DNA of 64,000 nucleotides from Caldilineaceae bacterium SB0661_bin_34 (GTDB lineage: Bacteria > Chloroflexota > Anaerolineae > Caldilineales > Caldilineaceae). Shown piece after piece: positions 1-64,000 of the stretch; position 1 is the stretch's first letter; the number at the start of each line of letters is the position of its first letter. The DNA lies in assembly GCA_009841145.1 (NCBI GenBank), contig VXMJ01000024.1:1-64000 (forward strand). The letters run 5' to 3'. The notes beneath the pieces were generated by a model that saw nothing but the letters and a program-made list of their open reading frames with translations, did no database searches and was not told where the DNA came from. A program made the translations under genes and the position numbers.

Positions 1-53
1 GCGAGGGCGGCCGCACCGTCGGCGCCGGCTCCATCACCGAAATCCTCGACTAG
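1..53 (+). CDS. tuf: Elongation factor Tu, C-terminal end (partial)
   Basis: The last 16 codons and the TAG stop of EF-Tu, the GTPase that delivers aminoacyl-tRNA to the ribosome. Reading from base 3 gives EGGRTVGAGSITEILD, which matches the conserved EF-Tu C-terminus (RTVGAG then ILD/E). The rest of the gene lies outside the window. The order tuf, tRNA-Trp, secE, nusG, rplK, rplA is a classical bacterial arrangement and supports the call. Confidence 0.93.
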   Translation, partial: EGGRTVGAGSITEILD

Positions 54-60
54 TCATCCA

Positions 61-134
61 AGGCGTGTAGCTCAATTTGGCAGAGCATCGGTCTCCAAAA
101 CCGAAGGTTGCGGGTTCAAGTCCTGCCGCGCCTG
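61..134 (+). tRNA. tRNA-Trp (anticodon CCA)
   Basis: The cloverleaf is complete. The acceptor stem AGGCGTG (61-67) pairs with CGCGCCT (127-133) with one G-T pair, and G134 is the discriminator. The anticodon arm is TCGGT-CTCCAAA-ACCGA with CCA in the loop. The T arm is GCGGG-TTCAAGT-CCTGC. No CCA tail is encoded. Its place between tuf and secE is typical for trpT. Confidence 0.96.
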
Positions 135-174
135 TTTTTATCTCCCCTCTCCCAGCACGCCGGATACGCCCCCG

Positions 175-393
175 ATGACCAGATCCGCCACCGCCGTCAC
201 CGGCGTGCCCAGTCGCGTGATGCGCTTCTTCCGGGAAGTGCGCACCGAACTGTCCAAGGTCACCTTCCCAACACGCGAGGAAGGCATTCGGCTGACTACC
301 GTGGTCATGCTGGTCACCCTGGCCGCCGCCGGCTGCCTGTATGCGCTCGATTTGGCCTTCAGCTACGTGATCACCTGGATCATCACGCTCTAG
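175..393 (+). CDS. secE: Preprotein translocase subunit SecE
   Basis: A 72-residue SecE, the small clamp subunit of the SecYEG channel in the cytoplasmic membrane. It has the short form with one membrane span. The conserved amphipathic stretch FFREVRTELSKVTFPTREE (about residues 18-36) is followed by a C-terminal hydrophobic span (about 41-70). It lies 42 bp upstream of nusG and just after tRNA-Trp, the usual position. No strong Shine-Dalgarno sequence precedes the ATG. Confidence 0.95.
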   Translation: MTRSATAVTGVPSRVMRFFREVRTELSKVTFPTREEGIRLTTVVMLVTLAAAGCLYALDLAFSYVITWIITL

Positions 394-435
394 GCCGGCC
401 CAGCGCCCCTTCCCAGCCACAGAACAGAGCAAGCC

Positions 436-1107
436 ATGGAATCCAATCTCGACGCCGGGCTGCCGCCGGATCCCCAGGAAGACGCACTCGACGACCTGGA
501 CACGGCCGAGGATCTGCTGCTGGAAGAGGAATCCGCCGCCACCGGCTGGTACGTGGTCAACTGCTACTCCAGCAAGGAGCACCAGGTCAAGGCCAATCTG
601 GATGCCCGCCGCCAAATTCCGGTCATGAATGAAGACGGCGACTTCATCGATCTGCGGGATTTCATCATCGATGTCATCGTCCCCACCGAAACTGAAATCG
701 AGATTCGGGACCAGCAGCCCAAGGAAGTGGAACGGCAACTCTTTCCGGGCTACATCCTGGTCAAGATGAAGCTGGACGCACAACAGAGACTGAACGAGGA
801 TGCCTGGCTTTGTGTGCGGGAAACCCCGGGCGTGACCGGCTTTGTCGGCATTGGCCACGAACCGACCCCCCTGTCCAGCAGCGAAGTGGAACAGATCATG
901 TCCCGCATCGAGTCGCCGGAGCCCAAGGTCAAGGTCAGATTCCAGCTGGGCGAACGCGTGCGCATCACCAGCGGACCCTTCGCCGAATTCGCCGGCTCGG
1001 TGGACGAGCTGCAGCCGGACAAGGGCAAGGCCCGCGTACTCGTCAGCATCTTCGGCCGGGACACGCCGGTTGAGGTGGAGATTGTCCACTTGGAGCAGCT
1101 GGGCTGA
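436..1107 (+). CDS. nusG: Transcription termination/antitermination factor NusG
   Basis: A 223-residue NusG that binds the RNA polymerase clamp and links it to Rho or to ribosomal protein S10. It begins with an acidic N-terminal extension of about 35 residues. The NGN domain follows (WYVVNCYSSKEHQVKANL, then FPGYILVKM, then VRETPGVTGFVG). The C-terminal KOW domain contains GERVRITSGPFAEFAGSV. An extra segment around residues 66-95 (DGDFIDLRDF to EIEIRDQQ) separates the first strands of the NGN domain. It is the second gene of a secE-nusG-rplK-rplA run with short spacers. Confidence 0.96.
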   Translation: MESNLDAGLPPDPQEDALDDLDTAEDLLLEEESAATGWYVVNCYSSKEHQVKANLDARRQIPVMNEDGDFIDLRDFIIDVIVPTETEIEIRDQQPKEVERQLFPGYILVKMKLDAQQRLNEDAWLCVRETPGVTGFVGIGHEPTPLSSSEVEQIMSRIESPEPKVKVRFQLGERVRITSGPFAEFAGSVDELQPDKGKARVLVSIFGRDTPVEVEIVHLEQLG

Positions 1108-1153
1108 TCCGGCCCGCCCCCATCAGCCACAGGACCACAGGTGAACTGACGCA

Positions 1154-1579
1154 ATGGCAAAGAAACTCAAGGCGCTCGTGAAGCTGCAGCTGGATGCCGG
1201 CAAGGCCAATCCGGCACCGCCCGTGGGCACCGCGCTCGGTCCCCACGGCATCAACATCATGGGCTTCTGCAAGGAGTACAACGCCCGGACCCAGCAGCAG
1301 GCGGGCCAGGTAATTCCGGTCGAGATCCAGATCTTCACCGACGGCTCCTTCAGCTTCATTACCAAAACCCCGCCGGCCACCGACCTGATCAAAAAGGCCA
1401 TCGGCCTGGACAAGGGCAGCAGCGTGCCCCACATGGAAAAGGTGGGTGTGATCAAGCGGGATCAGGTGCGCGGCATTGCCGAAACCAAGATGAAGGATCT
1501 GAACGCCCGGTCCATCGAGGCGGCCATGCTCATGATCGAGGGCACGGCCCGCAGCATGGGCGTCACGGTCGAGGACTGA
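1154..1579 (+). CDS. rplK: 50S ribosomal protein L11
   Basis: A 141-residue L11, the GTPase-associated-centre protein that binds 23S rRNA near helices 43/44. It has the standard length and motifs: [20 protein letters not shown] in the N-terminal domain, then GVTVED at the C-terminus. The linker and RNA-binding domain ([15 protein letters not shown] onward) is intact. It is 46 bp from nusG and 47 bp from rplA and is probably co-transcribed with both. Confidence 0.97.
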
Positions 1580-1626
1580 CCGGTCCACCCGCCCGAACCC
1601 AACCCAGCCCCGCAGGAGACTCTCCC

Positions 1627-2343
1627 ATGGCAAAGAAGAGCAAGCGTTACCGCAAGGCCGCGGCCGACCTTGACCGCAAAACCACCCATTCCCCCGAAGA
1701 GGCCATCCGCGTCGTCAAGGAGCGAGCCAGCACCAAGTTCGACGAAACGGTGGAGCTGCACCTCAGTACTTCCCTGGATCCCCGCAAGTCCGAAGAGCAG
1801 ATCCGCGGCGTGGCAACCCTGCCCCACGGCACGGGTCGCACGGTCCGCATCGTTGTCTTTGCCGGGCCGGACGGCATCCCCATGGCCGAAGCGGCCGGAG
1901 CGGACGAGGTGGGCGGCGAGGAACTGGCGGAGCGCATCCAACAGGGCTGGACCGACTTCGACGTGGTCCTGGCCACCCCGGACATGATGCGGGTGGTGGG
2001 CCGTCTGGGCCGCATCCTGGGGCCGCGGGGCATGATGCCCAGTCCCAAGGCCGGCACAATCGTCAACGCCGACCAACTGGGCTCCATCATCGAAGAAACC
2101 CGCAAGGGCCGCGTGGAGTACCGCGTGGACCGCACTGCCGGGATCCACTGCGGCATTGGCAAGGCCAGTTTCGAACCGCACATGCTGCACGAAAACATGG
2201 CTACCATCATGTCCGCCATGGTGAGGGCCAAACCCTCCACGGTCAAGGGCATTTTCATCAAAAGCGTGGCCTTGGCATCCACGATGGGCCCCGGAGTCTC
2301 CGTTGATGTCAGCCAAGCCATGCAGATGCAGGAGGACGGCTAG
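1627..2343 (+). CDS. rplA: 50S ribosomal protein L1
   Basis: A 238-residue L1, which forms the L1 stalk that handles E-site tRNA and in many bacteria represses its own operon. Typical motifs are seen: GTGRTVRIVVFA, then LGPRGMMPSPKAGT, then GRVEYRVDRTAGIHCGIGK. A GGAGA motif precedes the ATG (gcaggagactctcccATG). In most bacteria rplJ-rplL follow directly. Here rplJ lies about 5 kb downstream behind unrelated genes. Confidence 0.97.
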   Translation: MAKKSKRYRKAAADLDRKTTHSPEEAIRVVKERASTKFDETVELHLSTSLDPRKSEEQIRGVATLPHGTGRTVRIVVFAGPDGIPMAEAAGADEVGGEELAERIQQGWTDFDVVLATPDMMRVVGRLGRILGPRGMMPSPKAGTIVNADQLGSIIEETRKGRVEYRVDRTAGIHCGIGKASFEPHMLHENMATIMSAMVRAKPSTVKGIFIKSVALASTMGPGVSVDVSQAMQMQEDG

Positions 2344-2392
2344 CCGTCCCTGCCCCAGGCTGTTCAACGGCTCCCGCATGCCGGCGAGACTG

Positions 2393-2540
2393 TCAAAACC
2401 TTTGTGAGAGGACTTTGGGCCCGTTCCGGTCGGTGTGTTCGCGCTTGGCCTTGACCTCCCGCCACAGCAGGTTGCGGGCCATCTGCCACATGGCCCGCTC
2501 GGCTGCTTGAATGTCCGGACCGGTTGGTCTGCGTCGTAAT
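2393..2540 (-). other. Possible gene remnant between rplA and the PhyH gene
   Basis: The 319-bp spacer 2344-2662 holds a minus-strand open stretch that ends at 2393. Its distal part looks protein-like (AERAMWQMARNLLWREVKAK, then REHTDRNGPKVLSQRF) rather than like a random GC-rich shadow. I do not recognise a family. It could be the tail of a decayed transposase or accessory gene that marks an insertion boundary. No start codon with a ribosome-binding site is evident. Confidence 0.25.
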
Positions 2541-2662
2541 GACTCTTGATTGTCAACCGAACCCACTGTGCTGAGCCTCATTCGGTGCATGCTGGGACAA
2601 CCTTGCGAGTTGTGAAGGCCGTGTATGCTTCCTCGTTTCCCAAATGACAAGGGATCAGGGCC

Positions 2663-3520
2663 GTGGAGATTGCAATTTCTTCATCCGAAAGGTCCGCTGA
2701 GCAACTTTCCGCTGCCAATCTGCAACGGGCTGTACAGGCTGTCTTGCACGACGGATACGTCATCCTGCGCGATGTGATCGACCCTGATCATTTGGACGGG
2801 TTGCTACCGCGCATGACAGCCGATTCCAGGCGCTTGATCGCATCTGAGAAGTGGGGTGGTGCAGGGCGCCTGCCCGGGCACCTGCAGCAGGCACCGCCTC
2901 CGTTTGCCCCCTTCGTCTTCCGGGACATTGTGGCAAACCCGTTCGCCGTCCAGGTGACCCACGGCATCCTGGGCGAGGGCCTGTACAACCGCTTCTACAA
3001 CGGCAACACCAACTGTCCCGGGAGCCAAATGCAACCCCTGCACACGGACGCGGCACCCCTGTGGCCCAACCTTGAGACCGCGCATCCCCCGGTTTCCCTG
3101 GTAGTCAATGTATCGCTCGTGGATGTCACCGAAGACAATGGCAGCACGGAATTGTGGCCTGGCACCCACCTTCTGTCCCTCGGTGGCGCTCGCCGCGTGG
3201 ACATCGAGACCGAAACCCAAAGACGGGCTGAGGTACCGCCTGTCAGGGCCAATACGGCCAAGGGCAGCTTGGTCATACGCGACACCCGTCTGTGGCACAG
3301 GGGCATGCCCAACCTGTCGAATCAAATCCGGCACATGATCGCGATGGTTCACAACATCCATTGGATGGCCCGACCAGACCGATTATGGTTTGACATCGAC
3401 TGTCAATCGGAATTTCCCCAAAACGGACCGCTTGACCACAACGCACAATTCACGGATGACCCGTTGGACTACCTTTTTGTGCGCTACGCCCATCCTGCGA
3501 AGCAGGAGATCGATCAGTAG
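2663..3520 (+). CDS. Phytanoyl-CoA dioxygenase (PhyH) family protein
   Basis: A 285-residue Fe(II)/2-oxoglutarate-dependent oxygenase of the PhyH family. The His-x-Asp iron motif is in PLHTDAAPLWPN. The distal His and Arg are in LWHRGMPNLSNQIRHM, and the strand TELWPGTHLL is typical of the double-stranded beta-helix. The chosen start is GTG, since no in-frame ATG lies closer to the conserved part. Members hydroxylate diverse small molecules, so the substrate cannot be read from sequence. It is the first gene of the accessory insert that separates rplKA from rplJL and is one of three PhyH genes in the window. Confidence 0.85.
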   Translation: MEIAISSSERSAEQLSAANLQRAVQAVLHDGYVILRDVIDPDHLDGLLPRMTADSRRLIASEKWGGAGRLPGHLQQAPPPFAPFVFRDIVANPFAVQVTHGILGEGLYNRFYNGNTNCPGSQMQPLHTDAAPLWPNLETAHPPVSLVVNVSLVDVTEDNGSTELWPGTHLLSLGGARRVDIETETQRRAEVPPVRANTAKGSLVIRDTRLWHRGMPNLSNQIRHMIAMVHNIHWMARPDRLWFDIDCQSEFPQNGPLDHNAQFTDDPLDYLFVRYAHPAKQEIDQ

Positions 3521-3686
3521 AATTTGTGCCCTGCAAACCGGCTGGACGCGCTCACGGAGATTTCGACGTTGTTCGGCACATCAGGGTGACGTGTCAAACT
3601 AATGCGGGCTGCCAGTGCGGAGCCGCGCAAACAGGCAAACCGGACCGGCAAACATCGGCATCAACAAAGCGGGGCAACGAGATTAG

Positions 3687-4157
3687 ATGAAGACCGTGTA
3701 CTTGGCCAATCCTTACGGATTCTCGAAACAGCAACGACAGCGCCTCTTGCCGGAGATAGTACAGGCCCTGGAAGCCATAGGCTTGGAGGTTTGGGAGCCC
3801 TTCTCCCGAAACAATCAGGAGGAGCGAGGCCAGGAGGGCTGGGCCTACCGGGTGGGGCAAGCCGATTTCCGCGATGTCAGGGAATCTGACGGCATTGTCG
3901 CCATTGTCAATGGCTGGCCACCCGACGAGGGAGTCATGGTGGAACTGGGCATGGCGATCGCCCTGGGCAAGCCCACGTTCCTGTTCCGGGACGATTTTCG
4001 CGTTGGCACCGATTCCATTGAATATCCGCTCAACCTGATGTTGTTTACCGGGTTGCCCCAAAAGGGTTGGGAGGACTATTACTTCAATTCCATTGAAGAG
4101 TTGGCATCTCCCGCCAAGGCGCTGGTTCCCTGGGTGAAGGGGGATCTGGTTCCCTGA
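3687..4157 (+). CDS. Nucleoside 2-deoxyribosyltransferase-like protein
   Basis: A 156-residue protein of the nucleoside 2-deoxyribosyltransferase family, which exchanges bases on deoxyribonucleosides or hydrolyses nucleotide N-glycosidic bonds. It begins with the family's VYLANPYGF strand. It keeps ESDGIVAIVNGWPPDEGVMVELGMAIALGKP, where the DxG and E-x-G segment carries the catalytic glutamate. Length is normal for the family. It stands alone, 166 bp after the PhyH gene. Function could be nucleotide salvage or house-cleaning. The family call is firm and the substrate is unknown. Confidence 0.8.
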   Translation: MKTVYLANPYGFSKQQRQRLLPEIVQALEAIGLEVWEPFSRNNQEERGQEGWAYRVGQADFRDVRESDGIVAIVNGWPPDEGVMVELGMAIALGKPTFLFRDDFRVGTDSIEYPLNLMLFTGLPQKGWEDYYFNSIEELASPAKALVPWVKGDLVP

Positions 4158-4254
4158 CGGCCGCACTGTCTCTTGTGAAGGCTGTGGCCGTGAGTAGACA
4201 GGGGCTGGTGCAAAAACCCATGTTCCATTCCCTGGTACATTCCGGTACCGGGGG

Positions 4255-4886
4255 CGGGTGATTCGCTCTCGGTTGATGGGGCTCCGTTGCATGCCCCCGC
4301 AACTCGAGTCCGGGGCGGGCAGTCCCCATCGATTGCCTGGTTCGTTCCGCGAGCAGGGACTTGGCCTCCCCGTGGGGCATGTACAACGTAATCTCCTCGT
4401 CGTACAGCCTCGCCAGAATGTTGCAGGCGGCATTGGTGTCCGCGTCCAGCACAACCCCGTCGAGACAGTAAAACCGGTCCCGGCGACGCGTGCCCTGCAA
4501 CAGGCCGGTGCGGGAGTCGATTTGCGATGTGTAGGCCGGATTGACCAATGCCAGCGCAGAACCTCTGCGCCGAGAAATCGAGGTGAGGGTGTCCGCCATG
4601 ACGCCCTTGACCCAGCCGTGCAGGCGGCAGTTGGTGTCCTTATGGCGGTACGGAGCGGACTTCATGGATGCGGACAGGTCCTCACAGGCAAGGGTGCCGG
4701 CCTTGCGGCATGGCCCTTGGCCCGGTGCTTCTGCTCGACCACCCGGAGTTGGTTGCGCCTTTGCCCCTTGACCTTGCAGTAGTCGCTCTCCAAGGCCGAG
4801 TTGTACTCATGCCACAACTTGGAAAAACCTGTGATGCGGCAGGTACTCGGCCACCCGCGGCACGTCCCGTCACAGGATGGAGGCAC
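4255..4886 (-). pseudogene. Decayed TnpB (IS200/IS605 family) remnant
   Basis: Minus-strand fragments of one TnpB lie in two frames. The upstream piece (to about 4886) carries ALESDYCKVKGQRRNQLR and VEQKHRAKGHAA. The downstream piece carries LACEDLSAS (the RuvC glutamate motif), DTNCRLHGWVKGVMA, SRRRGSALALVNPAYTSQ and GVVLDADTNAACNILARLYD (the last RuvC aspartate). The RuvC-I region between them is missing and the frames are shifted at about 4690, so the nuclease cannot be functional. It belongs to a TnpB subtype different from the intact copy at 18.5 kb. Sequence 4158-4254 may keep its right end, including a CCGGTACCGG palindrome. Confidence 0.8.
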
Positions 4887-5013
4887 CCACCCCGCAACCC
4901 GGAGCCCAAGACTATCAGGGTGTGGAAATGGGTACCCGTTGCGCTATCAGGCGCGGCTGCCGCAACGGGGACATGATATGATTAATAAAAACAGAAATTC
5001 ATATGAGATAGAT

Positions 5014-5229
5014 ATGAAAATTTCCGAACGAGGGCAAATCACCATCCCCAAGGAGCTCAGAGACCGCTTCGGCATGAACAAGGATGTCGAGGTCGAGATT
5101 ACACCGACCAAACATGGCCTACTCATCCAGAAACGGACAGCGGCGCAGCATCCGGTCGAGAGGATTAGCGGGATTCTTGACCGCGGTGTTGATGTTGACC
5201 GGTACATTGAAGAGATCCGGGGTAGATGA
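5014..5229 (+). CDS. vapB: AbrB/SpoVT-like antitoxin (VapB type)
   Basis: A 71-residue swapped-hairpin AbrB-type DNA-binding protein. It reads MKISERGQITIPKELRDRFG, followed by a tail ending DVDRYIEEIRGR that would wrap the toxin. An in-frame ATG at 4978 could add 12 residues. I prefer 5014 because the upstream stretch is unusually AT-rich and looks like promoter/operator DNA. Its stop overlaps the toxin start by 4 nt (ATGA), giving translational coupling. It presumably represses its own operon and neutralises the PIN toxin. Confidence 0.85.
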   Translation: MKISERGQITIPKELRDRFGMNKDVEVEITPTKHGLLIQKRTAAQHPVERISGILDRGVDVDRYIEEIRGR

Positions 5230-5621
5230 TTGCCTCGGTCGATACGAGCGTCCTGCTGGATATTTTCGTAGCCGATACACCGCATCACGCACAATCGCAG
5301 GGGTGGCTCATCCGCGCCTATGACAGAGGGGCCATTCTGGTCTGTGATGTGGTCTATGCGGAGTTGGTTCCAGCCTTTGGAGACCGCTCGGCATTGAATG
5401 GAGCACTGCAGCAGATCAATGCGACGTTCTCTCCGCTTGATACGGCTATCGCGTACGAAGCGGGGCTGCGCTGGTCGCGATACCGGCAAGCGGGCGGGCC
5501 AAGAACAAGGATCATGTCCGACTTCCTGATCGGTGCCCATGCCATGGCCAGGGCCGACATCTTTCTGACCCGGGATCGAGGTTTCTACACTACCCACTTC
5601 CCCGAACTGCAGGGGCCGTAG
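5226..5621 (+). CDS. vapC: PIN-domain toxin ribonuclease (VapC type)
   Basis: A 131-residue PIN-domain endoribonuclease. The four acidic metal ligands are present: D6 (SVDTSVL), E46 (VYAELVPA), D99 (MSDFLIGAHA) and D117 (LTRDRGF). The full length and intact ligands suggest an active enzyme. VapC toxins usually cut initiator tRNA or 23S rRNA, but the target is not predictable here. It forms an overlapping pair with the upstream AbrB-type antitoxin inside the rplA-rplJ insert. Confidence 0.88.
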   Translation: MIASVDTSVLLDIFVADTPHHAQSQGWLIRAYDRGAILVCDVVYAELVPAFGDRSALNGALQQINATFSPLDTAIAYEAGLRWSRYRQAGGPRTRIMSDFLIGAHAMARADIFLTRDRGFYTTHFPELQGP

Positions 5622-5847
5622 AGAGTGACTGGAGGCGGGCCGGGAATCCCGAGACGCAAGCAGGTCCCCGATGGACGGTGGGGCAGGACGGTTTGTCCGG
5701 ATGGACAGAGTCCTACATCGACTACACCATCATTGCCCTGTTGCTGGTGCCGTCAGAACTCCTTGGCCATTCCTGTCTTCGCCTTGGACAAGCACTACGT
5801 CGCAGGGTTGGTGGAATCGGGGTTGAAGACCTAACCTGCACCTGGCA

Positions 5848-6933
5848 TCAAGCTTCGGTTGCCCAGGTCTGCGGCCGGGAACGCACCGGCCTTCCCGTCC
5901 GGACCGACTCGTCCATCAACAGGCTCAAATACTGGTCCTGCGCGCCTTGGGCAAGGTCATAGAACCGCTCGCCGTTGCGCACATTGTCCGACATGCGCAG
6001 TAGGCAGTCCGCCACCGCAATCTCGTCGTCGGCCAGACGGCCGGGAAGGGTCGGGTTGTGGTACACCCACTCGTCCCCCAACTGAATGCCCTTGTGGTGG
6101 AAGCCCTCCAAGTTGCCGCCGTGGCCCGCATCCACGCGCCGCAACGGCAGTGTGAGCGGTGTCCGGGAATCCGCCAACCAGGAAACAGTGTCCTGCAGGA
6201 TTTCACCCCGGGTGCCCCTGATCAGGACACGCGGTGCCCTGACCCAGGAAAAGTACTGGTCTCCGGTGAAGTCGAAGAGGCCTGTCTGTCCGGTGCTGAA
6301 ACGAAAGAGCGCCAAAGTCTGATGGGAGGGATCCAGTCTGTCCGGGGGAGGCGGGTCCACCCGTCCGCGCCCAGCCAGCAACTGCGATTCCACGGCGACA
6401 GCATGAATCTCCGCGTCGGCGAAACCAGCTCCCAGCATCAAGCGCATCAGGCTGACTCCATGGTAGCCATGGGCCGCGGACACCTGCACCTGCGTGACAT
6501 CCCCGATCAGGCCGCTGGCGGCCACCGAGATGCGCGCGGCATGCATGGGTTGGTACTGGTACTGCTCCGCAACCTGGATATGGGCGCCCTGTTGGGAGAG
6601 GGCTGTCAAGGCCTGCAACTCCGCAAGCGTGCGTCCGGGCGGCGTCTCCGTCAACACCGGCATGCCGGCGGCCACCACGTCGGTGATTATCCCTGCCGCA
6701 GCCGGCTGACTCACCGACACCACGACAAACTCCAGATCCTCCACCGCCAGCAACTCCGGCAGCGTCTCCACTACCGGTATGCGCCATCGTGCGGCGTAAG
6801 CCTCGCCCTTGACGGGATTCCGGACCTGTACGCAGGCAACCTCGAAGCGATCCGGCATCAACTGGGCTATGCGGAGAAAGAAGTCGGAGCGCCAACCGGC
6901 TCCAATCAGGCCAAACCGAATCCTGTCAATCAT
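5848..6933 (-). CDS. Gfo/Idh/MocA family oxidoreductase
   Basis: A 361-residue NAD(P)-dependent oxidoreductase. The N-terminal Rossmann fold starts RFGLIGAGWRSDFFLRIA. The usual EKP motif is replaced by TETPPG, and an AEQYQYQPMHAAR segment begins the C-terminal alpha/beta domain. Loss of the EKP lysine makes standard sugar dehydrogenase chemistry uncertain. Related proteins act on inositol- or glucose-type sugars. It is transcribed away from rplJ and has no operon partner. An AGGA motif lies about 10 nt upstream of the ATG. Of the 226-bp gap 5622-5847 I recognise nothing. Confidence 0.82.
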   Translation of the reverse strand: MIDRIRFGLIGAGWRSDFFLRIAQLMPDRFEVACVQVRNPVKGEAYAARWRIPVVETLPELLAVEDLEFVVVSVSQPAAAGIITDVVAAGMPVLTETPPGRTLAELQALTALSQQGAHIQVAEQYQYQPMHAARISVAASGLIGDVTQVQVSAAHGYHGVSLMRLMLGAGFADAEIHAVAVESQLLAGRGRVDPPPPDRLDPSHQTLALFRFSTGQTGLFDFTGDQYFSWVRAPRVLIRGTRGEILQDTVSWLADSRTPLTLPLRRVDAGHGGNLEGFHHKGIQLGDEWVYHNPTLPGRLADDEIAVADCLLRMSDNVRNGERFYDLAQGAQDQYLSLLMDESVRTGRPVRSRPQTWATEA

Positions 6934-7143
6934 GAACGTCCATTCCTATGGCAACTGGGGAACCGGCTGCGGACCCGCACGCAGGCCTCTGGAAAATTCC
7001 GCAACCGCCAGTTTAAACCCCGGAATGTTGACCAGGACTTCCAGGAAGAAGATAGGCTTTGTGTCAGGCCTGTCTGACAGCACGCCCGTTCCATCCGCAG
7101 GCATCGCCCCCCATCGGCATTGGCATGCACTGCCCTGCGAAAT

Positions 7144-7173
7144 TTGGTGGCAGACCCTGCCGTGGGCTATATT
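7144..7173 (+). promoter_or_regulatory. Candidate promoter for rplJL
   Basis: TTGGTG (7144-7149) and TATATT (7168-7173) are separated by 18 bp, immediately upstream of the L10-type leader. The rplJL pair is cut off from rplKA by opposite-strand and unrelated genes, so it needs its own promoter. This is the best-placed one in the 443-bp spacer 6934-7376, whose first 200 bp show nothing else. Confidence 0.45.
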
Positions 7174-7199
7174 TCCGGGACCATACACCCTTACGCCCG

Positions 7200-7310
7200 A
7201 CCGAAGACCACAGGCGGCGCACGCCGTAAAGCCCCGAAGGCTGCCTGTCAAGGCCCGGTGCGGAACGGGAGCCCGGAATCCGCTGAGGATCCGCGGTCTG
7301 CCGTGCGCCA
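7200..7310 (+). promoter_or_regulatory. L10-type ribosomal leader
   Basis: The untranslated leader of rplJ, which in many bacteria binds the L10-(L12)4 complex and shuts down its own operon. The characteristic segment CCGAAGACCACAGGCGGCGC starts near 7201. GGCGCACG (7216-7223) can pair with CGTGCGCC (7302-7309). AGACC (7205-7209) could instead pair with GGTCT (7295-7299), a crossing alternative that could switch folds. A terminator follows at once. No covariance-model search was run. Confidence 0.65.
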
Positions 7311-7311
7311 G

Positions 7312-7342
7312 CCCCGCTTCGTCAAGGACAGCGGGGTTTTTT
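7312..7342 (+). terminator. Intrinsic terminator/attenuator ahead of rplJ
   Basis: CCCCGC (7312-7317) and GCGGGG (7331-7336) form a 6-bp GC stem with a 13-nt loop, followed directly by six T residues (7337-7342). It sits 34 bp upstream of the rplJ start and just after the L10-type leader. This is the arrangement expected of a transcription attenuator controlled by leader folding. Confidence 0.75.
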
Positions 7343-7376
7343 GTTGGCCCTGCGCCACACAAGGACAACGACCACA

Positions 7377-7940
7377 ATGGCTCTCAGCCGCGCACGCAAG
7401 GAAGAACTGGTTGCCCAGTACACGGATCTGGTGACCGACTCCGCCGCCCTGGTCTTCACCGGCTATCAGGGAACCAGCGTCCCCGAGATGCAAAATATTC
7501 GGCACCGCATGCAGGATGCCGGAGCCACCTTCATGGTGGTCCAGAACCGGCTGCTGCGCATCGCCCTCAGCACCTGCCACCCCGATGTCGAGGTGCCGGC
7601 CTTCACCGGTTCCAGGGCCGTGGTCTTCAGCGGAGAGGACATTGGCCACACGGTGACGGAACTAAAGTCCCACATTGCCCGGGAGTTGAGGAACAATCAT
7701 CCGTTCCACATCTCCGGCGCCTGGATGTCGGGTCAGTGGCTGGAAGCCCCCGCCGCCGAGCAGCTGTCGGAACTGCCTTCCCTGGCCGAAGTGCAGGCCA
7801 AACTCCTGGCCACCATCTCCGCTCCCGCCCGCGAGCTGGTCGGAATGGTGGATGCGGTGCCCAATGCGCTCTACCGCGTCATCTCGGCGCCGCCGCGGGA
7901 CCTGGCCCAGGTCCTGCGGGCGCACAGCGAAGCCGCATAG
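7377..7940 (+). CDS. rplJ: 50S ribosomal protein L10
   Basis: A 187-residue L10, the base of the ribosomal stalk that carries the L7/L12 dimers. It begins MALSRARKEELVAQYTDLV. It has VFTGYQGTSVPEMQNIRHRM and MVVQNRLLRIAL in the rRNA-binding domain, and a C-terminal helix for L12 binding (residues about 140-187). An upstream in-frame ATG at 7341 would start inside the terminator, so 7377 is preferred, with AAGGA at 7361-7365. Followed 69 bp later by rplL. Confidence 0.96.
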   Translation: MALSRARKEELVAQYTDLVTDSAALVFTGYQGTSVPEMQNIRHRMQDAGATFMVVQNRLLRIALSTCHPDVEVPAFTGSRAVVFSGEDIGHTVTELKSHIARELRNNHPFHISGAWMSGQWLEAPAAEQLSELPSLAEVQAKLLATISAPARELVGMVDAVPNALYRVISAPPRDLAQVLRAHSEAA

Positions 7941-8009
7941 GCCCGCCGGCTCCCTCCAAACGTTCACTCCCAACTCAACCAATTCAACTGTTCATTCAAA
8001 GAGGACACC

Positions 8010-8393
8010 ATGGCTGACATTGAAAAGATCAAGCAGGACCTTGACGGCTTGACACTGCTGGAAGCGGCCGAGCTGGTCAAAATGCTCGAGGAGGCCTGGG
8101 GCGTCAGCGCCGCGGCTCCGGTTGCGATGGCAGCCGCCCCCGGCGCGGCTGCCGCCGGTGAAGAGGCAGCGGAAGAGGAGCAGACCGAATTCGACGTGAT
8201 GCTGACCGACATCGGCGGCAAGAAGATCCAGGTCATCAAGGCCGTGCGCGGCATGACCGACCTGGGCCTCAAGGAAGCCAAGGCTCTCGTGGAAAGCGCC
8301 CCGGTTGCCGTGCTGGAGGGTGTTTCCAAGGACGAAGCCGAGGAAGCCGCCGCCAAGTTCGAAGCGGAAGGTGCCAAGGCCGAGGTCAAGTAG
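8010..8393 (+). CDS. rplL: 50S ribosomal protein L7/L12
   Basis: A 127-residue stalk protein that recruits translation GTPases. The N-terminal dimerisation helices ([21 protein letters not shown]) lead to an Ala/Gly-rich hinge (about residues 38-54). The highly conserved C-terminal domain follows ([19 protein letters not shown], then [18 protein letters not shown]). A GAGGA motif lies 7 nt before the ATG. It is the last gene of the rplJL unit and ends at a perfect palindromic terminator. Confidence 0.97.
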
Positions 8394-8426
8394 CCAATCC
8401 CGGCGTCTGCCGGAACATCGATGGCC

Positions 8427-8454
8427 AAGGCCCTCCGGCATGCCGGAGGGCCTT
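8427..8454 (+). terminator. Terminator after rplL
   Basis: A perfect 28-nt palindrome with 14-nt arms (AAGGCCCTCCGGCA and its reverse complement) begins 34 bp after the rplL stop and is followed by GTTGTTTCT. The stem is GC-rich and the T-tract weak, so it may work in both directions or need extra factors. Confidence 0.8.
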
Positions 8455-8533
8455 GTTGTTTCTGAACGGTTGGATCCCGTCCAACCCATTGGGTTGACGT
8501 TGGATTGAGGATCCTCACGTATACACTGCCACC

Positions 8534-9589
8534 ATGGACACCGAACTGTCCGTGGGCCGACCCTTGGTCGGCCACGACTGGGCCGTCGCCCATCTGATCG
8601 ATGTGGCCACCCCCGATCCCGGGCCCGAACCGCCCGCGTGGTCCCGTCTGCGCCATGCCTATCTGCTAACGGGAGCCCGACACATCGGCAGGAGCACCCT
8701 TGCCGGCCAGTTGGCCGGTGCCTTGCTGTGCCGGGAACCGACCGGCACGGCCTGCGGCGCGTGTGCCGACTGCACAAGCTTCGCCGGCGGCAACCATCCC
8801 GACTTCCTGCTGGTCGACCCGACCACAACCGACAGTGAGCCGGACCGGGACGGCGGTGTGCTGCGTGCGGAACAGGCGGATGCCATCCTGCACTTCACCG
8901 TGATGAAACCGTTCCAGAGCCGTTTTCGGGTTGTCCTGATTCGGGAACTGCAGCGGGCGACTCCGGCATTTGCCAACCACCTGCTCAAGACCTTCGAGGA
9001 ACCGCCCGCGGCCACGCTGCTGCTGGCCACGGCAACGGACACCAGCACCATTCTGCCGACACTTGTTTCCCGCTGCCAGACCCTGAAGCTGAGACCCTCC
9101 AGCCGCGCCACCCTGCGCACCGCCCTGCAAACCCGGTGGGAAGCCGAGCCGGAACAGGCCGACCTGTTGTCGCGCCTTGCACAGGGTCGCATGGGCTGGG
9201 CCGTCCTGCAGTTGGAGGATGCCCGGATGTGGCAACGCCGGGATCGCAATCGGGCTCTGGCAACGGACCTGGCTGCAAGTTCCATCCCGGAACGGCTGGC
9301 CCGGGCCGACGCCCTGGCTGTGCACAGCTCTCCCGCCCAGCTGCAGGAACAGGTAGGCTTCTGGCTTTGGTGGTGGCGGGATGTCTGGCTGATCCAGCAT
9401 AATCTGGCGGATAGCTGCGTTAATGTAGACTGTGAGGACGAGCTGGAATCCCTCGCGGCGCGGGTACGCGCCGCCGATGTCACGGCCTTTCTGCAACGGC
9501 TTGAACGCGCCATCCAGCAGATGCGCGCCAATGTCAACGGCCGCCTGGTCATGACCAGTCTCATGATTCACATGCCGATGGCCGCCTGA
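8534..9589 (+). CDS. holB: DNA polymerase III delta-prime-like clamp-loader subunit
   Basis: A 351-residue AAA+ family protein of the HolB/DnaX group. The P-loop region is degenerate (LLTGARHIGRSTLA, with no GKT lysine), as is usual for delta-prime, which does not hydrolyse ATP. The zinc-binding cysteines are in CREPTGTACGACADC. ANHLLKTFEEPP and the SRC sensor-1 motif (TLVSRCQTLKL) are present. It lies next to a PSP1-domain gene, the same neighbour pair found in Bacillus. No clear ribosome-binding site precedes the ATG. Confidence 0.88.
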   Translation: MDTELSVGRPLVGHDWAVAHLIDVATPDPGPEPPAWSRLRHAYLLTGARHIGRSTLAGQLAGALLCREPTGTACGACADCTSFAGGNHPDFLLVDPTTTDSEPDRDGGVLRAEQADAILHFTVMKPFQSRFRVVLIRELQRATPAFANHLLKTFEEPPAATLLLATATDTSTILPTLVSRCQTLKLRPSSRATLRTALQTRWEAEPEQADLLSRLAQGRMGWAVLQLEDARMWQRRDRNRALATDLAASSIPERLARADALAVHSSPAQLQEQVGFWLWWWRDVWLIQHNLADSCVNVDCEDELESLAARVRAADVTAFLQRLERAIQQMRANVNGRLVMTSLMIHMPMAA

Positions 9590-9661
9590 TGGCGGTCCAT
9601 CCCATCGCCGACCGCGGCGGACCGGAAGACCCGGTCCCGTGCGGAGGCAGGACAACAATCC

Positions 9662-10576
9662 ATGACAACCGTCGTCACCGTGCAGTTCCGGCCGGTCGGC
9701 CGCACCTATGACTTCAACGCGCACAACTTCGCGGACCTGGAACGCGACGAATACCTAATCGTCGAGGGCAAGGACGGACCGGCCCTGGTCCAGGTCGTGC
9801 AGCCGCCCCACAGCGTCCGGCCGGACCGCGAGCCGACCAAGTCCGTGTTGCGGCGCGCCACCGTCTGGGACCTGCTGGAACGGGAACGGCTGAAGGACCT
9901 GGAATCCGAGGCGCTCGATCTGTGGCAGTCGGAAGCACGCGAGCGGGGTCTCCGCATGCGTGTGCTGGAATGCAGCTACAACCTCGACGGCGGCCAGCTC
10001 ACGGTCTCCTACCGGGCCTCCGGCAAGCGCCGGCGCCAGCGCGAAATGCGCAATCTGCAACGGGACATGGCCCGCCGCCTCAAGGCGCGCATCGAGATGC
10101 GCGAGGTGCGGGACCGGGAAGCCGCCAAGTTGCTGGACGGCGTTGGCAAGTGTGGGCGGCAGCTGTGCTGCACCACTTGGCTGCGGGAGTTCCGCCACAT
10201 CCGTCCGGAGATGGCGCGCACCCAGCAGTTGACGGAGAACCGGGACGAAATCACCGGGGTGTGCGGGCGGCTGCTCTGCTGCCTGTCCTATGAGGACGAG
10301 ATGTACCGCTCCCTCACCCGATCACTGCCCAAGGTGGGAGCCCGGGTGGTGACCCCACAGGGTGCAGGCAAGGTCCGCTACATCTTTCCGCTCAAGAAGA
10401 CGGTGACCGTGACGCTGGAGAATGACATCAACGCCGAGTTCGGGGTCGACGAACTATTGCCGCCCAAGCAGGACCCGTCATGCGGTTCCTGCGGGGGTTG
10501 CACCGCAACCCGACGCGCGGAAGGCGAACGCGAAGCGGAGCAGCGGGCACAGGATCAGCAGGCTACGGCCGCCTGA
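9662..10576 (+). CDS. ricT: PSP1-domain protein, RicT/YaaT type
   Basis: A 304-residue PSP1 C-terminal-domain protein. Two cysteine clusters, CGRQLCC and CGRLLCC, match the RicT/YaaT Fe-S-binding pattern known from Bacillus, where the Ric complex stimulates RNase Y and mRNA maturation. Further matches are GVGKCGRQLCCTTWL and TGVCGRLLCCLSYE. The C-terminal tail adds another Cys-rich stretch (CGSCGGCTATRR). The gene follows holB by 72 bp with a GGAGG motif, suggesting an operon. The partner proteins RicA/RicF are not in view. Confidence 0.88.
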   Translation: MTTVVTVQFRPVGRTYDFNAHNFADLERDEYLIVEGKDGPALVQVVQPPHSVRPDREPTKSVLRRATVWDLLERERLKDLESEALDLWQSEARERGLRMRVLECSYNLDGGQLTVSYRASGKRRRQREMRNLQRDMARRLKARIEMREVRDREAAKLLDGVGKCGRQLCCTTWLREFRHIRPEMARTQQLTENRDEITGVCGRLLCCLSYEDEMYRSLTRSLPKVGARVVTPQGAGKVRYIFPLKKTVTVTLENDINAEFGVDELLPPKQDPSCGSCGGCTATRRAEGEREAEQRAQDQQATAA

Positions 10577-10769
10577 CCGTCCAATCCGTCAACTTGCCAT
10601 GTCGGAACCGTGACTCGGTTCGGCCTGTCCCATGCGCAAGGCGGTCGGCACGCATCCGAGGGTCTCGGCTGTTCCGCGTTTGAACTGCCGCACTGCTGTC
10701 CCCGACTTTCCGCGGCCCTGAAGATCATGGTGCCGCGCGAGACAACCCGCAAGGCCAACTTTCTATACT

Positions 10770-11234
10770 TCACAACTTCTGCATTGGGTATTGACGCCAG
10801 CGGGACTGCATAGCCAGAAGAACTGCGAACGCGACCGCAGCGGTCAGGCACAGTGTTGTGGGGACCATAACATCCCGTTCCGACAGGGTCAGGGATAAAT
10901 CAAACTCGATTGCTCCTCCTGACGAAGCCAATTCGCTCAAAAGAAAGCCGCTTGTCCAACCTGTAGCGACAGCCACCGCAAAGCCCGCGGTCACCAACAA
11001 GTAGATTCCAAGCCCGGTAACCGCGGCGCGTTGGGCCCGTCGAGGCAAAGGCCAACGGGATTGTGCTGCTGCGACGAAGACCCCAATTGCCACCGGCTGC
11101 AACAGCATCAACAGCATCCTGTAAAGCAGGGTTGTCTCCGTTGCGCCTGCGGCCACGAGCGCCAGCAGGGCAGTGATGGACATCAGGACAACACCCAGCG
11201 TGACAGTGATCGGCCTGAGAAGATGTTTGGCCAT
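10770..11234 (-). CDS. Small integral membrane protein of unknown function
   Basis: A 154-residue protein from the ATG at 11234; an alternative ATG at 11273 adds 13 polar residues. About four hydrophobic segments can be seen (ITVTLGVVLMSITALLALVA; LLMLLQPVAIGVFVAA; GLGIYLLVTAGFAVAVA; TTLCLTAAVAFAVLLAM), so it should sit in the cytoplasmic membrane. I do not recognise a family. It stands alone between the ricT gene and a PhyH gene, with no clear Shine-Dalgarno sequence. Confidence 0.55.
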   Translation of the reverse strand: MAKHLLRPITVTLGVVLMSITALLALVAAGATETTLLYRMLLMLLQPVAIGVFVAAAQSRWPLPRRAQRAAVTGLGIYLLVTAGFAVAVATGWTSGFLLSELASSGGAIEFDLSLTLSERDVMVPTTLCLTAAVAFAVLLAMQSRWRQYPMQKL

Positions 11235-11273
11235 ATCGGGAACGTTGTCCGTTCGGGTTGGTGAGCAAGTCAT

Positions 11274-11636
11274 GGATTAGCTACGCAACGCCAGCTTGCC
11301 CGGTTGCATGTTGTCCAGAACCAACCTTGAGGCGCTGCCAGGCCTGTCCATCCGTCAACGCCTGCACCTCGCCCACGAACCAAGGCACCGCCAACTGTCG
11401 ATCAGGTTGGCACAACCCGGTTCAGCGGCTGCACGCGAAGCGGTTCCTTCCGGAGTGCACAACACTCCGGTAAACGGTTGTTGGGACAGGGGCATGCCAC
11501 TCCGAGGTCTGATGGCGGGATAGGCAGCCGACCGCTATCATGAACGGAATCGGCGCGCGTCGGCATCGCCCCCGCCCCATGGCGGTTCCGGCCGCAATGC
11601 GGATCCGGTCCCAGCCGATCCGGAACCCCCGAACGG
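11274..11636. other. Intergenic region, nothing recognised
   Basis: A 363-bp spacer between the 5' end of the small membrane protein gene and the 3' end of the PhyH gene. I see no conserved reading frame, tRNA, strong hairpin with a T-run or repeat in it. Confidence 0.5.
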
Positions 11637-12506
11637 TCAGTCCTTCAGGAATTCGCTGGGGGTGCGCTGGGGCGGCAGCGCGTCCTCGAACTCCATATCG
11701 AGTTCCGGTGGGCGCGCCCCCTCCCACCAGGTCGGCATGGAGGGATAGGGAAACACGTCCCACCACTGCAACAGCAGGGAACGCCTGGCATCGGAACGGT
11801 TGGGATGGGCCGCATGCAGGACCCGGCTGTCGGCTATCACCAAATCCCCCGCCTTGACTGCCAGGTCGATGGCGTCCGGGTGATCCCGGAAGGCTGCATG
11901 GCTCTCGTCCGTGGACTCGTCCTGCAACTCCTCTTCATGGGCATCCGGCAACTCGTCGTGCAGGTCGATGCGGTGCAGGTGGGTGCCCGGAATGACCCGC
12001 AGGCAGCCGTTGTAGGGCGTGGTATCGACCATGTAGTACGACAGGAAAATCTTGGTCGGCCACGGCAGACCGGACTTGGGGTGGTTCCAGACCATACCGT
12101 CCTGGTGCCAGTAGAGGGCGGGCCCGTGGGCCGGCTTGCTCAGGATCAGGGCGGTGTTGCCATGCGTCATGTTTTCCAAGCCCAGCGCGTCACACACCTG
12201 CTTCTGCACCGGGTTGTCCAGGAGCTCGTCCGTCATGCGCGTGTAGAAGGGCCGACGCTCCTCCAGGAGAGGCCGCTCCCCACTCAGGTAGGCATTGACC
12301 ACTTTCTCGTTGATGATGGGGAAGTCGCTGCCCTGAAAGCGAAAGCGGTGGGGAATGGGATGCGTGTCCAGAAAATCGTCAATGAAGGCCTGGGCGCGGT
12401 CCAGGGCGTCTCCGTGCAGCACGCCGGGGATGATGCAATAGCCATCCCTGAGCAACTGGTCGCGCTTCGCGCACGCGTCGGTGCTGGAGAGAAAGGAACT
12501 GCCCAC
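11637..12506 (-). CDS. Phytanoyl-CoA dioxygenase (PhyH) family protein
   Basis: A 289-residue Fe(II)/2-oxoglutarate oxygenase. The iron motif His-x-Asp is in LYWHQDGMVW. The C-terminal half has NGCLRVIPGTHLHR, GDLVIADSRVLHAAHPN and a following Arg pair expected to bind 2-oxoglutarate. The open frame extends upstream into the tRNA-Leu gene, so that longer start is rejected. GTG at 12506 has an excellent AGGAGG six bases upstream. Its substrate is unknown. It probably shares its transcription direction with the oxidoreductase upstream at 12741-13799, with the tRNA between. Confidence 0.85.
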   Translation of the reverse strand: MGSSFLSSTDACAKRDQLLRDGYCIIPGVLHGDALDRAQAFIDDFLDTHPIPHRFRFQGSDFPIINEKVVNAYLSGERPLLEERRPFYTRMTDELLDNPVQKQVCDALGLENMTHGNTALILSKPAHGPALYWHQDGMVWNHPKSGLPWPTKIFLSYYMVDTTPYNGCLRVIPGTHLHRIDLHDELPDAHEEELQDESTDESHAAFRDHPDAIDLAVKAGDLVIADSRVLHAAHPNRSDARRSLLLQWWDVFPYPSMPTWWEGARPPELDMEFEDALPPQRTPSEFLKD

Positions 12507-12573
12507 AAACGGCCTCCTGCTCGGGCTGGCAACTGGCTTGACCAAAATTCGGGAAGAGCCACTGTGCGGCAGG

Positions 12574-12656
<83 letters not shown>

Positions 12657-12740
12657 CTGGTACCGCACAGAATGCAGACGCCAGTATAGGTTTGCCGCGC
12701 ACCAAGGTCAATTGATGCCCTTGCCCTCTCCGGATTGGGA

Positions 12741-13799
12741 TCATCCCAGATGCATGCGATAAATCTCCTCCATCAGTCGAATGTCGGTCCAAGCATCCTC
12801 GCCGCTCGCCAGGAACGGTTCCCCGGTCCGGACACAGTCCAGGAAGGCCTGCATCTCCCGACGGTAGGCCCAGGACCAGCGATCCCGGGGCAGGGGCCGT
12901 TCGTAGCTGTGGCGTGGACCACCCCTGTAGATCTCGACTTCCGCCGGCAGGTTTTCATTCAGCAGGGGTGGAGCCCAGGTATGAACCCACCCTTGGCGGA
13001 AATATACCTGTGTATGGTCGTCCCATCGATGATGGTCCAGCCTGCCGGTTTCCAGCATGCAGCGCACCCCGCCGATCCGGAAAACGGACACGCCTTGGTG
13101 ACTGGTTGAGTCCAAGTCCACCGCGACCACCTCCGCGTCGTCGCCGGCATCCAGCAGGTAGCGCATGAAGTTCAGGTTGTGGCAGTACTGTTGCAGAAAA
13201 TTCACATAGTGGGGCCTGTGGTCCGCAGGCAGCCAGTCGGGCCCCTCACGCGCCTCGGCCGGCAACGGCAGGTTGCTGGTCTCCATGCGGCCGACATCCA
13301 TGCCGCAGATCCAGTCTCCGCAGAACCCGTGGGCCCGCACGTACATCACGTCGCCCAACTCGCCCGACCTCCGAAACTCCCGCAGCCGCTCCAGCGCCAG
13401 CTGGTTGCCGGCATCGTGCCGCTTCATGTAGCCCACCATGAGCCGCGCGCCCGGAGTCTGGGCCGCCTCCAGAATGCGGTCCGCCTGGCGCAGGGACAGG
13501 GCCATCGGTTTCTCCATAAAGACCGGCCGACCGGTGCGCAGGAAGTCGATCGCGATCTCGCCCTGGGTTGTGAATCCGGACGACACCGCCAGCACATCCA
13601 GGCTGTCGTCCCGGGCCAAACCCATGTGATCTTCATGGAAGGATGGGATGCCGAACTTGGCCTGCACCTTGCGTCCGAGATCCGGACGCACCTCGGCCAG
13701 GGCCGCCACCTCGCACTCCGGCAACGCCGTCAGGTTCGGCAGATGCACGTTTTGGGCCATGAAGCCACAACCCGCATACCCCAGTCTCAATGCACTCAC
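12741..13799 (-). CDS. Gfo/Idh/MocA family oxidoreductase
   Basis: A 352-residue NAD(P)-dependent oxidoreductase. The Rossmann start is LRLGYAGCGFMAQNVHLPNL. The classical catalytic EKP is present in VFMEKPMALS, and YMKRHDAGN opens the second domain. I start it at GTG 13799 because GGAGG lies five bases upstream. The frame stays open to 14084, but that stretch overlaps the peptidase gene. The 47-bp gap to the M6-like peptidase gene and the shared direction suggest one transcript. The substrate is probably a sugar or cyclitol derivative (inference). Confidence 0.85.
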   Translation of the reverse strand: MSALRLGYAGCGFMAQNVHLPNLTALPECEVAALAEVRPDLGRKVQAKFGIPSFHEDHMGLARDDSLDVLAVSSGFTTQGEIAIDFLRTGRPVFMEKPMALSLRQADRILEAAQTPGARLMVGYMKRHDAGNQLALERLREFRRSGELGDVMYVRAHGFCGDWICGMDVGRMETSNLPLPAEAREGPDWLPADHRPHYVNFLQQYCHNLNFMRYLLDAGDDAEVVAVDLDSTSHQGVSVFRIGGVRCMLETGRLDHHRWDDHTQVYFRQGWVHTWAPPLLNENLPAEVEIYRGGPRHSYERPLPRDRWSWAYRREMQAFLDCVRTGEPFLASGEDAWTDIRLMEEIYRMHLG

Positions 13800-13846
13800 A
13801 GATCCCTCCTTGGAGTTTCTCGCGCACCCGTCCCCGCAGGCACACC

Positions 13847-15874
13847 TCAACGTTGGCGCAGTTCCATCGTGTAGTCGATCGGAATCGTAACCTGCGGCAC
13901 CAGGGGGGACACAAGGAGGAACAGCTTCTCGTTCGGATCCGGCCATGCCGCGGGCTCCAACTCCAGCACCCCGTCCGCATCCGCCACGGCCCGATGCACG
14001 GAACGCACGGTGCCGGCCACCGGATCCACTACGACGCTCTGCACCAGCCAGGTGACTGCCAGCGGCTCCTGCACATGGAGCCAACCGTCAAGCCGCGCGG
14101 CAAGCCGGGAAACCGCCGGATCCAGCCGCCAGTCCGTCTCCGCCACTTCTAGACCCCCGATCACCAATCCCGGCTGCGTATCGGCACTGTCCGTCACCAT
14201 GCTTATACGCAGCTGTACCAACTCGCCGGACCACGGGCCAAGATCCCAATCCACCGCCTGCCAACCGCCGCTGTCTCCAGTCAGGCCGTGGCCCAGATTG
14301 TTCCCCGCGGGGTTGGTGTCCGTGGTGAAGTCGCTCTGCAGCAAGGACCATTCCTCCCCGTCCCGGCTCACCATCACGTAGGCGTAATCCCAACCTTCCT
14401 CGATGACCCACCACAGACGCGATTCGAGTACCACAGAGCTGCCCGGTGTCAAGGGCGTGAGGTCCAGATCCATGGTCAGCGAGGCATGCCGGTCGCCCCA
14501 GCGGCCGCTCCACAGGACCGGTTGCGCCGGATCCAAACCCGGCAGTACCGCAACTTGCGGTGCCCCCTGAAACACGATCGTCTCCGGTGTCCCCAAGTCG
14601 TCCCCGGCCACCTCCAGGTAACGAGTTGCATGGGGCCGCAGGGCATCTCGCACCGGCCAGTGGGGCCTCAGCCGCCGGGCCGTCCGCGCCTGTGCCCAGA
14701 CCGGGTCCTGCGCTTCAACCAGGCTCCGGATACCCAAAGGGCCACCACTGCCGTACAGGTGCGGCCGGCCCAGGAACGCGGCCAGGCTGAAGTCCGCGTA
14801 CGTGTCGTCGAAGGACAACCGGCATCCCCGGTCGCGCAGAAAGCCGTTCACGCCCACGGCACCCGGATCGGGGTGGGTCAGCAGTTCCCGCGCCGCGTCA
14901 ACGCCAAACGTATCCGTCAGCCAAGCCGCATAGCCAAGTGCCGCGCCGTAGTGCAACTCGCTGTCCGATTCATCCATGGACCAACTGGTCAATGAAATGC
15001 GCGGGTTTCGGCTCCAACGAACCAGCGAGCCGGGATAGTCCTCTCCGAACATCCCCAGCGCCGGTGGCAGTTCGGCCAGGCCCTCGTCGATGAACTCCTG
15101 CTCACCGGGGCTGTTGGACCACTGGACCAAGTGGACATACTCGTGGGCCACAACCTGGGCGGCCCAGTCCGGATCGTCCAGGGTATTCGCGTGAATGAAC
15201 AGCATTTCCTTCTCGTTGGACTCCGGCACCGCCACCCGACTGATCGACTCCCGGCTGGAGAAGAAACCGGCCACCGGCCCCTCGAGTTCCGCGAACAGAA
15301 TGTGCACCCGCGGGTCCCGATCGAACCCGTCGTCGGGCGGCATACCGAAGATCTCCTGGAGCGGAATCATCAATTCGTTGTCGAACCGGGCCGCCAGCCT
15401 GCGCACGCGGTTGCGTTGCGGTTGACCGGCTTCCAGCCACACGTAGCTCAGGTCGGATGCGTGGACAAGCTCGGCCGTCACGGGACGCACCTCGCCGGTC
15501 TCGGCATGGGGCACCTGAAACAAGGTCTCGTCGCCTTCCGTCCATGTCGGCAAGGGATCCGGCAGCGTGGCTGGCACATCCTCCAGGCCGGGGTCCGTGG
15601 CGGCCATCAGGGCAGCCAGATCCATCGGCGGCGGCAAATCGGACAGCATCGCTGCGGTTGCTTGCACCCGCGCCGCCTGTTCCGGATCCATCAGTTCCGC
15701 AACGCGCGGCAGCGCCGCATGTTCGGTTCCCGAAACACCGCACGGTGCCGGCACGGAGGACGATGTTTCGGGAACCGGCAACCCGTTCCCACAGGCGGCC
15801 AGCAGGACTGCCGTACTGGCCAGACATGCAAGTACGAACCGGCGGCGCCGGCGGTTCCTGGCTATGCTACCCAT
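13847..15874 (-). CDS. Lipoprotein metallopeptidase, M6/immune-inhibitor-A-like
   Basis: A 675-residue secreted lipoprotein. The Arg-rich start and hydrophobic core end at a lipobox LLAAC (C28). The zinc site is HEYVH at 244-248 with a downstream EGLAE that could give the third ligand, a gluzincin layout. Residues about 480-600 resemble the carbohydrate-binding-like region of immune inhibitor A peptidases (SRLWWVIEEGWDYAYVMVS, then GGWQAVDWDLGPWSG). The ATG overlaps the stop region of the upstream gene by 8 nt, so translation is probably coupled. It should act at the cell surface on proteins. The family assignment is good and the target unknown. Confidence 0.75.
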   Translation of the reverse strand: MGSIARNRRRRRFVLACLASTAVLLAACGNGLPVPETSSSVPAPCGVSGTEHAALPRVAELMDPEQAARVQATAAMLSDLPPPMDLAALMAATDPGLEDVPATLPDPLPTWTEGDETLFQVPHAETGEVRPVTAELVHASDLSYVWLEAGQPQRNRVRRLAARFDNELMIPLQEIFGMPPDDGFDRDPRVHILFAELEGPVAGFFSSRESISRVAVPESNEKEMLFIHANTLDDPDWAAQVVAHEYVHLVQWSNSPGEQEFIDEGLAELPPALGMFGEDYPGSLVRWSRNPRISLTSWSMDESDSELHYGAALGYAAWLTDTFGVDAARELLTHPDPGAVGVNGFLRDRGCRLSFDDTYADFSLAAFLGRPHLYGSGGPLGIRSLVEAQDPVWAQARTARRLRPHWPVRDALRPHATRYLEVAGDDLGTPETIVFQGAPQVAVLPGLDPAQPVLWSGRWGDRHASLTMDLDLTPLTPGSSVVLESRLWWVIEEGWDYAYVMVSRDGEEWSLLQSDFTTDTNPAGNNLGHGLTGDSGGWQAVDWDLGPWSGELVQLRISMVTDSADTQPGLVIGGLEVAETDWRLDPAVSRLAARLDGWLHVQEPLAVTWLVQSVVVDPVAGTVRSVHRAVADADGVLELEPAAWPDPNEKLFLLVSPLVPQVTIPIDYTMELRQR

Positions 15875-18398
15875 CTGTCGGCGCTTCGGAGTCAAAGGCA
15901 AACAACGACACCCGACAGTTCCAGGCATCCGCCACGGCGAGCAGTACGCGGCCATCCCCCGGCAGCACATCCACACCCACGGGGCGGATCAGGGGAGTTT
16001 CGGGTTCCAGCTGCGTGAACCGCAGGCTGTCGGGTTCCAACATCAGGAGACGGCTCATTTCAGGATCCGTGAGCACAAGCCTGCCGTCCGGGAGGTCGGC
16101 CAGATGCGGTCCGGCCATGGTGGTGGTTCTGGGAAAACCGCCGATTCGCAGGTTGCTTCCCAAGTTCAGCAGCAACGCCAAGTCGGGCGACACCGCCCAG
16201 GTGCCGGTCCGGTTCACCAGGACATCGGACGGCTGGTCCAAATCGGTCACCCCGGTCCACGCCGTGTGTTCGTCGACAAATAGCCCATCGGGACCGAACA
16301 GGGTGATGCGCGAGTGGCCGGTGTCGGCCACCAGAACCGATCCGTCCGGCATCACGTGCATGCCCCTCGGCCGGTAGTGGCCGGTCCCCTTGGTGAACAC
16401 CTCCCAACCGCTGTCGTCCTCGGCCAGGGCAAACACCTGCTCCCGCTGGTTGTCCAGCACCAACAGTCTGCCGTCACCGGCCATGCCTGCATCAACCGGT
16501 TCGGGAAGTTGACCGTCGTCCCAGATACGGACCACCGCGCCGTCCTCCAGTTCCAGCATGGCAATGCGCGGAGGCTCCACTCCGGTGGCATAGACGTATC
16601 CCAATCTGCCGTCGATGACCACGCCTCTTGGTGAACCGAGAAGAGAATCCATTGTGCAGGATCCGCCCGTGTGCCAGAGCGCGGTCAGGGGCACCGTTTC
16701 CATCACCTCCAGGTCGGCATGAAGTGGGTCACCGGCTGCCTCGGGAAGTTGCGCCGCGTCTTCCGCAGCCGGCGCGGTATCGGGACCGACTCCCCGGTAC
16801 TGGTCCACCAACAACTGAATCGGATTGGCACCGAAGAACAAACCGGGTAGTTGGGCCGCTGTCAACACTCCGCACAACACCAGCAACTGGGCCTCGGACA
16901 GATGTCCCTCGACTTGATCAAGCCACATGCCGACCTTGTGCAAGCCCAGGGCCAAGGCCGGCACGGCCAGCATCAGGGGCACGGCCATGAACCTGTGGTG
17001 CAGGGCCGTGAATGGTTCGGGGGAGGCCGACATCAACAACAATCCCCCAAACCAACCGACACCCACCGTCGCCAGCAGGGGTTGCCTTCGCCAATGGGCC
17101 AAGGCCAGCACCAAACCAACCAGGGCCAGGCATCCTTCCAAGGGCGTAAGCAGCGTTAAGAACCAGGGCATCCAGCCACTGTGCGGCCGAAACCACATGT
17201 GGGCCAGTGCCATGGGATCGGGCGGGGCTCCCAGCGGCATCCAGGCCGGCACGCGGGGATCCCAAGGTTCCGGTGCCGCGAGCACAAGCAGCATGACCGT
17301 TGCCACCAGACCCAGCCCCCATACGCCTCCCCGATGCAACCGCTCGAAGACAGTGTCGCGCGACACAATCAATTGCAGGATCAAGCCACCGACAACCATT
17401 GCCAGCAACCACGAACCGGACCACAGGTCGCCTTCCAGCCAGGCCAGCCCCGTCCACATGCCCAAGCGCCAGTACCCCGACCGCTGTCCGGTGCGGGCAA
17501 CCCATGCACCCGACCACAGGACAGCGGCCGTCAGCAACGGGGCCAGCACCGAGTTGGCGGCCACGGAAGGCTCCCAAATCAGGCTGGGCCCCAGAATGGC
17601 CATGACAGCGGCCCCCAGACCCGCCTTTTCCCAGCCCAGAACACTGCCGGTGCGCCAAACAACGACCGGCAGGAGGCAGGCGCCGACGAAGCCGACCAGA
17701 ATGGCGCGGTCGGGTCCCGTCAGGCGAAACAGAAGTCCGGACAGGGATCCAGCAACGGCAACGGCTTCGAAGTCCGGTGCCACCGGCACCACGAACAGGA
17801 CACGGGTCACAGCCGTAGCCGCGGCCAGACCCAACCCCACCCATACCGGTCCCGGCAGCGTGCCGGAACCCTGCCAACCACTATGCCAGTAGGAGCCGTC
17901 AAGGATCCGGCCCAACAGGATGAACCCAAGCAGGCTGAACAGGGCCAACCATGCCGCGGCCTCCGAACCCTCGGAGAGCAGCTTCGCAAACCACACCGGC
18001 AAGGCTGCCCCCGCAGCCAGCACCCCCGTTGCAAGCGTTGTGCGGGATGGCTTCCATCGAAACGGTGCAACCCCGGCGACACCGTACCCGACATGGGAAT
18101 GTCCGGCCCGGGCTGTGCGATTGCGCCATGCCCAGTAGGCAAGGCACAGCAGACCAACGACGAGCAGGCCAACCCCGTCGACCGGCCTCAGTTCCCCGGT
18201 GGGCAAAAGCCTGCGGACGAAGCGCTGGCCCAGGTAGAGGAAAGTGACACCGGCGACCAGCCAACCGGTCCGCTGCCGCAAGGCGGGCAGGTCAAAGATG
18301 GGCAATGCGCGAACTTGATGAGGTGGCAACGGCAGCGGAAAGAGTTGGGAATTATATTCCTGACTTGACAATGGGTTCTGTGGTATAATGGCGTTCAT
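15867..18398 (-). CDS. Polytopic membrane protein with C-terminal NHL-type propeller
   Basis: An 843-residue protein. Residues about 45-560 contain roughly a dozen hydrophobic segments and resemble GT39/ArnT-like glycosyltransferases or other polyprenol-dependent enzymes. Residues about 565-843 form an NHL-like beta-propeller (GSPRGVVIDGRLGYVYATG; RPRGMHVMPDGSVLVADTGHSRI; ADLPDGRLVLTD). No clear catalytic Asp-Glu motif is seen, so enzymatic function is not claimed. The start is uncertain: ATG 18398 lies inside the left end of the tnpB element. A TTG at 18305 is an alternative, downstream of a minus-strand TATAAT (18356-18351). It overlaps the next gene by 8 nt. Confidence 0.7.
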   Translation of the reverse strand: MNAIIPQNPLSSQEYNSQLFPLPLPPHQVRALPIFDLPALRQRTGWLVAGVTFLYLGQRFVRRLLPTGELRPVDGVGLLVVGLLCLAYWAWRNRTARAGHSHVGYGVAGVAPFRWKPSRTTLATGVLAAGAALPVWFAKLLSEGSEAAAWLALFSLLGFILLGRILDGSYWHSGWQGSGTLPGPVWVGLGLAAATAVTRVLFVVPVAPDFEAVAVAGSLSGLLFRLTGPDRAILVGFVGACLLPVVVWRTGSVLGWEKAGLGAAVMAILGPSLIWEPSVAANSVLAPLLTAAVLWSGAWVARTGQRSGYWRLGMWTGLAWLEGDLWSGSWLLAMVVGGLILQLIVSRDTVFERLHRGGVWGLGLVATVMLLVLAAPEPWDPRVPAWMPLGAPPDPMALAHMWFRPHSGWMPWFLTLLTPLEGCLALVGLVLALAHWRRQPLLATVGVGWFGGLLLMSASPEPFTALHHRFMAVPLMLAVPALALGLHKVGMWLDQVEGHLSEAQLLVLCGVLTAAQLPGLFFGANPIQLLVDQYRGVGPDTAPAAEDAAQLPEAAGDPLHADLEVMETVPLTALWHTGGSCTMDSLLGSPRGVVIDGRLGYVYATGVEPPRIAMLELEDGAVVRIWDDGQLPEPVDAGMAGDGRLLVLDNQREQVFALAEDDSGWEVFTKGTGHYRPRGMHVMPDGSVLVADTGHSRITLFGPDGLFVDEHTAWTGVTDLDQPSDVLVNRTGTWAVSPDLALLLNLGSNLRIGGFPRTTTMAGPHLADLPDGRLVLTDPEMSRLLMLEPDSLRFTQLEPETPLIRPVGVDVLPGDGRVLLAVADAWNCRVSLFAFDSEAPTDG
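18365..18389 (+). promoter_or_regulatory. Candidate tnpB promoter
   Basis: A perfect TATAAT (18384-18389) lies 66 bp before the tnpB ATG. A perfect TTGACA (18365-18370) lies upstream, but the spacer is only 13 bp, too short for a standard sigma-70 promoter. TTGACA is also part of the terminal repeat. The -10 element alone is credible; the pair is not proven. Confidence 0.35.
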
Positions 18399-18455
18399 AA
18401 ATGCGAGAGTCCGGCTGGCACCGGACTCCCCGCCGGACACGAAACGGTAACTTCC

Positions 18456-19856
18456 ATGCCCAACAGTCCCGATTCTACTGCACAGGCTCCGAAGACCGTC
18501 CACCGCACGGTGCGCCTGCGCCTGTATCCGGGCGACGCCGCTACGGGTATCCTGCTGACGGCCATCGCCGGGGCCTGTCGCTACGTCTGGAACCACATGC
18601 TGGCCGACTGCGAGTGGCGGTACGCGCGCTGGAAGGAGATGCACGTACCCGCTCTCAACTGGCCGGAAGTGCGGGAGGGCAAGACGGCCTGGGCCAAGGC
18701 CATCCGCAGGAAGATGGGACCCGGTCCGTCCACGAGTTTCTTCACTCTGGGCCAGCGGTTCACGGCGCTGCGCCACGACCCGGACCACGCCTGGCTGAAG
18801 GCGTACCCGTACCAGGTGGTGCGCTACAGCCTGAAGTACCTGGCCGACGCCTACAAGCGGTTCCTTGCGGACCCTGTGAACGAGGGCAAGCCCCGGTTCA
18901 AGGCCCGGCACTACACCGTGCCGGCGTTCACGATCCCCGAGGCCGTCCGGATGGACGGGGACCGGCTGCACGTGCCCAAGGTCGGCTGGCTGCGGCTGGC
19001 GGGCAGCGACCCGTACGCGGACTGCCGGCCCCTGACCGTGCGCGTGCGCATGGAAGGCACGGAACAGCACCCCAAGTGGTATGCCTACGTCTGCTACGAG
19101 GTACCCGCGGAGCAGGTGAAGCAACCCGCCCCGGACGGCGCGCTGGGCCTGGACCGCAACGTGGGGCAGGCCACGGACAGCGAGGGCACGGTGTACGCGA
19201 TGCCCGACACGGACAAGCTGGATGCGCAGATCGCCCGCAAGCAGCGGGAACTGAGCCGCAAGCAAGGCTGGGGTCCCAAGGACCGAAGGCCCAAGTCGAA
19301 CCGGGGCCGGCGCGTGAACGGGCAGTTGAACAAGCTGCAGCGCAAGGGGGCGCGCAAGCGCGACGATGCCACGCACCAGGCCAGTCGCAAGCTGGCGGAC
19401 ACGGCGCACACCGTGGTGGTGGAGGATCTGAACACGAAGGGCATGACCCAGTCGGCCAAGGGCACGGTGGAGAAACCCGGCAAGCAGGTCAAGCAGAAGT
19501 CGGGGCTCAACCGCAGCATCCTGGCCAGTGGCTGGGGCTCGTGGGAGCGCAAGCTGGCGTACAAGGCCGGCGAACTGCGTAAGGTGGCTCCGGCCTACAC
19601 GTCGCAGACGTGCAGCCGGTGCAGCCATGTGCACAGGGACAACCGGCCGTCGCAGGCGGTGTTCGCGTGCGGGGCCTGCGGGTTCCGTGCCAACGCCGAT
19701 CACAATGCGGCAATCAACATCTTGGTGCGGGCGGGGCTTCCGTGCGTGCCCGTTTCGGCCCGTGGGACAGGGGCGGCTGCACGGCGAGGGGCGCTCCCGT
19801 GGGGGTCCCCGACGACCCGTGAACGAGATGGGCCGACTGTCAAGTCCGGCCTATAA
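18456..19856 (+). CDS. tnpB: RNA-guided endonuclease TnpB, intact
   Basis: A 466-residue TnpB, an RuvC-like nuclease guided by an omega RNA and the ancestor family of Cas12. The N-terminal helical/WED region starts HRTVRLRLYPGDA. The RuvC triad is complete: D233 (GLDRNVG), E323 (VVEDLNTKGM) and D415 (ANADHNAAIN). The zinc ribbon has C386, C389, C405 and C408 (CSRC and CGAC). Codon use matches the host's high GC. The final codons run through the right terminal repeat, so the TAA stop lies in flanking DNA. It is likely active as a nuclease, judged from the motifs only. Confidence 0.92.
   Translation: MPNSPDSTAQAPKTVHRTVRLRLYPGDAATGILLTAIAGACRYVWNHMLADCEWRYARWKEMHVPALNWPEVREGKTAWAKAIRRKMGPGPSTSFFTLGQRFTALRHDPDHAWLKAYPYQVVRYSLKYLADAYKRFLADPVNEGKPRFKARHYTVPAFTIPEAVRMDGDRLHVPKVGWLRLAGSDPYADCRPLTVRVRMEGTEQHPKWYAYVCYEVPAEQVKQPAPDGALGLDRNVGQATDSEGTVYAMPDTDKLDAQIARKQRELSRKQGWGPKDRRPKSNRGRRVNGQLNKLQRKGARKRDDATHQASRKLADTAHTVVVEDLNTKGMTQSAKGTVEKPGKQVKQKSGLNRSILASGWGSWERKLAYKAGELRKVAPAYTSQTCSRCSHVHRDNRPSQAVFACGACGFRANADHNAAINILVRAGLPCVPVSARGTGAAARRGALPWGSPTTRERDGPTVKSGL
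19700..19845 (+). ncRNA. Predicted omega RNA at the tnpB 3' end
   Basis: In characterised IS200/IS605 elements the guide RNA is the 3' end of the tnpB transcript. It ends at the element's right end, with the guide taken from flanking DNA. This interval, just upstream of the right repeat, is GC-rich and contains palindromic GGGGGTCCCC near 19800. The guide would begin after about 19841-19845. Boundaries are inferred from family knowledge and not from a structure search. Confidence 0.3.
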
Positions 19857-19868
19857 GTCCCAAGGAGT

Positions 19869-21044
19869 TCAGTCCAAGAGGGAGTCGATGTCGAGCAAGT
19901 ACATCTGACGACCCTGTCCCCCGTGGGCCGAATCAATGCAAACCCTCGTTCCATCCCGGTTGGAACGCGGATGGAGGTCCACGCGCCACTCGCCGTCGTA
20001 CTCCGGCGGGGACGGAAAGGCACCGAGCTCAGTGCGTCGATCCCGGTCCGCATCATAGAGATAGAGTTCCTGGATCCGGTTGTCCAGCGGGTAGGTGTCG
20101 TTCAGTACCACATGCCGTCCGGGCAGGTAGGTGCAATGTCCGTTGACCCGCATGGAGCTCCGTCCCTGTACCTCCACCCAGTCCGATCGATCCCGAAACA
20201 GGTAGAAGGCAGCGGAATGGGACGGATGGCGGGTCCAGCCCAGAATGTGATCGGGATCGCGCCAGATGAAGTGGGACATGCTGCCCGAATCGTCGACCAG
20301 GTGGAGACCGCCGCCGTCCACCCCCACGGTGAACATGCGGGTGTGCAGGTCCCCCGTGGCCACTCCGGTGGAGACATCCCGCCAGCGGTTGAGAAAGATG
20401 AAGCGGGTCCCGTCGGGACTGAACAGCAGGTGGTTGAAGTAGTGCTTGCCCGCGGCGTGCGACGGGTGGTCCGCCGGCACGGACGCGGCCTGTTCGATAC
20501 TGATCACCATGGAGCGCGTGTCCCGTTCCCAGTCCAGGAGCCAGGCGCCGCTGTCGGCCGGCCGCAGGCAGTCGGCATTGCGATCCGGCACTCCCGGGTA
20601 GCCATAGCCGGGCCGCATGTCCTGAATCCGTTCGAAATCCACGCCCACACCATAGCGCCCGTCGGGGCTGAGGGCGTAAAACGGCCACGGCCAGGTGCGC
20701 CGGGAGCCGGTATCGATATTCAACGAACGGGTCACAAAGTGGTCCCCGTCCCGATCATTCCACATGACCTCGGCGGCGGAACCGGGCCGCCACTGTAGCA
20801 TGCAGCCCTGCTGCCAGCCCCAGCTGACACTGTGGCCCAGATCAAGCCAGCGGTCCCCGTCCCCAAGGTCCACCATACCGATGCGAACCTCGTCCCGTGC
20901 CGACGGCTTTCGGTTCTCGAAGTCGACCGACATGCCCAGGACATACCGGCCATCGGGTGAGAACTGAAGCTTGTCGTAGTAGCCAAACCAGTGGTGTCTG
21001 GGACCGTGGGTGATTTGCCGAATCGGAACGCGGCTAGTGGACAT
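19869..21044 (-). CDS. TolB/WD40-like beta-propeller protein
   Basis: A 391-residue protein built of beta-propeller blades with PDGR/SPDG turns (KLQFSPDGRYVLGM, YALSPDGRYGVG, LLFSPDGTRFIFLNRW). It is similar in style to oligogalacturonide-lyase-like and TolB-like propellers. HHWFGYYDK at the start and GWQQGCMLQW are distinctive of one uncharacterised subgroup that I recognise only as a family of hypotheticals. No signal peptide is seen, so it is probably cytoplasmic. AGGAG lies nine bases before the ATG. The gene runs toward the tnpB element, whose right end lies about 25 bp past its stop. Confidence 0.7.
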   Translation of the reverse strand: MSTSRVPIRQITHGPRHHWFGYYDKLQFSPDGRYVLGMSVDFENRKPSARDEVRIGMVDLGDGDRWLDLGHSVSWGWQQGCMLQWRPGSAAEVMWNDRDGDHFVTRSLNIDTGSRRTWPWPFYALSPDGRYGVGVDFERIQDMRPGYGYPGVPDRNADCLRPADSGAWLLDWERDTRSMVISIEQAASVPADHPSHAAGKHYFNHLLFSPDGTRFIFLNRWRDVSTGVATGDLHTRMFTVGVDGGGLHLVDDSGSMSHFIWRDPDHILGWTRHPSHSAAFYLFRDRSDWVEVQGRSSMRVNGHCTYLPGRHVVLNDTYPLDNRIQELYLYDADRDRRTELGAFPSPPEYDGEWRVDLHPRSNRDGTRVCIDSAHGGQGRQMYLLDIDSLLD

Positions 21045-21114
21045 GCCTCAAGCTCTCCTGATTGGTATACCCGGTTCTGTGAAGAACCCTGTGGTCTTGG
21101 AAGCTGCGACCGAA

Positions 21115-22347
21115 CTACGCGGCTCCATCGGTTGGTTCGGCCTGCCGGACCACGGCATAGGCGCCACCCCGGGCCTTGACGTCCAGCAGATCACCGGGCA
21201 CGGTCTGTTCCGGATCCGTCACCAGCACGCCCTTTCGGTTCCGCACGATGCTGAAACCCCTAGTCAGGACCGCTTCGGGATCGAGGGCCCGCAGGGAAGC
21301 CTGCAGCCTGCCGAGTCTAGCCCGGGACTGATCGAGGCGGAGTTTCAGCCTACCCTGCAATGCCTCGGTGGCATAGTCCAGCTGCTGCATCCTCTGCTCC
21401 CAAATCCGGCGCGGATGCCGTTGCTCCGTCCGATGCTGCAGGGCATCCAGCCGCGTGCGTTGCCGCGTAAGCAGGTCGTCCATGCGCCTGGTCAGCCGCA
21501 GTGCCTGTGTGTCCACCAGTTCCCCCACCTCGACCCGATCCGGCACCGCCGCCTCCGCCGCCGCGGTGGGGGTGGAAGCGCGCAGATCCGCCACATAGTC
21601 CACCAGCGTGGTATCGGGCTCGTGACCCACGCCCGTGATGATGGGCAACGGACTCTGGTGCATGGCCGAAACGATGCGTTCGTCGTTGAAGGCCCACAGA
21701 TCCGTCATTGAGCCGCCCCCGCGCACCAGCAGGATCGTGTCGATTGGCATGCCCGCGGTGTGGCAGTGCAACGCCTGCGCTAGGGCCGCGGCCAATTCGT
21801 CCGGTGCCTCCTTTCCCTGCACCAGGGAAGGGAACAGCACCACCTCCACAGCCGGCCAGCGGTTCTGCAGGGTGCGCAGCACGTCGCGGAGCGCGGCGCC
21901 GGAGGCACTGGTCACCACGCCCAGCCGTTGCGGAAACCTGGCAATGGGCTGTTTGAGTTCGTCGTCGAACCAGCCGCGGGCCGCAAACTCCCGCTTGCGT
22001 CGCTCGTACTCCTCGTAAATGCGGCCGACCCCTTGCCTGGCCATGCGGCTGGCGATCAGCTGGTATCCCCCGCGCGGTGCGTAGACCTCGACGCCGCCCT
22101 GGACCACCACCGCGTCCCCCGCCTCCGGCCGGAAGTCCAGCCGGCGTGTGCTGGACCGCCACATCACACAGTTCAGTACGGCGTTGTCGTCCTTGAGACT
22201 GAAATAGGCGTGGCCGCTGGCCGCCTGCCTGTAGTCACCGATCTCGCCGGCAACCGATGCGTATTGCAGCGCGTCGTCCGATTCGAGGAGCTCCTTGATC
22301 AACTGCGTGATCCTGGTCACGCTCAACGCGTTCGCGGGCTGTGTCAT
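21115..22347 (-). CDS. xseA: Exodeoxyribonuclease VII large subunit
   Basis: A 410-residue XseA, the catalytic subunit of Exo VII, which degrades single-stranded DNA from both ends. The N-terminal OB fold is seen in VAGEIGDYRQAASGHAYFSL and WRSSTRRL. The core motifs follow: GVVTSASGAALRDVL, TILLVRGGGSMTDLWAFNDE, and ITGVGHEPDTTLVDYVADLR. A coiled-coil region precedes the C-terminal segment. The small subunit gene xseB is not adjacent. No ribosome-binding site is obvious. Confidence 0.94.
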   Translation of the reverse strand: MTQPANALSVTRITQLIKELLESDDALQYASVAGEIGDYRQAASGHAYFSLKDDNAVLNCVMWRSSTRRLDFRPEAGDAVVVQGGVEVYAPRGGYQLIASRMARQGVGRIYEEYERRKREFAARGWFDDELKQPIARFPQRLGVVTSASGAALRDVLRTLQNRWPAVEVVLFPSLVQGKEAPDELAAALAQALHCHTAGMPIDTILLVRGGGSMTDLWAFNDERIVSAMHQSPLPIITGVGHEPDTTLVDYVADLRASTPTAAAEAAVPDRVEVGELVDTQALRLTRRMDDLLTRQRTRLDALQHRTEQRHPRRIWEQRMQQLDYATEALQGRLKLRLDQSRARLGRLQASLRALDPEAVLTRGFSIVRNRKGVLVTDPEQTVPGDLLDVKARGGAYAVVRQAEPTDGAA

Positions 22348-22468
22348 GAATATCTGAGGCGGACCAAATTGAAACGGATATGGCTCGTGCGTCGGATACT
22401 GTACTGTACTTCAACCGCCCGGCTGGCAGCCTGCGATCCGCGGACGGCATGCCACCCAGCAACTTCGA

Positions 22469-23254
22469 ATGCCCATGGCTACACCCACCCCTTCTCGGTC
22501 CACCACGCACCTGGTGCACGACACCTTTTCGGCGGTCGCGGAACAGTACGCCGTCAGCATGGTGCACGCCCAAGGCGAGGACCTGCCGGTCATTCAGCGA
22601 CTGGCGGCCCTGACCGGAACCGAACAGGTACTGGACGCCGGCTGTGGTCCCGGTCCGGTTTCCCAGTTGCTGGCGCCGGCGGCCGCCCGGGTGACCGCGG
22701 TCGACCTGTCGGAACCGATGCTGGAAAGGGCCCGGCGCACCGCCGCGGAACGTTCGCTGACCAACATCGAGTTCCATCGCGGCAATCTGGCCGACCTGCC
22801 GTGGCCGGATGCGTCGTTCGACCTGATCGTATCCCGCTACGCGGCCCATCACTGGCCGGACCCGCAGGCCGTGGTGACCGAGTTGGCCCGGCTGCTGTCG
22901 CCCAGCGGCCGGCTATTGCTGGTTGACGTGATGGCGGCCCCCGATCCGCTGCTGGACACCTTTCTCAATGCCCTCGAAATCCTGCGCGATCCCTCACATG
23001 TGCGGGATCATTCTCAGGCCCAGTGGCGAGCCATCTGCCAAGAGGCGGGACTGGTTGCCGTGCCGGAGTTTTCCTGGAACCTGAGGCTGGAGTTCGATCC
23101 GTGGGTTGCGCGCATCCAAACCCCGAAACCCCGTGTCGCGGCCCTGCGGGAACTGCTGGACGGAGCCAGTGCCGAGGTCAGACAGGCTTTTCGCATCGAG
23201 GACGATCACTCGTTCACGGTTCCGGGCGCGATCGTGTCCGCCCGGCCCGTCTAG
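22469..23254 (+). CDS. Class I SAM-dependent methyltransferase (UbiE-like)
   Basis: A 261-residue methyltransferase. Motif I is VLDAGCGPGPVSQLLAP, followed by VTAVDLSEPML and the post-motif LPWPDASFDLIVSRYAAHHW. It is a paralogue of the gene at 52.6 kb, sharing the order of motifs and a DPSHVRDHSQAQWRAICQEAG-type segment (there DPSHAACLSDRQWREALDAAG). It is transcribed divergently from xseA. The substrate is unknown; members methylate quinones, small metabolites or lipids. A second ATG lies two codons downstream. Confidence 0.85.
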   Translation: MPMATPTPSRSTTHLVHDTFSAVAEQYAVSMVHAQGEDLPVIQRLAALTGTEQVLDAGCGPGPVSQLLAPAAARVTAVDLSEPMLERARRTAAERSLTNIEFHRGNLADLPWPDASFDLIVSRYAAHHWPDPQAVVTELARLLSPSGRLLLVDVMAAPDPLLDTFLNALEILRDPSHVRDHSQAQWRAICQEAGLVAVPEFSWNLRLEFDPWVARIQTPKPRVAALRELLDGASAEVRQAFRIEDDHSFTVPGAIVSARPV

Positions 23255-23507
23255 CCTCCAAGACTATTCGTCCCAACAAAGTCCTGGTCAGAAAAAACTG
23301 AGGCCGACCGAATGCCGGAAGACATCGGATTCTGCAGCAATTGCCCTGCCGAGGAAATAGTTTCAGACCCCAAGGGATCTTTCTGTGCAGTGTTTACTCC
23401 AGAGGTGAAGCTGCTTCAAAGTCAACGCTACATTGCGGGGATACCCAAAAGACTGCCTGTGTCGGCTGATTGGCCTCGACCCCAGGCCAATTTGGAAGCA
23501 ATCTGGC

Positions 23508-23541
23508 CGCCTTGTCAAGACAAGGCGAATGGTGCTACAGT
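23508..23541 (+). promoter_or_regulatory. Promoter with overlapping palindromic operator
   Basis: A perfect inverted repeat of 9-bp half-sites (CGCCTTGTC, AA, GACAAGGCG; 23508-23527) overlaps a candidate -35 TTGTCA (23512-23517). An 18-bp spacer leads to a -10 TACAGT (23536-23541). It lies 85 bp before the binding-protein gene of the sugar ABC operon, so a repressor bound here would block that promoter. The rest of the 371-bp spacer 23255-23625 shows nothing I recognise. Confidence 0.6.
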
Positions 23542-23625
23542 GAGGCTGCCGGAAGCAGATCCCCCGTAGACGACGTTTTGCTTCGATTGGCTGCTTCTGG
23601 GGAACCTCGCCAGAAGGAGGTCGTT

Positions 23626-24939
23626 ATGTCACAAGTGTCTGTTAAGCGGTTCACTCTGCCCGCCATCCTTGTCTTGATACTGCTGGCGGCTACGGTGAGT
23701 GGCTGTGTCGCCATCCCTGAGAGTCAACCCACCGAGGTTGAGGACGCTGGACCGGAACCAGTTACGGTTGTGTATTGGGGTCACAACTTCACCCCCAGGG
23801 TCGAACTGGATGAAAAGTATATCGCTGAATTCATGGAGTTGAATCCCCATATCACGGTCGAATACGAGGCCATCCCGACCGACTTCGACCAGAAGCTGCG
23901 GACCGCGCTCGCTGCGGGTACGGGGCCGGATCTCTTTGCCCAATGGAACGGGGACATCGGCACCTTCTACGCCCAGGGGGCAATCGCGCCCGTGGCTTTT
24001 GAGGCGATTGGTTACGACTCGCAACAAGCCTTTATGGACTTGTATGTGGCCCCGGAAAACACGCTGCAGGGGGCCATGTTCGACGGGAAACTATACGGGA
24101 TTCCCAATGAACTAAGCATCTACGGCTGCTACGTCAACAACCGCCTCTTCGAAGAAGCGGGTTTGGATCCGGACACCGACTTTCCCGCCACCTGGGAAGA
24201 GATGCTGGTGGTTGCGGAGAAACTGACCAAGCGGGATGACGAAGGTCGCCTCGTGCAACGCGGTTTCGACTTCAGCTGGAGCAACTCCGTCTGGATGTTC
24301 CTCGAGTATGGGGCCATGGTACGCCAGTTGGGTGGCTCCGAACTGAACCTCTTGACTCCGGAGGCCGAAAAGGCCATGCAGTACTGGGTCGACTGGGAAG
24401 CCAATGGGCTGGGCGGTCCGGCCTATTTCGAAGGCCAGATGAGCGGGTTCATAGCGGAGGAACTGGCCATAGAGTGTGATATGGGTTCATGGGCCCGGCC
24501 CGGGGTGTTGGAAGCCGGCATTGACTACACGGTCAAGTCTGTACCCATCTGGGAAAACGCGGTCAACCAGAATCACTTTGACATCTACGCCTATTTCCAC
24601 ATGGTGAACTCCCGCTCCGAACCCGCGGTTCAGGAAGCGGCCTGGCAGTTGGCGGAGTATCTTGATTCCCATCCGGCCGATTATTTGGCCCACACAGGCC
24701 TGCTGCAGGCCCGGGTCGAGGTAGTCGAATCGGAGACCTTCCAGAACATTCCGTTTCTGGATGTCTTCCTGGATCAGATGACCACGAGCATGTACTCCCC
24801 CCGCATTGCCCGCTTCACGGAAGTGGCGGATGTCCTGGCCCGCGTACGCGATCGAATCATCGTGGAGGGTATGGACCTGAAGGAGTCCATGGCCATTGGC
24901 CAAGAAGAGATTGACTCCATCTTGTCCGAGACGAGATAG
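23626..24939 (+). CDS. ABC transporter solute-binding lipoprotein, family 1 (sugar type)
   Basis: A 437-residue extracellular binding protein. The signal segment FTLPAILVLILLAATVSGC gives a lipobox VSGC. Typical family-1 motifs follow: VTVVYWGHNF, DFDQKLRTALAAGTGPDLF, and KLYGIPNELSIYGCYVNNRLFEEAG. AAGGAGG lies five bases before the ATG at 23626; the longer open frame from 23470 is rejected. It heads an operon with two permease genes and a ceramidase-like gene, so it delivers a carbohydrate or carbohydrate-bearing compound. The ligand is unknown. Confidence 0.9.
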   Translation: MSQVSVKRFTLPAILVLILLAATVSGCVAIPESQPTEVEDAGPEPVTVVYWGHNFTPRVELDEKYIAEFMELNPHITVEYEAIPTDFDQKLRTALAAGTGPDLFAQWNGDIGTFYAQGAIAPVAFEAIGYDSQQAFMDLYVAPENTLQGAMFDGKLYGIPNELSIYGCYVNNRLFEEAGLDPDTDFPATWEEMLVVAEKLTKRDDEGRLVQRGFDFSWSNSVWMFLEYGAMVRQLGGSELNLLTPEAEKAMQYWVDWEANGLGGPAYFEGQMSGFIAEELAIECDMGSWARPGVLEAGIDYTVKSVPIWENAVNQNHFDIYAYFHMVNSRSEPAVQEAAWQLAEYLDSHPADYLAHTGLLQARVEVVESETFQNIPFLDVFLDQMTTSMYSPRIARFTEVADVLARVRDRIIVEGMDLKESMAIGQEEIDSILSETR

Positions 24940-24962
24940 GCCCTGCCGCGCAGCTTGAAACC

Positions 24963-25002
24963 AAGGGGGACAGGTTGACCACAAGTCGTGCCTGTCCCCT
25001 TT
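24963..25002 (+). promoter_or_regulatory. Stem-loop between binding-protein and permease genes
   Basis: AAGGGGGACAGG (24963-24974) pairs with CCTGTCCCCTTT (24991-25002), giving 12 bp with one G-T, around a 16-nt loop. It sits in the 115-bp gap after the binding-protein gene. In ABC importer operons such hairpins commonly keep the upstream message stable or attenuate the permease genes, so that binding protein is made in excess. Confidence 0.6.
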
Positions 25003-25054
25003 CCCCTCCTCGGGACGGCAGGCCCTGCACCGTCCGGGACGGACAAAGGTTGTA

Positions 25055-25960
25055 TTGACGCCGATGCGCTCCTGGATTCAGCGGGAATTCCTGTACCGGC
25101 GCCGCGTGTACGGAGTCCTCTTCGTGGCGCCGGCCATGCTCTTTTTCCTTGTCTTTAGCCTTTATCCCACGCTCAACGGGTTCTATCTCAGCCTAACCGA
25201 ATACACCCTGCTCAAGCCTCCGGTTTTCGTTGGCTTTGAGAACTACACCAAGCTCGCCGGCAACGACCAGTTCCAGAACGGGGTGAAGGTGACCCTGTGG
25301 TTCCTGTTGGGCACGACTGTGCCCAAGTGGATTCTTTCGCTGGCGCTGGCCATGCTCTTCCTTGCCCCGTTCCGGGGCAGGGAGTTTTTCAAGACCCTGT
25401 ACTTCACGCCCACCCTGCTGTCGGCCGTAGTCGTTTCCCTGGTTTGGAAGCTGCTCTTGGATCCCAACGGCGTGATCAGCGCGCTGGCCAAGCCCATAAC
25501 CCGGGATCCGGACACCCTGTGGCTGTCGGACCGCATTCTGACACCGATCTCCCTGATCTTCGTGGACGACTGGGCGGGCATCCCGTTCTTCATGATCATC
25601 TGGATCGCGGGGCTGGTCGGGATTCCCCGCGTCTTCTACGAGGCCGCCCTGATCGACGGCACCACCCGCTGGCAGGCCTTTCTGCATGTCACGCTGCCAC
25701 TCCTGCGCCCCACGATCCTGTTTGTCGTAGTGATTTCAACCATCAACTCCTTCCAGTCCTTTGCCCTGCAATATGTCATGACGCGCGGCGGGCCGAGCGA
25801 CTTGACCACTACGATCGCCCTGCTCGTCTACAACTACGGCTTCAATTACTTCCGCATGGGCCAGGCCGCCGCCATGTCCGTCTTCATGTTCTTCGTCATA
25901 ATTCTGATTACCCTGATCTACATTCGAAGTGTCCGGGCGGAGGAAACCAGCTACACGTGA
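25055..25960 (+). CDS. Sugar ABC transporter permease, MalF/UgpA type
   Basis: A 301-residue inner-membrane permease with six likely spans, the first being YGVLFVAPAMLFFLVFSLYP. The EAA loop for the ATPase is recognisable (YEAALIDGTTRWQAFLHVTLPLLRP). TTG at 25055 has AAAGG six bases upstream; ATG at 25064 is the alternative. It is the second gene of the importer operon. No ATP-binding subunit is encoded nearby, so a shared MsmX-like ATPase elsewhere must power it (inference). Confidence 0.9.
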   Translation: MTPMRSWIQREFLYRRRVYGVLFVAPAMLFFLVFSLYPTLNGFYLSLTEYTLLKPPVFVGFENYTKLAGNDQFQNGVKVTLWFLLGTTVPKWILSLALAMLFLAPFRGREFFKTLYFTPTLLSAVVVSLVWKLLLDPNGVISALAKPITRDPDTLWLSDRILTPISLIFVDDWAGIPFFMIIWIAGLVGIPRVFYEAALIDGTTRWQAFLHVTLPLLRPTILFVVVISTINSFQSFALQYVMTRGGPSDLTTTIALLVYNYGFNYFRMGQAAAMSVFMFFVIILITLIYIRSVRAEETSYT

Positions 25961-26041
25961 CAGCAATGCCCTGCTCCGTTCCGGGTCGCGACCGGCTACG
26001 GAGATGCGGCGGGATATCGTGGAGCGAGACCGCAATTGACC

Positions 26042-26941
26042 ATGGCCTCCCCTGATCGCTATTCCGAATATGCGCCCGCGCCCTACTCCGGCACCCGCGG
26101 CAGCTTCAGTGTGCATTTCCGCCAGAAGGCCAACGGCGCGGCCCTCTACGCCGCCATGTGTCTGGGACTGTTGTTTTTCTGTGTGCCCCTGTACTACATG
26201 TTCACCACCAGCTTCAAGGCCGAGCCCGAAGTCTTTGCCATGCCGGTGCACTGGATTCCGCGTTCGTTCCTGCCGCAGAACTACGTGGACGCTTTTCTGG
26301 CGGCACCGTTCCCGCGCTATTTCTGGAACAGCCTGTTGGTGGCCGTGATTGTGGTGGGGAGCACGGTGCTGTTCAGCGCCCTGGCCGGATACGGATTCGC
26401 CAAATTCGATTTCCCGGGGCGCCGCCTCGCCTTCCTCTTCATCCTAAGCACCATGATGATCCCCTTTCAGGTGCTCCTGATTCCATTGTTTGTGGTGGTG
26501 CACCAACTGGGCTGGACGAACTCCTACGCAGGCCTGATTATTCCGGGAGCCCTGAGTGCCTTCGGTGTGTTTCTCATGCGACAGGCGTGTCTCACGCTGC
26601 CGGACGAATTGATGGATGCGGCCCGCATCGACGGCGCGCGGGAAGTGGGAATCTTCATCCGCATTGTACTGCCCCTGCTGAAACCAGCCATCGCCACATT
26701 GGCCATCCTGACCTTTCTGGGCAGCTGGAACAACTTTCTGTGGCCCCTGATTGTGGTAACCAAGGATGAGCTCTTCACCCTGCCGGTCGGCATGACCGTG
26801 TTCCAGCAGCCCATGCAGGCCCCCTACTGGACCTACATCATGGCCGTCTCCACGGTGGCCACGCTGCCTGTCGTCATTGTGTTTCTGTTGCTGCAGCGAT
26901 ACTTCATCGAGGGTGTCGTGGTGTCAGGCCTAAAGGGGTAA
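26042..26941 (+). CDS. Sugar ABC transporter permease, MalG/UgpE type
   Basis: A 299-residue permease partner. Six hydrophobic spans are visible, the first about residues 38-58 (MCLGLLFFCVPLYYMFTTSFK). The EAA loop reads MDAARIDGAREVGIFIRIVLPLLKP and the C-terminus is the usual YFIEGVVVSGLKG. The start ATG at 26042 could be replaced by TTG two codons upstream, which is better spaced from a GGAGCGAG motif. Spacing of 81 bp to the first permease gene and 25 bp to the next gene supports one operon. Confidence 0.9.
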   Translation: MASPDRYSEYAPAPYSGTRGSFSVHFRQKANGAALYAAMCLGLLFFCVPLYYMFTTSFKAEPEVFAMPVHWIPRSFLPQNYVDAFLAAPFPRYFWNSLLVAVIVVGSTVLFSALAGYGFAKFDFPGRRLAFLFILSTMMIPFQVLLIPLFVVVHQLGWTNSYAGLIIPGALSAFGVFLMRQACLTLPDELMDAARIDGAREVGIFIRIVLPLLKPAIATLAILTFLGSWNNFLWPLIVVTKDELFTLPVGMTVFQQPMQAPYWTYIMAVSTVATLPVVIVFLLLQRYFIEGVVVSGLKG

Positions 26942-26966
26942 CGTCCCAAGACAAGGAGCAATCGGC

Positions 26967-28259
26967 ATGGCAACTTTGAAGGCGGGATTCGGGCGCGCGG
27001 ACATCACTCCCCACAAGGGTGGGCGGCTGGTGGGGTATGGCGGCCGGGACGAAGGCAACACCGGAGCCAACGATCCACTGTTGGCGCGGGCCCTGGTGAT
27101 CGAGGCAGGACGGGATCGCTACGCCCTGCTCTCGCTGGAACTCTGCTATGTCAACGATGAAACGGTCAAATCGATCCGGCAAGCACTGGGCCAGCGCTTT
27201 GATTTGGTGGCGGAGCACGTGCACATGGCCACCACACACACCCATGGGGGACCGGATGACCGCATGTCGGACAACTGGGATCGCCCCTTGGCCGAAATCG
27301 TGGGGGACGCCGTGGGCGCTGCGATCGCGTCCCTGCAGCCCTGCCGCCTAGGCAGCGGCTCCGGCTTTCTCTATGGCTATTCCATCAATCGACGCTGGCT
27401 GGATCGTCCAGTGGATCCCGCTGTGGCCGTGATCCGCATAGATGACGCCCAGGGCCGTCCGCTGGGGGTCATTGCCAACTACGCCTGCCATGCCGTCGTC
27501 ATGGGCTATGACAACCTGAGGGTCACGGGGGACTGGCCGGGCTATGCCGCGCGCTACATTGAAGAGGACTTGGGCCCGGGGGCGACGTGTCTTTTCTTTC
27601 AAGGCGGTGCGGGTGACATCAATCCGCTGGTCGAGGGTGTGCGCCAACAACTGCAGGGGGAGCGCACCGTACGCGCCATTGGCGAGGTCAGCACCTACTA
27701 CGGCTCCGCGGACGACGCGGATGTGTACAACGTGGGAGACAGGGGTGGCGGGACGTTTCAGGAGTGCGAGGAACTGGGCCGAGCCTTTCGGGACGAGGTC
27801 CTTCGTGTGTCGCGACGCATTGCAACCACCGGATCACCCGGGCCCGTCTGGGCGGAAAGCCTGCGCGTCGACGCCCTCAAGGGATCGGATGAGCCCGTAC
27901 CCGTCAAGGCCTACACTCCTCCCTACCAGCTTCTGGCTGAGCGGCCGATGGAAGGGGAGAGATTCAGATCGGTCGAGATCGCCCTGCTGGGAATCGGCGA
28001 TACCGTTCTCATTACAGAGCCGGGCGAAGTCTTCAGTGAAACGGCTGTGCGCTTTCGCGCCGGTGCCCAGCTCATGGGTTACCGAACCGTGATGCTCGTC
28101 AGCTATGCCAACGACTGGCTGCTCTACCTGCCGGAATTCGACGCGTTTGACGAGGGAGGATACGAGCCCGGATGGGCGGTGACGCTGCAAATCTCGCGTC
28201 GCTTTCAGGAACGCGTATGGAACTTGATCGAACCAAGGCTGAGAAGTCGCGCCCCATAG
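26967..28259 (+). CDS. Neutral/alkaline non-lysosomal ceramidase-family hydrolase
   Basis: A 430-residue member of the neutral ceramidase family, zinc amidases that split ceramide into sphingoid base and fatty acid; many bacterial homologues are uncharacterised. Family signatures are seen: KAGFGRADITP at the start, TTHTHGGPD and NYACHAVVMG (zinc histidines), and FFQGGAGDINP. Only the catalytic part is present, shorter than the roughly 650-residue secreted ceramidases. There is no signal peptide, so it is cytoplasmic. AAGGAG precedes the ATG. As the fourth gene of the sugar importer operon, it likely processes an imported compound. Confidence 0.8.
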   Translation: MATLKAGFGRADITPHKGGRLVGYGGRDEGNTGANDPLLARALVIEAGRDRYALLSLELCYVNDETVKSIRQALGQRFDLVAEHVHMATTHTHGGPDDRMSDNWDRPLAEIVGDAVGAAIASLQPCRLGSGSGFLYGYSINRRWLDRPVDPAVAVIRIDDAQGRPLGVIANYACHAVVMGYDNLRVTGDWPGYAARYIEEDLGPGATCLFFQGGAGDINPLVEGVRQQLQGERTVRAIGEVSTYYGSADDADVYNVGDRGGGTFQECEELGRAFRDEVLRVSRRIATTGSPGPVWAESLRVDALKGSDEPVPVKAYTPPYQLLAERPMEGERFRSVEIALLGIGDTVLITEPGEVFSETAVRFRAGAQLMGYRTVMLVSYANDWLLYLPEFDAFDEGGYEPGWAVTLQISRRFQERVWNLIEPRLRSRAP

Positions 28260-28400
28260 CAGTCCGAGGTCTTCCCTCTCGGCATGAAGCCACGGACCAT
28301 GCCCGAGCCCTGAATTGATCCGTTGGGAGCGTCCGCACCCCATGGGAACGCGGAATCCCGGTTTTTGCCGGCGAATTGTGGTGCGGTCCTGGACGCGCCA

Positions 28401-28433
28401 ACACGAAGGGGGGGCTTTGCCCCCCCTTCGTGT
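28401..28433 (+). terminator. Strong hairpin between convergent genes
   Basis: A perfect 15-bp stem, ACACGAAGGGGGGGC (28401-28415) with its reverse complement (28419-28433), around a TTT loop. It lies between the ends of the ceramidase-like gene and the oppositely oriented binding-protein gene. No T-run follows on either side, so it is a bidirectional terminator or 3' stabiliser rather than a textbook intrinsic terminator. Confidence 0.65.
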
Positions 28434-28467
28434 CTGATCAACCAGAGACGAGTGTTTCCGGTTGTTC

Positions 28468-30444
28468 CTACTCGTCGATGTACCACTCCTCCATGGAGTG
28501 CATGAACACGATGCCCATCTCTTCCACACGGCCCTTGGGCACGTTCTTGATGCGGGCCGAAGTGCTGGTGGGATAGTAGGAAAATTCGACCGGATTGAAT
28601 GTCCAGTAGTTGTCCCGTTGATTGACGAATATCTCTTCCAAAATGTCCTTGTTCTCCTGGGAACCCAGCGGAGCTCTTAAAAACCGGTTGTGCAAGTCAT
28701 AAATCTCCTTGACCTCGTCCGGGGGCTCTTCGCCAATTTCCCCATTTGAATTCATATACTGGACCCAGGCCCGGCCCCATCTGTCAGGCAGATAATCAAA
28801 CCAGCCGACGCTGGGCCACATGTCCATGACATTCCATATGGCCGTGCCCTGCAGGTCATTGGCCATGAACTTCTGATTAATCAAGCTCCATTCGCCTGCC
28901 TTGACATCAGTGTCAATGCCCACTGCTTTCCAGTATTCGGCGATTAGTTCCGTCATGGGAACGTGATCCTGGGACAGCGGTCCCGGTTCGAAAATGATTT
29001 GGAACGGGTCACCGTCCGGTCCCAGCCGAAAACCGTTGGCGTCCCGCTCGGACATACCCATTTCGTCCAGGATCTGATTGGCCTTTTCGATGTTGAATTC
29101 CGGATAGTTGGTGTGGACGGGCAACTGTCCGAATTCTCCCAGGTAAAAGGTATCGATGATCTCCTGCTTGTTGATTGCCAGCGTCATGGCCTGGCGGAAG
29201 CGGACATCGTTGGTAACCTTGCGCCAGGCGGGATCCGGGTAGGTGAGATTGAGTATGAAATTGATCGGCGTACGGTGCATGCGCGGAATGATGACGTTGA
29301 GCACACCCTCGGTCTCGGCCTGTTTGAGAAGCGGCAGATTGTTGAGTGAACTCCGCTCTCCCAGGTAGTCAACTTCGCCACTCAGAATCTGCAGGACCGT
29401 GGACTCGCGATCCTGCATTAGCAACATTTGGACCTGGTCGATGTAGGGCAACTGGTTGCCGGCCCTGTCCACCTTGAAGTAATAGGGATTTCGATCAAAG
29501 GTCCAGGAACCCCCACCGAATTCCGTCAACACCCAAGGGGTCAGCACTGGATGGCCAAAACCCGCTTCGCCGACAGCACGCCAAAGATTGCCCGGCATCT
29601 GTTTGGCATTGAAGAGGTTGTACCACTGCCCTTCCTCTATGCCCTCCTCATCCAGTTTGGCTGCCAATTCATCTGCATCGGCGTAATCCGCGTGGAATTG
29701 CTCCAAGTAATGGCGTGGTTTCAGGAAATCCTGGTAACCGCGCCAACTGGCAACAGCCAACGCGGCCGGGAAACTGCCATACCGTCCGTCGAAAGCAACG
29801 GTATAGGTGTAGTCATCCAGGATTTCAATCGTGGCGAATCCCGCCTCACGATCCTGAGCCGTGTGGAGAAACGTCGGTTTGGAGGGTGTAATTTCGTCAT
29901 GGAACATCACATCGTTCACAGCGAAATCCACATCTGCGGTGGTCACGGGTACGCCATCCGACCACTTGAGGCCTTCCCTCATGTGGAACGTGAAGGAGTC
30001 ATTGTCTTCATTGACCTCCCAATCCAACAGGACATTGCCAACAATGCCCATGTCGTAGTTGAAAGCGCCCGGGGCCCAAAGCAGGTACTCGTTCGACCCA
30101 ATATAGAAGTGGGGGTCGCCGCCCGGACTATCCTGCGGCAGGCGCATGGTCCCACCGTACTTACCGACCTCGGTGTCGTAACTTACGGCCAACATGCGAT
30201 TGGAAACCACGAACGGCTGGACGGGCAGGCGCTCCTCCACGGGAGGCAGTTCGCCAGCCGCCACGCGCTCCGCCAGGATCGGCGACTCGCCGTACTGGCC
30301 TTCCGGCATGGCCTCTTCGGCCGCCGGCTCTTCCATCATCGGCTCTTCCGCCGCAGGTGCCGCTACAGGACCGCACGCCGCCAGCACAGCCGCCAGCAAC
30401 AGGCCAAGCGCAGCCACCGCCAAGCCCGGTCTCAACTTTGTCAT
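28468..30444 (-). CDS. ABC transporter solute-binding lipoprotein, family 5 (peptide type), orphan
   Basis: A 658-residue family-5 (DppA/OppA-like) binding lipoprotein. The signal peptide ends LLLAAVLAAC. An Ala/Glu-rich linker (AAPAAEEPMMEEPAAEEAMPEG) leads to the two-lobed fold (LKWSDGVPVTTADVDFAVND, VRFRQAMTLAINKQEIIDTF). ATG 30444 has AAGG nine bases upstream; ATG 30450 is the alternative. No permease or ATPase genes are next to it, so it must lend its ligand to another transporter. It resembles the family-5 protein at 58.8 kb in linker and early sequence. Confidence 0.88.
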   Translation of the reverse strand: MTKLRPGLAVAALGLLLAAVLAACGPVAAPAAEEPMMEEPAAEEAMPEGQYGESPILAERVAAGELPPVEERLPVQPFVVSNRMLAVSYDTEVGKYGGTMRLPQDSPGGDPHFYIGSNEYLLWAPGAFNYDMGIVGNVLLDWEVNEDNDSFTFHMREGLKWSDGVPVTTADVDFAVNDVMFHDEITPSKPTFLHTAQDREAGFATIEILDDYTYTVAFDGRYGSFPAALAVASWRGYQDFLKPRHYLEQFHADYADADELAAKLDEEGIEEGQWYNLFNAKQMPGNLWRAVGEAGFGHPVLTPWVLTEFGGGSWTFDRNPYYFKVDRAGNQLPYIDQVQMLLMQDRESTVLQILSGEVDYLGERSSLNNLPLLKQAETEGVLNVIIPRMHRTPINFILNLTYPDPAWRKVTNDVRFRQAMTLAINKQEIIDTFYLGEFGQLPVHTNYPEFNIEKANQILDEMGMSERDANGFRLGPDGDPFQIIFEPGPLSQDHVPMTELIAEYWKAVGIDTDVKAGEWSLINQKFMANDLQGTAIWNVMDMWPSVGWFDYLPDRWGRAWVQYMNSNGEIGEEPPDEVKEIYDLHNRFLRAPLGSQENKDILEEIFVNQRDNYWTFNPVEFSYYPTSTSARIKNVPKGRVEEMGIVFMHSMEEWYIDE

Positions 30445-30676
30445 CAACATCTACCTTCTCCAATCACAAGTGAACACGAGCACGCACGGGATTTGCCACT
30501 GCAGGGTTCGCGACCGTACACAGTTTCCACCCCTGAGCCGACCACACGACCCGCACCGGCGCTGTCCGGACAGATTCAGACTGCACGGAGTCCATGTCGG
30601 GTACGAAATCGCAATTTGGTGGTTTGCACGGGCGAATCCTAGAGCATTGAAGAAACCGCCGAATCAGGCCTGGCGC

Positions 30677-31450
30677 CTAGACCGCCTGTTCGGCAATCCG
30701 GACCGCCTGGGCCAGGGCCTCCGCCTCGGACAGGGATGGCCGGAACTCCAGTCCCACATAGCCCGCGTAGTCCGATTCGTCAATGGCCCTGAAAACGGCC
30801 CGGTAGTCAATTTCGTTGTCCGCCAGCTCGTGCCGACCCGGCACGCCTGCCGTGTGGATGTGGCCAATCAGGGGCAGGTAGGTCCGCAGGTTGGAAATCA
30901 GGTTGCCTTCGGTGATCTGTTGGTGGTAGATGTCGTAGAGGATGGTCAGGGCCGGTGAATCCACCTCGGCCACGATGTCCGCCGCCTGCGCCATCGTGGT
31001 CAGCCAGTAGCCGTGGTGGTCCACGACCGGGTTGAGCGGCTCCAGGTAGATCTTGAGCCCGCGGTCGGCGGCCACCGCGGACAGCACCTTCAGGCGGCGT
31101 ACCACCCGTCGCAGGGTAATGTCCCATGCCTCGTCAGCCAGGATGTTGCCGGTCGTGACAATCATGCCCGGGCTCCCCAGGCGTTCAGCAATGGCGGCCG
31201 ACTTGGACACCCCCTCCACCAGGGCCTGTTCCGTCTCGCGGGCGGTCAGGGCGAACGGTGGCTCCGACAGGTGTCCGGCGCAGGCCAGACCGGTCTCGGC
31301 TTGGGCCTCGGCCACGGCATCCACATCCTTGTTGCTCCACGCCCAGAATTCGTAGGCCCCGATCCCGGACTCCTTGACGTTCCGGACCTTGGCCGCCGGA
31401 TCCGTTTCGTCAAGCCAGAACATTTCGATGCAGACAGACAGATTGACCAT
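30677..31450 (-). CDS. Sugar phosphate isomerase/epimerase, hydroxypyruvate-isomerase-like
   Basis: A 257-residue TIM-barrel of the AP-endonuclease-2 fold. Metal-binding positions are seen in LKIYLEPLNPVVDHHGYW (Glu), LTILYDIYHQQI (Asp/His), IGHIHTAGVPGRHE (His) and YVGLEFRP (Glu). ATG 31450 is chosen, with GGGAAT six bases upstream; the open frame reaches 31627 without conservation. Members isomerise hydroxypyruvate or keto sugars. It is 232 bp upstream of the orphan binding-protein gene in the same direction, so they could act in one pathway. Confidence 0.85.
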   Translation of the reverse strand: MVNLSVCIEMFWLDETDPAAKVRNVKESGIGAYEFWAWSNKDVDAVAEAQAETGLACAGHLSEPPFALTARETEQALVEGVSKSAAIAERLGSPGMIVTTGNILADEAWDITLRRVVRRLKVLSAVAADRGLKIYLEPLNPVVDHHGYWLTTMAQAADIVAEVDSPALTILYDIYHQQITEGNLISNLRTYLPLIGHIHTAGVPGRHELADNEIDYRAVFRAIDESDYAGYVGLEFRPSLSEAEALAQAVRIAEQAV

Positions 31451-31884
31451 GGAAAAATTCCCGCATGCGTGGATGACAGAGACAGTGAATGATGTATGAA
31501 GTCTATACGGGGCCCTGCACAGTCGAACCTGAACCCAATCCCCAATCCGGTCCACAGTGGTGAATGAAGACGAAGTCGGACGCGTCCTCCCTGCATCCGA
31601 TGGCAGCTCCGTGGTCCAAAGAATCATGAAAAGGACTCAATTGGTCCTCCGAGACATGGACATCGGATGGGACCGGGATCAGCGATCCTGCAACGGCACC
31701 GCGCATGGTGGTTCAGTGCACAGCGAGTACGATACTCCCAGGACACGGCTGCATCCACGGATACTGCTTCTGTCCCGAGTTCCTTCTTGCAAGCAGGCGG
31801 CATCGGTGGCTTACACCCACCGGCACAAACACACCCTGAGGATCGGTGATCCATGCTGCCCCTACAGCCCACACTGGTGTGAAG
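31451..31884. other. Divergent spacer, nothing definite recognised
   Basis: A 434-bp region between the divergent isomerase and YhaO-like genes. It should hold promoters for both, but I cannot single out a pair with good spacing. No hairpin, tRNA or conserved reading frame is visible. Confidence 0.45.
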
Positions 31885-33162
31885 ATGCCAACACTGCGAT
31901 TTGTCCATGCCGCCGACCTGCATTTGGATAGCCCGTTTGCAGGCATGCGGGCGGACGCGCCCGACCATGTGGCGTCCGCACTGCGCGAAGCCACATTCCG
32001 CGCCTACAACAACATCATCCAGCTGTGTCTGGACGAACATGTGGATGCACTCCTGGTAGCGGGAGACGTGTACGACGGCGCCGACCGCAGCCTGCGAGCC
32101 CAGTTGAAGTTCGTGGAGGGTCTCGAACGTCTGGATCGCGTCGGCATCCGCTCCTTCGTCTGCCACGGCAACCACGACCCGTTGAACGGATGGGAAGCCC
32201 GCCTGGATCTACCTTCCGGATGTGTCCGCTTCGGGGACAAGGTCGAGGCCGTGCCCATGTTCCCCGACGATCCGGAACGGGGCTGCGTATACGGGTACAG
32301 CTATCCCCGGCGCGATGTGAAGAGGAATCTGGCACACCTGTTTCCACGGCAAGGATCGGACAGCCGTGGCTTTCGGATTGGCTTGCTCCATGCCAATGCA
32401 GGAGGCAATCCGAACCATGAAGCCTATGGTGCCTGCAGCCTTGCCGATCTGGAGGAAGCCGACATCGACTATTGGGCTCTGGGACACATCCATACCCGCG
32501 ATGTACCGAAGTCGGAAGGACCGGTCATCGCCTATCCCGGCAATCCCCAGGGACGCCATCCCAACGAAGCGGGAAGCCGCGGCGTGTATTTGGTGGAAGT
32601 GGACGAGACCGGCAACCCGCGGCTGGAGTTCAGGACCGTGGACGTAATTCGTTGGCAACACATGGACTTGGACATCACGGGCCTGGCCACCGAGCAGGCG
32701 GTACTGGACGGCATCATCGATCTGGCCGAATCGGTACTGCATAACGAAGGACGGTCCGTGGTGTCGCGGTTGGCTCTGACCGGTAGGGGAGCCGCCCATC
32801 CATGGCTTCAACAGGCCGACACCGCCCAGGAAATCCTCGATCTCCTGAACGAAACGATGGCGGACCGCGAGCCGTGGCTTTGGTGTGAACGCATCCAGGT
32901 ACGAACCGCATCACCCGTGGACAGGCCCCAGGTTCTCCGACGGGAGGATTTCATCGGTGACTTGGCCAGATTGGCCGATGAGCTGCGGCACAACCCCGAT
33001 GCACTCGCAGATCTGCAACAGGAACTGTTGATCCTCTACGGCTCCGCCGGGGCCCGAAAGCACCTGAAGAATTTGATCCCCGCTGAGGAGGAACTGCTGG
33101 CCCTCCTGGACACCGCTGAGGAGGAATGCCTGGCGGCACTGACAGGAGATGAAGGGACATGA
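31885..33162 (+). CDS. yhaO: YhaO/SbcD-like metallophosphatase nuclease
   Basis: A 425-residue calcineurin-like phosphoesterase of the SbcD/Mre11 group, YhaO branch. The metal motifs are complete: FVHAADLHLDSP (D, H), LLVAGDVYDG (GD), CHGNHDPLNGW (GNHD), HANAGG and YWALGHIHTRD (GHIH). A C-terminal helical part (about 330-425) would bind the ATPase partner. It overlaps yhaN by 4 nt (ATGA). Such pairs process DNA ends or hairpins. ATG 31885 is preferred to the upstream 31846, because MPTLRFVHAADLH is the normal N-terminus. Confidence 0.88.
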   Translation: MPTLRFVHAADLHLDSPFAGMRADAPDHVASALREATFRAYNNIIQLCLDEHVDALLVAGDVYDGADRSLRAQLKFVEGLERLDRVGIRSFVCHGNHDPLNGWEARLDLPSGCVRFGDKVEAVPMFPDDPERGCVYGYSYPRRDVKRNLAHLFPRQGSDSRGFRIGLLHANAGGNPNHEAYGACSLADLEEADIDYWALGHIHTRDVPKSEGPVIAYPGNPQGRHPNEAGSRGVYLVEVDETGNPRLEFRTVDVIRWQHMDLDITGLATEQAVLDGIIDLAESVLHNEGRSVVSRLALTGRGAAHPWLQQADTAQEILDLLNETMADREPWLWCERIQVRTASPVDRPQVLRREDFIGDLARLADELRHNPDALADLQQELLILYGSAGARKHLKNLIPAEEELLALLDTAEEECLAALTGDEGT

Positions 33163-36100
33163 GACTCGAAGAATTCCACTTGGACGGTTTTGGGCGGTTC
33201 CACCAGCAGGCCATCGGCCCCCTGCACGCACCCATCACCGTGATTTACGGCCCCAATGAAGCGGGCAAGAGTACGTTGTTGGCATTCGTTCGGGCCGTTC
33301 TCTTCGGCTTTCCACTGCGGAAACGCAATGAACACTATCCCGCACTGGCCGGGGGCCGGCATGGAGGCCGGATCAGGCTGACCAGCGACGCGGGCGAAAC
33401 CTTCACTCTCGAACGGTACAACGGTCCAAAAGGGGGATCTTTTGTTCTGCGCAACGAAGCCGGCCAGGAATTTCGCGCCCCCGGCTCGTTGGAACAACTC
33501 ACGGGGCGCGCCCCGGCCGACCTATTCCAGAACGTTTTCGCGTTTGGCATCGATGAATTGCAGGACACGGGTCTGCTGGAAAGCCCGGACGTGGCCGACC
33601 GCATCTACAGCGCGGGCATGGGAGCGGCCAGGCTGCCGTTGTTCAGCCAGTCGCTGGCCAAGCGCAAGGACGAACTTTACAAGCCGAAAGGCAGTGCGCA
33701 GCGCATCGCCAAACTGCTGCGCGAACTCAAGGACACCGACCAGCGGATCAGGCAGGTGCAGACGAACGCCGACCGGTACGGACAACTGCTCCGCAGACGG
33801 GACGACATCAAGCGGGAACTGGACCGGTCGGATTTGGAGCGCGGCGACCTGAGCCGCAGACATGCCGAAGTATTCAGAATGCAGGATGGATGGGAGGACT
33901 GGGAAACCCTGGAAGAGTGCGAGACACGGCTGCGGGACATGCCCGGATACGAGCAGTTGCCGGAGAATGCGATTGAGCGCTTGGACAACCTGGAACAGAG
34001 AATTCATCAAGCTAGGGAAGATCGCGACGACGCCGGGGAACAGAACAGAAAAACCCGTGCGGCCGCCACCGTCGTCATTCCCGGCGAAGCCCTGCTTCCG
34101 GATCGGGATCGCATCGAGGCCATCCGCCGCGACCGAAGCCGCTACGACAATGCTGTACGCGATCTCCCGGAACGGCGGCAGGAACTGAGGGACATGGAGC
34201 AATCCTTGGAGGAGAGGTTGCGGCAACTGGGTCCCGACTGGAATGAAGCCAATCTCGACCGCGTCGACACCTCGTTTGCGGTCCGCAGCGAAGTGGAGCG
34301 TTGGCAGAAGCGCATTCTCGAAACCACCCACGAGGCCAGCGAAGCCGACACGCGCCTAGCACAGGAATCGGAGCAGTGGGAATCGCTCAAGGTGGAGGAA
34401 GCGAATGCCCGGCGGCTCCTGCAGGTGGATGAAAACACCGGCTCCGCGACTCTGCGTCCTTCCTCGGGAAGCCTGGAGGCATTACTGGAGGATCGGGAAC
34501 CGATCGAGGCAATTCGGCGTAGGCATCAGGGATATGGCGACTCGGTAGCGGACTTGCCGGAACGCCAAGCCGAATTGAATGCACTGGAATCCGACCTACG
34601 GAGCAAGTTGCGGGATCTCGGATCCGGCTGGGACGAATCCCGCCTGGAGAACTTTGACACCTCCATGGTGTTCCGCCAAGAAGTTGAACGCTGGAGAGAG
34701 AATCTCAACGAGCATAGGGAGCAGACGCGTCAGGCCCGGCAGCAACTCGAAGCGGAGACGTCCGCGCTGGAGGAGCGGAGCGAAGCCGTGCGTGCCGCGG
34801 AGGCCGGCATGGCCGGACCGGAACCGGACTTGGATGCCCCGTCCTTGGACCGGCTCAGGGCAACCCTACGCCGAGCCCGAAGCCGTCTGGGAGAATTCGA
34901 AAGGGCACACCACAATCAAGAGAATCTTGAGGGCCAGGTCGATGCCCTGCGTGGTCGGCCGGCGCCCGGAATTCCCGTTGCGCAGGGGCCGTCCCCGATT
35001 TGGTTCGCGGCACCGCTTCTGGTGATTGGAGCAGGTCTTCTGTTGTATGGCATTTTTGGTCCGGAGGGTGCCATGGGACCAGGCTTGGCGGCGGGCGGGC
35101 TGTGCATATTCCTCGCCGCCGGCTACCTGCTGTTCGGCCGCGGGCCTACCACCAGGTCCGAAGCCCCACCCCAACTGGCCGCGCTGCTCCAAGCCCTTGA
35201 TGCCGCCACCGCTGCCACCGGAGAGGCTTGGTCACGATTGGTGGCGGAAGCCCAACTGCTGGATTTGGATGCAGCTCCCTCGGCCGATGCATTGGACGAA
35301 GCCGAAGCTCGTCTGGATGCGGCGACCCAGGCCCTTGCCACATGGATCGGGCACAAGGCACAACTGGACCAAGTCCGCGATGCCTGGAGCAGACAGCAGC
35401 GACGCCATGCCGAAGTTGTCAAACAACATCAGGCCGTCACCGCATCGACACACGGCAGCCATCGGGAATGGCAGGAGTGGCTGGAACAGCACGACATGGA
35501 CTCCGGCCTCACCCCGGAGACGGTGACGGAGTTCACCGGTCGCATCGAGACGGCGCGGGCGATCCTGAATCAGGTACAGGATCGGCGCCATCGGGTCCGA
35601 GCCATCCAGGACGACATCGAAGAGTACCAGGCGCTAATCCGACCCGTGGCCGACCGATACGGAGTGGTTCTGGACGATTCAAGCCATCCGCGCGTCATGG
35701 CAGTGGCCAATTTGTTCGTACAACAGCTGGATCACGCCCGTGAACGGGTCCAGGCCAGGAACGATACCTCGCGTCGCCGCGGGCAGCAGGAGCAAAAGCT
35801 CGCGGCCGGCCAGCAGCAGTGTGAAAGGACCCGTCGAAATCTGGTGGAAGTGCAGGCCCAATGGCAGGACTGGCTGTTGGCACACCACATGCCTGAAGGA
35901 CTTTCACCCGCGGCCACACTGGAATTCCTAGCCCAGGCGGAGACAGCCCGTGCGTCCCGCAACGAGGTGGAACGGATGCGGGACCGCGTCAAGGCCATTG
36001 AGAACGACATCGCCGAATTCCACGATCAATTGGCACCGCTGGCCGCGGGCCACGACGTCCCGCTGGATGGCCACAACCGGGGACGGTTGGGGGCTCCGGC

Positions 36101-37088
36101 GGACAATCTCATCCAAAGGTTCGACTTGGTTCGGTCCCAAGTCGCTGAACGGGATCAGGCCCGCCGCCAGAACGAACTGGACTTGGAGCAACTGCAGCAG
36201 CGAGAACGGCGCCTCAAGCATCTGGAGCAGGAACGCAGGGAACTCCTGAAGGCGGGGGACACAGAGGATGCCGAAGAATTCCGAAGACGGGTGCGGCAGC
36301 AGAAAGAACGTTTGGAATGGGAGGGAAGACAGGACGAGTGTCTACGGAATCTGCGGCGCCTCAGCGGCCCCAACCGTTGTCTCGACGATTTCAGGGCGGC
36401 CCTGGCCGCCACCGATCGCAGCCAACTTCGACAGGAAACCCTGGACCTGGAGGAGGAGCAGACCGGACTGGAAAAGCGCCGCAATGCATGGCGGGAAGAG
36501 CTTGGAGGCATTGACAACGAGTTGGAGCAATTGGCCGGCGAAGAGGAGTCGTCCCGTCTGCGCATCCAGCGGAACATTCTGATGGAACAGTTGCAGGACT
36601 GTGCCGCGGAGTGGTCGAAACTCACGCTGGCGGAGGTGCTGTTGGACCGTACGCGCCAGAAGTTCGAGAGGGAACGCCAGCCCAACGTCATCAACCATGC
36701 CAAAACCTTCTTCTCCGGGATCACGGGCCGCCGCTACTCCGGACTATTTGCCCCCGTTGGCCAGCGGACCATCACGGTGACGGATGCCTCCGGCCAGGCC
36801 AAACTGCCCACTGCATTGAGTCGGGGCACCCGGGAGCAACTGTATCTGGCCCTGCGGTTCGGCCTGATCCTGGAATTCGGGGAGCATGCCGAGCGCCTTC
36901 CCGTGGTAGTGGACGAGGCGCTGATCAACTTCGATCCTGAAAGAGCCCGTTATGCAGCCGAAGCCTTCGCTCGACTCGCCGAAACCCACCAGGTGCTGGT
37001 GTTCACATGCCACCACTTCATCGTGGACCTGTTTGAGTCCGTGGGAGCCTCCACGCTGGATATCGGTTCAGCCGATTCTTCACAATAA
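33159..37088 (+). CDS. yhaN: YhaN-like SMC/SbcC-type ATPase with transmembrane hairpin
   Basis: A 1309-residue Rad50/SbcC-like ATPase. Walker A is GPNEAGKST (31-39). The signature ALSRGTREQLYLALR is near 1219-1233. Walker B is LPVVVDEALINFD (1247-1259). Long coiled coils join the two halves. A hydrophobic hairpin (about 614-660; WFAAPLLVIGAGLLLYGIF, then GLAAGGLCIFLAAGYLLFG) replaces the zinc hook. Residues 313-415 and 443-545 are internal duplicates (DRDRIEAIRR and DREPIEAIRR), as are about 771-895 and 901-1025 (WQEWLEQHDM and WQDWLLAHHM). With YhaO it should form a membrane-anchored nuclease complex. Confidence 0.87.
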   Translation: MRLEEFHLDGFGRFHQQAIGPLHAPITVIYGPNEAGKSTLLAFVRAVLFGFPLRKRNEHYPALAGGRHGGRIRLTSDAGETFTLERYNGPKGGSFVLRNEAGQEFRAPGSLEQLTGRAPADLFQNVFAFGIDELQDTGLLESPDVADRIYSAGMGAARLPLFSQSLAKRKDELYKPKGSAQRIAKLLRELKDTDQRIRQVQTNADRYGQLLRRRDDIKRELDRSDLERGDLSRRHAEVFRMQDGWEDWETLEECETRLRDMPGYEQLPENAIERLDNLEQRIHQAREDRDDAGEQNRKTRAAATVVIPGEALLPDRDRIEAIRRDRSRYDNAVRDLPERRQELRDMEQSLEERLRQLGPDWNEANLDRVDTSFAVRSEVERWQKRILETTHEASEADTRLAQESEQWESLKVEEANARRLLQVDENTGSATLRPSSGSLEALLEDREPIEAIRRRHQGYGDSVADLPERQAELNALESDLRSKLRDLGSGWDESRLENFDTSMVFRQEVERWRENLNEHREQTRQARQQLEAETSALEERSEAVRAAEAGMAGPEPDLDAPSLDRLRATLRRARSRLGEFERAHHNQENLEGQVDALRGRPAPGIPVAQGPSPIWFAAPLLVIGAGLLLYGIFGPEGAMGPGLAAGGLCIFLAAGYLLFGRGPTTRSEAPPQLAALLQALDAATAATGEAWSRLVAEAQLLDLDAAPSADALDEAEARLDAATQALATWIGHKAQLDQVRDAWSRQQRRHAEVVKQHQAVTASTHGSHREWQEWLEQHDMDSGLTPETVTEFTGRIETARAILNQVQDRRHRVRAIQDDIEEYQALIRPVADRYGVVLDDSSHPRVMAVANLFVQQLDHARERVQARNDTSRRRGQQEQKLAAGQQQCERTRRNLVEVQAQWQDWLLAHHMPEGLSPAATLEFLAQAETARASRNEVERMRDRVKAIENDIAEFHDQLAPLAAGHDVPLDGHNRGRLGAPADNLIQRFDLVRSQVAERDQARRQNELDLEQLQQRERRLKHLEQERRELLKAGDTEDAEEFRRRVRQQKERLEWEGRQDECLRNLRRLSGPNRCLDDFRAALAATDRSQLRQETLDLEEEQTGLEKRRNAWREELGGIDNELEQLAGEEESSRLRIQRNILMEQLQDCAAEWSKLTLAEVLLDRTRQKFERERQPNVINHAKTFFSGITGRRYSGLFAPVGQRTITVTDASGQAKLPTALSRGTREQLYLALRFGLILEFGEHAERLPVVVDEALINFDPERARYAAEAFARLAETHQVLVFTCHHFIVDLFESVGASTLDIGSADSSQ

Positions 37089-37509
37089 CCGCGGCACTGC
37101 AGGACGATGAAGCACAGCGGTTTGACCGCGCCGCGACCGCCGCGTGTCCTCCGCACACAACCTCCCAAGTGGTAACGACCGATGTGCCAGACCAAATCGC
37201 GCATCGGACACGGCAGGCCTATGTTCCGTGAGACGCTTCCCGGCTTTCCGCGGAAGGGTGCTCAACACTCGCGTCCCTGCGCCTGAAGGAATGGTAAAGC
37301 TGTCCCGACCCATTCCATGGACAACAAGGGCACCTCGTTCATGTAACCAAATCGAAGGTTTTACGTCTTACATAGTAGGACGCACTGTCGGTTTGCAAGG
37401 CCGACATGGCTTTGGTACCCCTCCTCTACCGGCCGGTTTGTCCGACACACACCGGTCGGATGTGGCTGGAATCTTGCCGCGCCGTTGCCTGCACCATCTG
37501 GATCCAGCC
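37089..37509 (+). other. Spacer upstream of the CHAT gene
   Basis: 421 bp between yhaN and the CHAT-domain gene, same strand. The CHAT reading frame stays open back to 37144, but that part looks non-conserved. The gap is long enough for a separate promoter, and nothing marks a terminator after yhaN. No other feature is seen. Confidence 0.45.
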
Positions 37510-39816
37510 ATGCCTTCGATGCCCTTTCCGCTGCCGGACCCCGGCGCTGTCGCCCAGGAACTGGCGCTGCTTGCGCGCACCGGCGACCATCCACTGTTCA
37601 CTACGGTTGGCGACCGTTGCGGACGAGAGCCGGCATCCCGCTCACTGTGGCATCGGTTCATAGCCCAGCCAGGCAGCCAAATGGCTGCGTTGGCCACGTG
37701 GCTGCAGGCCGAATTGGACCGCCATCCCGGCTTCGCACGCGACATGGCATCGCTTTGGCACCAGTTGCAGCTCAAGCAGGGACAGCTCTCCAGTCCCGCG
37801 TATCCAACTCCGACCCTGCCCTCAGGCACCCGCAGCCGGGATCGCGACAACGGATCCGCCATGCCGCTCCTTCATGCCCTGCCGGCCGGGATCCGGAATC
37901 TGTGGACGGTCGGTGTTGGCCCGAAGATCACCGACTCCCTCGTGGCATTTGTCACGCGGGAGCACAGGGAACAGGAGCTTCCCGCACGCGGCCGCATCCT
38001 GGCCGAACACATGGCGAACTACCTGCGGCTCTCGGGCCAACCCGACACCGGTGACGACCAGACTCCCCGCTACCACGACCGCCTCCTGCTCGACCTGCTG
38101 GAAGATCATCTGGCCCTGGACACGGAACCGCCTCGCGTGCGCGGCACGCGCGACGGCACACCGTCCCCCGATCCCGAACCCGCCCCTGCCGCCAAGCAAC
38201 CTCTAAAGGACACCCTGACCCGCCACGCAGAACTGGAGTGTCCCGACCGGGTCTGGCTCGGCACGCCCCTGGTGCCGATCAAGGTCCGTCTCCTGGCACC
38301 GGATCCCGATGATCCGGCCGCGCGTCTGGCCATGGAACTGCAGCCGGACCTGCCCATCCACATCTGGCTGACGGCACCGGGCTTCGACGTGCTGGGGTCC
38401 CAGCTGTACACCCTCTGGCTGGAACCCGACGCACCGAAGCAGGAGATCACGTTCGAACTTCAACCCCGAACGGCCGGCGCGGCCCACCTGATGGTGCAGT
38501 TCTTGCAGGAAGGGACTCCGCTCGGCTCGATCATGGCACGCATCGAAATCGAGGAACAGGTCACCACCACGGTCAAAAATCGCTTCGTGCGGGCCGACCA
38601 CCTCGCGGTCGGGGACAAGTCCGAATCTCCGGACCTGACCCTCTTCGTGCACTACGACATGATGCAGGCCCAGCCCCGACTGCTCTTCAACCTGTACCGG
38701 GACGGCCAACTGTCGGAAAGCTGGCCTCCCGCCATCCTGCACGCGGACACCCGCAGCTACCACGCCGAGATCTACCAGCGGCTGTCGGAGCTGACCGATG
38801 TGTTCGACATCCAGCGGGACAGTCCCGACACCATGGAGGCGGTGGACCGCCAGTTGCGCAGCTTGGGACAAAGCCTGTGGAACGACCTGATTCCCGAGGG
38901 CCTGCAGCAGTTGTACGCCCTGGAACGGGCGGAATGGCACGGACGTTCCCTGCTCGTGGTGACCGACGAGCCCCACATCCCCTGGGAACTGATGTGGCCC
39001 TACGGCTACCAAGGTGAAAGCTGGGAGGACGAACAGCCCTGGTGCATGTCCATGCGCATGACCCGCTGGCTTCACCAGGACGGCGAAGGCGCGGGCCTCC
39101 ACGGACCGCCATCCCAACTGGAGATCGAGCGTTTTGCGTTCGCAGGTCCGAGCGACCTGTCCCTGGCGGCGATCGAAACGGAAGGCCGTCAGCTGCGGAC
39201 CCTCATGCAAACAGCCGGCATCCGCGACGCCGACCTGGACCTCGGTTCACTCGCCCGTATTCAGGCACTGCTCGAGAGCGGGGACTACGACTGGCTGCAC
39301 CTGGCATCCCACGGGGAATTTTCGGCCGAGCGGCCGGATTCCGGGTCGGCCATCCTGCTGGAGGGCGGAGAAGCCCTGGCGCCCGACGCGCTGATTGGAC
39401 CCCAGGTACAGGGACACATCTTCCGGCAACGGCCGTCGTTCGTGCTCAACGCCTGCCATGCCGGCCGCCAGGGCTGGGCCCTGACCCAGCTGGGCGGCTG
39501 GGTCAACAGACTGGTGGGTTCGGGCGCCGGTCTGTTTGTAGGCCCCTTGTGGACGGTTACGGACAGCTCCGCCCAACTCTTCGCCGTTCAGTTCTATGAA
39601 CGACTGCTGGCCGGCGACACGGTGGCCGAGGCCCTGCACGCGGCCCGCAGGCAAATCCGGGAACTGGGCGACCCCACCTGGCTAGCCTACAGTGCCTATG
39701 CCCATCCGAACGCGCGGCTGACGCGCACCGCGGGGCCCGGTTCAGACCACGGCCAGGCTCCTTTCATGGACGAGACCGACCGCAGCCTCCCCAACGGCGG
39801 CAATCTGGACGCCTGA
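37510..39816 (+). CDS. CHAT-domain (caspase-like) protein
   Basis: A 768-residue protein ending in a CHAT protease domain. The catalytic His is H601 (LHLASHGEF) and the catalytic Cys is C649 (FVLNACHAG). EPHIPWELMWPYGY (about 487-500), WLAYSAYAHPNARL and FVGPLWTVTDSSAQ are hallmarks of the family. Residues about 1-205 are helical and unknown, possibly a recruiting domain. About 240-350 looks like a beta-sandwich (VWLGTPLVPIKVRLLAPDP). Start choice 37510 or 37519 is uncertain. CHAT proteases are often effectors of immunity or cell death. It lies directly downstream of yhaO-yhaN. Its last 75 bp overlap the opposite-strand gene. Confidence 0.82.
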   Translation: MPSMPFPLPDPGAVAQELALLARTGDHPLFTTVGDRCGREPASRSLWHRFIAQPGSQMAALATWLQAELDRHPGFARDMASLWHQLQLKQGQLSSPAYPTPTLPSGTRSRDRDNGSAMPLLHALPAGIRNLWTVGVGPKITDSLVAFVTREHREQELPARGRILAEHMANYLRLSGQPDTGDDQTPRYHDRLLLDLLEDHLALDTEPPRVRGTRDGTPSPDPEPAPAAKQPLKDTLTRHAELECPDRVWLGTPLVPIKVRLLAPDPDDPAARLAMELQPDLPIHIWLTAPGFDVLGSQLYTLWLEPDAPKQEITFELQPRTAGAAHLMVQFLQEGTPLGSIMARIEIEEQVTTTVKNRFVRADHLAVGDKSESPDLTLFVHYDMMQAQPRLLFNLYRDGQLSESWPPAILHADTRSYHAEIYQRLSELTDVFDIQRDSPDTMEAVDRQLRSLGQSLWNDLIPEGLQQLYALERAEWHGRSLLVVTDEPHIPWELMWPYGYQGESWEDEQPWCMSMRMTRWLHQDGEGAGLHGPPSQLEIERFAFAGPSDLSLAAIETEGRQLRTLMQTAGIRDADLDLGSLARIQALLESGDYDWLHLASHGEFSAERPDSGSAILLEGGEALAPDALIGPQVQGHIFRQRPSFVLNACHAGRQGWALTQLGGWVNRLVGSGAGLFVGPLWTVTDSSAQLFAVQFYERLLAGDTVAEALHAARRQIRELGDPTWLAYSAYAHPNARLTRTAGPGSDHGQAPFMDETDRSLPNGGNLDA

Positions 39817-40647
39817 AGCCGGAGACATCGGCGAACGGGGGAGGCCCCCGTCGCGGTCCTGCAGTGCCATCACAGCCCTTACGGCGGCCGGCAGGTTGTC
39901 GCCCTCGATGGCGTTCCAAAGCGGCAGCAGCCGGTGGTGCAATGCCAAGGCCAGCTCGTGGTCGCCGGCCCGGACCGCATCCCACAGGGCCACGCAGGTG
40001 GCCGGGGCGGCAGTGAGGATGGCGGCAATGGCGCCTTGGGCTCCCAGGCAGAAGGACGGATACAGCAAGGCGTCGACCGCGGACAGGATGGTGTCGTCCG
40101 GATCCGACAGCAGCAGCAGATCTGCCAGCAGCTTCATGTCGCCCGCGCTTTGCTTGACCCCCTGTACCGCGGGCACCTCGCGCATGATGCGCGTCAGAAG
40201 CTGCGGCGACAGGTAGATGTGCGGCACCACGTTGTAGATCAGGATCGGAGTGTCCACCACCTCGGCCATCGAGGCGAAATGGCGGAGGTGCATCTCGTCG
40301 GTCGGCTTGAACAGATAGTGCACTGGCGTGACTTGCAGGGCGGCCACGTCCAGATCCGCCAACAGCCGCACGCGATTGCGGGCCTGCCGCGTACTGTCCA
40401 CTATGACCCCGGCGATGACGGGTACGCGGCCCGCTGCGGCCTCGACGGCCGTCCCGACCGCCATGCGCAATTCCTCGTCGGTCAGGGTGTGGCCTTCCCC
40501 GGTGCTGCCACCCACGGCCAGTCCGTGGACCCCGGCGCCTTCGATCAGGTATTCCACGTCGGCGGCCAGTGCCGCCGCATCCAGCTCTTCCCGGGCATCG
40601 AAGGGGGTGACCATGGGCGGGATGATGCCAAACAGGCTTTCAATCAT
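39742..40647 (-). CDS. Dihydrodipicolinate synthase/N-acetylneuraminate lyase family protein
   Basis: A 301-residue DapA-like aldolase (TIM barrel, class I Schiff-base lyase). The dihydroxy motif is GLAVGGSTGEGHTLT, the active Tyr is in TPILIYNVVP, and the Schiff-base Lys is in VQGVKQSAGDMKLL. True DapA is usually in a lysine operon; here the neighbours are unrelated, so a keto-sugar or other 2-oxo-acid aldolase is as likely. The start ATG at 40647 has no clear Shine-Dalgarno sequence. Its 3' end overlaps the end of the CHAT gene by 75 bp. Confidence 0.85.
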   Translation of the reverse strand: MIESLFGIIPPMVTPFDAREELDAAALAADVEYLIEGAGVHGLAVGGSTGEGHTLTDEELRMAVGTAVEAAAGRVPVIAGVIVDSTRQARNRVRLLADLDVAALQVTPVHYLFKPTDEMHLRHFASMAEVVDTPILIYNVVPHIYLSPQLLTRIMREVPAVQGVKQSAGDMKLLADLLLLSDPDDTILSAVDALLYPSFCLGAQGAIAAILTAAPATCVALWDAVRAGDHELALALHHRLLPLWNAIEGDNLPAAVRAVMALQDRDGGLPRSPMSPASGVQIAAVGEAAVGLVHERSLAVV

Positions 40648-40697
40648 GGTGGTGGTGTCCGATGGTTTAGAGGATTTGGGGTTGGGGAAGGTCGTTA

Positions 40698-40991
40698 TCA
40701 GGCGTTCAGCAGGCCCGCGGCAATCTCGTCCCATTCGTCCGTCAGGGATGCCTCCGACGGTGATTTGCCGGCCCGGCCGTACCAGTACCGGGCATTGGGC
40801 AGATCCCCTTCCTCGCGGTGCAGCCAGGCATGCACCCAGGCGGATCCGTTGGCATCGTCCTGGTCCTGCAACAGGTCGTGGGAACGGTGCCACTCTCCCT
40901 TGCCACCCCACCACAGTGCCTCCAAGGGCACACCAAGCCCCTCCGGCGGGGCCGTCTGCTCAAGTGATGCGCGAAAACCCTGGGCGTCCAT
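40698..40991 (-). CDS. Conserved hypothetical protein (small, tryptophan-rich)
   Basis: A 97-residue protein of a widespread but uncharacterised family. The pattern PLEALWWGGKGEWHRSHDLLQD, then ANGSAWVHAWLHREEGDLPNARYWYGRAG, is strongly conserved among bacterial hypotheticals I have seen. No catalytic residue set is known. AAGGA lies eight bases before the ATG. It sits between the pepT and DapA-like genes on the same strand with gaps of about 50 and 40 bp, so they are likely co-transcribed. Confidence 0.8.
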   Translation of the reverse strand: MDAQGFRASLEQTAPPEGLGVPLEALWWGGKGEWHRSHDLLQDQDDANGSAWVHAWLHREEGDLPNARYWYGRAGKSPSEASLTDEWDEIAAGLLNA

Positions 40992-41033
40992 GGCTGTGTC
41001 CTTCTGGTTGACGGAAAAGGCACCGCGCCTGGT

Positions 41034-42281
41034 TCAGGCCTCGGTCCACAGCTCCGCAATGCGGAGGCAGGTGCGGACTGACAGTGCCATATCCTGGATC
41101 GTAACCCACTCCAGGGGGCCGTGCACATCATGCATGCCAGTGAACAGGTTAGGGGTGGGCACCCCTTTTTCGGTGAGCCTGGAGCCGTCGGTGCCGCCCC
41201 GGATGGGCTCATCCACGGGTTCGAGGCCGGTGTCGCGCATGGCCTGCCGGGCGATCTCCACCGGGGTCATGTCCTCCTGCAACCACTGCCCCATGTTGCG
41301 GTACTGTGCCTTGATGTCGCAGCGGATGCCGGCGCGCGGATGGGCCGCCTGCATGGTCTCGGCCAGCAGGGACAGCACCTTCCCGTGTTCCGCCAGACGA
41401 TCGTTGTCGAAGTCGCGCAGGATGTAGCGGAGTTCGGCCTCGGCCGCGTTGCCCGCCATCTCGTACAGGTGGATGAAACCCTCCCTGTCCTTCGTGGTCT
41501 CCGGCGTCCGCGCATGTTCCGGCAGCGCGGCGTGGAACTTGGCGGCCAGCGTGCAGGCATTGACCAGATCGTGATAGGCCGTGCCGGGATGGACCGAAAC
41601 GCCGCGGAACGTCACCACGGCCATGTTCGCCGAAAAGGTTTCGCTGGATATCTCACCGGTGTTGCCGCCATCCAGGGTGTAGGCCCAGCGCGCGTCCAGA
41701 TCCCCCGGTGTCAGGTGGTCCACGCCCCGGCCGATTTCCTCGTCCGGCGTAAAGCAGAGGCGGACGCGTCCGTGTTCCGTACCGGACTTCTCCAGCAGGC
41801 TGCGCGCCATGCTCATCACGATTGCAACACCGGCCTTGTCGTCGGCGCCCAGCAGTGTGTCCCCGCTGGCGGTCACAACATCCTGGCCAATCTTGGTCTT
41901 CAGATCGGGGGAACGCTCCGATGACAGCACCAGAGCTTCGTCCTTGGGGAACGTAATGGGCGTGCCATCCCAGGATCGGTGGACGCGGGGTTTGACTCCC
42001 AGGCCGGGAAACGCTTCCGTCGTGTCCACATGGGCCATAAAGGCGATCGTCGGCGCCTCGCCACCACCCGCGGTGGCGGGAATGGTGGCCAGCAGCGTGG
42101 CGTAGTCGGTCAACTGCACATCCTCGGCCCCGAGTTGTTGAAGTTCCACTTCCAACATGCGCAGCAGATCCAACTGCCGTTCGGTCGAGGGGACGGATGT
42201 CGAGTCGGCATCCGACTCCGTGTCCACCTGCACGTAGCGGAGGAAGCGCTCCTCCAGGTCCCGGTGCAAATCAAATGTCAT
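41034..42281 (-). CDS. pepT: Peptidase T (tripeptide aminopeptidase)
   Basis: A 415-residue M20 zinc peptidase that removes N-terminal residues from tripeptides in the cytoplasm. Metal and catalytic motifs are in order: IAFMAHVDTTEAFPG (H, D), TLLGADDKAGVAIVM (bridging D), CFTPDEEIGRGVDH (catalytic E and metal E), YTLDGGNTGEI and IRGGTDGSRLTEKGVPTPNLF. GGAGG lies seven bases before the ATG. It heads the minus-strand run with the small hypothetical and DapA-like genes. Confidence 0.94.
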   Translation of the reverse strand: MTFDLHRDLEERFLRYVQVDTESDADSTSVPSTERQLDLLRMLEVELQQLGAEDVQLTDYATLLATIPATAGGGEAPTIAFMAHVDTTEAFPGLGVKPRVHRSWDGTPITFPKDEALVLSSERSPDLKTKIGQDVVTASGDTLLGADDKAGVAIVMSMARSLLEKSGTEHGRVRLCFTPDEEIGRGVDHLTPGDLDARWAYTLDGGNTGEISSETFSANMAVVTFRGVSVHPGTAYHDLVNACTLAAKFHAALPEHARTPETTKDREGFIHLYEMAGNAAEAELRYILRDFDNDRLAEHGKVLSLLAETMQAAHPRAGIRCDIKAQYRNMGQWLQEDMTPVEIARQAMRDTGLEPVDEPIRGGTDGSRLTEKGVPTPNLFTGMHDVHGPLEWVTIQDMALSVRTCLRIAELWTEA

Positions 42282-42403
42282 GAGGGTTCCTCCGATCGTG
42301 GCAGCAAGCTGGCCGGGATGCAGGTACGGCCTGCCCTAGAATAAGCCAATCAGCTGTCCTCGGAGGGGCGGCCGAGGCAGAAAAGAGCAAAGGATCGGAT
42401 GGC

Positions 42404-43399
42404 ATGAATGACCAACAACGGCAACTCGGGGAAGCAGTGGCACAGCGTGACTGGATCAATGGGGTGACCCGCTATCCGGACCCCGCGGTGGAAGTTGTGG
42501 ACGACAGCTTCCGGCATTACATCAACGCCAATGCCGCCCTGGAGCGGCTGTGGACCGGTGCCAGGTGGACCGAGGGGCCGGTCTGGTTCGGCGACCGGAA
42601 CAGCCTGCTGTTCAGCGACATTCCCAACAACCGCATCATGTGCTGGCATGCGCCATCGGGCCAGACCACTGTCTATCGGGAGCCGTCCAACAACACCAAC
42701 GGACACACCCGGGATCGCGAGGGGCGCTTGGTTTCCTGCGAGCACCGGACGCGCCGCGTCACACGCACGGAGCATGACGGCTCCATCACCGTACTAGCTG
42801 ACTCCTATCAGGGAAAGCGGCTCAACGCACCCAACGACGTGGTGGTCAAGTCCGACGGCAGCGTGTGGTTCACGGATCCCGGCTACGGCATCCTGCACAA
42901 CTACGAAGGTGGAGTTGCGGAATCCGAGCTTCCGACCAACGTGTATCGCCTGGATCCCCTGTCGGGCCGGCTTGAAGTGGTCGTCACCGACTTTGCCAAG
43001 CCGAATGGCCTCTGTTTCTCCCCCGATGAATCACTCCTCTACATCAGTGATACGGCCACCAGCCACGATCCGGATGGCAATGCCCACATCCGGGTGTTCG
43101 AGGTTGACGGTGACTCGGTACGCGGCGGCCGGGAGTTTGTGGACATGCGTCCGGCGGTGTCCGACGGATTCCGGGCAGACATGGACGGCAACATCTGGAC
43201 CAGCTCCGGCTGGGCCGGCCCGGGCCTGGACGGAGTGCAGGTGTTCAACCCGGCCGGAGACCTGATCGGCCGCATCCACCTGCCGGAAATCTGCGCCAAC
43301 GTCTGCTTCGGCGGTCCCCACCGCAACCGGCTGTTCATGATGGGCAGCCAGTCGGTCTACCACCTGTGGACGGAAGCAATCGGGGCACAGCGTCCGTAG
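42404..43399 (+). CDS. SMP-30/gluconolactonase family protein
   Basis: A 331-residue six-bladed propeller lactonase. Conserved stretches are RWTEGPVWFGDRNSLLFSDI, LNAPNDVVVKSDGSVWFTDPGYGI (Asn/Asp metal ligands), KPNGLCFSPDESLLYISDT and DGFRADMDGNIWTSSG. Members hydrolyse gluconolactone or related sugar lactones, and this length is typical. There is no signal peptide. It diverges from pepT across a 122-bp spacer. AAGGA lies nine bases before the ATG. Confidence 0.88.
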   Translation: MNDQQRQLGEAVAQRDWINGVTRYPDPAVEVVDDSFRHYINANAALERLWTGARWTEGPVWFGDRNSLLFSDIPNNRIMCWHAPSGQTTVYREPSNNTNGHTRDREGRLVSCEHRTRRVTRTEHDGSITVLADSYQGKRLNAPNDVVVKSDGSVWFTDPGYGILHNYEGGVAESELPTNVYRLDPLSGRLEVVVTDFAKPNGLCFSPDESLLYISDTATSHDPDGNAHIRVFEVDGDSVRGGREFVDMRPAVSDGFRADMDGNIWTSSGWAGPGLDGVQVFNPAGDLIGRIHLPEICANVCFGGPHRNRLFMMGSQSVYHLWTEAIGAQRP

Positions 43400-43654
43400 A
43401 CCCGTGTAAGGTGCAGTCGGCAGAGAGTGTGCTTGACAGCAGCATTTTGGTCTGACCGCGCCCCGCACCTGCCTGCGAACAGACGCAGCCCAGTCCTACA
43501 GCCGATCGACGGCTAGGGCGTAACTGCACCATCGTCGGCTACGTCCGACCACGCAACACGGCCGTGTATCGGTCCCATGCCAAGCACCGCTGCCGGCGCT
43601 GAGAGCCCACGTGCCGACACTGTCCAGTTTCGTAGCTGTTCCAGGCATCCAACC

Positions 43655-44026
43655 ATGACTGCCATCCTCGATTTCCTGCTTGCCCAAAGACAAGGCCGTT
43701 GGGTAGCAACCACGCTGGTCACGATGCTGGCTGCCGCCTGCATCTCGATGGAGCCCGGTTCTTCGCCAGAGGAAAGTGTCGTCTTGGAGGTAACGGTTGG
43801 TCCGGCACTGGTGGAATGCGTTGGTGTTGGCCCCATGCAATGCCTCATCGTGGATGGAGAGTTCTTCTACGATTCCATCGAGGGCTTCGAGTACGAAGAA
43901 GGTTATGTCTACCGTATCAGGATGGAGCGGTACGATGCCTGGCCTGACCTGGAAGAACCGCCGCAGGACGCTTCCGCCTATGGCTATCGACTAGTCGAAG
44001 TTGTCAGCCAGACGCCGGCGGAATGA
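43655..44026 (+). CDS. DUF4377 lipoprotein
   Basis: A 123-residue small lipoprotein. The signal segment WVATTLVTMLAAAC gives the lipobox AAAC. The mature part carries the DUF4377 pattern: VGPALVECVGVGPMQCLIVDG, FYDSIEGFEYEEGYVYRI, and YGYRLVEVVSQTP. The function of the domain is unknown; it often occurs with META-type lipoproteins. The open frame reaches 43577 but only the ATG at 43655 gives a signal peptide. It stands alone. Confidence 0.75.
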   Translation: MTAILDFLLAQRQGRWVATTLVTMLAAACISMEPGSSPEESVVLEVTVGPALVECVGVGPMQCLIVDGEFFYDSIEGFEYEEGYVYRIRMERYDAWPDLEEPPQDASAYGYRLVEVVSQTPAE

Positions 44027-44313
44027 AAAGGCGTATTTCCAATGCCTGTTGCCGCGTCGCTGTCATTCGCTCCCTGTCCACCGGAGTAGATTGGAACCAG
44101 CTCCGGCCCAGGCCGGGACAGCAGGAACACAGAACTCCTCCCGGGATGATGTATGTTCAATCACCAATACTGGAGGCGTGCACCCCTACCCATGCCATCC
44201 CCAGGCGCGCTTCCAGCCTAAGCAGAAACTGCAATTGGGCCATCCCAAGGCTGGTCACTGTTCATCCAAAACTGTTTACTTCATTGATCTTTGAAACCAT
44301 TCACGCAGTCGGT

Positions 44314-44832
44314 TCAAGCAGTTCCATCAATATTGCGACTCAACGCCCAAGAGTCGGCCCAACTCTCGGGAATCGGGAAACCGCAAGCATAGATAAAATT
44401 GATTAGTTGGCCGTGATGGTGTGCCTCGTGTTCTGCGAGGCGCAAGTATCCCATCAAAGGCGAAGTATCATTCTCGAATACCTTAAGCCAGTTAACCTGC
44501 ACGAAAGTTGACTGCAATTGCACATCGGCCTTTATCATCGCCTCCCGAACCCTTTCCATGGACACCGTTTCGCCTGGTTCAACAGGCTGCAAACTACAGC
44601 CCCATCCTTTCATTCGCCCCTCCAGAAGTACCGGTGTCCAGCTTTCCTGCGTACCCAGCATACAGCGGAACTGATACAGCACGTCCTGGGATTCCTGGAA
44701 TGGCAACCGGGCTTTCAAGTCGGCATCTGACAAGACATCCATCAGATCGTAGGTGCGACCCCGCAAGTCTTGCCAGTGCTGTTGAACACCTTCCAAAATC
44801 GTCTGCATGATTAAGTCAGCTTCCCTGTTCAT
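44314..44832 (-). CDS. DinB family protein
   Basis: A 172-residue four-helix-bundle protein of the DinB/YfiT superfamily. The C-terminal helix motif LRLAEHEAHHHGQLINFIY holds the usual metal-binding histidines. Members bind metal, and some are thiol-dependent S-transferases. The substrate cannot be told. Its start is 16 bp past the stop of the HigA-like antitoxin gene, which precedes it on the same strand, so it may be read from the toxin-antitoxin promoter. AAGG lies about seven bases before the ATG. Confidence 0.78.
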   Translation of the reverse strand: MNREADLIMQTILEGVQQHWQDLRGRTYDLMDVLSDADLKARLPFQESQDVLYQFRCMLGTQESWTPVLLEGRMKGWGCSLQPVEPGETVSMERVREAMIKADVQLQSTFVQVNWLKVFENDTSPLMGYLRLAEHEAHHHGQLINFIYACGFPIPESWADSWALSRNIDGTA

Positions 44833-44848
44833 GAGATGGCCTTACCGA

Positions 44849-45166
44849 TTATCGAACGGTGTGCACTTCAAGCTGGACGCCCTCGTGCTGCTGAATGCAA
44901 CTGATGACCTCGAACAGATTGCGAGAGTGGGGATTGCCGGCTGGTCCGAACATACGCATCAGGCTCTTGGGGGACTTGCTCGTGAGAATGCCAAGCTCTT
45001 CGAACCCCATGGTGGCATTGATGTAGTCGCGCAGCACGATCTTGCCCGCGTCGACATCCCCGGCCAGCAGACACTCGATGCCTTCCTTTAGCAACCCCTC
45101 TCTGAAAGCCGGATCGCGCTGGGCGCGGGCCTGTACGGTCTTCTTGAAATCACGGGTTAGCGGCAT
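44849..45166 (-). CDS. HigA-like antitoxin (addiction-module antidote protein family)
   Basis: A 105-residue DNA-binding antitoxin with a lambda-repressor-like fold. It has the strongly conserved pattern of the family: ECLLAGDVDAGKIVLRDYIN, GFEELGILTSKSPKSLMRMFGPAGNPHSRNLFEVI. It starts only 3 bp past the TGA that would end the full-length toxin. It should bind the toxin and repress the operon. The gene looks intact, while its toxin carries a premature stop. Confidence 0.85.
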   Translation of the reverse strand: MPLTRDFKKTVQARAQRDPAFREGLLKEGIECLLAGDVDAGKIVLRDYINATMGFEELGILTSKSPKSLMRMFGPAGNPHSRNLFEVISCIQQHEGVQLEVHTVR

Positions 45167-45169
45167 GTT

Positions 45170-45499
45170 TCACATCTCTTGTTGCTTGCGTCGTCTGTAC
45201 TCCTGCCAAAGCTCACGGGCCTACTCAATGTCTCTCTGCTGGCGCGCCTTGGTCCCTCCTCCGAGCAGGACTATCAAGGTATTCCCATCCCTGCCGAAAT
45301 ATACCCGGTAGCCCGGGCCAGCATGTATGCGGCGCTCCAACACTCCTCTGCCAACGCCTTTGGTGTTTGAAAGGTTCCCTGCCTCCATGCGGGCGAGGGC
45401 CGTCCGTACCCTGTTCGCCGCCCTGACATCGAGACCATCGCACCAACGACCGAAGGGACTGCGACCATGGCCATCGATGTATTCTCTGATCTCAATCAT
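45170..45499 (-). pseudogene. HigB/Gp49-like toxin gene with in-frame amber codon
   Basis: The reading frame gives a RelE/Gp49-type toxin (YIDGHGRSPFGRWCDGLDVR, then GPGYRVYFGRDG and LLGGGTKARQQRDIE). It then meets TAG at codon 93, at 45221-45223. Past the stop the same frame continues ARELWQEYRRRKQQEM and TGA at 45170-45172, 3 bp before the antitoxin. That tail matches the C-terminal helix normal in the family, so a single nonsense change, or readthrough, is the simplest reading. TAG ends other genes here, so it is not recoded. The 92-residue product may still fold. Confidence 0.75.
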
Positions 45500-45507
45500 A
45501 CAGATAT

Positions 45508-45525
45508 GGTAACACTGCAGTTACC
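45508..45525. promoter_or_regulatory. Candidate operator upstream of the toxin-antitoxin genes
   Basis: The inverted repeat GGTAAC-ACTGCA-GTTACC lies 9-26 bp before the toxin ATG (45499) and extends to eight bases per arm with one mismatch. Autorepressed toxin-antitoxin operons carry such sites at the promoter. No convincing -35/-10 pair is visible, so only the palindrome is claimed. Confidence 0.45.
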
Positions 45526-45684
45526 GTATGGCCGTACATCGATTCACGCGACGGTGAACAGGAACCATCGGTACGGTGTCCACACAAGCAGGATGACCAC
45601 CAACCAGAGACGAGACCTTCGACCGTACACTTCATCTGTGCAGGACATCGAACACAGCACAAGGAGTCGTCAGGAGAGTCTGTC

Positions 45685-45939
45685 ATGATCGCCAACGTTA
45701 GGGCCCGATACAGCAACGGTGTGCTTGTTCCCCTGGAGCCCCTCGATTTGGAAGAGGGGGAGGAAGTAGCGGTGTTAATCAAGCACGCGCCACTACTCGG
45801 CAACAGTCCAGAGTCCATGTTGGACATGTTCGAGAGGCTGAGGATGTCCGTTCCCCCGGATACATGGGACAACCTTCCCGCCGACTTGGCCAGGAATAAG
45901 AAGCACTACCTCTATGGATTTCCGAAAGATGCCGATTGA
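45685..45939 (+). CDS. Orphan antitoxin, DUF104/AF2212-like
   Basis: An 84-residue protein of the AF2212-like antitoxin family. ANVRARYSNGVLVPLEPLDLEEGEEVAVLI is the diagnostic strand-turn region. Such proteins usually precede a PIN-domain toxin gene. Here nothing resembling one follows in the next 460 bp, so it seems orphaned. AGGAG lies seven bases before the ATG. Its partner may have been lost, or it may regulate another module nearby. Confidence 0.8.
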   Translation: MIANVRARYSNGVLVPLEPLDLEEGEEVAVLIKHAPLLGNSPESMLDMFERLRMSVPPDTWDNLPADLARNKKHYLYGFPKDAD

Positions 45940-46402
45940 TCGTTATGCTCCTCTTGGCCTCTGGCTACTGATCCATCCTGGCATCGAGGCGGCCAACTGC
46001 GTGAACGGGCAGCAGCGGTTGCACCCGAATACCGTAGCCGCGGTCATGTGTAGGGTCGGACGGCAGTCCGGCTCACAGGCATTCTGATCAAGAGTTAGGC
46101 CATTGCCGTATCCCCGGAACCAGAGCTTGGCGGCAGGATTCCAGACTCTTGTTCCAGTGTGGCAGGGAAATCCAAGTCGTTTGACAACTGAACCTTGGCA
46201 GACACGAGGCAGATGGCGTTGTCACGCCTCAGCAACGCCAGAATCCTGAACCAGCGACCATCCCGGACTGCTGTTCGCTGGGTGTCCGAGTTGCCGCAGT
46301 GGTGAAAGTCTGTGTGCCGGGAAGGGTTATGGCGGAAGGAAAACCAGACTTGGCCACCATCCGCACATGGGCATTTACCACCCGCGCAGAGGTGGCATAC
46401 AG
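45940..46402. other. Spacer without a supported gene
   Basis: 463 bp between the orphan antitoxin gene and the end of the Uma2 gene. A minus-strand open frame (46095-46439) has no recognisable motif and overlaps the Uma2 gene. No PIN-like residues are seen after the antitoxin. A vanished toxin gene is possible but not visible. Confidence 0.4.
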
Positions 46403-47566
46403 TTAGTCGTCCAGTTCGTTCGGCAGCAGCGAACGCCATTCGCTCGGCGCCCGCAACGCAGCCTTAATGCATTGGAGATGGTCCGACGGCGGGCCATGTT
46501 CTCGCCAAGCTGTTTCGATAGTGTCCAGGTCTGCCGGTGTCAACTCATCCCCCAGGAATGTGCGCATCGTCGCGACGGCATGGTCCGTTCGTGCGTATTC
46601 CAAGTCGGTCGCGCGGTCGCGCCAGCGGCCCTGTCCCTCGTCCCACCATTGAAAACGCGGCATTCCCGGAACCGATGCCAACAGACCGCCCGCCAACGGC
46701 ACGTCCGGTTGCCACAGGCGAATATGCGTTGCGCACACGCGGCTGAAGATCCCCCGCGCATCCTCCCGTGATTGTTCTTCCCGGTACGTCCCGTCCGGCT
46801 GCAGCCGGAACAGGAGGAGTTTTGCAGGGGAGCCGGGTTCGTCCGCATCGGGATCGGGCGGGTTTCCGGGATCGCACGCCAGGTACTCAGCAATGCCGAG
46901 TACTGCGTACAACTCCAGCTTGTCCTCGAGATCCCGGTGTTCGGAGGTCGGCGACACAATTTCGACCACCAGTTCCGGTACGGGATGGCCCTGGTCCAGC
47001 CGAATGGTACGACCCTCATTGCTCCGTTCCCGGCCCGCCGGCAATTCCAGGACCCGCGGCAATACCATTAGATCCGGCTTCACCTGGCTCTTGCCTTCTT
47101 CCTTACCGGTAAGCAAGCCCAGTATTTCACCGATCCGCGCAGGGAAGTGCAGTTCCGCCTCGTGCTCCACGCGGTTGCCAAGCATGTCGATGAGCGCATC
47201 GAGCATGACCATGAGGAAGGGCATGTGCCTGCGATGTTCCGGACTCACAAAATCGTCCTCGTCGTATTCGCGGAGATGGACTCCCTCGCCACCGTAGTCG
47301 GGATCAGTGGTCCATTCATCCTCGTATTCATGGGCGATGTCGTACGTGTACCCGGATTCGTAGTGAGCCAGCCGTTCGAGACCAGCGCGCCACGCCGCCG
47401 GATGGTCCCGGCGCCACGCCGTTCGCCGGGCCCGGGCCGTGCGCGCCGTAGCCGCGTCGGTATCGCCGCGCCAAGGCGGTACGCGCCAGTCCCAAACCTC
47501 CGGCGTACGCTCTTCCGCGCACCCGTTGGGTACCGCTCGCGTTGTTTCCCGTACGGGTGTTGCCAT
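46403..47566 (-). CDS. Uma2-family (DUF820) restriction-endonuclease-fold protein
   Basis: A 387-residue protein with a PD-(D/E)xK-like Uma2 domain in the middle. KPDLMVLPRVLELPAG supplies the Asp, and PVPELVVEIVSPTSEHRDLEDKLELYAVLGI supplies the ExV and the downstream Lys. N-terminal about 85 residues are basic and acidic, with a WDWRVPPWRGD motif, and are unknown. The C-terminal 130 residues are also unrecognised. The ATG at 47566 is preceded by GGGGGA. Uma2 proteins are common in multicellular and Chloroflexota genomes; the role is unproven. Confidence 0.78.
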   Translation of the reverse strand: MATPVRETTRAVPNGCAEERTPEVWDWRVPPWRGDTDAATARTARARRTAWRRDHPAAWRAGLERLAHYESGYTYDIAHEYEDEWTTDPDYGGEGVHLREYDEDDFVSPEHRRHMPFLMVMLDALIDMLGNRVEHEAELHFPARIGEILGLLTGKEEGKSQVKPDLMVLPRVLELPAGRERSNEGRTIRLDQGHPVPELVVEIVSPTSEHRDLEDKLELYAVLGIAEYLACDPGNPPDPDADEPGSPAKLLLFRLQPDGTYREEQSREDARGIFSRVCATHIRLWQPDVPLAGGLLASVPGMPRFQWWDEGQGRWRDRATDLEYARTDHAVATMRTFLGDELTPADLDTIETAWREHGPPSDHLQCIKAALRAPSEWRSLLPNELDD

Positions 47567-47879
47567 CGCTTCCCCCTGACTGTGCCAAGGACCGATTCTA
47601 CCCTCGACCAGTTGCCCTCCAGTCCTGAACAATCATGCTCCGTTTCAACGAGTCCGTGAGCAGTCAGACGCGGTTCCCTGCGGATGGCTGCGATGCTCCA
47701 ATGGTGTGAATTCCAGTACAAAGGCGAGTTTCCGGCTGCCCACACACCGGTCTTCCCCAGACCCCATCACCCAAATTGGAATACGACTAACCTTGCTGGG
47801 GTATCCCAGCATTGTGAACGGCAAGGTTCAGCCGGCCGATTCCCCGATGAACCGCACCTTTGACTGTCACACCCCTTCT
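47567..47879. other. Spacer without recognised features
   Basis: 313 bp upstream of the Uma2 start and beyond the end of the amidohydrolase gene, both on the minus strand. No reading frame, hairpin or repeat stands out. Confidence 0.45.
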
Positions 47880-49145
47880 TCAAATCGCATGCCTTTCGCC
47901 TGCCGTGGTCTCGCGGGCGGGGCTAGCCAGGTGCACTGCCGCGTCAAACAGAACCTGGCAACCCGCTGCGAGGTCCTCAGGGGTTGCACTCTCGATTTCG
48001 TTGTGGCTGATGCCATCCTTGCAGGGCACGAAGATCATGGCCGTAGGTGCAACCTGGGCCACATAGCAGGCATCGTGGCCTGCTCCGCTCACGAGATCCA
48101 TGTGGGCAAAGGCATTGCCCGCGGCGGCATTGCGCACCGACGCAATGCACTCCTCGTGAAACGGAATGGCCGCAAAGTGCCAGATCTGCTCAAGTTGCAA
48201 TTGGAGGCCAAGGTCTTCAGTGGCAGCGGCACAATCTGCCTTGAGCCGGGCATCCATCAAAGTCAGATACTCTTCATCCGGATGCCGGAGATCCACCGTG
48301 AAGAAGACCGTTCCCGGAACCGTGTTGGGGGAACCGGGATGTACCTGCAGCTTGCCCACCGTGGCGCGGGCGTCCGGATGTCCAAGGCCCAATCGATGCA
48401 CGGCTTCCACCATCCGTGCCGCTCCGACCAAGGCATCATGCCGCATGTCCATCGGCGTAGGTCCGGCATGGGCTTCCATGCCGGTTACGGTGACCTCATA
48501 CCAACGCTGACCCTGTGCCCCCGTCACCACCCCAATCGTCTTCTGTTCCTTTTCCAGAATCGGGCCCTGTTCAATGTGGGGTTCCAGGTAGGCTGTGACC
48601 TCGTGCCCTCGTACCGGTCTGGCACCGGCATAGCCGATGCGCTCCAGTTCATCTCCCAGCGTTTTGCCATCAGCATCGGTACGACTCAACACGAAATCGA
48701 GATCAAAAGTGCCGGCGAAAGCCCCTGAAGCCAGCATCGGAGGGCCGAACCGGACCCCTTCCTCGTTGGTCCAGGACACAATCTCAATCGGGGCCTCCGT
48801 ATGCAGGTTGTTATCGTTCAATGCCCGAACAACTTCAAGCCCTGCCAATACCCCGAAGGCACCATCGAATTTGCCGCCTGTGGGCTGGGAATCCAAGTGG
48901 CTCCCCAGCAGTACAGGAGGAAGTTCCGGATTCAGTCCGTCCCTGCGCGCGAAGATGCTGCCCAACCGATCCACGGCAACCGAGCATCCAGCCGCCTTGC
49001 ACCAGCGAACAAAGAGCTCTCGGCCCTGCCGGTCGAGATCCGTGAGGGCCAGACGGCACACGCCTCCCTTGGGTGTGGCACCGATTGAGGACATGCGCAC
49101 GATGCTGTCCCAGAGTCGCTCGCCGTTGATTCTGGGGCTGTTCAT
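47880..49145 (-). CDS. Zn-dependent amidase of the M20 allantoate/carbamoylase group
   Basis: A 421-residue M20-type amidohydrolase similar to allantoate amidohydrolase and N-carbamoyl-L-amino-acid hydrolase. Motifs seen: VLLGSHLDSQPTGGKFDGAFGVLAGLEV (metal H, D), SWTNEEGVRFGPPMLASGAF (catalytic and metal E), AYLEPHIEQGPIL (H), SGAGHDACYVAQVAPTAMIF and GISHNEIESATPED. It removes an amide or carbamoyl group in ureide or amino acid breakdown. The exact substrate is open. No neighbours of a purine pathway are seen. Confidence 0.88.
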   Translation of the reverse strand: MNSPRINGERLWDSIVRMSSIGATPKGGVCRLALTDLDRQGRELFVRWCKAAGCSVAVDRLGSIFARRDGLNPELPPVLLGSHLDSQPTGGKFDGAFGVLAGLEVVRALNDNNLHTEAPIEIVSWTNEEGVRFGPPMLASGAFAGTFDLDFVLSRTDADGKTLGDELERIGYAGARPVRGHEVTAYLEPHIEQGPILEKEQKTIGVVTGAQGQRWYEVTVTGMEAHAGPTPMDMRHDALVGAARMVEAVHRLGLGHPDARATVGKLQVHPGSPNTVPGTVFFTVDLRHPDEEYLTLMDARLKADCAAATEDLGLQLQLEQIWHFAAIPFHEECIASVRNAAAGNAFAHMDLVSGAGHDACYVAQVAPTAMIFVPCKDGISHNEIESATPEDLAAGCQVLFDAAVHLASPARETTAGERHAI

Positions 49146-49365
49146 TCCGTTGTGGTCTCGCGTCTGTCTGAAGATCTTCTGATCCTACAGGGAAACCGAG
49201 TGTGCATCACCGGAAAGCCTCACGGGTGACAGCGTGCCGGTGCCGGCTTCATATCGGCATTCCTTGAAGATGAAGCACTGTGCCAAGTACGCTGCGGACA
49301 TACAGTTTCACTTCCCTGTCAGACACAACTGGGTGAAGCTATGGTTGAACCGACGAGCTCTGTCA

Positions 49366-49389
49366 CACATCGGGTAGAAACCCGATGTG
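49366..49389 (+). repeat. Hairpin in the 49.1-49.5 kb spacer
   Basis: CACATCGGGT and ACCCGATGTG pair perfectly (10 bp) around AGAA. No T-run follows, so it is not a clear terminator. It lies in the 368-bp spacer 49146-49513, upstream of the HepT/MntA genes and next to the start region of the amidase gene. No other feature is seen in that spacer. Confidence 0.5.
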
Positions 49390-49513
49390 GTTCCCCGCTA
49401 CACTAACGAGTTGGAGAGGTCTCGACAAGTCGGTTTGGGAGTTCTAGGAGCCAGAGGGACAGGGTTTGTCTCTGACGGTACGGATTGACAGGTGAAGGAG
49501 TACCATTCCTTGG

Positions 49514-49999
49514 TTGGCCCTTCCACTTGGGAGCCTCAGCACGTTCGGCATCGCCTACGGCTCAAGGATTGCAGCCATAACCATCAACACGGACTCCCTC
49601 ATCCGATGCATCCATACCCTGGAGGAAGCCTTTACGCAGCTTCAGAAATTCGAGGTTGGCCATTCCTTCTACGACATCTTCCAAGCAGCCTCCGTCAAGG
49701 AATTCGAGCTCGTCCTTGAGCAGTCCGGGAGATTGCTCAGGAAGCGACTGCATCCCTTCTTTGCCAGTAACAGGCAAGTGGACCATCTGACCTTCAAGGA
49801 CGCATTTCGACACGCCGTCAGGCACGACCTCATCTCCGCGGCAGCCTGCGAACGTTGGTTCGCCTACCGGGAACATCGGAACGACACCGCCCACGAATAC
49901 GGCGAAAGGTTCGCTGAGGCCACCTTGGAACTCCTCCCTGACTTCATCTCCGACGCAAAGGAACTGGCGCACATCATCGCGGAAGGCAGAGATGACTGA
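49514..49999 (+). CDS. hepT: HepT toxin (HEPN-domain RNase)
   Basis: A 161-residue HEPN protein of the HI0074/HepT group. The hallmark Rx4HxY is RNDTAHEY, with R122, H127 and Y129. In known HepT this tyrosine is modified by the partner. LTFKDAFRHAVRHDLISAAACERWFAYREH is typical. No ATG is present: the TTG at 49514 is chosen, and the conserved part begins at about residue 24 (INTDSLIRCIHTLEEAF). It overlaps the MntA gene by 8 nt. Free HepT cuts tRNA; paired, it is silent. Confidence 0.85.
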   Translation: MALPLGSLSTFGIAYGSRIAAITINTDSLIRCIHTLEEAFTQLQKFEVGHSFYDIFQAASVKEFELVLEQSGRLLRKRLHPFFASNRQVDHLTFKDAFRHAVRHDLISAAACERWFAYREHRNDTAHEYGERFAEATLELLPDFISDAKELAHIIAEGRDD

Positions 50000-50315
50000 T
50001 CGATTGGACCTTCCGCGGCGCTACCGGCATATGGTGGAGACCTTGTTGCGCGAGCATGTGCCCGATGCCGAGGTGTGGGCCTATGGCAGCCGTATCAATG
50101 GCGAGAACCACGAAGGCAGTGACCTGGATCTAGTATTGCGCAGCCCAACTCTGGAACCCTTGGGGACTGCGTTCACGGACCTTGTTGAGGCATTCCGCGA
50201 ATCGAACATTCCCATCCTCGTCCAGGCCTTTGAATGGGCGACGCTACCCGAGAGTTTCCGTAGGGAGATCGCTCGGGGCTATGTTGTGCTACAGAAAGGC
50301 CCACCTCAATCCTGA
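49992..50315 (+). CDS. mntA: MntA antitoxin (minimal nucleotidyltransferase)
   Basis: A 107-residue minimal nucleotidyltransferase. The GSx10DxD motif is GSRINGENHEGSDLD, with G32, S33, D44 and D46 as metal and NTP binders. In characterised type VII pairs MntA adds AMP units to the HepT tyrosine and so inactivates it. The 8-nt overlap with hepT and the intact catalytic residues suggest a working pair. A third carboxylate downstream (VQAFEWA, E74) may complete the site. Confidence 0.86.
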   Translation: MTDRLDLPRRYRHMVETLLREHVPDAEVWAYGSRINGENHEGSDLDLVLRSPTLEPLGTAFTDLVEAFRESNIPILVQAFEWATLPESFRREIARGYVVLQKGPPQS

Positions 50316-50562
50316 CTACCTCTACCAAGTACACCAACGCCAGGTCCGTTGGCATCTGGCAGGACTGGTAGTGAACCAAACACATGCCAAGTAACGTCGC
50401 CTTGAAGTCCGCAACACCGACTGTGGCAGTCGCCACCGCAATCGGCTGTTCATCATGGGCAATCTCACCTGTAAACAGAGACGTCGGTGTCCACCTCCCG
50501 AACGTCGTATTGCTGCTATATTCATTATTCAACTGTCAACATCCACGCGGGAAGAGATTGTC

Positions 50563-50865
50563 ATGGAGGCGCAGAAAGTAAGACTGACCTTGGATTTGGA
50601 CCCTACTTTCCAACATCGGCTGAAGGCAATTGCCGCGCTCAAGGGTGTCAGCCTGCAGGGGTATTGCCAAGCCGCCATTGACCGGGAGTTGACCAAGGAC
50701 GAGGCTGGCACTGTCGAACGCCTCGCGTCTGACATGCCAGATCATGAGATGTTCGCCCAACTCCGGGAGGAGATTTTCGGAGGCAAGCTCCTTCCAGGGA
50801 ATTCCGCCGACCTGATTCGGGAAGCCCGGGAGATCAGGGATGCCGAAACCGAGGGTTGGGCGTGA
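50563..50865 (+). CDS. vapB: Antitoxin (ribbon-helix-helix-like) of a VapBC pair
   Basis: A 100-residue protein starting MEAQKVRLTLDLDPTFQHRLKAIAALKGVSLQGYCQAAIDREL, a ribbon-helix-helix-like DNA-binding module. An acidic C-terminal tail (AREIRDAETEGWA) would bind the toxin. GGAAGAG precedes the ATG; the longer open frame from 50455 is rejected. Its stop overlaps the toxin start as GTGA. The upstream 247-bp spacer 50316-50562 is AT-richer near 50515-50540, a likely promoter site. Confidence 0.78.
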   Translation: MEAQKVRLTLDLDPTFQHRLKAIAALKGVSLQGYCQAAIDRELTKDEAGTVERLASDMPDHEMFAQLREEIFGGKLLPGNSADLIREAREIRDAETEGWA

Positions 50866-51305
50866 ACGGATTCGTTGTGGTCGATGCAAGCCTTGCGGTC
50901 AAATGGCTGGTCGAAGAGGATGATTCCAACAAAGCCCACGCCATACTCCAGTCATGGGATGTCCAGGACATAACCCGCATCGCCCCGTACCTTCTGCCGT
51001 TCGAGGTCGCCAACGTCCTTCACCGACGGGTAGTGCGCGGGGATTTGAGAGTGGCGGACAGCACGCGGATGATTGCACACCTGCTTGGGTCCCGGCTTGA
51101 ATTGCACCACCCGCCGGGCTTGCACGCGAGGGCACTGGAGTTGGCCACCCAGCTCAAGCAGGGGGCAGCCTACGATTCCCACTACTTGGCTCTCGCGGAG
51201 GAGTTTGACTGCGAGTTGTGGACCGGAGACCGAAGGTTCTATCGGGCTGCACAAACCGTTGGGAATATCCATTGGCTTGGCGCATGGACAATACCGGAAC
51301 CATAG
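50862..51305 (+). CDS. vapC: PIN-domain toxin (VapC type)
   Basis: A 147-residue PIN nuclease. Acidic ligands are D8 (VVVDASLAVKW), E48 (LPFEVANVL), D105 (AAYDSHYLALAE) and D123 (WTGDRRFYR), all present. The GTG start overlaps the antitoxin stop by 4 nt. It is a second, sequence-distinct VapC in the window (the first is at 5.2 kb and is paired with an AbrB-type antitoxin). Confidence 0.86.
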   Translation: MNGFVVVDASLAVKWLVEEDDSNKAHAILQSWDVQDITRIAPYLLPFEVANVLHRRVVRGDLRVADSTRMIAHLLGSRLELHHPPGLHARALELATQLKQGAAYDSHYLALAEEFDCELWTGDRRFYRAAQTVGNIHWLGAWTIPEP

Positions 51306-51680
51306 AGTAGGAACAAAGTCACAAGCCCTATTGCCTTCTCCCAGGGAACTTCTCGGTCACGGCATGCACAGGACCGGAACCGGATCGAGACCATGACGAC
51401 CCTCGCCAACGAATTGATTGAAACCCGAACCTGGCGCCCCCTCCGCAGCCAGTTGTCCCAGCACAGAACCCCCATTGCAGTTGCCAATCTTCCAGCCAAA
51501 CCATCCCCGTGCCAGACCGCCTGCATGGAGATGATGAAGTCGACATGGAACCGGAATGCAAATGGTGGGCACCAGATTCAGGCCAAGAACACACAAACTC
51601 AACTCCCTGTGTTCCGCACTGTCCGGTTCCAACCACACCAAATCGAGTACGTCTCTTCTGATTGCCGAGAAGACCGACTG
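51306..51680. other. Spacer without recognised features
   Basis: 375 bp between the convergent VapC and PhyH genes. The minus-strand frames look like GC-rich shadows. No terminator with a T-run is seen. Confidence 0.45.
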
Positions 51681-52535
51681 TCATTCGGCCAGCAGATTCG
51701 GAACCCTCGGCATCGGATTGTGGGGCATCACGATGGCGCGCCGCCGGGGAGTTAGGCGGGCCAGCAGTTCCGGGCTCACCTGATAGGGGTGCCGGAACAT
51801 CCCCCAGGACGGTCCGTACCGGTAGACGGCAATCCGCCTGTTGCCAGGCGTGGTTCGGCGCGCCGAACCGTGGCTCAACGCATCCACGAACAACAGCACG
51901 TCCCCCGCCTCCATCTGCAGTTCGACGGCTCCCTCCACCTCGTCCACCGAGTTCGCCGAGTCGGCAGTAAGCTTGTGCTGCTCGAACTGAGGATGCTGGA
52001 AGTGAGCCTTGTGGCTGCCCGGTATGACCATCGTGGCGCCGTCGCCGGGCCCGATGTCGTTGAAGGCCATCAGGATGTTGATTTGGCCGCAGTGAAACTC
52101 GCCTTGGTAGAACCGGAACTGGGTCCGCTTGGTGCCGGTGTGACCGCCCGAATGCAGGCCGATGGCTTCGCCCGGCCCGCGCAGGTTGGCAAAGCACTCG
52201 TCGATGAACAACTCGCCGTGGTTGTAGTCGAATGTGTCTGCGCCGCCGACGAAATGGCACACCTTTTCAATCCAGGCCGGATGGTCGATCAGCTTCTCGA
52301 AGGGTTCGCCGGCCTCGTAAATCTGCTGCAGGTTGAGGCCGTCCGTGGGGCTGAACTGATGGGCATGGACATACCCGTACCACTCACCGATCTTCATCGG
52401 CGGAATCGAGTCGAGACAGGCGTTGATCTCCTTCAGATCCTCCTTGGAGATCGCATTCTTGATGTGCAGGTACCCCCTCAGGTCGAACAGGTAGATCTCC
52501 AGGTCCGTCGGTGCGCCGGGTTTTTGCTCTGACAT
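51681..52535 (-). CDS. Phytanoyl-CoA dioxygenase (PhyH) family protein
   Basis: A 284-residue PhyH-like protein of a divergent subgroup. The region corresponding to the iron site reads AIGLHSGGHTGTKRTQFRFYQ. The standard HxD carboxylate is not obvious, and the second half has DALSHGSARRTTPGNRRI for the distal His and Arg. Without a clear Asp, iron binding may be altered. The ATG at 52535 has AAGGAG nine bases upstream. It is followed upstream (minus-strand order) by the methyltransferase and oxidoreductase genes and is probably co-transcribed with them. Confidence 0.75.
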   Translation of the reverse strand: MSEQKPGAPTDLEIYLFDLRGYLHIKNAISKEDLKEINACLDSIPPMKIGEWYGYVHAHQFSPTDGLNLQQIYEAGEPFEKLIDHPAWIEKVCHFVGGADTFDYNHGELFIDECFANLRGPGEAIGLHSGGHTGTKRTQFRFYQGEFHCGQINILMAFNDIGPGDGATMVIPGSHKAHFQHPQFEQHKLTADSANSVDEVEGAVELQMEAGDVLLFVDALSHGSARRTTPGNRRIAVYRYGPSWGMFRHPYQVSPELLARLTPRRRAIVMPHNPMPRVPNLLAE

Positions 52536-52613
52536 CTGTAGTACTCCTTGTGCGGCAGGTGAAAGCAATGGGACTTGTGTACTTGGCTGGACAAACTGGC
52601 CGGGCCGGAGAGC

Positions 52614-53396
52614 CTACGCGGGGACCTGAGCCCAGTAGAACCCTTCGTGCAGGCCAAAGGTGAGTTCCCCATCCACTGTGCGAGGCTGCAAAAGACCACG
52701 GGCCTCTGTGGTGGCTGACATCAGCATCGACTTCAGGAAATCCTGCATGCGCGCGTCGTGGCGCCCGGCCCAGGCCCCGAACTTCATGCGCTTGCCCAGA
52801 ATCTCCCGATGCCGAAGTTCGAACCCGGCCGCGTCCAGCGCCTCCCGCCACTGGCGGTCACTGAGGCAGGCTGCATGGCTCGGATCCCGCAACTTCTCAA
52901 AGGCATTGACATAGTCGCCTCCGGACCCGTCCGGCACAAGATTGTCGATCACCACCAGTGAACCGCCCTGCCTGAGCACGGCCCGCGACCGCTTCAGGAA
53001 CGCGGGAATGCTGTCGAAGTGATGGGGAGCGATGCGGCAGGTCACCAAGTCAAACCGGCTGTCGTTGAAGGGCAGTTCCTCCGCCCGCGCCAGTTCAAAG
53101 TCCACGTTGGAGATGCCCCGCTCGGCTCCCAGTTGGCGCGCCTCCGCCAGCATCTCGGGAGTCAGATCCGTGGCGAGCACCCGCCTGACATGGGGGGCCA
53201 GGGCAAAGGCCGTATGGCCCGCGCCGGTAGCCACGTCCAAGGCTTCCCACTCCGCCCGGAGGGGCAGGACCTCGACCAGCCGGACCAGGCTGGCTCCCTT
53301 GGCATGGGTCTCGTGGGTGACGTAGAAGGCGGCATTGGCCCCGAACTGGGCCTGTACGGATGAATCGGACAAGGGAACGTGCACCTCGTTTTGCAT
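52614..53396 (-). CDS. Class I SAM-dependent methyltransferase (UbiE-like)
   Basis: A 260-residue methyltransferase with motif I ALDVATGAGHTAFALAP, then VLATDLTPEML and LPFNDSRFDLVTCRIAPHHF. It is a paralogue of the gene at 22.5 kb. ATG 53396 is preferred to a TTG at 53417, and no clear ribosome-binding site is seen for either. The gap to the upstream oxidoreductase gene is 29 bp, so they form an operon together with the PhyH gene. The three together could modify one small molecule (inference). Confidence 0.85.
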   Translation of the reverse strand: MQNEVHVPLSDSSVQAQFGANAAFYVTHETHAKGASLVRLVEVLPLRAEWEALDVATGAGHTAFALAPHVRRVLATDLTPEMLAEARQLGAERGISNVDFELARAEELPFNDSRFDLVTCRIAPHHFDSIPAFLKRSRAVLRQGGSLVVIDNLVPDGSGGDYVNAFEKLRDPSHAACLSDRQWREALDAAGFELRHREILGKRMKFGAWAGRHDARMQDFLKSMLMSATTEARGLLQPRTVDGELTFGLHEGFYWAQVPA

Positions 53397-53425
53397 GGGA
53401 AATCGGATGACAACCAAGCTGTCCG

Positions 53426-54664
53426 CTACCTGTGCAGCGAGTTCCAGAACCGTTCCGCCCTTTCCAAGTCGGCGCGGTCAATCTCGACTTCCCCGCGGAT
53501 CGAGGACGGCAGGCGTTCGGCGTCCGGTGTGTCGGGACCGGCCCGCAGATGGTCATCGCGGAATTGACCCCGCGCTTCCGGATCCCGGAAGTCCGGCACG
53601 GCCACCGACTGCCCGTCCGCCAGGGCGCTGCGCCAGGCGAGCAAGCCCACGCTGCTCATGGCCACGCTACGATAGACATCGAGAAACGGCGGTCGTCCCG
53701 ACCGCACGGCCTCCACAAAATGATGGACCACCCAGAAGTCCGCCCCACTGTGGCCGAACCCCGCGGCAGTCGCGCCGTGGTCGGGCCATTCAGGCACGAA
53801 ACTGCGTTCGGTCGGCTGGCCGGGCGGACAGTTCCACGGATCATGCCAGACCCGAACCTGGCCGGGTCCGAAGTAGCCGGGACCGCGCACATTCTCCATG
53901 GCGCCGCCGGTACCGTGCAACCGATACCAGTTGCTGTGGCCGGGAATGCGGATGCCGAACAGCCGAAACACCGCGTTGTTGTCCATACGGCACAGGATCA
54001 CGGAACCCGGATCGTTGACCCGCACCTCCTGCGGCCCCAGTTCGGGAGCCGGAATGGACAGCGCGTTGACCGCCACCGGCCAGGTATCGGTAATCGCCAT
54101 CAGCGGCCCCAGGGCATGGGTGCAGTAGTAGGTTGACGGCAGCCAGTTGCGCCAGTGGCCGCGTGCCGGAGCCAAGCGCAGCATCGTCTCCGGCGGCATC
54201 GGATGGTTGTACTCGGCTTCGGCATAGAGGACGCGGCCGATCTCCCCCGATGCGTACAGTTCGGTCATGGCCTGGTTGAAGTCCGTGTAGGCGGAGTTCT
54301 CCCCCATCATGTAGATGCGCCCGGTTTCCTCCACCGCCTCGCACAGTGCCACCCCCTCCGCCATGGTGGCGTTGGCCGTAATCTCGCTCAGGACATGGAA
54401 GCCGGCCCTGAGGGCCCGGACAGCCAGCGGGGCGTGGGCATCGAAGTAGGTGGCGATGACCACGGCGTCCATGTCCTGCGCCAGGAGTTCAGCCTCGTCC
54501 GTCAGGCGCAGAACCCCGTCGGGCAGGTCCAAAGCCTTCAGGCGACGTTCGCTTGAATCGCAGACCGCCACCAGCTCAAGGCCCATGTCCAGGCGGGCGG
54601 CGCGGAGATAGGCGGCCCCGCGTCCGGCACCCACCACACCGATGCGAACCACTTGCTTGGTCAT
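53426..54664 (-). CDS. Gfo/Idh/MocA family oxidoreductase
   Basis: A 412-residue NAD(P)-binding oxidoreductase. The Rossmann motif is RIGVVGAGRGAAYLRAARL. The EKP motif is replaced by LSEITANATM. The second domain starts YMMGENSAYTDFNQAM. It contains HPMPPETMLRLAPARGHWRNWLPSTYYCTHALGPL, which is shared with a large Chloroflexota/Planctomycetes subfamily. The missing EKP Lys again suggests non-standard chemistry. It is the first gene of the oxidoreductase, methyltransferase and PhyH run. Confidence 0.83.
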   Translation of the reverse strand: MTKQVVRIGVVGAGRGAAYLRAARLDMGLELVAVCDSSERRLKALDLPDGVLRLTDEAELLAQDMDAVVIATYFDAHAPLAVRALRAGFHVLSEITANATMAEGVALCEAVEETGRIYMMGENSAYTDFNQAMTELYASGEIGRVLYAEAEYNHPMPPETMLRLAPARGHWRNWLPSTYYCTHALGPLMAITDTWPVAVNALSIPAPELGPQEVRVNDPGSVILCRMDNNAVFRLFGIRIPGHSNWYRLHGTGGAMENVRGPGYFGPGQVRVWHDPWNCPPGQPTERSFVPEWPDHGATAAGFGHSGADFWVVHHFVEAVRSGRPPFLDVYRSVAMSSVGLLAWRSALADGQSVAVPDFRDPEARGQFRDDHLRAGPDTPDAERLPSSIRGEVEIDRADLERAERFWNSLHR

Positions 54665-54699
54665 AAGTCGTTTCCGCGCTGCCTAGCGCCCACTTCGAG

Positions 54700-56310
54700 T
54701 CAACCGTCCCTGGAAACATACTCGATTACGCGGATCGCTTCGAACTCCCACTCCGCTGCCACCCGATACCTAACCTCCAGGGCACGGGTCACCAGTCTCT
54801 CGGGATCGGTGTACCAATCGTGGGAATAGACAAGGAACAAGCGCTCCCGGCCGATGAGTTGCTCATGCATATACGGCAGGTGGGCACGGCTCATCTTGGG
54901 TTCCGCCACATCGCCGGAGAACACTGGTTCGGGCAGGGGAATCTGCTCGATTGCAGGCGCTCCCTCCACTGTGGCGTAGTGGTAGGCGAAAGGCAGTTGG
55001 GCCCAGTTGGCGTGGAACAGGACCGCTTCACCTTCCCCAGCCCGGGTGGCAACGAGAGTTGCCGCGTCCCGCCAACCTTCCCGTTCGCCGTCCCGATAGT
55101 AGCCGCCCAGGGCGGCCACCTGCCCCGCGCACAGGAGCAGGATCGCTGCAATTTGCAGTGGAGCCTTCAGCCTGTGCGATAGGTGTCGCCACGTGTTGCC
55201 CGGATCGGGTCGGGTGCCGGCACCGGTCTTGAGTCCGCAGATCCCCACGGCCGCGGTCATGAGCAGCGGCAGATGGATCCAGTTCAGGGACTGGATATGC
55301 CAAATGGGCTTTACGATCTCCGCAGCCGAAGCCATCAGGGGCGGGGTCAGGAAGAGACCCAGCAGCAGAAACCCGCTCACCGGTGACCGGCGCAGGTGCC
55401 AGACGCCGAGACCGGCCAGGCCGAGGAGAAAGCCGAATCCCACAACCTGTAGCACGGGCGTATCCAGCCAGTTGAACCCTGTCAACCGTAGATAGGTCCA
55501 GGCTACGGTCTCCACAGTCAGGGGCTGAACCCAGAATTCCCCGACAATACGGACCGTCTGGGTCCAAAACGCCGGAGCCCAGGGCAGCCACATCAGGAAC
55601 GCCAGACCCAGGGCGGTAACCCAGTTGAACGTGAATCCCCTGGCGTTGAGGGCAGGATATTGCGGGAACTTATGGCCGCGGCGCGCCATCCAGCGCCAGG
55701 CCAGCACCGGGAGCGTGAGAGCCACGGCAAGAAACGGACCACCGGTGTTGTGGGTATAGGACGCGCCGGCGAGGCAAACGGCGAAGCCAAGCCAGAACCC
55801 GCGCGCGGAGTCCATGGCCTCCCGTCGCAACAGGTTCACCATGCAGACCAGGGCGCCGCATACCCAGAGCGTGAGCAGGGCGTACATGCGGGCCTCCTGC
55901 CCAATTTCCACCTGCATGGGCGCCAGGGCCAGCAGCAGGGCCGCCACAAACGCGGTGCGGCGGCGACTGAGCTGCATGACCGCAATGTAGTAGACCGGCA
56001 CGGTCAGGGTTCCCGCCAGCACGGACGGCATGCGCAGAGCCGTCAGGGATGTCCCCAGGAAGGTCGTCCAGATGTCCAGAACCTGGTAGTAGAGGGGCGG
56101 ATGCATGTCCCACCGCCTCAGGAACAGCCACAGGTCGGCCGGTGAATTGCGGGCCGTGGTCTCCAGACTGATCGCTTCGTCCAGCCACAGGGAGTGGGCC
56201 TCCAGCAAGACCAGGCGGGTCAGCAGCGCGACCGCGGTCACGATCAGGACCTGAACCAACACCTGGGTCACCTGCTGGACATAGTGTCGGCTGTAGGCTG
56301 GGCCTTGCAT
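54700..56310 (-). CDS. GT39/ArnT-like membrane glycosyltransferase
   Basis: A 536-residue polytopic membrane protein. The first span ends VTAVALLTRLVLLE. The catalytic-looking Asp-Glu is in SLWLDEAISLETTARNSP, and HPPLYYQVLDIW follows, which is the GT39/ArnT pattern. Roughly eleven spans can be counted. It would move a polyprenol-linked sugar to a protein or envelope glycan on the outer face. It is 35 bp upstream of the oxidoreductase gene on the same strand. Confidence 0.82.
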   Translation of the reverse strand: MQGPAYSRHYVQQVTQVLVQVLIVTAVALLTRLVLLEAHSLWLDEAISLETTARNSPADLWLFLRRWDMHPPLYYQVLDIWTTFLGTSLTALRMPSVLAGTLTVPVYYIAVMQLSRRRTAFVAALLLALAPMQVEIGQEARMYALLTLWVCGALVCMVNLLRREAMDSARGFWLGFAVCLAGASYTHNTGGPFLAVALTLPVLAWRWMARRGHKFPQYPALNARGFTFNWVTALGLAFLMWLPWAPAFWTQTVRIVGEFWVQPLTVETVAWTYLRLTGFNWLDTPVLQVVGFGFLLGLAGLGVWHLRRSPVSGFLLLGLFLTPPLMASAAEIVKPIWHIQSLNWIHLPLLMTAAVGICGLKTGAGTRPDPGNTWRHLSHRLKAPLQIAAILLLCAGQVAALGGYYRDGEREGWRDAATLVATRAGEGEAVLFHANWAQLPFAYHYATVEGAPAIEQIPLPEPVFSGDVAEPKMSRAHLPYMHEQLIGRERLFLVYSHDWYTDPERLVTRALEVRYRVAAEWEFEAIRVIEYVSRDG

Positions 56311-56434
56311 GCCTCTCCAAAAACGTCGGCGTTCAGCGCGAATCTGGTTACGATATAGTGCTTTGATTGTGCCCGGTTTGCGTCATGGCCCCGGGTGCTA
56401 TGCGCATCCCGAACCCGCATCCCCTGCCCGAGCC

Positions 56435-57421
56435 TTGAACACCCAGGTCCGGTTCACCGCACCCGGTGTCGCCGAACTCGTCCACTCCGATCTACCCGTC
56501 TGCGCACCGAACCAACTGTTGGTTCGGGCCGTCGCTTCGCTGATCAGCCCCGGTACCGAACGGGCCTTCCTGCTGGGCCTCGAAAACACCGCCCGCAACT
56601 ATCCCATGGGAGCCGGCTACAGCATGGTGGCGGAAGTGATCGAGGTCGGCGCTGAAGTCTCCGGCTGGGCGGAGGGGGACCGGCTGGCCGTGCCCATCGA
56701 ACATCAGCGGATTGCGGCCGTGCGGCCGCAGCACTGCACACCTGTACCGGACGACCTTGCCAGCGAACAGGCCTGTTTCTTCTTCATGGCCGCCATTGCC
56801 CTCCAGGGAGTGCGCAAGGCCCGCATCGAACTGGGTGAAGGCGTCGCCACACTGGGTGCGGGCATCATCGGCCTCCTGGCCATGCAGTGGGCCAAGCTCA
56901 ACGGCGCGGTGCCTGCCTTGACGTTGGATGTGGACGACACCCGACTTGAACTTGCCCGGAACCTGGGTGCCGATGCGGCCCTGCAGATGCAGGGCGACTA
57001 CCTGGACCGAATCGCGGCCCTCTGTGACGGCGGCAAACCGCAGGTGGTGGTGGATGCCACCGGGCACCCTGCCGCCGTGACGTCGGCCTTCGACATCATC
57101 GCCCACCACGGCCGGCTGGTGTTGCTGGGAAGCACACGGGGCAACACGTCGGACGTCAACTTCTACCGGGACGTCCACAAGACCGGCCTGACCCTGATCG
57201 GCGCACACAACTCGGTCCGGCCCGTCGCCGACAGTTCTCCCGGCTACTGGACATTGGCGGACGACCACCGCTTGGTTCTGCGCTGCCTGGCCGCCGGCAG
57301 GCTCCGAGTTGCCGGATTGGCGACCCACCGTTTCGCCTGGGAGGATGCGCCGGCCGCCTACGCCGAACTGACCGCTTGGAACCCGGAGACCCTGGGTCTG
57401 ATCCTCAACTGGGCGGACTGA
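56435..57421 (+). CDS. Zinc-binding medium-chain dehydrogenase-like protein
   Basis: A 328-residue MDR-superfamily oxidoreductase. The GroES-like part has [21 protein letters not shown] and [15 protein letters not shown]. The nucleotide-binding part has [23 protein letters not shown]. Typical catalytic-zinc cysteines are absent, so it may be a zinc-free member, like bacteriochlorophyllide- or sorbitol-type paralogues. Start is uncertain: TTG 56435 begins the conserved [18 protein letters not shown] 56369 lies 9 bp after a TATAGT (56355-56360) and could be leaderless. It diverges from the GT39-like gene. Confidence 0.8.
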
Positions 57422-57510
57422 CGATCGTCCGGATCCGCTGCACCTGTGCCTACCCCCGCCCGTGTTTTCCCATCCCGTTAACCACCCCCTTCACCAAACC
57501 CCACCCGCCG

Positions 57511-58641
57511 ATGACTCTTAACTGGAACACTCCGACTCCGACACCCACGATATCCGTCCCGACCATGTCTCCGCCCGCCGACACGGCGGACGGCACCGGC
57601 CTGGGCCACATCGATCGCGGCGCCGGACGCGTCATGGTCAGCGAAAAGGCCATGATCAACGCCCAGGCCGATGTCAACCAGCTGCTCCCCCTTAAGTACC
57701 AGTGGGCCTGGGAGAAGTACCTGGCCGGCTGCAACAACCACTGGATGCCCACGGAAGTGGCAATGCAGGCGGACATTGCGCTCTGGAAGTCGGCCTCGAG
57801 TCTGACTGCCGACGAACGGCTCATGGTAAGCCGCAACCTGGGCTTCTTCGCCACCTCCGAATCACTGGTGGCCAACAACATCGTCCTGGCCATCTACCGT
57901 CACCTGACGAATCCCGAGTGCCGGCAGTATCTGCTGCGGCAGGCGTTTGAGGAGGCCATCCACACCCACACGTTCCAGTACATCTGCGAGAGCCTGGGTC
58001 TCGATGAGGGCGAACTCTTCAACATGTATCGGGAAATCCCCTCCATCACGGACAAGGCGGCCTGGGCCCTGCAGTACACCCAGACCTTCGCCGACCCGGA
58101 CTTCCGCACCGGCACACCGGCGGCCGACCAGTCGTTCCTGCGCGACTTGATCGCCTTCTACGTCATCTTCGAAGGCATGTGGTTCTACACCGGGTTCGCC
58201 CAAATCCTGTCGCTGGGCCGGCGCAATAAGATGATCGGCGTAGCCGAGATGTACCAGTACATCCTGCGGGACGAATCGGTGCACCTCAACTTCGGCATCG
58301 ACGTCATCAACCAAATCAAGATCGAGAACCCCCACCTGTGGACCCCGGACTTCCAGCGCGAAGTCCGGCAGATGTTCCTCGAGGCCTGCGAGCTGGAGAT
58401 CGGCTACAGCCGGGACACCATGCCCAACGGCTTCCTGGGCCTGAACGCGCAGCAGTGCGAAACCTACATGCACTTCATCGTGAACCGGCGCTGCCAGCAA
58501 CTGGGCATGGCCCCGCTGTTCCCGCAGCCGGCCAACCCCTTCCCTTGGATGTCCGAGATCATCGACCTGCAGAAGGAAAAGAACTTCTTCGAAACGCGGG
58601 TTACGGACTACAAGACCGGCGGTTCCCTGGATTGGGACTGA
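57511..58641 (+). CDS. nrdB: Ribonucleotide reductase beta subunit, class Ic
   Basis: A 376-residue R2 that makes the radical for dNTP synthesis. Metal ligands fit E117 (TSESLVANN), E148 and H151 ([10 protein letters not shown]), E221 (FEGMWFY), E255 and H258 ([10 protein letters not shown]). The residue four after H151, normally the radical Tyr, is Phe (F155), with Y157 two further. This is the class Ic pattern of Chlamydia, where a Mn(IV)/Fe(III) centre replaces the tyrosyl radical. The spacing between the ligands matches Chlamydia exactly. No nrdA is adjacent. ATG 57511 is chosen. Confidence 0.92.
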
Positions 58642-58824
58642 GGCCGGCGACTGGCCGACTCCTGTCGCAGCCGGGACGCGTTCCGAATGGCGGTGGCCGG
58701 CTCCGATCGGCACCGACCGTGTATACTAGCGGCCCGACGGCCTTGCGCGCGTGGAGCGCGGGCCTCGGTCTTGGCTGCCTCCAGCCGAACCTACGTTCTC
58801 AATCCAATCCAAGGAGATGTTTCC

Positions 58825-60843
58825 ATGACCCGGAAACAGACTAGGACTCACGCGTTTTCGCGCCGTGAGTTCATTCGCCTGTCGGCGGTAACCACGGCCG
58901 GCGCGGTGGCTGTCGCCTGCGGTACCGGCGGCGAACCAGCTGCAGAGGAACCAGCCCCGGCCGCGGAGGCTCCGGCCCCGGCCGCCGATGCAGCCATGGA
59001 CATGGGCACCTATAAGGAAGCCCCGATGCTGGCCGACATGGTCTCCTCCGGAGCCTTGCCGCCCGTCGACGAACGCCTGCCCAGCAATCCCGGCGTGCTG
59101 CCCAATGCCGGCGGCTCCAACGGCAACTACGGCGGCGTGATGCGCCGCGGCTTCAGGGGCGTGTCCGACCGGTGGGGCCCCACCAAGATGCAGGACCGCG
59201 GTCTTGGCTGGTACGACCAGGACCTGAACGTCCAGCCGCGCCTGGCCGAGTCCTGGGAGATCAACGAGGACGCCACTGCCTGGACCTTCAACTTGCGCGA
59301 AGGCGCCAAGTGGTCCGACGGCGCTCCGTTCACCTCGGCCGACTTGCTGTGGTGGTACGAAAACGACATGCTCAACACGGACATCAACCCCTCCGTCCAT
59401 CCGCGCTGGCAGTCGGGCGGTGAGACGATGGGCCTGAGCGCCGGGGACGACTACAGCGCGACCTACACGTTCAACGAACCCAAGCCGCTGTTCATCTACG
59501 AAACCCTGCGCACCACACGCCGCATCTACCTGCCGGGGCACTACCTGTCGCAGTTCCACATGGAATTGACCGACGACCAGGACGGGTTGCAGGCCGCCAC
59601 CGAAGAGGCCGGCTTCAACGCCTGGAACGAGTACTACGAGGACCGCCGCTGGTGGTACCTCAACCCGGACCTGCCCTCCCTGGGCCCGTGGAAGGCCGCC
59701 AACGAGCTGTCCAACGAGCTCTTCGTCATGGAGCGCAACCCGTACTTCCCGTTCGTGGATTCCGGCGGCCAGCAACTGCCCTACATTGATCACGTCAACC
59801 ACCGCCTCTTCGAGACGCCCGACGTCTTCGAGCTGCGCATCATCAACGGCGAGATCGACTTCCAGGGCCGCCACGTCTCCCTCGACAGCTTCACCCTGTT
59901 CAAGGAAAACGAGGAGAGCGGGGACTACTCCGTCTATCTGGGTTACGCCTCCGGCCACACGGCCATCCAGCTGAACCAGACCACCAAGAATCCGCGCCTG
60001 CGCGAGTTGTTCCAGAACTCCGACGTCCGCAAGGCCCTGTCGGTGGCGGTCGACCGCGTCACGCTCAACGAGCTGGTCTTCGACGGTCTCCTGACCCCGC
60101 GTCAGTACAGCCCGCTTAACAGCTCGCCGCAGGCGAACATGGCCCAGGCCAGCGCCTACATCGAGTATGACCCGGACATGGCCAACCAGCTTCTCGACGC
60201 AGCCGGCTACAGCGAAAAGAACGATGCTGGTCAGCGCCTCTGGCCCGGCACGGACGAAGTCCTCAGCTTCATCGTCGAAGGCACAGCCTCACCCGGTACG
60301 CAGGGCGAAGATGCCATCCTGCAAATCGTCAAGTACTTTGCGGAAGTAGGCATCACCGCCACGTACCAGTACTTCGAACGCTCCCTCTATACGGAACACT
60401 TCCGGGCCAACGAGATTGAAGCGGCCTTCTGGGGTGGTGACCGCACGGTCCTGCCCATCGTGGCTCCCTGGATCTTCGAAGGCACGATGATTGACCGCCC
60501 TTGGGGCGTGGCCTGGGGCCTGTACCGCAACACCGACGGGGTTGATCCCAACTCCGAGGAGCCGCCGGCAGGCCACTGGATTTGGGACATCTGGGAAATC
60601 ATGGACCAGATCAACGTCGAGCCATCCGATGCCCGACGCAACGAGCTCTTCACGCAGGTCCTGGACATCTGGGCCGAGGAGCTGCCGATGATTGGCTATC
60701 TGGGCGAGGCTCCCAAGCTCGTGATCGTGAAGAACGGCTTCATGGGCTACCTGGAAGGCTTCCCGCTGGACGACACCACCGGTGACGAGCATCTGCTCCA
60801 CACCGAAACCTACTACTGGGACAATCCGGCGGACCACTCCTAA
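58825..60843 (+). CDS. Peptide ABC transporter solute-binding lipoprotein, family 5, Tat type
   Basis: A 672-residue DppA/OppA-like binding protein. The N-terminus has a twin-arginine SRREFIRLS followed by VTTAGAVAVAC, so it looks like a Tat-exported lipoprotein. An Ala/Pro/Glu linker precedes the domain (EGAKWSDGAPFTSADLLWWYE). AAGGAG lies nine bases before the ATG. It heads the operon with DppB-, DppC- and DppD-like genes. It shares its pattern (PMLADMVSSGALPPVDERLP) with the orphan protein at 28.5 kb. Confidence 0.9.
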   Translation: MTRKQTRTHAFSRREFIRLSAVTTAGAVAVACGTGGEPAAEEPAPAAEAPAPAADAAMDMGTYKEAPMLADMVSSGALPPVDERLPSNPGVLPNAGGSNGNYGGVMRRGFRGVSDRWGPTKMQDRGLGWYDQDLNVQPRLAESWEINEDATAWTFNLREGAKWSDGAPFTSADLLWWYENDMLNTDINPSVHPRWQSGGETMGLSAGDDYSATYTFNEPKPLFIYETLRTTRRIYLPGHYLSQFHMELTDDQDGLQAATEEAGFNAWNEYYEDRRWWYLNPDLPSLGPWKAANELSNELFVMERNPYFPFVDSGGQQLPYIDHVNHRLFETPDVFELRIINGEIDFQGRHVSLDSFTLFKENEESGDYSVYLGYASGHTAIQLNQTTKNPRLRELFQNSDVRKALSVAVDRVTLNELVFDGLLTPRQYSPLNSSPQANMAQASAYIEYDPDMANQLLDAAGYSEKNDAGQRLWPGTDEVLSFIVEGTASPGTQGEDAILQIVKYFAEVGITATYQYFERSLYTEHFRANEIEAAFWGGDRTVLPIVAPWIFEGTMIDRPWGVAWGLYRNTDGVDPNSEEPPAGHWIWDIWEIMDQINVEPSDARRNELFTQVLDIWAEELPMIGYLGEAPKLVIVKNGFMGYLEGFPLDDTTGDEHLLHTETYYWDNPADHS

Positions 60844-60875
60844 GCCCCCGCCCGCGATTGCATAGCCGGCCGACG

Positions 60876-60911
60876 ACGGTGGGGACCTGCACCACAGCGG
60901 GTCCCTGCCGT
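60876..60911 (+). promoter_or_regulatory. Stem-loop between binding-protein and permease genes
   Basis: ACGG-TG-GGGACC (60876-60887) pairs with GGTCCC-TG-CCGT (60900-60911) around a 12-nt loop, with a 2x2 internal loop. It lies in the 128-bp gap after the binding-protein gene. It occupies the same place as the hairpin at 24963-25002 in the other importer operon, where it could limit read-through into the permease genes. Confidence 0.5.
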
Positions 60912-60971
60912 CCGGCCATGATTTGTGGTTTCCGGCCGCCTGTGGACCGGAGTTGCTAAGCCCGATTCGAC

Positions 60972-61961
60972 ATGCTGCTGTACATCATCCGTCGGATTCT
61001 GTTCATGATTCCGACGCTGGCCGCCATCTCGATCCTCTCCTTTGCCATCATTCAGCTGCCACCCGGTGACTTCCTCACCTCCTATGCGGCCCAGTTGGCC
61101 CAGGAAGGGGATTTGGTGGACGAGGAAGAACTGGAAGCCCTGGCCCAGCGCTATGGGCTGGGTCAGCCGGTCTACGTCCAATACTGGAAGTGGATCAAGG
61201 GCATCGCGACCAAGGGGGACTGGGGACAGTCCATGGAATGGCAGAAGCCCGTAGCGGAGCTGATTTGGGAACGGCTGGCCCTCACGGTCGTCCTCTCCAT
61301 GTCCGCGCTCCTGGTGAGCTGGTTCATAGCCATTCCGATCGGGGTCTATTCGGCCACCAACCAATACTCGATCCTCGACTACAGCATGACCGCGTTCAGT
61401 TTCATCGGACTGGGCGTCCCCGGATTCCTGCTGGCGTTGATCATCCTCTATCTCGCCCATTCGCAGCTGAACATGAATGTGGGCGGCCTCTTTTCCGAGG
61501 AGTACATGCTGGCTCCCTGGAGCTGGGCCAAGATCATGGACATGCTTGCCCACATCTGGGTGCCCATGTTCATCGTTGCCATCTCCAGCACAGCCGGCAA
61601 CATCCGCATTACCCGCGCCAACCTGCTGGATGAGCTCAACAAGCCCTACGTCGAAACGGCGCGGGCCAAGGGCGTCAAGGAAACCAAGCTCATCTGGAAG
61701 TATCCGGTGCGGGTGGCCATGAACCCCTTCTTCAGCACCGTGGGCTGGTCCCTGGCCTCGCTCATCTCCGGCACGACGCTGGTGGCCATGGTCCTGAGCC
61801 TGCAGACCACCGGCCCCATGTTGCTGCGTTCGTTAACCGCCCAGGATATGTACCTGGCCGGCACCTTCCTTTTCATGCTGAGTACCTTGACCATCATCGG
61901 CACGCTTATTTCCGACGTGCTGCTGGCCATCGTCGACCCGCGCATTCGACTCGAACAGTAG
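60972..61961 (+). CDS. Peptide ABC transporter permease, DppB type
   Basis: A 329-residue permease. LLYIIRRILFMIPTLAAISILSF starts the first span. The EAA loop is in YVETARAKGVKETKLIWKYPVRVAMNPF. Later hydrophobic segments give six spans. Family pattern and neighbours (binding protein upstream, DppC-like downstream 48 bp) are decisive. It should form a heterodimer with the DppC-like protein. Confidence 0.92.
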   Translation: MLLYIIRRILFMIPTLAAISILSFAIIQLPPGDFLTSYAAQLAQEGDLVDEEELEALAQRYGLGQPVYVQYWKWIKGIATKGDWGQSMEWQKPVAELIWERLALTVVLSMSALLVSWFIAIPIGVYSATNQYSILDYSMTAFSFIGLGVPGFLLALIILYLAHSQLNMNVGGLFSEEYMLAPWSWAKIMDMLAHIWVPMFIVAISSTAGNIRITRANLLDELNKPYVETARAKGVKETKLIWKYPVRVAMNPFFSTVGWSLASLISGTTLVAMVLSLQTTGPMLLRSLTAQDMYLAGTFLFMLSTLTIIGTLISDVLLAIVDPRIRLEQ

Positions 61962-62009
61962 ACCGGCAACAACCGGCTCCCTGCCCACTCCATTCCCGCA
62001 CCAAATTTC

Positions 62010-63206
62010 GTGTCCCAACAAGAGATCGCCTGGATCGACCGCACACCGGACATTCCCGAGGGACCGCCACTCCTGGAGGAGTCCGTTGCCGAGGACGAAA
62101 AGCTGTTCGTGGCGTCCTACCTGCAATTGATGTGGTGGCGCTTCATCAAGCACCGCATGGCCGTCATTGCGGGGATTATATTCATCGTCCTCTATTTCAT
62201 CGTGGCCTTGTGCGAGTGGGTGGCGCCCTATCTGCCGGAAACCAGCTTCATCCAATATCAGCTGTCCACTCCCAGCCGCATTCGGTGGGTGCACGAGGGA
62301 CGGTTGCAACGGCCGTTCGTCTACGGCATCAAGACCGAAAGGGACTCGGAAACCCTGAAGAAGATCTACACCGAGGACAAGGAAGTCGTGTATCCGGTCC
62401 GCTTCTTCGTACGCACCGAGGAGTACGAGGCCTGGGGCCTGTGGAGCACCGACCGGCACCTGTTCGGCATTGACGCCCCCATCGAGGAACGATCGCTGGG
62501 CGTGGTGCAGGGGCAGGGCCTGTTCATCCTGGGCACGGATCGCATCGGCCGGGATCTGTTCAGCCGGATTGTCTACGGGGCCCGCGTCTCGCTGACCATC
62601 GGCCTGGTCAGTGTCATCATCTCCCTGGTGCTGGGCCTCATCCTGGGTGGCATCTCCGGCTACTACGGCGGCACCCTGGACAACGCCATCCAGAGGCTGA
62701 TCGAATTCATTCGCTCCATCCCGGAGATCCCCCTGATCATGGCCCTGGCGGCCGCCCTGCCCATTGATATGGACATCATCGTCCGGTACTTCATGGTGAC
62801 TGTGCTGCTGGCCTTTGTCGGCTGGACGGGCTTGGCCCGGGTAGTGCGCGGCCGCTTCCTCTCCCTGCGCGAAGAGGACTTCGTGATGGCGGCCCGTTTC
62901 TCCGGCTCCAGTGAAATCCGCATCATCCTGCGTCACATGATGCCGTCCTTCATGAGCCACATCATCGCCTCGCTGACCTTGGCCGTGCCGGGCATGATCC
63001 TGTCCGAAACCGGACTGAGCTTTATCGGTCTTGGCCTGCGGGCCCCGGCCATCTCCTGGGGTGTGCTGCTCCAGGAAGCCCAGAACTTGCGCTCGGTTGC
63101 CTTGGCCCCCTGGCTCCTGCTTCCTGGCGCCGCCGTGGTGATCTCCGTCCTGGCCTTCAATTTCCTGGGCGACGGCATCCGCGATGCCGCCGACCCGTAC
63201 GCCTGA
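62010..63206 (+). CDS. Peptide ABC transporter permease, DppC type
   Basis: A 398-residue permease starting at GTG ([20 protein letters not shown]). Early residues ([32 protein letters not shown]) and the long periplasmic loop before the DppC domain are typical of Chloroflexota family members. [21 protein letters not shown] and the EAA loop ([25 protein letters not shown]) are present. It partners the DppB-like protein. Confidence 0.92.
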
Positions 63207-63228
63207 CCGACAGTTCGCACAACCGATC

Positions 63229-64000
63229 ATGGAACAGGCACGCAACGATCACGTCCTGGTCGACACCGACGAGGTCCTGCTTGAGATCCGGGACCTCAAG
63301 ACCCATTTCTTCATGGACCAGGGCGTTGTGCACGCCCTGGAGGGTGTGGACTTCACCGTCAACCGCGGCCAAACCATCGGCCTGGTGGGCGAATCAGGCT
63401 GTGGCAAATCCGTGACGGCCCGGTCCATCCTGTCGATTGTACCGCCGCCCGGCCGGGTCGTGCAGGGCGAGATCCTCTTCCACCGGGCCCCAACCGCGGA
63501 CCGGCCCGGCGAAACCGTGGACATGGCCCAACTCAATCCCAAGGGCTCACTGGCCCGGTCCATCCGCGGCGGCGACATTTCCATGGTCTTCCAGGAGCCG
63601 ATGACTTCTTTGAGCCCGGTCCACACGATCGGGGCCCAGATCATCGAGGCCATCTCGCTGCACCGGGACTGTTCGCAAGAGGAGGCCACGGAGATCACGG
63701 TCGAGATGCTGCGGCGGGTCAACCTGCCCCAGCCGGAGGGAGTCCTCAAGCGCTATCCCCACGAGCTGTCCGGCGGCATGCGGCAACGCGTGATGATTGC
63801 CATGGCCCTGTCGTGCCAGCCCAGCCTGCTGATTGCCGACGAGCCGACCACTGCCCTGGACGTCACCACCCAGGCCCAAATCCTGACCCTGATGCAGGAG
63901 CTCCAGGAAGAGTTCGGAATGGCCATCATCTTCATCACCCACGACCTGGGCGTGATCGCCCAGATGGTGGACTACGTGGTGGTCATGTACCTGGGCGAAG
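63229..64000 (+). CDS. Peptide ABC transporter ATP-binding protein, DppD type (partial)
   Basis: The first 257 codons of a DppD/OppD-like ATPase, cut by the window edge. Walker A is GESGCGKS. The signature is LSGGMRQR. Walker B is [13 protein letters not shown], and the H-loop is in ITHDLGV. The Q-loop ([11 protein letters not shown]) is present. It starts 22 bp after the DppC-like gene. A DppF partner gene may follow beyond the edge. With the Dpp-like genes it forms a complete importer for di- or oligopeptides. Confidence 0.93.

What the first reader, a model, noticed from the sequence alone, without database searches (positions are those of the whole stretch)
45170..45499. Amber codon disables or shortens a HigB-like toxin
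The frame reads a complete toxin tail (ARELWQEYRRRKQQEM) after TAG and stops 3 bp before an intact antitoxin gene. Loss of the toxin's C-terminus with the antitoxin kept is a snapshot of a module being tamed, or a readthrough switch.
Basis: seen in the sequence. Interest (0 to 1): 0.6.

Follow-up and report, generated by a model that had tools for sequence, protein, structure and literature searches.

The report
Dead HigB-like toxin beside kept antitoxin
In this sponge-associated bacterium a stop codon has cut the tail off the toxin half of a toxin-antitoxin gene pair while the protective half is kept, and close relatives have broken the same toxin in other, independent ways, so this looks like genuine disarming of a selfish module rather than a switch or a sequencing error.

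Summary
On the minus strand a TIGR02683 (HigB/RelE-like) toxin frame starts at 45499, meets TAG at 45221-45223, and continues for 16 family-typical codons to a TGA 3 nt before a 105-codon antitoxin. It is gene decay, not a switch or, very probably, an assembly error. All four genomes of the genus carry the locus in synteny, each toxin with a different lesion, while about 3,850 flanking codons show none (Fisher p = 1e-6). RF1 is present and none of 47 tRNAs has a CTA anticodon. Toxin dN/dS between congeners is 0.09-0.22, so the losses are recent and independent. An antitoxin-first search of Chloroflexota found 17 of 28 full-length antitoxins beside a broken or missing toxin; no intact close toxin lacked its antitoxin. 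In two species sharing one toxin-less junction the antitoxin is still under purifying selection (dN/dS 0.10, p = 2e-6). Best reading: recurrent disarming of a HigBA-type module with the antitoxin kept, perhaps as protection against incoming homologous modules (inferred). TA decay and orphan antitoxins are known; this is a clear comparative series, not a new kind of system.

The parts
45221..45499 (-). Truncated toxin ORF, 92 codons plus TAG; TIGR02683 RelE/ParE-family (HigB-like) toxin
   Evidence: 91.0 bits, cut-off 62.85; fold of an intact relative:
45221..45223 (-). In-frame amber codon (codon 93) where intact relatives have sense codons
45170..45220 (-). Remnant of the toxin's C-terminal helix (16 codons ARELWQEYRRRKQQEM) and the ancestral TGA
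44849..45166 (-). Intact 105-codon antitoxin, predicted all-helical HTH-type protein, distantly related to dnstrm_HI1420
45508..45525 (.). Palindrome GGTAAC-N6-GTTACC upstream of the toxin start; probable autoregulatory operator; only exact copy in the genome
   Evidence: operator function is inferred

Best explanation
A chromosomal HigBA-type toxin-antitoxin module in a sponge-associated Caldilineaceae genome has recently lost its toxin through a nonsense mutation. Stopping at codon 93 removes about two thirds of the conserved last helix, so the 92-residue product is most likely non-toxic (inferred). The antitoxin and the operator-like palindrome remain intact (shown). The same toxin has been inactivated independently many times in this genus and in other Chloroflexota, mostly with the antitoxin left whole (shown by comparison), and in one pair of species that lack both toxin and operator at the locus the antitoxin is still under purifying selection (shown). 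The likely reason for keeping it is protection: it can neutralise homologous toxins arriving on mobile elements, the anti-addiction model (inferred, less certain than the decay itself).
For: Toxin family and tail. Four congeners, four different sets of lesions, conserved synteny. Flanks free of frameshifts and stops. Toxin dN/dS 0.085-0.22 between congeners (recent loss). RF1 present, no CTA tRNA. Antitoxin-first census, 17 broken or missing against 11 intact or open. At least 13 label changes on the antitoxin tree, 7 forced by well-supported branches. L170/L172 share a toxin-less junction in synteny with antitoxin dN/dS 0.10, p = 2e-6. Homologous toxins on plasmids and viral contigs. No other family toxin in G000.
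Against: No activity data: the 92-residue form could keep some toxicity. Substitution counts are small. G374 has a second copy with an intact toxin (L185) that could maintain selection there, and G280 has a more distant family toxin. In L053 the antitoxin is damaged too, so retention is not universal. Plasmid homologues are mostly below 60% identity, so cross-neutralisation is uncertain.
Confidence: 0.8

Rival explanations
1. Passive decay only: the toxin died by drift and the antitoxin is simply the part not yet lost; it has no present function.
For: In the genus the losses are recent, so an intact antitoxin needs no selection; L053 has already lost half of the antitoxin; degraded antitoxin copies exist (L115, L116).
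Against: L170/L172 antitoxin dN/dS 0.10, p = 2e-6, after a shared toxin loss; 17 of 28 full-length antitoxins stand without a working toxin frame.
Confidence: 0.35
2. The antitoxin is kept as a transcription regulator of other genes.
For: Predicted HTH-type helical protein; operator palindrome conserved at broken loci.
Against: The exact palindrome occurs only at the locus itself in G000, G001 and G003, and one-mismatch sites are no more frequent than the control in nine of ten genomes; in L170/L172 the operator is gone but the antitoxin is still constrained.
Confidence: 0.15
3. Programmed or suppressed readthrough: TAG is a conditional switch that yields 92- and 109-residue forms.
For: The frame after TAG is intact and matches the family tail.
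Against: RF1 present; none of 47 tRNAs has a CTA anticodon; congeners have frameshifts at other places and none shares this amber. An intact tail is expected for any recent nonsense mutation.
Confidence: 0.02
4. Assembly or sequencing error at 45221-45223.
For: Metagenome-type assembly in 102 contigs; reads not available.
Against: About 3,850 flanking codons without a frameshift or stop against six lesions in 436 toxin codons (p = 1e-6); independent stops in a single-contig chromosome (L017) and an isolate (L044).
Confidence: 0.05
5. The 92-residue protein is a selected, non-toxic co-repressor or decoy that still binds the antitoxin.
For: Core invariant residues are retained up to codon 92; C-terminal truncations recur in L044, L042 and L176.
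Against: Congeners break the frame far upstream and leave no such product.
Confidence: 0.05

Closest known systems
HigBA-type modules, toxin family TIGR02683 (upstrm_HI1419) with antidote dnstrm_HI1420 (TIGR02684/PF21716)
   Same: Toxin gene first, antitoxin 3 nt downstream, HigB/RelE fold, HTH-type antitoxin, palindromic operator-like site.
   Different: Toxin truncated by a stop; the window antitoxin itself does not reach the antidote models and only 6 of 38 relatives show weak hits.
Decay of chromosomal TA systems such as ccdO157 in E. coli (PMC2654758, PMC7167474)
   Same: Chromosomal TA module losing function by nonsense mutations and other lesions.
   Different: Here the losses are seen as separate events in congeneric species of Chloroflexota, and the antitoxin is shown constrained after loss in one pair.
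Orphan antitoxins in Klebsiella, E. coli and marine MAGs (PMC7192599, PMC10790755, PMC12654330)
   Same: Antitoxins without a functional toxin partner; dnstrm_HI1420 types prominent among marine orphans.
   Different: Here the toxin remains are still visible and the kind of lesion is identified locus by locus.
Anti-addiction model, ccdEch of Erwinia chrysanthemi (Saavedra De Bast 2008, cited in PMC2654758)
   Same: A chromosomal antitoxin that would protect against homologous toxins on mobile elements.
   Different: Protection is shown experimentally there and only inferred here.

Membership tests
TIGR02683 RelE/ParE-family toxin (HigB-like) | Profile score above the curated cut-off (62.85 bits) | tested here: met
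   91.0 bits truncated, 100.2 bits with TAG as X
TIGR02683 RelE/ParE-family toxin (HigB-like) | HigB/RelE fold | tested here: met
   Model of the intact relative L006 (83-84% identical to the window toxin): Z 15.5 to 6af4, 13.7 to 7awk; the truncated form was not modelled
TIGR02683 RelE/ParE-family toxin (HigB-like) | Complete C-terminal helix | tested here: not met
   Stop at codon 93; helix spans 84-108 in the model; A94, W98, Y101, K105 lost. The gene is a broken member of the family
TIGR02683 RelE/ParE-family toxin (HigB-like) | Ribosome-dependent mRNA cleavage, toxicity | not testable with these tools
   Needs expression and cleavage assays
dnstrm_HI1420 antidote (TIGR02684/PF21716) | Profile match of the window antitoxin | tested here: not met
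   No hit for the window protein at E up to 1; 6 of 38 relatives hit weakly, best 1.3e-4 and 0.0023. Works like this antidote by position and partner
Orphan antitoxin of a decayed type II TA module | Intact antitoxin frame with the cognate toxin frame broken, no other family toxin in the genome | tested here: met
Orphan antitoxin of a decayed type II TA module | Orthologous loci with an intact toxin exist | tested here: met
   Intact homologous modules in the same family, e.g. L099, L100, L101, L105; no intact orthologue is known within the genus
Anti-addiction module | Antitoxin neutralises the toxin of an incoming mobile element | not testable with these tools
   Needs a plasmid-loss (post-segregational killing) assay; homologous toxins do occur on plasmids and viral contigs
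Stop-codon readthrough or amber reassignment | Suppressor tRNA with CTA anticodon, or loss of RF1 | tested here: not met
   RF1 at 513.9 bits; 47 tRNA genes, none CTA

The most novel reading that the evidence does not exclude
Sponge-associated Chloroflexota keep toxin-less antitoxins under selection as immunity against addiction modules circulating among symbionts, so repeated toxin death with the antitoxin retained is an adaptive conversion of a selfish module into a defence gene rather than passive decay.
Probability: 0.3. Interest if true: 0.6.

Novelty: new member of a known kind. Interest (0 to 1): 0.38.

Why it matters
What becomes of chromosomal toxin-antitoxin modules, and why antitoxins outlive toxins, is a long-standing question. 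This locus gives a clean natural series: orthologous loci in one genus with separate recent toxin lesions, another genus with a shared older toxin loss and a still-constrained antitoxin, and intact versions in sister lineages. It allows a direct comparative test of passive decay against retained immunity, in dense sponge communities where such modules may move between symbionts.

Tried and rejected
Readthrough or stop reassignment: rejected by RF1, the tRNA set and non-amber lesions in congeners. L166/L168 as proof of selection after toxin loss: they share an insertion of about 125 bp in the toxin, but identity falls from 98-99% upstream to 91-96% in the toxin tail and antitoxin and 68% downstream, so a likely recombination breakpoint makes the timing unsafe. 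A regulon for the antitoxin: no further exact operator site in G000, G001 or G003, and one-mismatch sites mostly fewer than the control. PDB sequence search with the single toxin found nothing; the profile gave only a weak HigB1 hit. The antitoxin's fold gave no strong structural match. No record of the phage collection holds the antitoxin. A PIN toxin after the neighbouring AF2212-like gene: none found.

Full report
What is there. The finding lies on the minus strand. A toxin frame begins at 45499 (ATG), runs 92 codons and stops at TAG 45223-45221. The same frame continues with ARELWQEYRRRKQQEM to TGA 45172-45170, and the 105-codon antitoxin starts at 45166, after a gap of three bases. The toxin belongs to NCBIfam TIGR02683 (RelE/ParE family) at 91.0 bits; with the stop read as X it scores 100.2 bits and reaches the last profile position. 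The tail is therefore the family's own C-terminus and not a chance open frame. In 35 intact homologues from several phyla the lost part contains A94 (35/35), W98 (33/35), Y101 (35/35) and K105 (33/35).

What the parts are. A model of an intact relative (L006, mean pLDDT 92) has the HigB/RelE fold. The closest solved structures are S. pneumoniae HigB (Z 15.5, rmsd 1.8 over 105 residues) and M. tuberculosis HigB1 (Z 13.7), with RelE at about 10. The last helix spans residues 84-108, so the amber codon removes about two thirds of it. The antitoxin is predicted all-helical; its structural matches are weak (Z up to 6.1, HTH proteins such as HipB, HicB3 and HigA) and a link to the dnstrm_HI1420 antidote family is seen only in some relatives. 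A palindrome GGTAAC-N6-GTTACC lies at 45508-45525, just upstream of the toxin start; it or a near match is present in most relatives examined, and this is the only exact copy in the genome. I read it as the autoregulatory operator (inference).

Not an artefact, not a switch. The genome is G000, 4.34 Mb; its relatives are Caldilineaceae (Chloroflexota), many from sponges judging by isolate names (the sponge source is my reading of the names). All three other genomes of the genus (L035/G001, L053/G002, L061/G003) hold the locus with conserved flanks, and each toxin is broken differently: a 1-bp deletion; a 1-bp insertion plus an amber codon elsewhere; two deletions. None shares the window's amber. 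The aligned flanking genes (DinB-like, AF2212-like, Uma2-like, amidohydrolase, antitoxin) contain no frameshift or stop in about 3,850 codons, against six lesions in 436 toxin codons (Fisher p = 1e-6); the codons are not all independent, being orthologous, and the replaced 3' half of the L053 antitoxin is outside this count. A single-contig chromosome (L017) and an isolate genome (L044, Methylobacterium sp. Leaf123) also carry in-frame stops in this toxin. Release factor 1 is present and none of the 47 tRNA genes has a CTA anticodon. A readthrough switch is therefore very unlikely.

Timing. Pairwise dN/dS between congeners is 0.085-0.22 for the toxin and 0.12-0.22 for full-length antitoxin pairs. 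The toxin was thus under constraint for most of the genus's history, and the losses look recent and separate. Substitution numbers are small (13 to about 45 per toxin pair).

A wider pattern. To avoid a bias towards intact toxins I searched with the antitoxin, in 46 genomes of the family and 400 of the phylum. Of 28 full-length or nearly full-length antitoxins whose upstream region could be read, 17 have a broken or missing toxin (L095-L098, L102, L103, L106, L111, L112, L166-L170, L172, L173, L176) and 11 an intact or fully open one (L099-L101, L104, L105, L110, L171, L175, L177, L178, L185). No intact close toxin was found without its antitoxin. On the antitoxin tree the broken state needs at least 13 changes, 7 of them forced by well-supported branches, so losses are many. 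That the toxin goes first is expected from TA logic, since losing the antitoxin first should be harmful (established knowledge).

Is the antitoxin still selected after toxin loss? The best case is L170/L172. Both have the antitoxin directly behind a tRNA gene with the same toxin-less junction and synteny on both sides, yet antitoxin dN/dS is 0.10 (16 synonymous, 6 non-synonymous changes, p = 2e-6). The operator is missing there too, so autoregulation of a local operon cannot explain retention. A second pair, L166/L168, shares an insertion in the toxin, but a likely recombination breakpoint makes it unsafe and I do not rely on it. G374 (L172) also carries a second copy with an intact toxin (L185), which could itself maintain selection there; G280 (L170) has only a more distant TIGR02683 toxin.

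Mechanism. Shown: toxin frame broken by a stop; antitoxin and palindrome intact; no other family toxin in G000; repeated independent toxin loss; purifying selection on a locally toxin-less antitoxin in one pair. Inferred: the 92-residue product is inactive; the antitoxin is kept because it neutralises homologous toxins on incoming elements. Homologous toxins are common on plasmids (651 records, 263 of them typed conjugative, nearly all below 60% identity) and occur in viral contigs, which makes this plausible, but no cross-neutralisation is shown. A regulatory reuse is less likely because no extra operator sites stand out.

Compared with what is known. TA decay by nonsense mutation and deletion is described for E. 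coli systems such as ccdO157 (PMC2654758, PMC7167474). Orphan antitoxins are abundant in Klebsiella, E. coli and marine MAGs, where dnstrm_HI1420 types are prominent (PMC7192599, PMC10790755, PMC12654330). Anti-addiction is an established model. This case is a new, unusually well resolved example in Chloroflexota, not a new kind of system.

Limits. Most genomes are metagenome assemblies with one representative per species; no reads, expression or activity data were available; substitution counts are small; the antitoxin-first census covers Chloroflexota only, and the 400 genomes were drawn evenly from a larger group.

Noticed in passing
window 45685-45939 (+): 84-codon AF2212-like gene (PF01954, 41.7 bits), intact in all three congeners, with no PIN/VapC toxin detectable behind it: a second toxin-less antitoxin-type gene, divergent from the HigBA locus.
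   Followed up: partly
L053 from about 3509: The antitoxin's 3' half is replaced by unrelated sequence, so this congener has lost both genes.
   Followed up: partly
L166 and L168, toxin after codon 69: Shared insertion of about 125 bp with the inverted repeat CTTCGACAGGCTCAG...CTGAGCCTGTCGAAG, like a REP/MITE element.
   Followed up: partly
L167, upstream of the antitoxin: In-frame internal deletion of the toxin leaves operator, first 8 codons and the C-terminal part: a 58-codon remnant.
   Followed up: no
L170 and L172: Antitoxin sits directly behind a tRNA gene, with a VapC-like gene further upstream (naming by eye); toxin and operator absent.
   Followed up: partly
L044 3259-3262, L042, L176: Other toxins lose only the C-terminal tail: amber at codon 88 in the isolate Methylobacterium sp. 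Leaf123 (L044), frameshifts near codons 91-94 in L042 and L176.
   Followed up: partly
G000:C42:16741-16816 (L163 142-217): An odd tRNA-like gene (47.4 bits) whose anticodon ARAGORN could not assign; loop TTCGCAA, not CTA.
   Followed up: partly
window 46403-47632 (-): 409-codon gene with a Uma2-family region (PF05685, 51.6 bits), conserved in L035 and L061.
   Followed up: no
G040:C39 22573-25687 (L106, L112): Two antitoxin copies about 2.8 kb apart in one genome, both with heavily eroded toxins.
   Followed up: no
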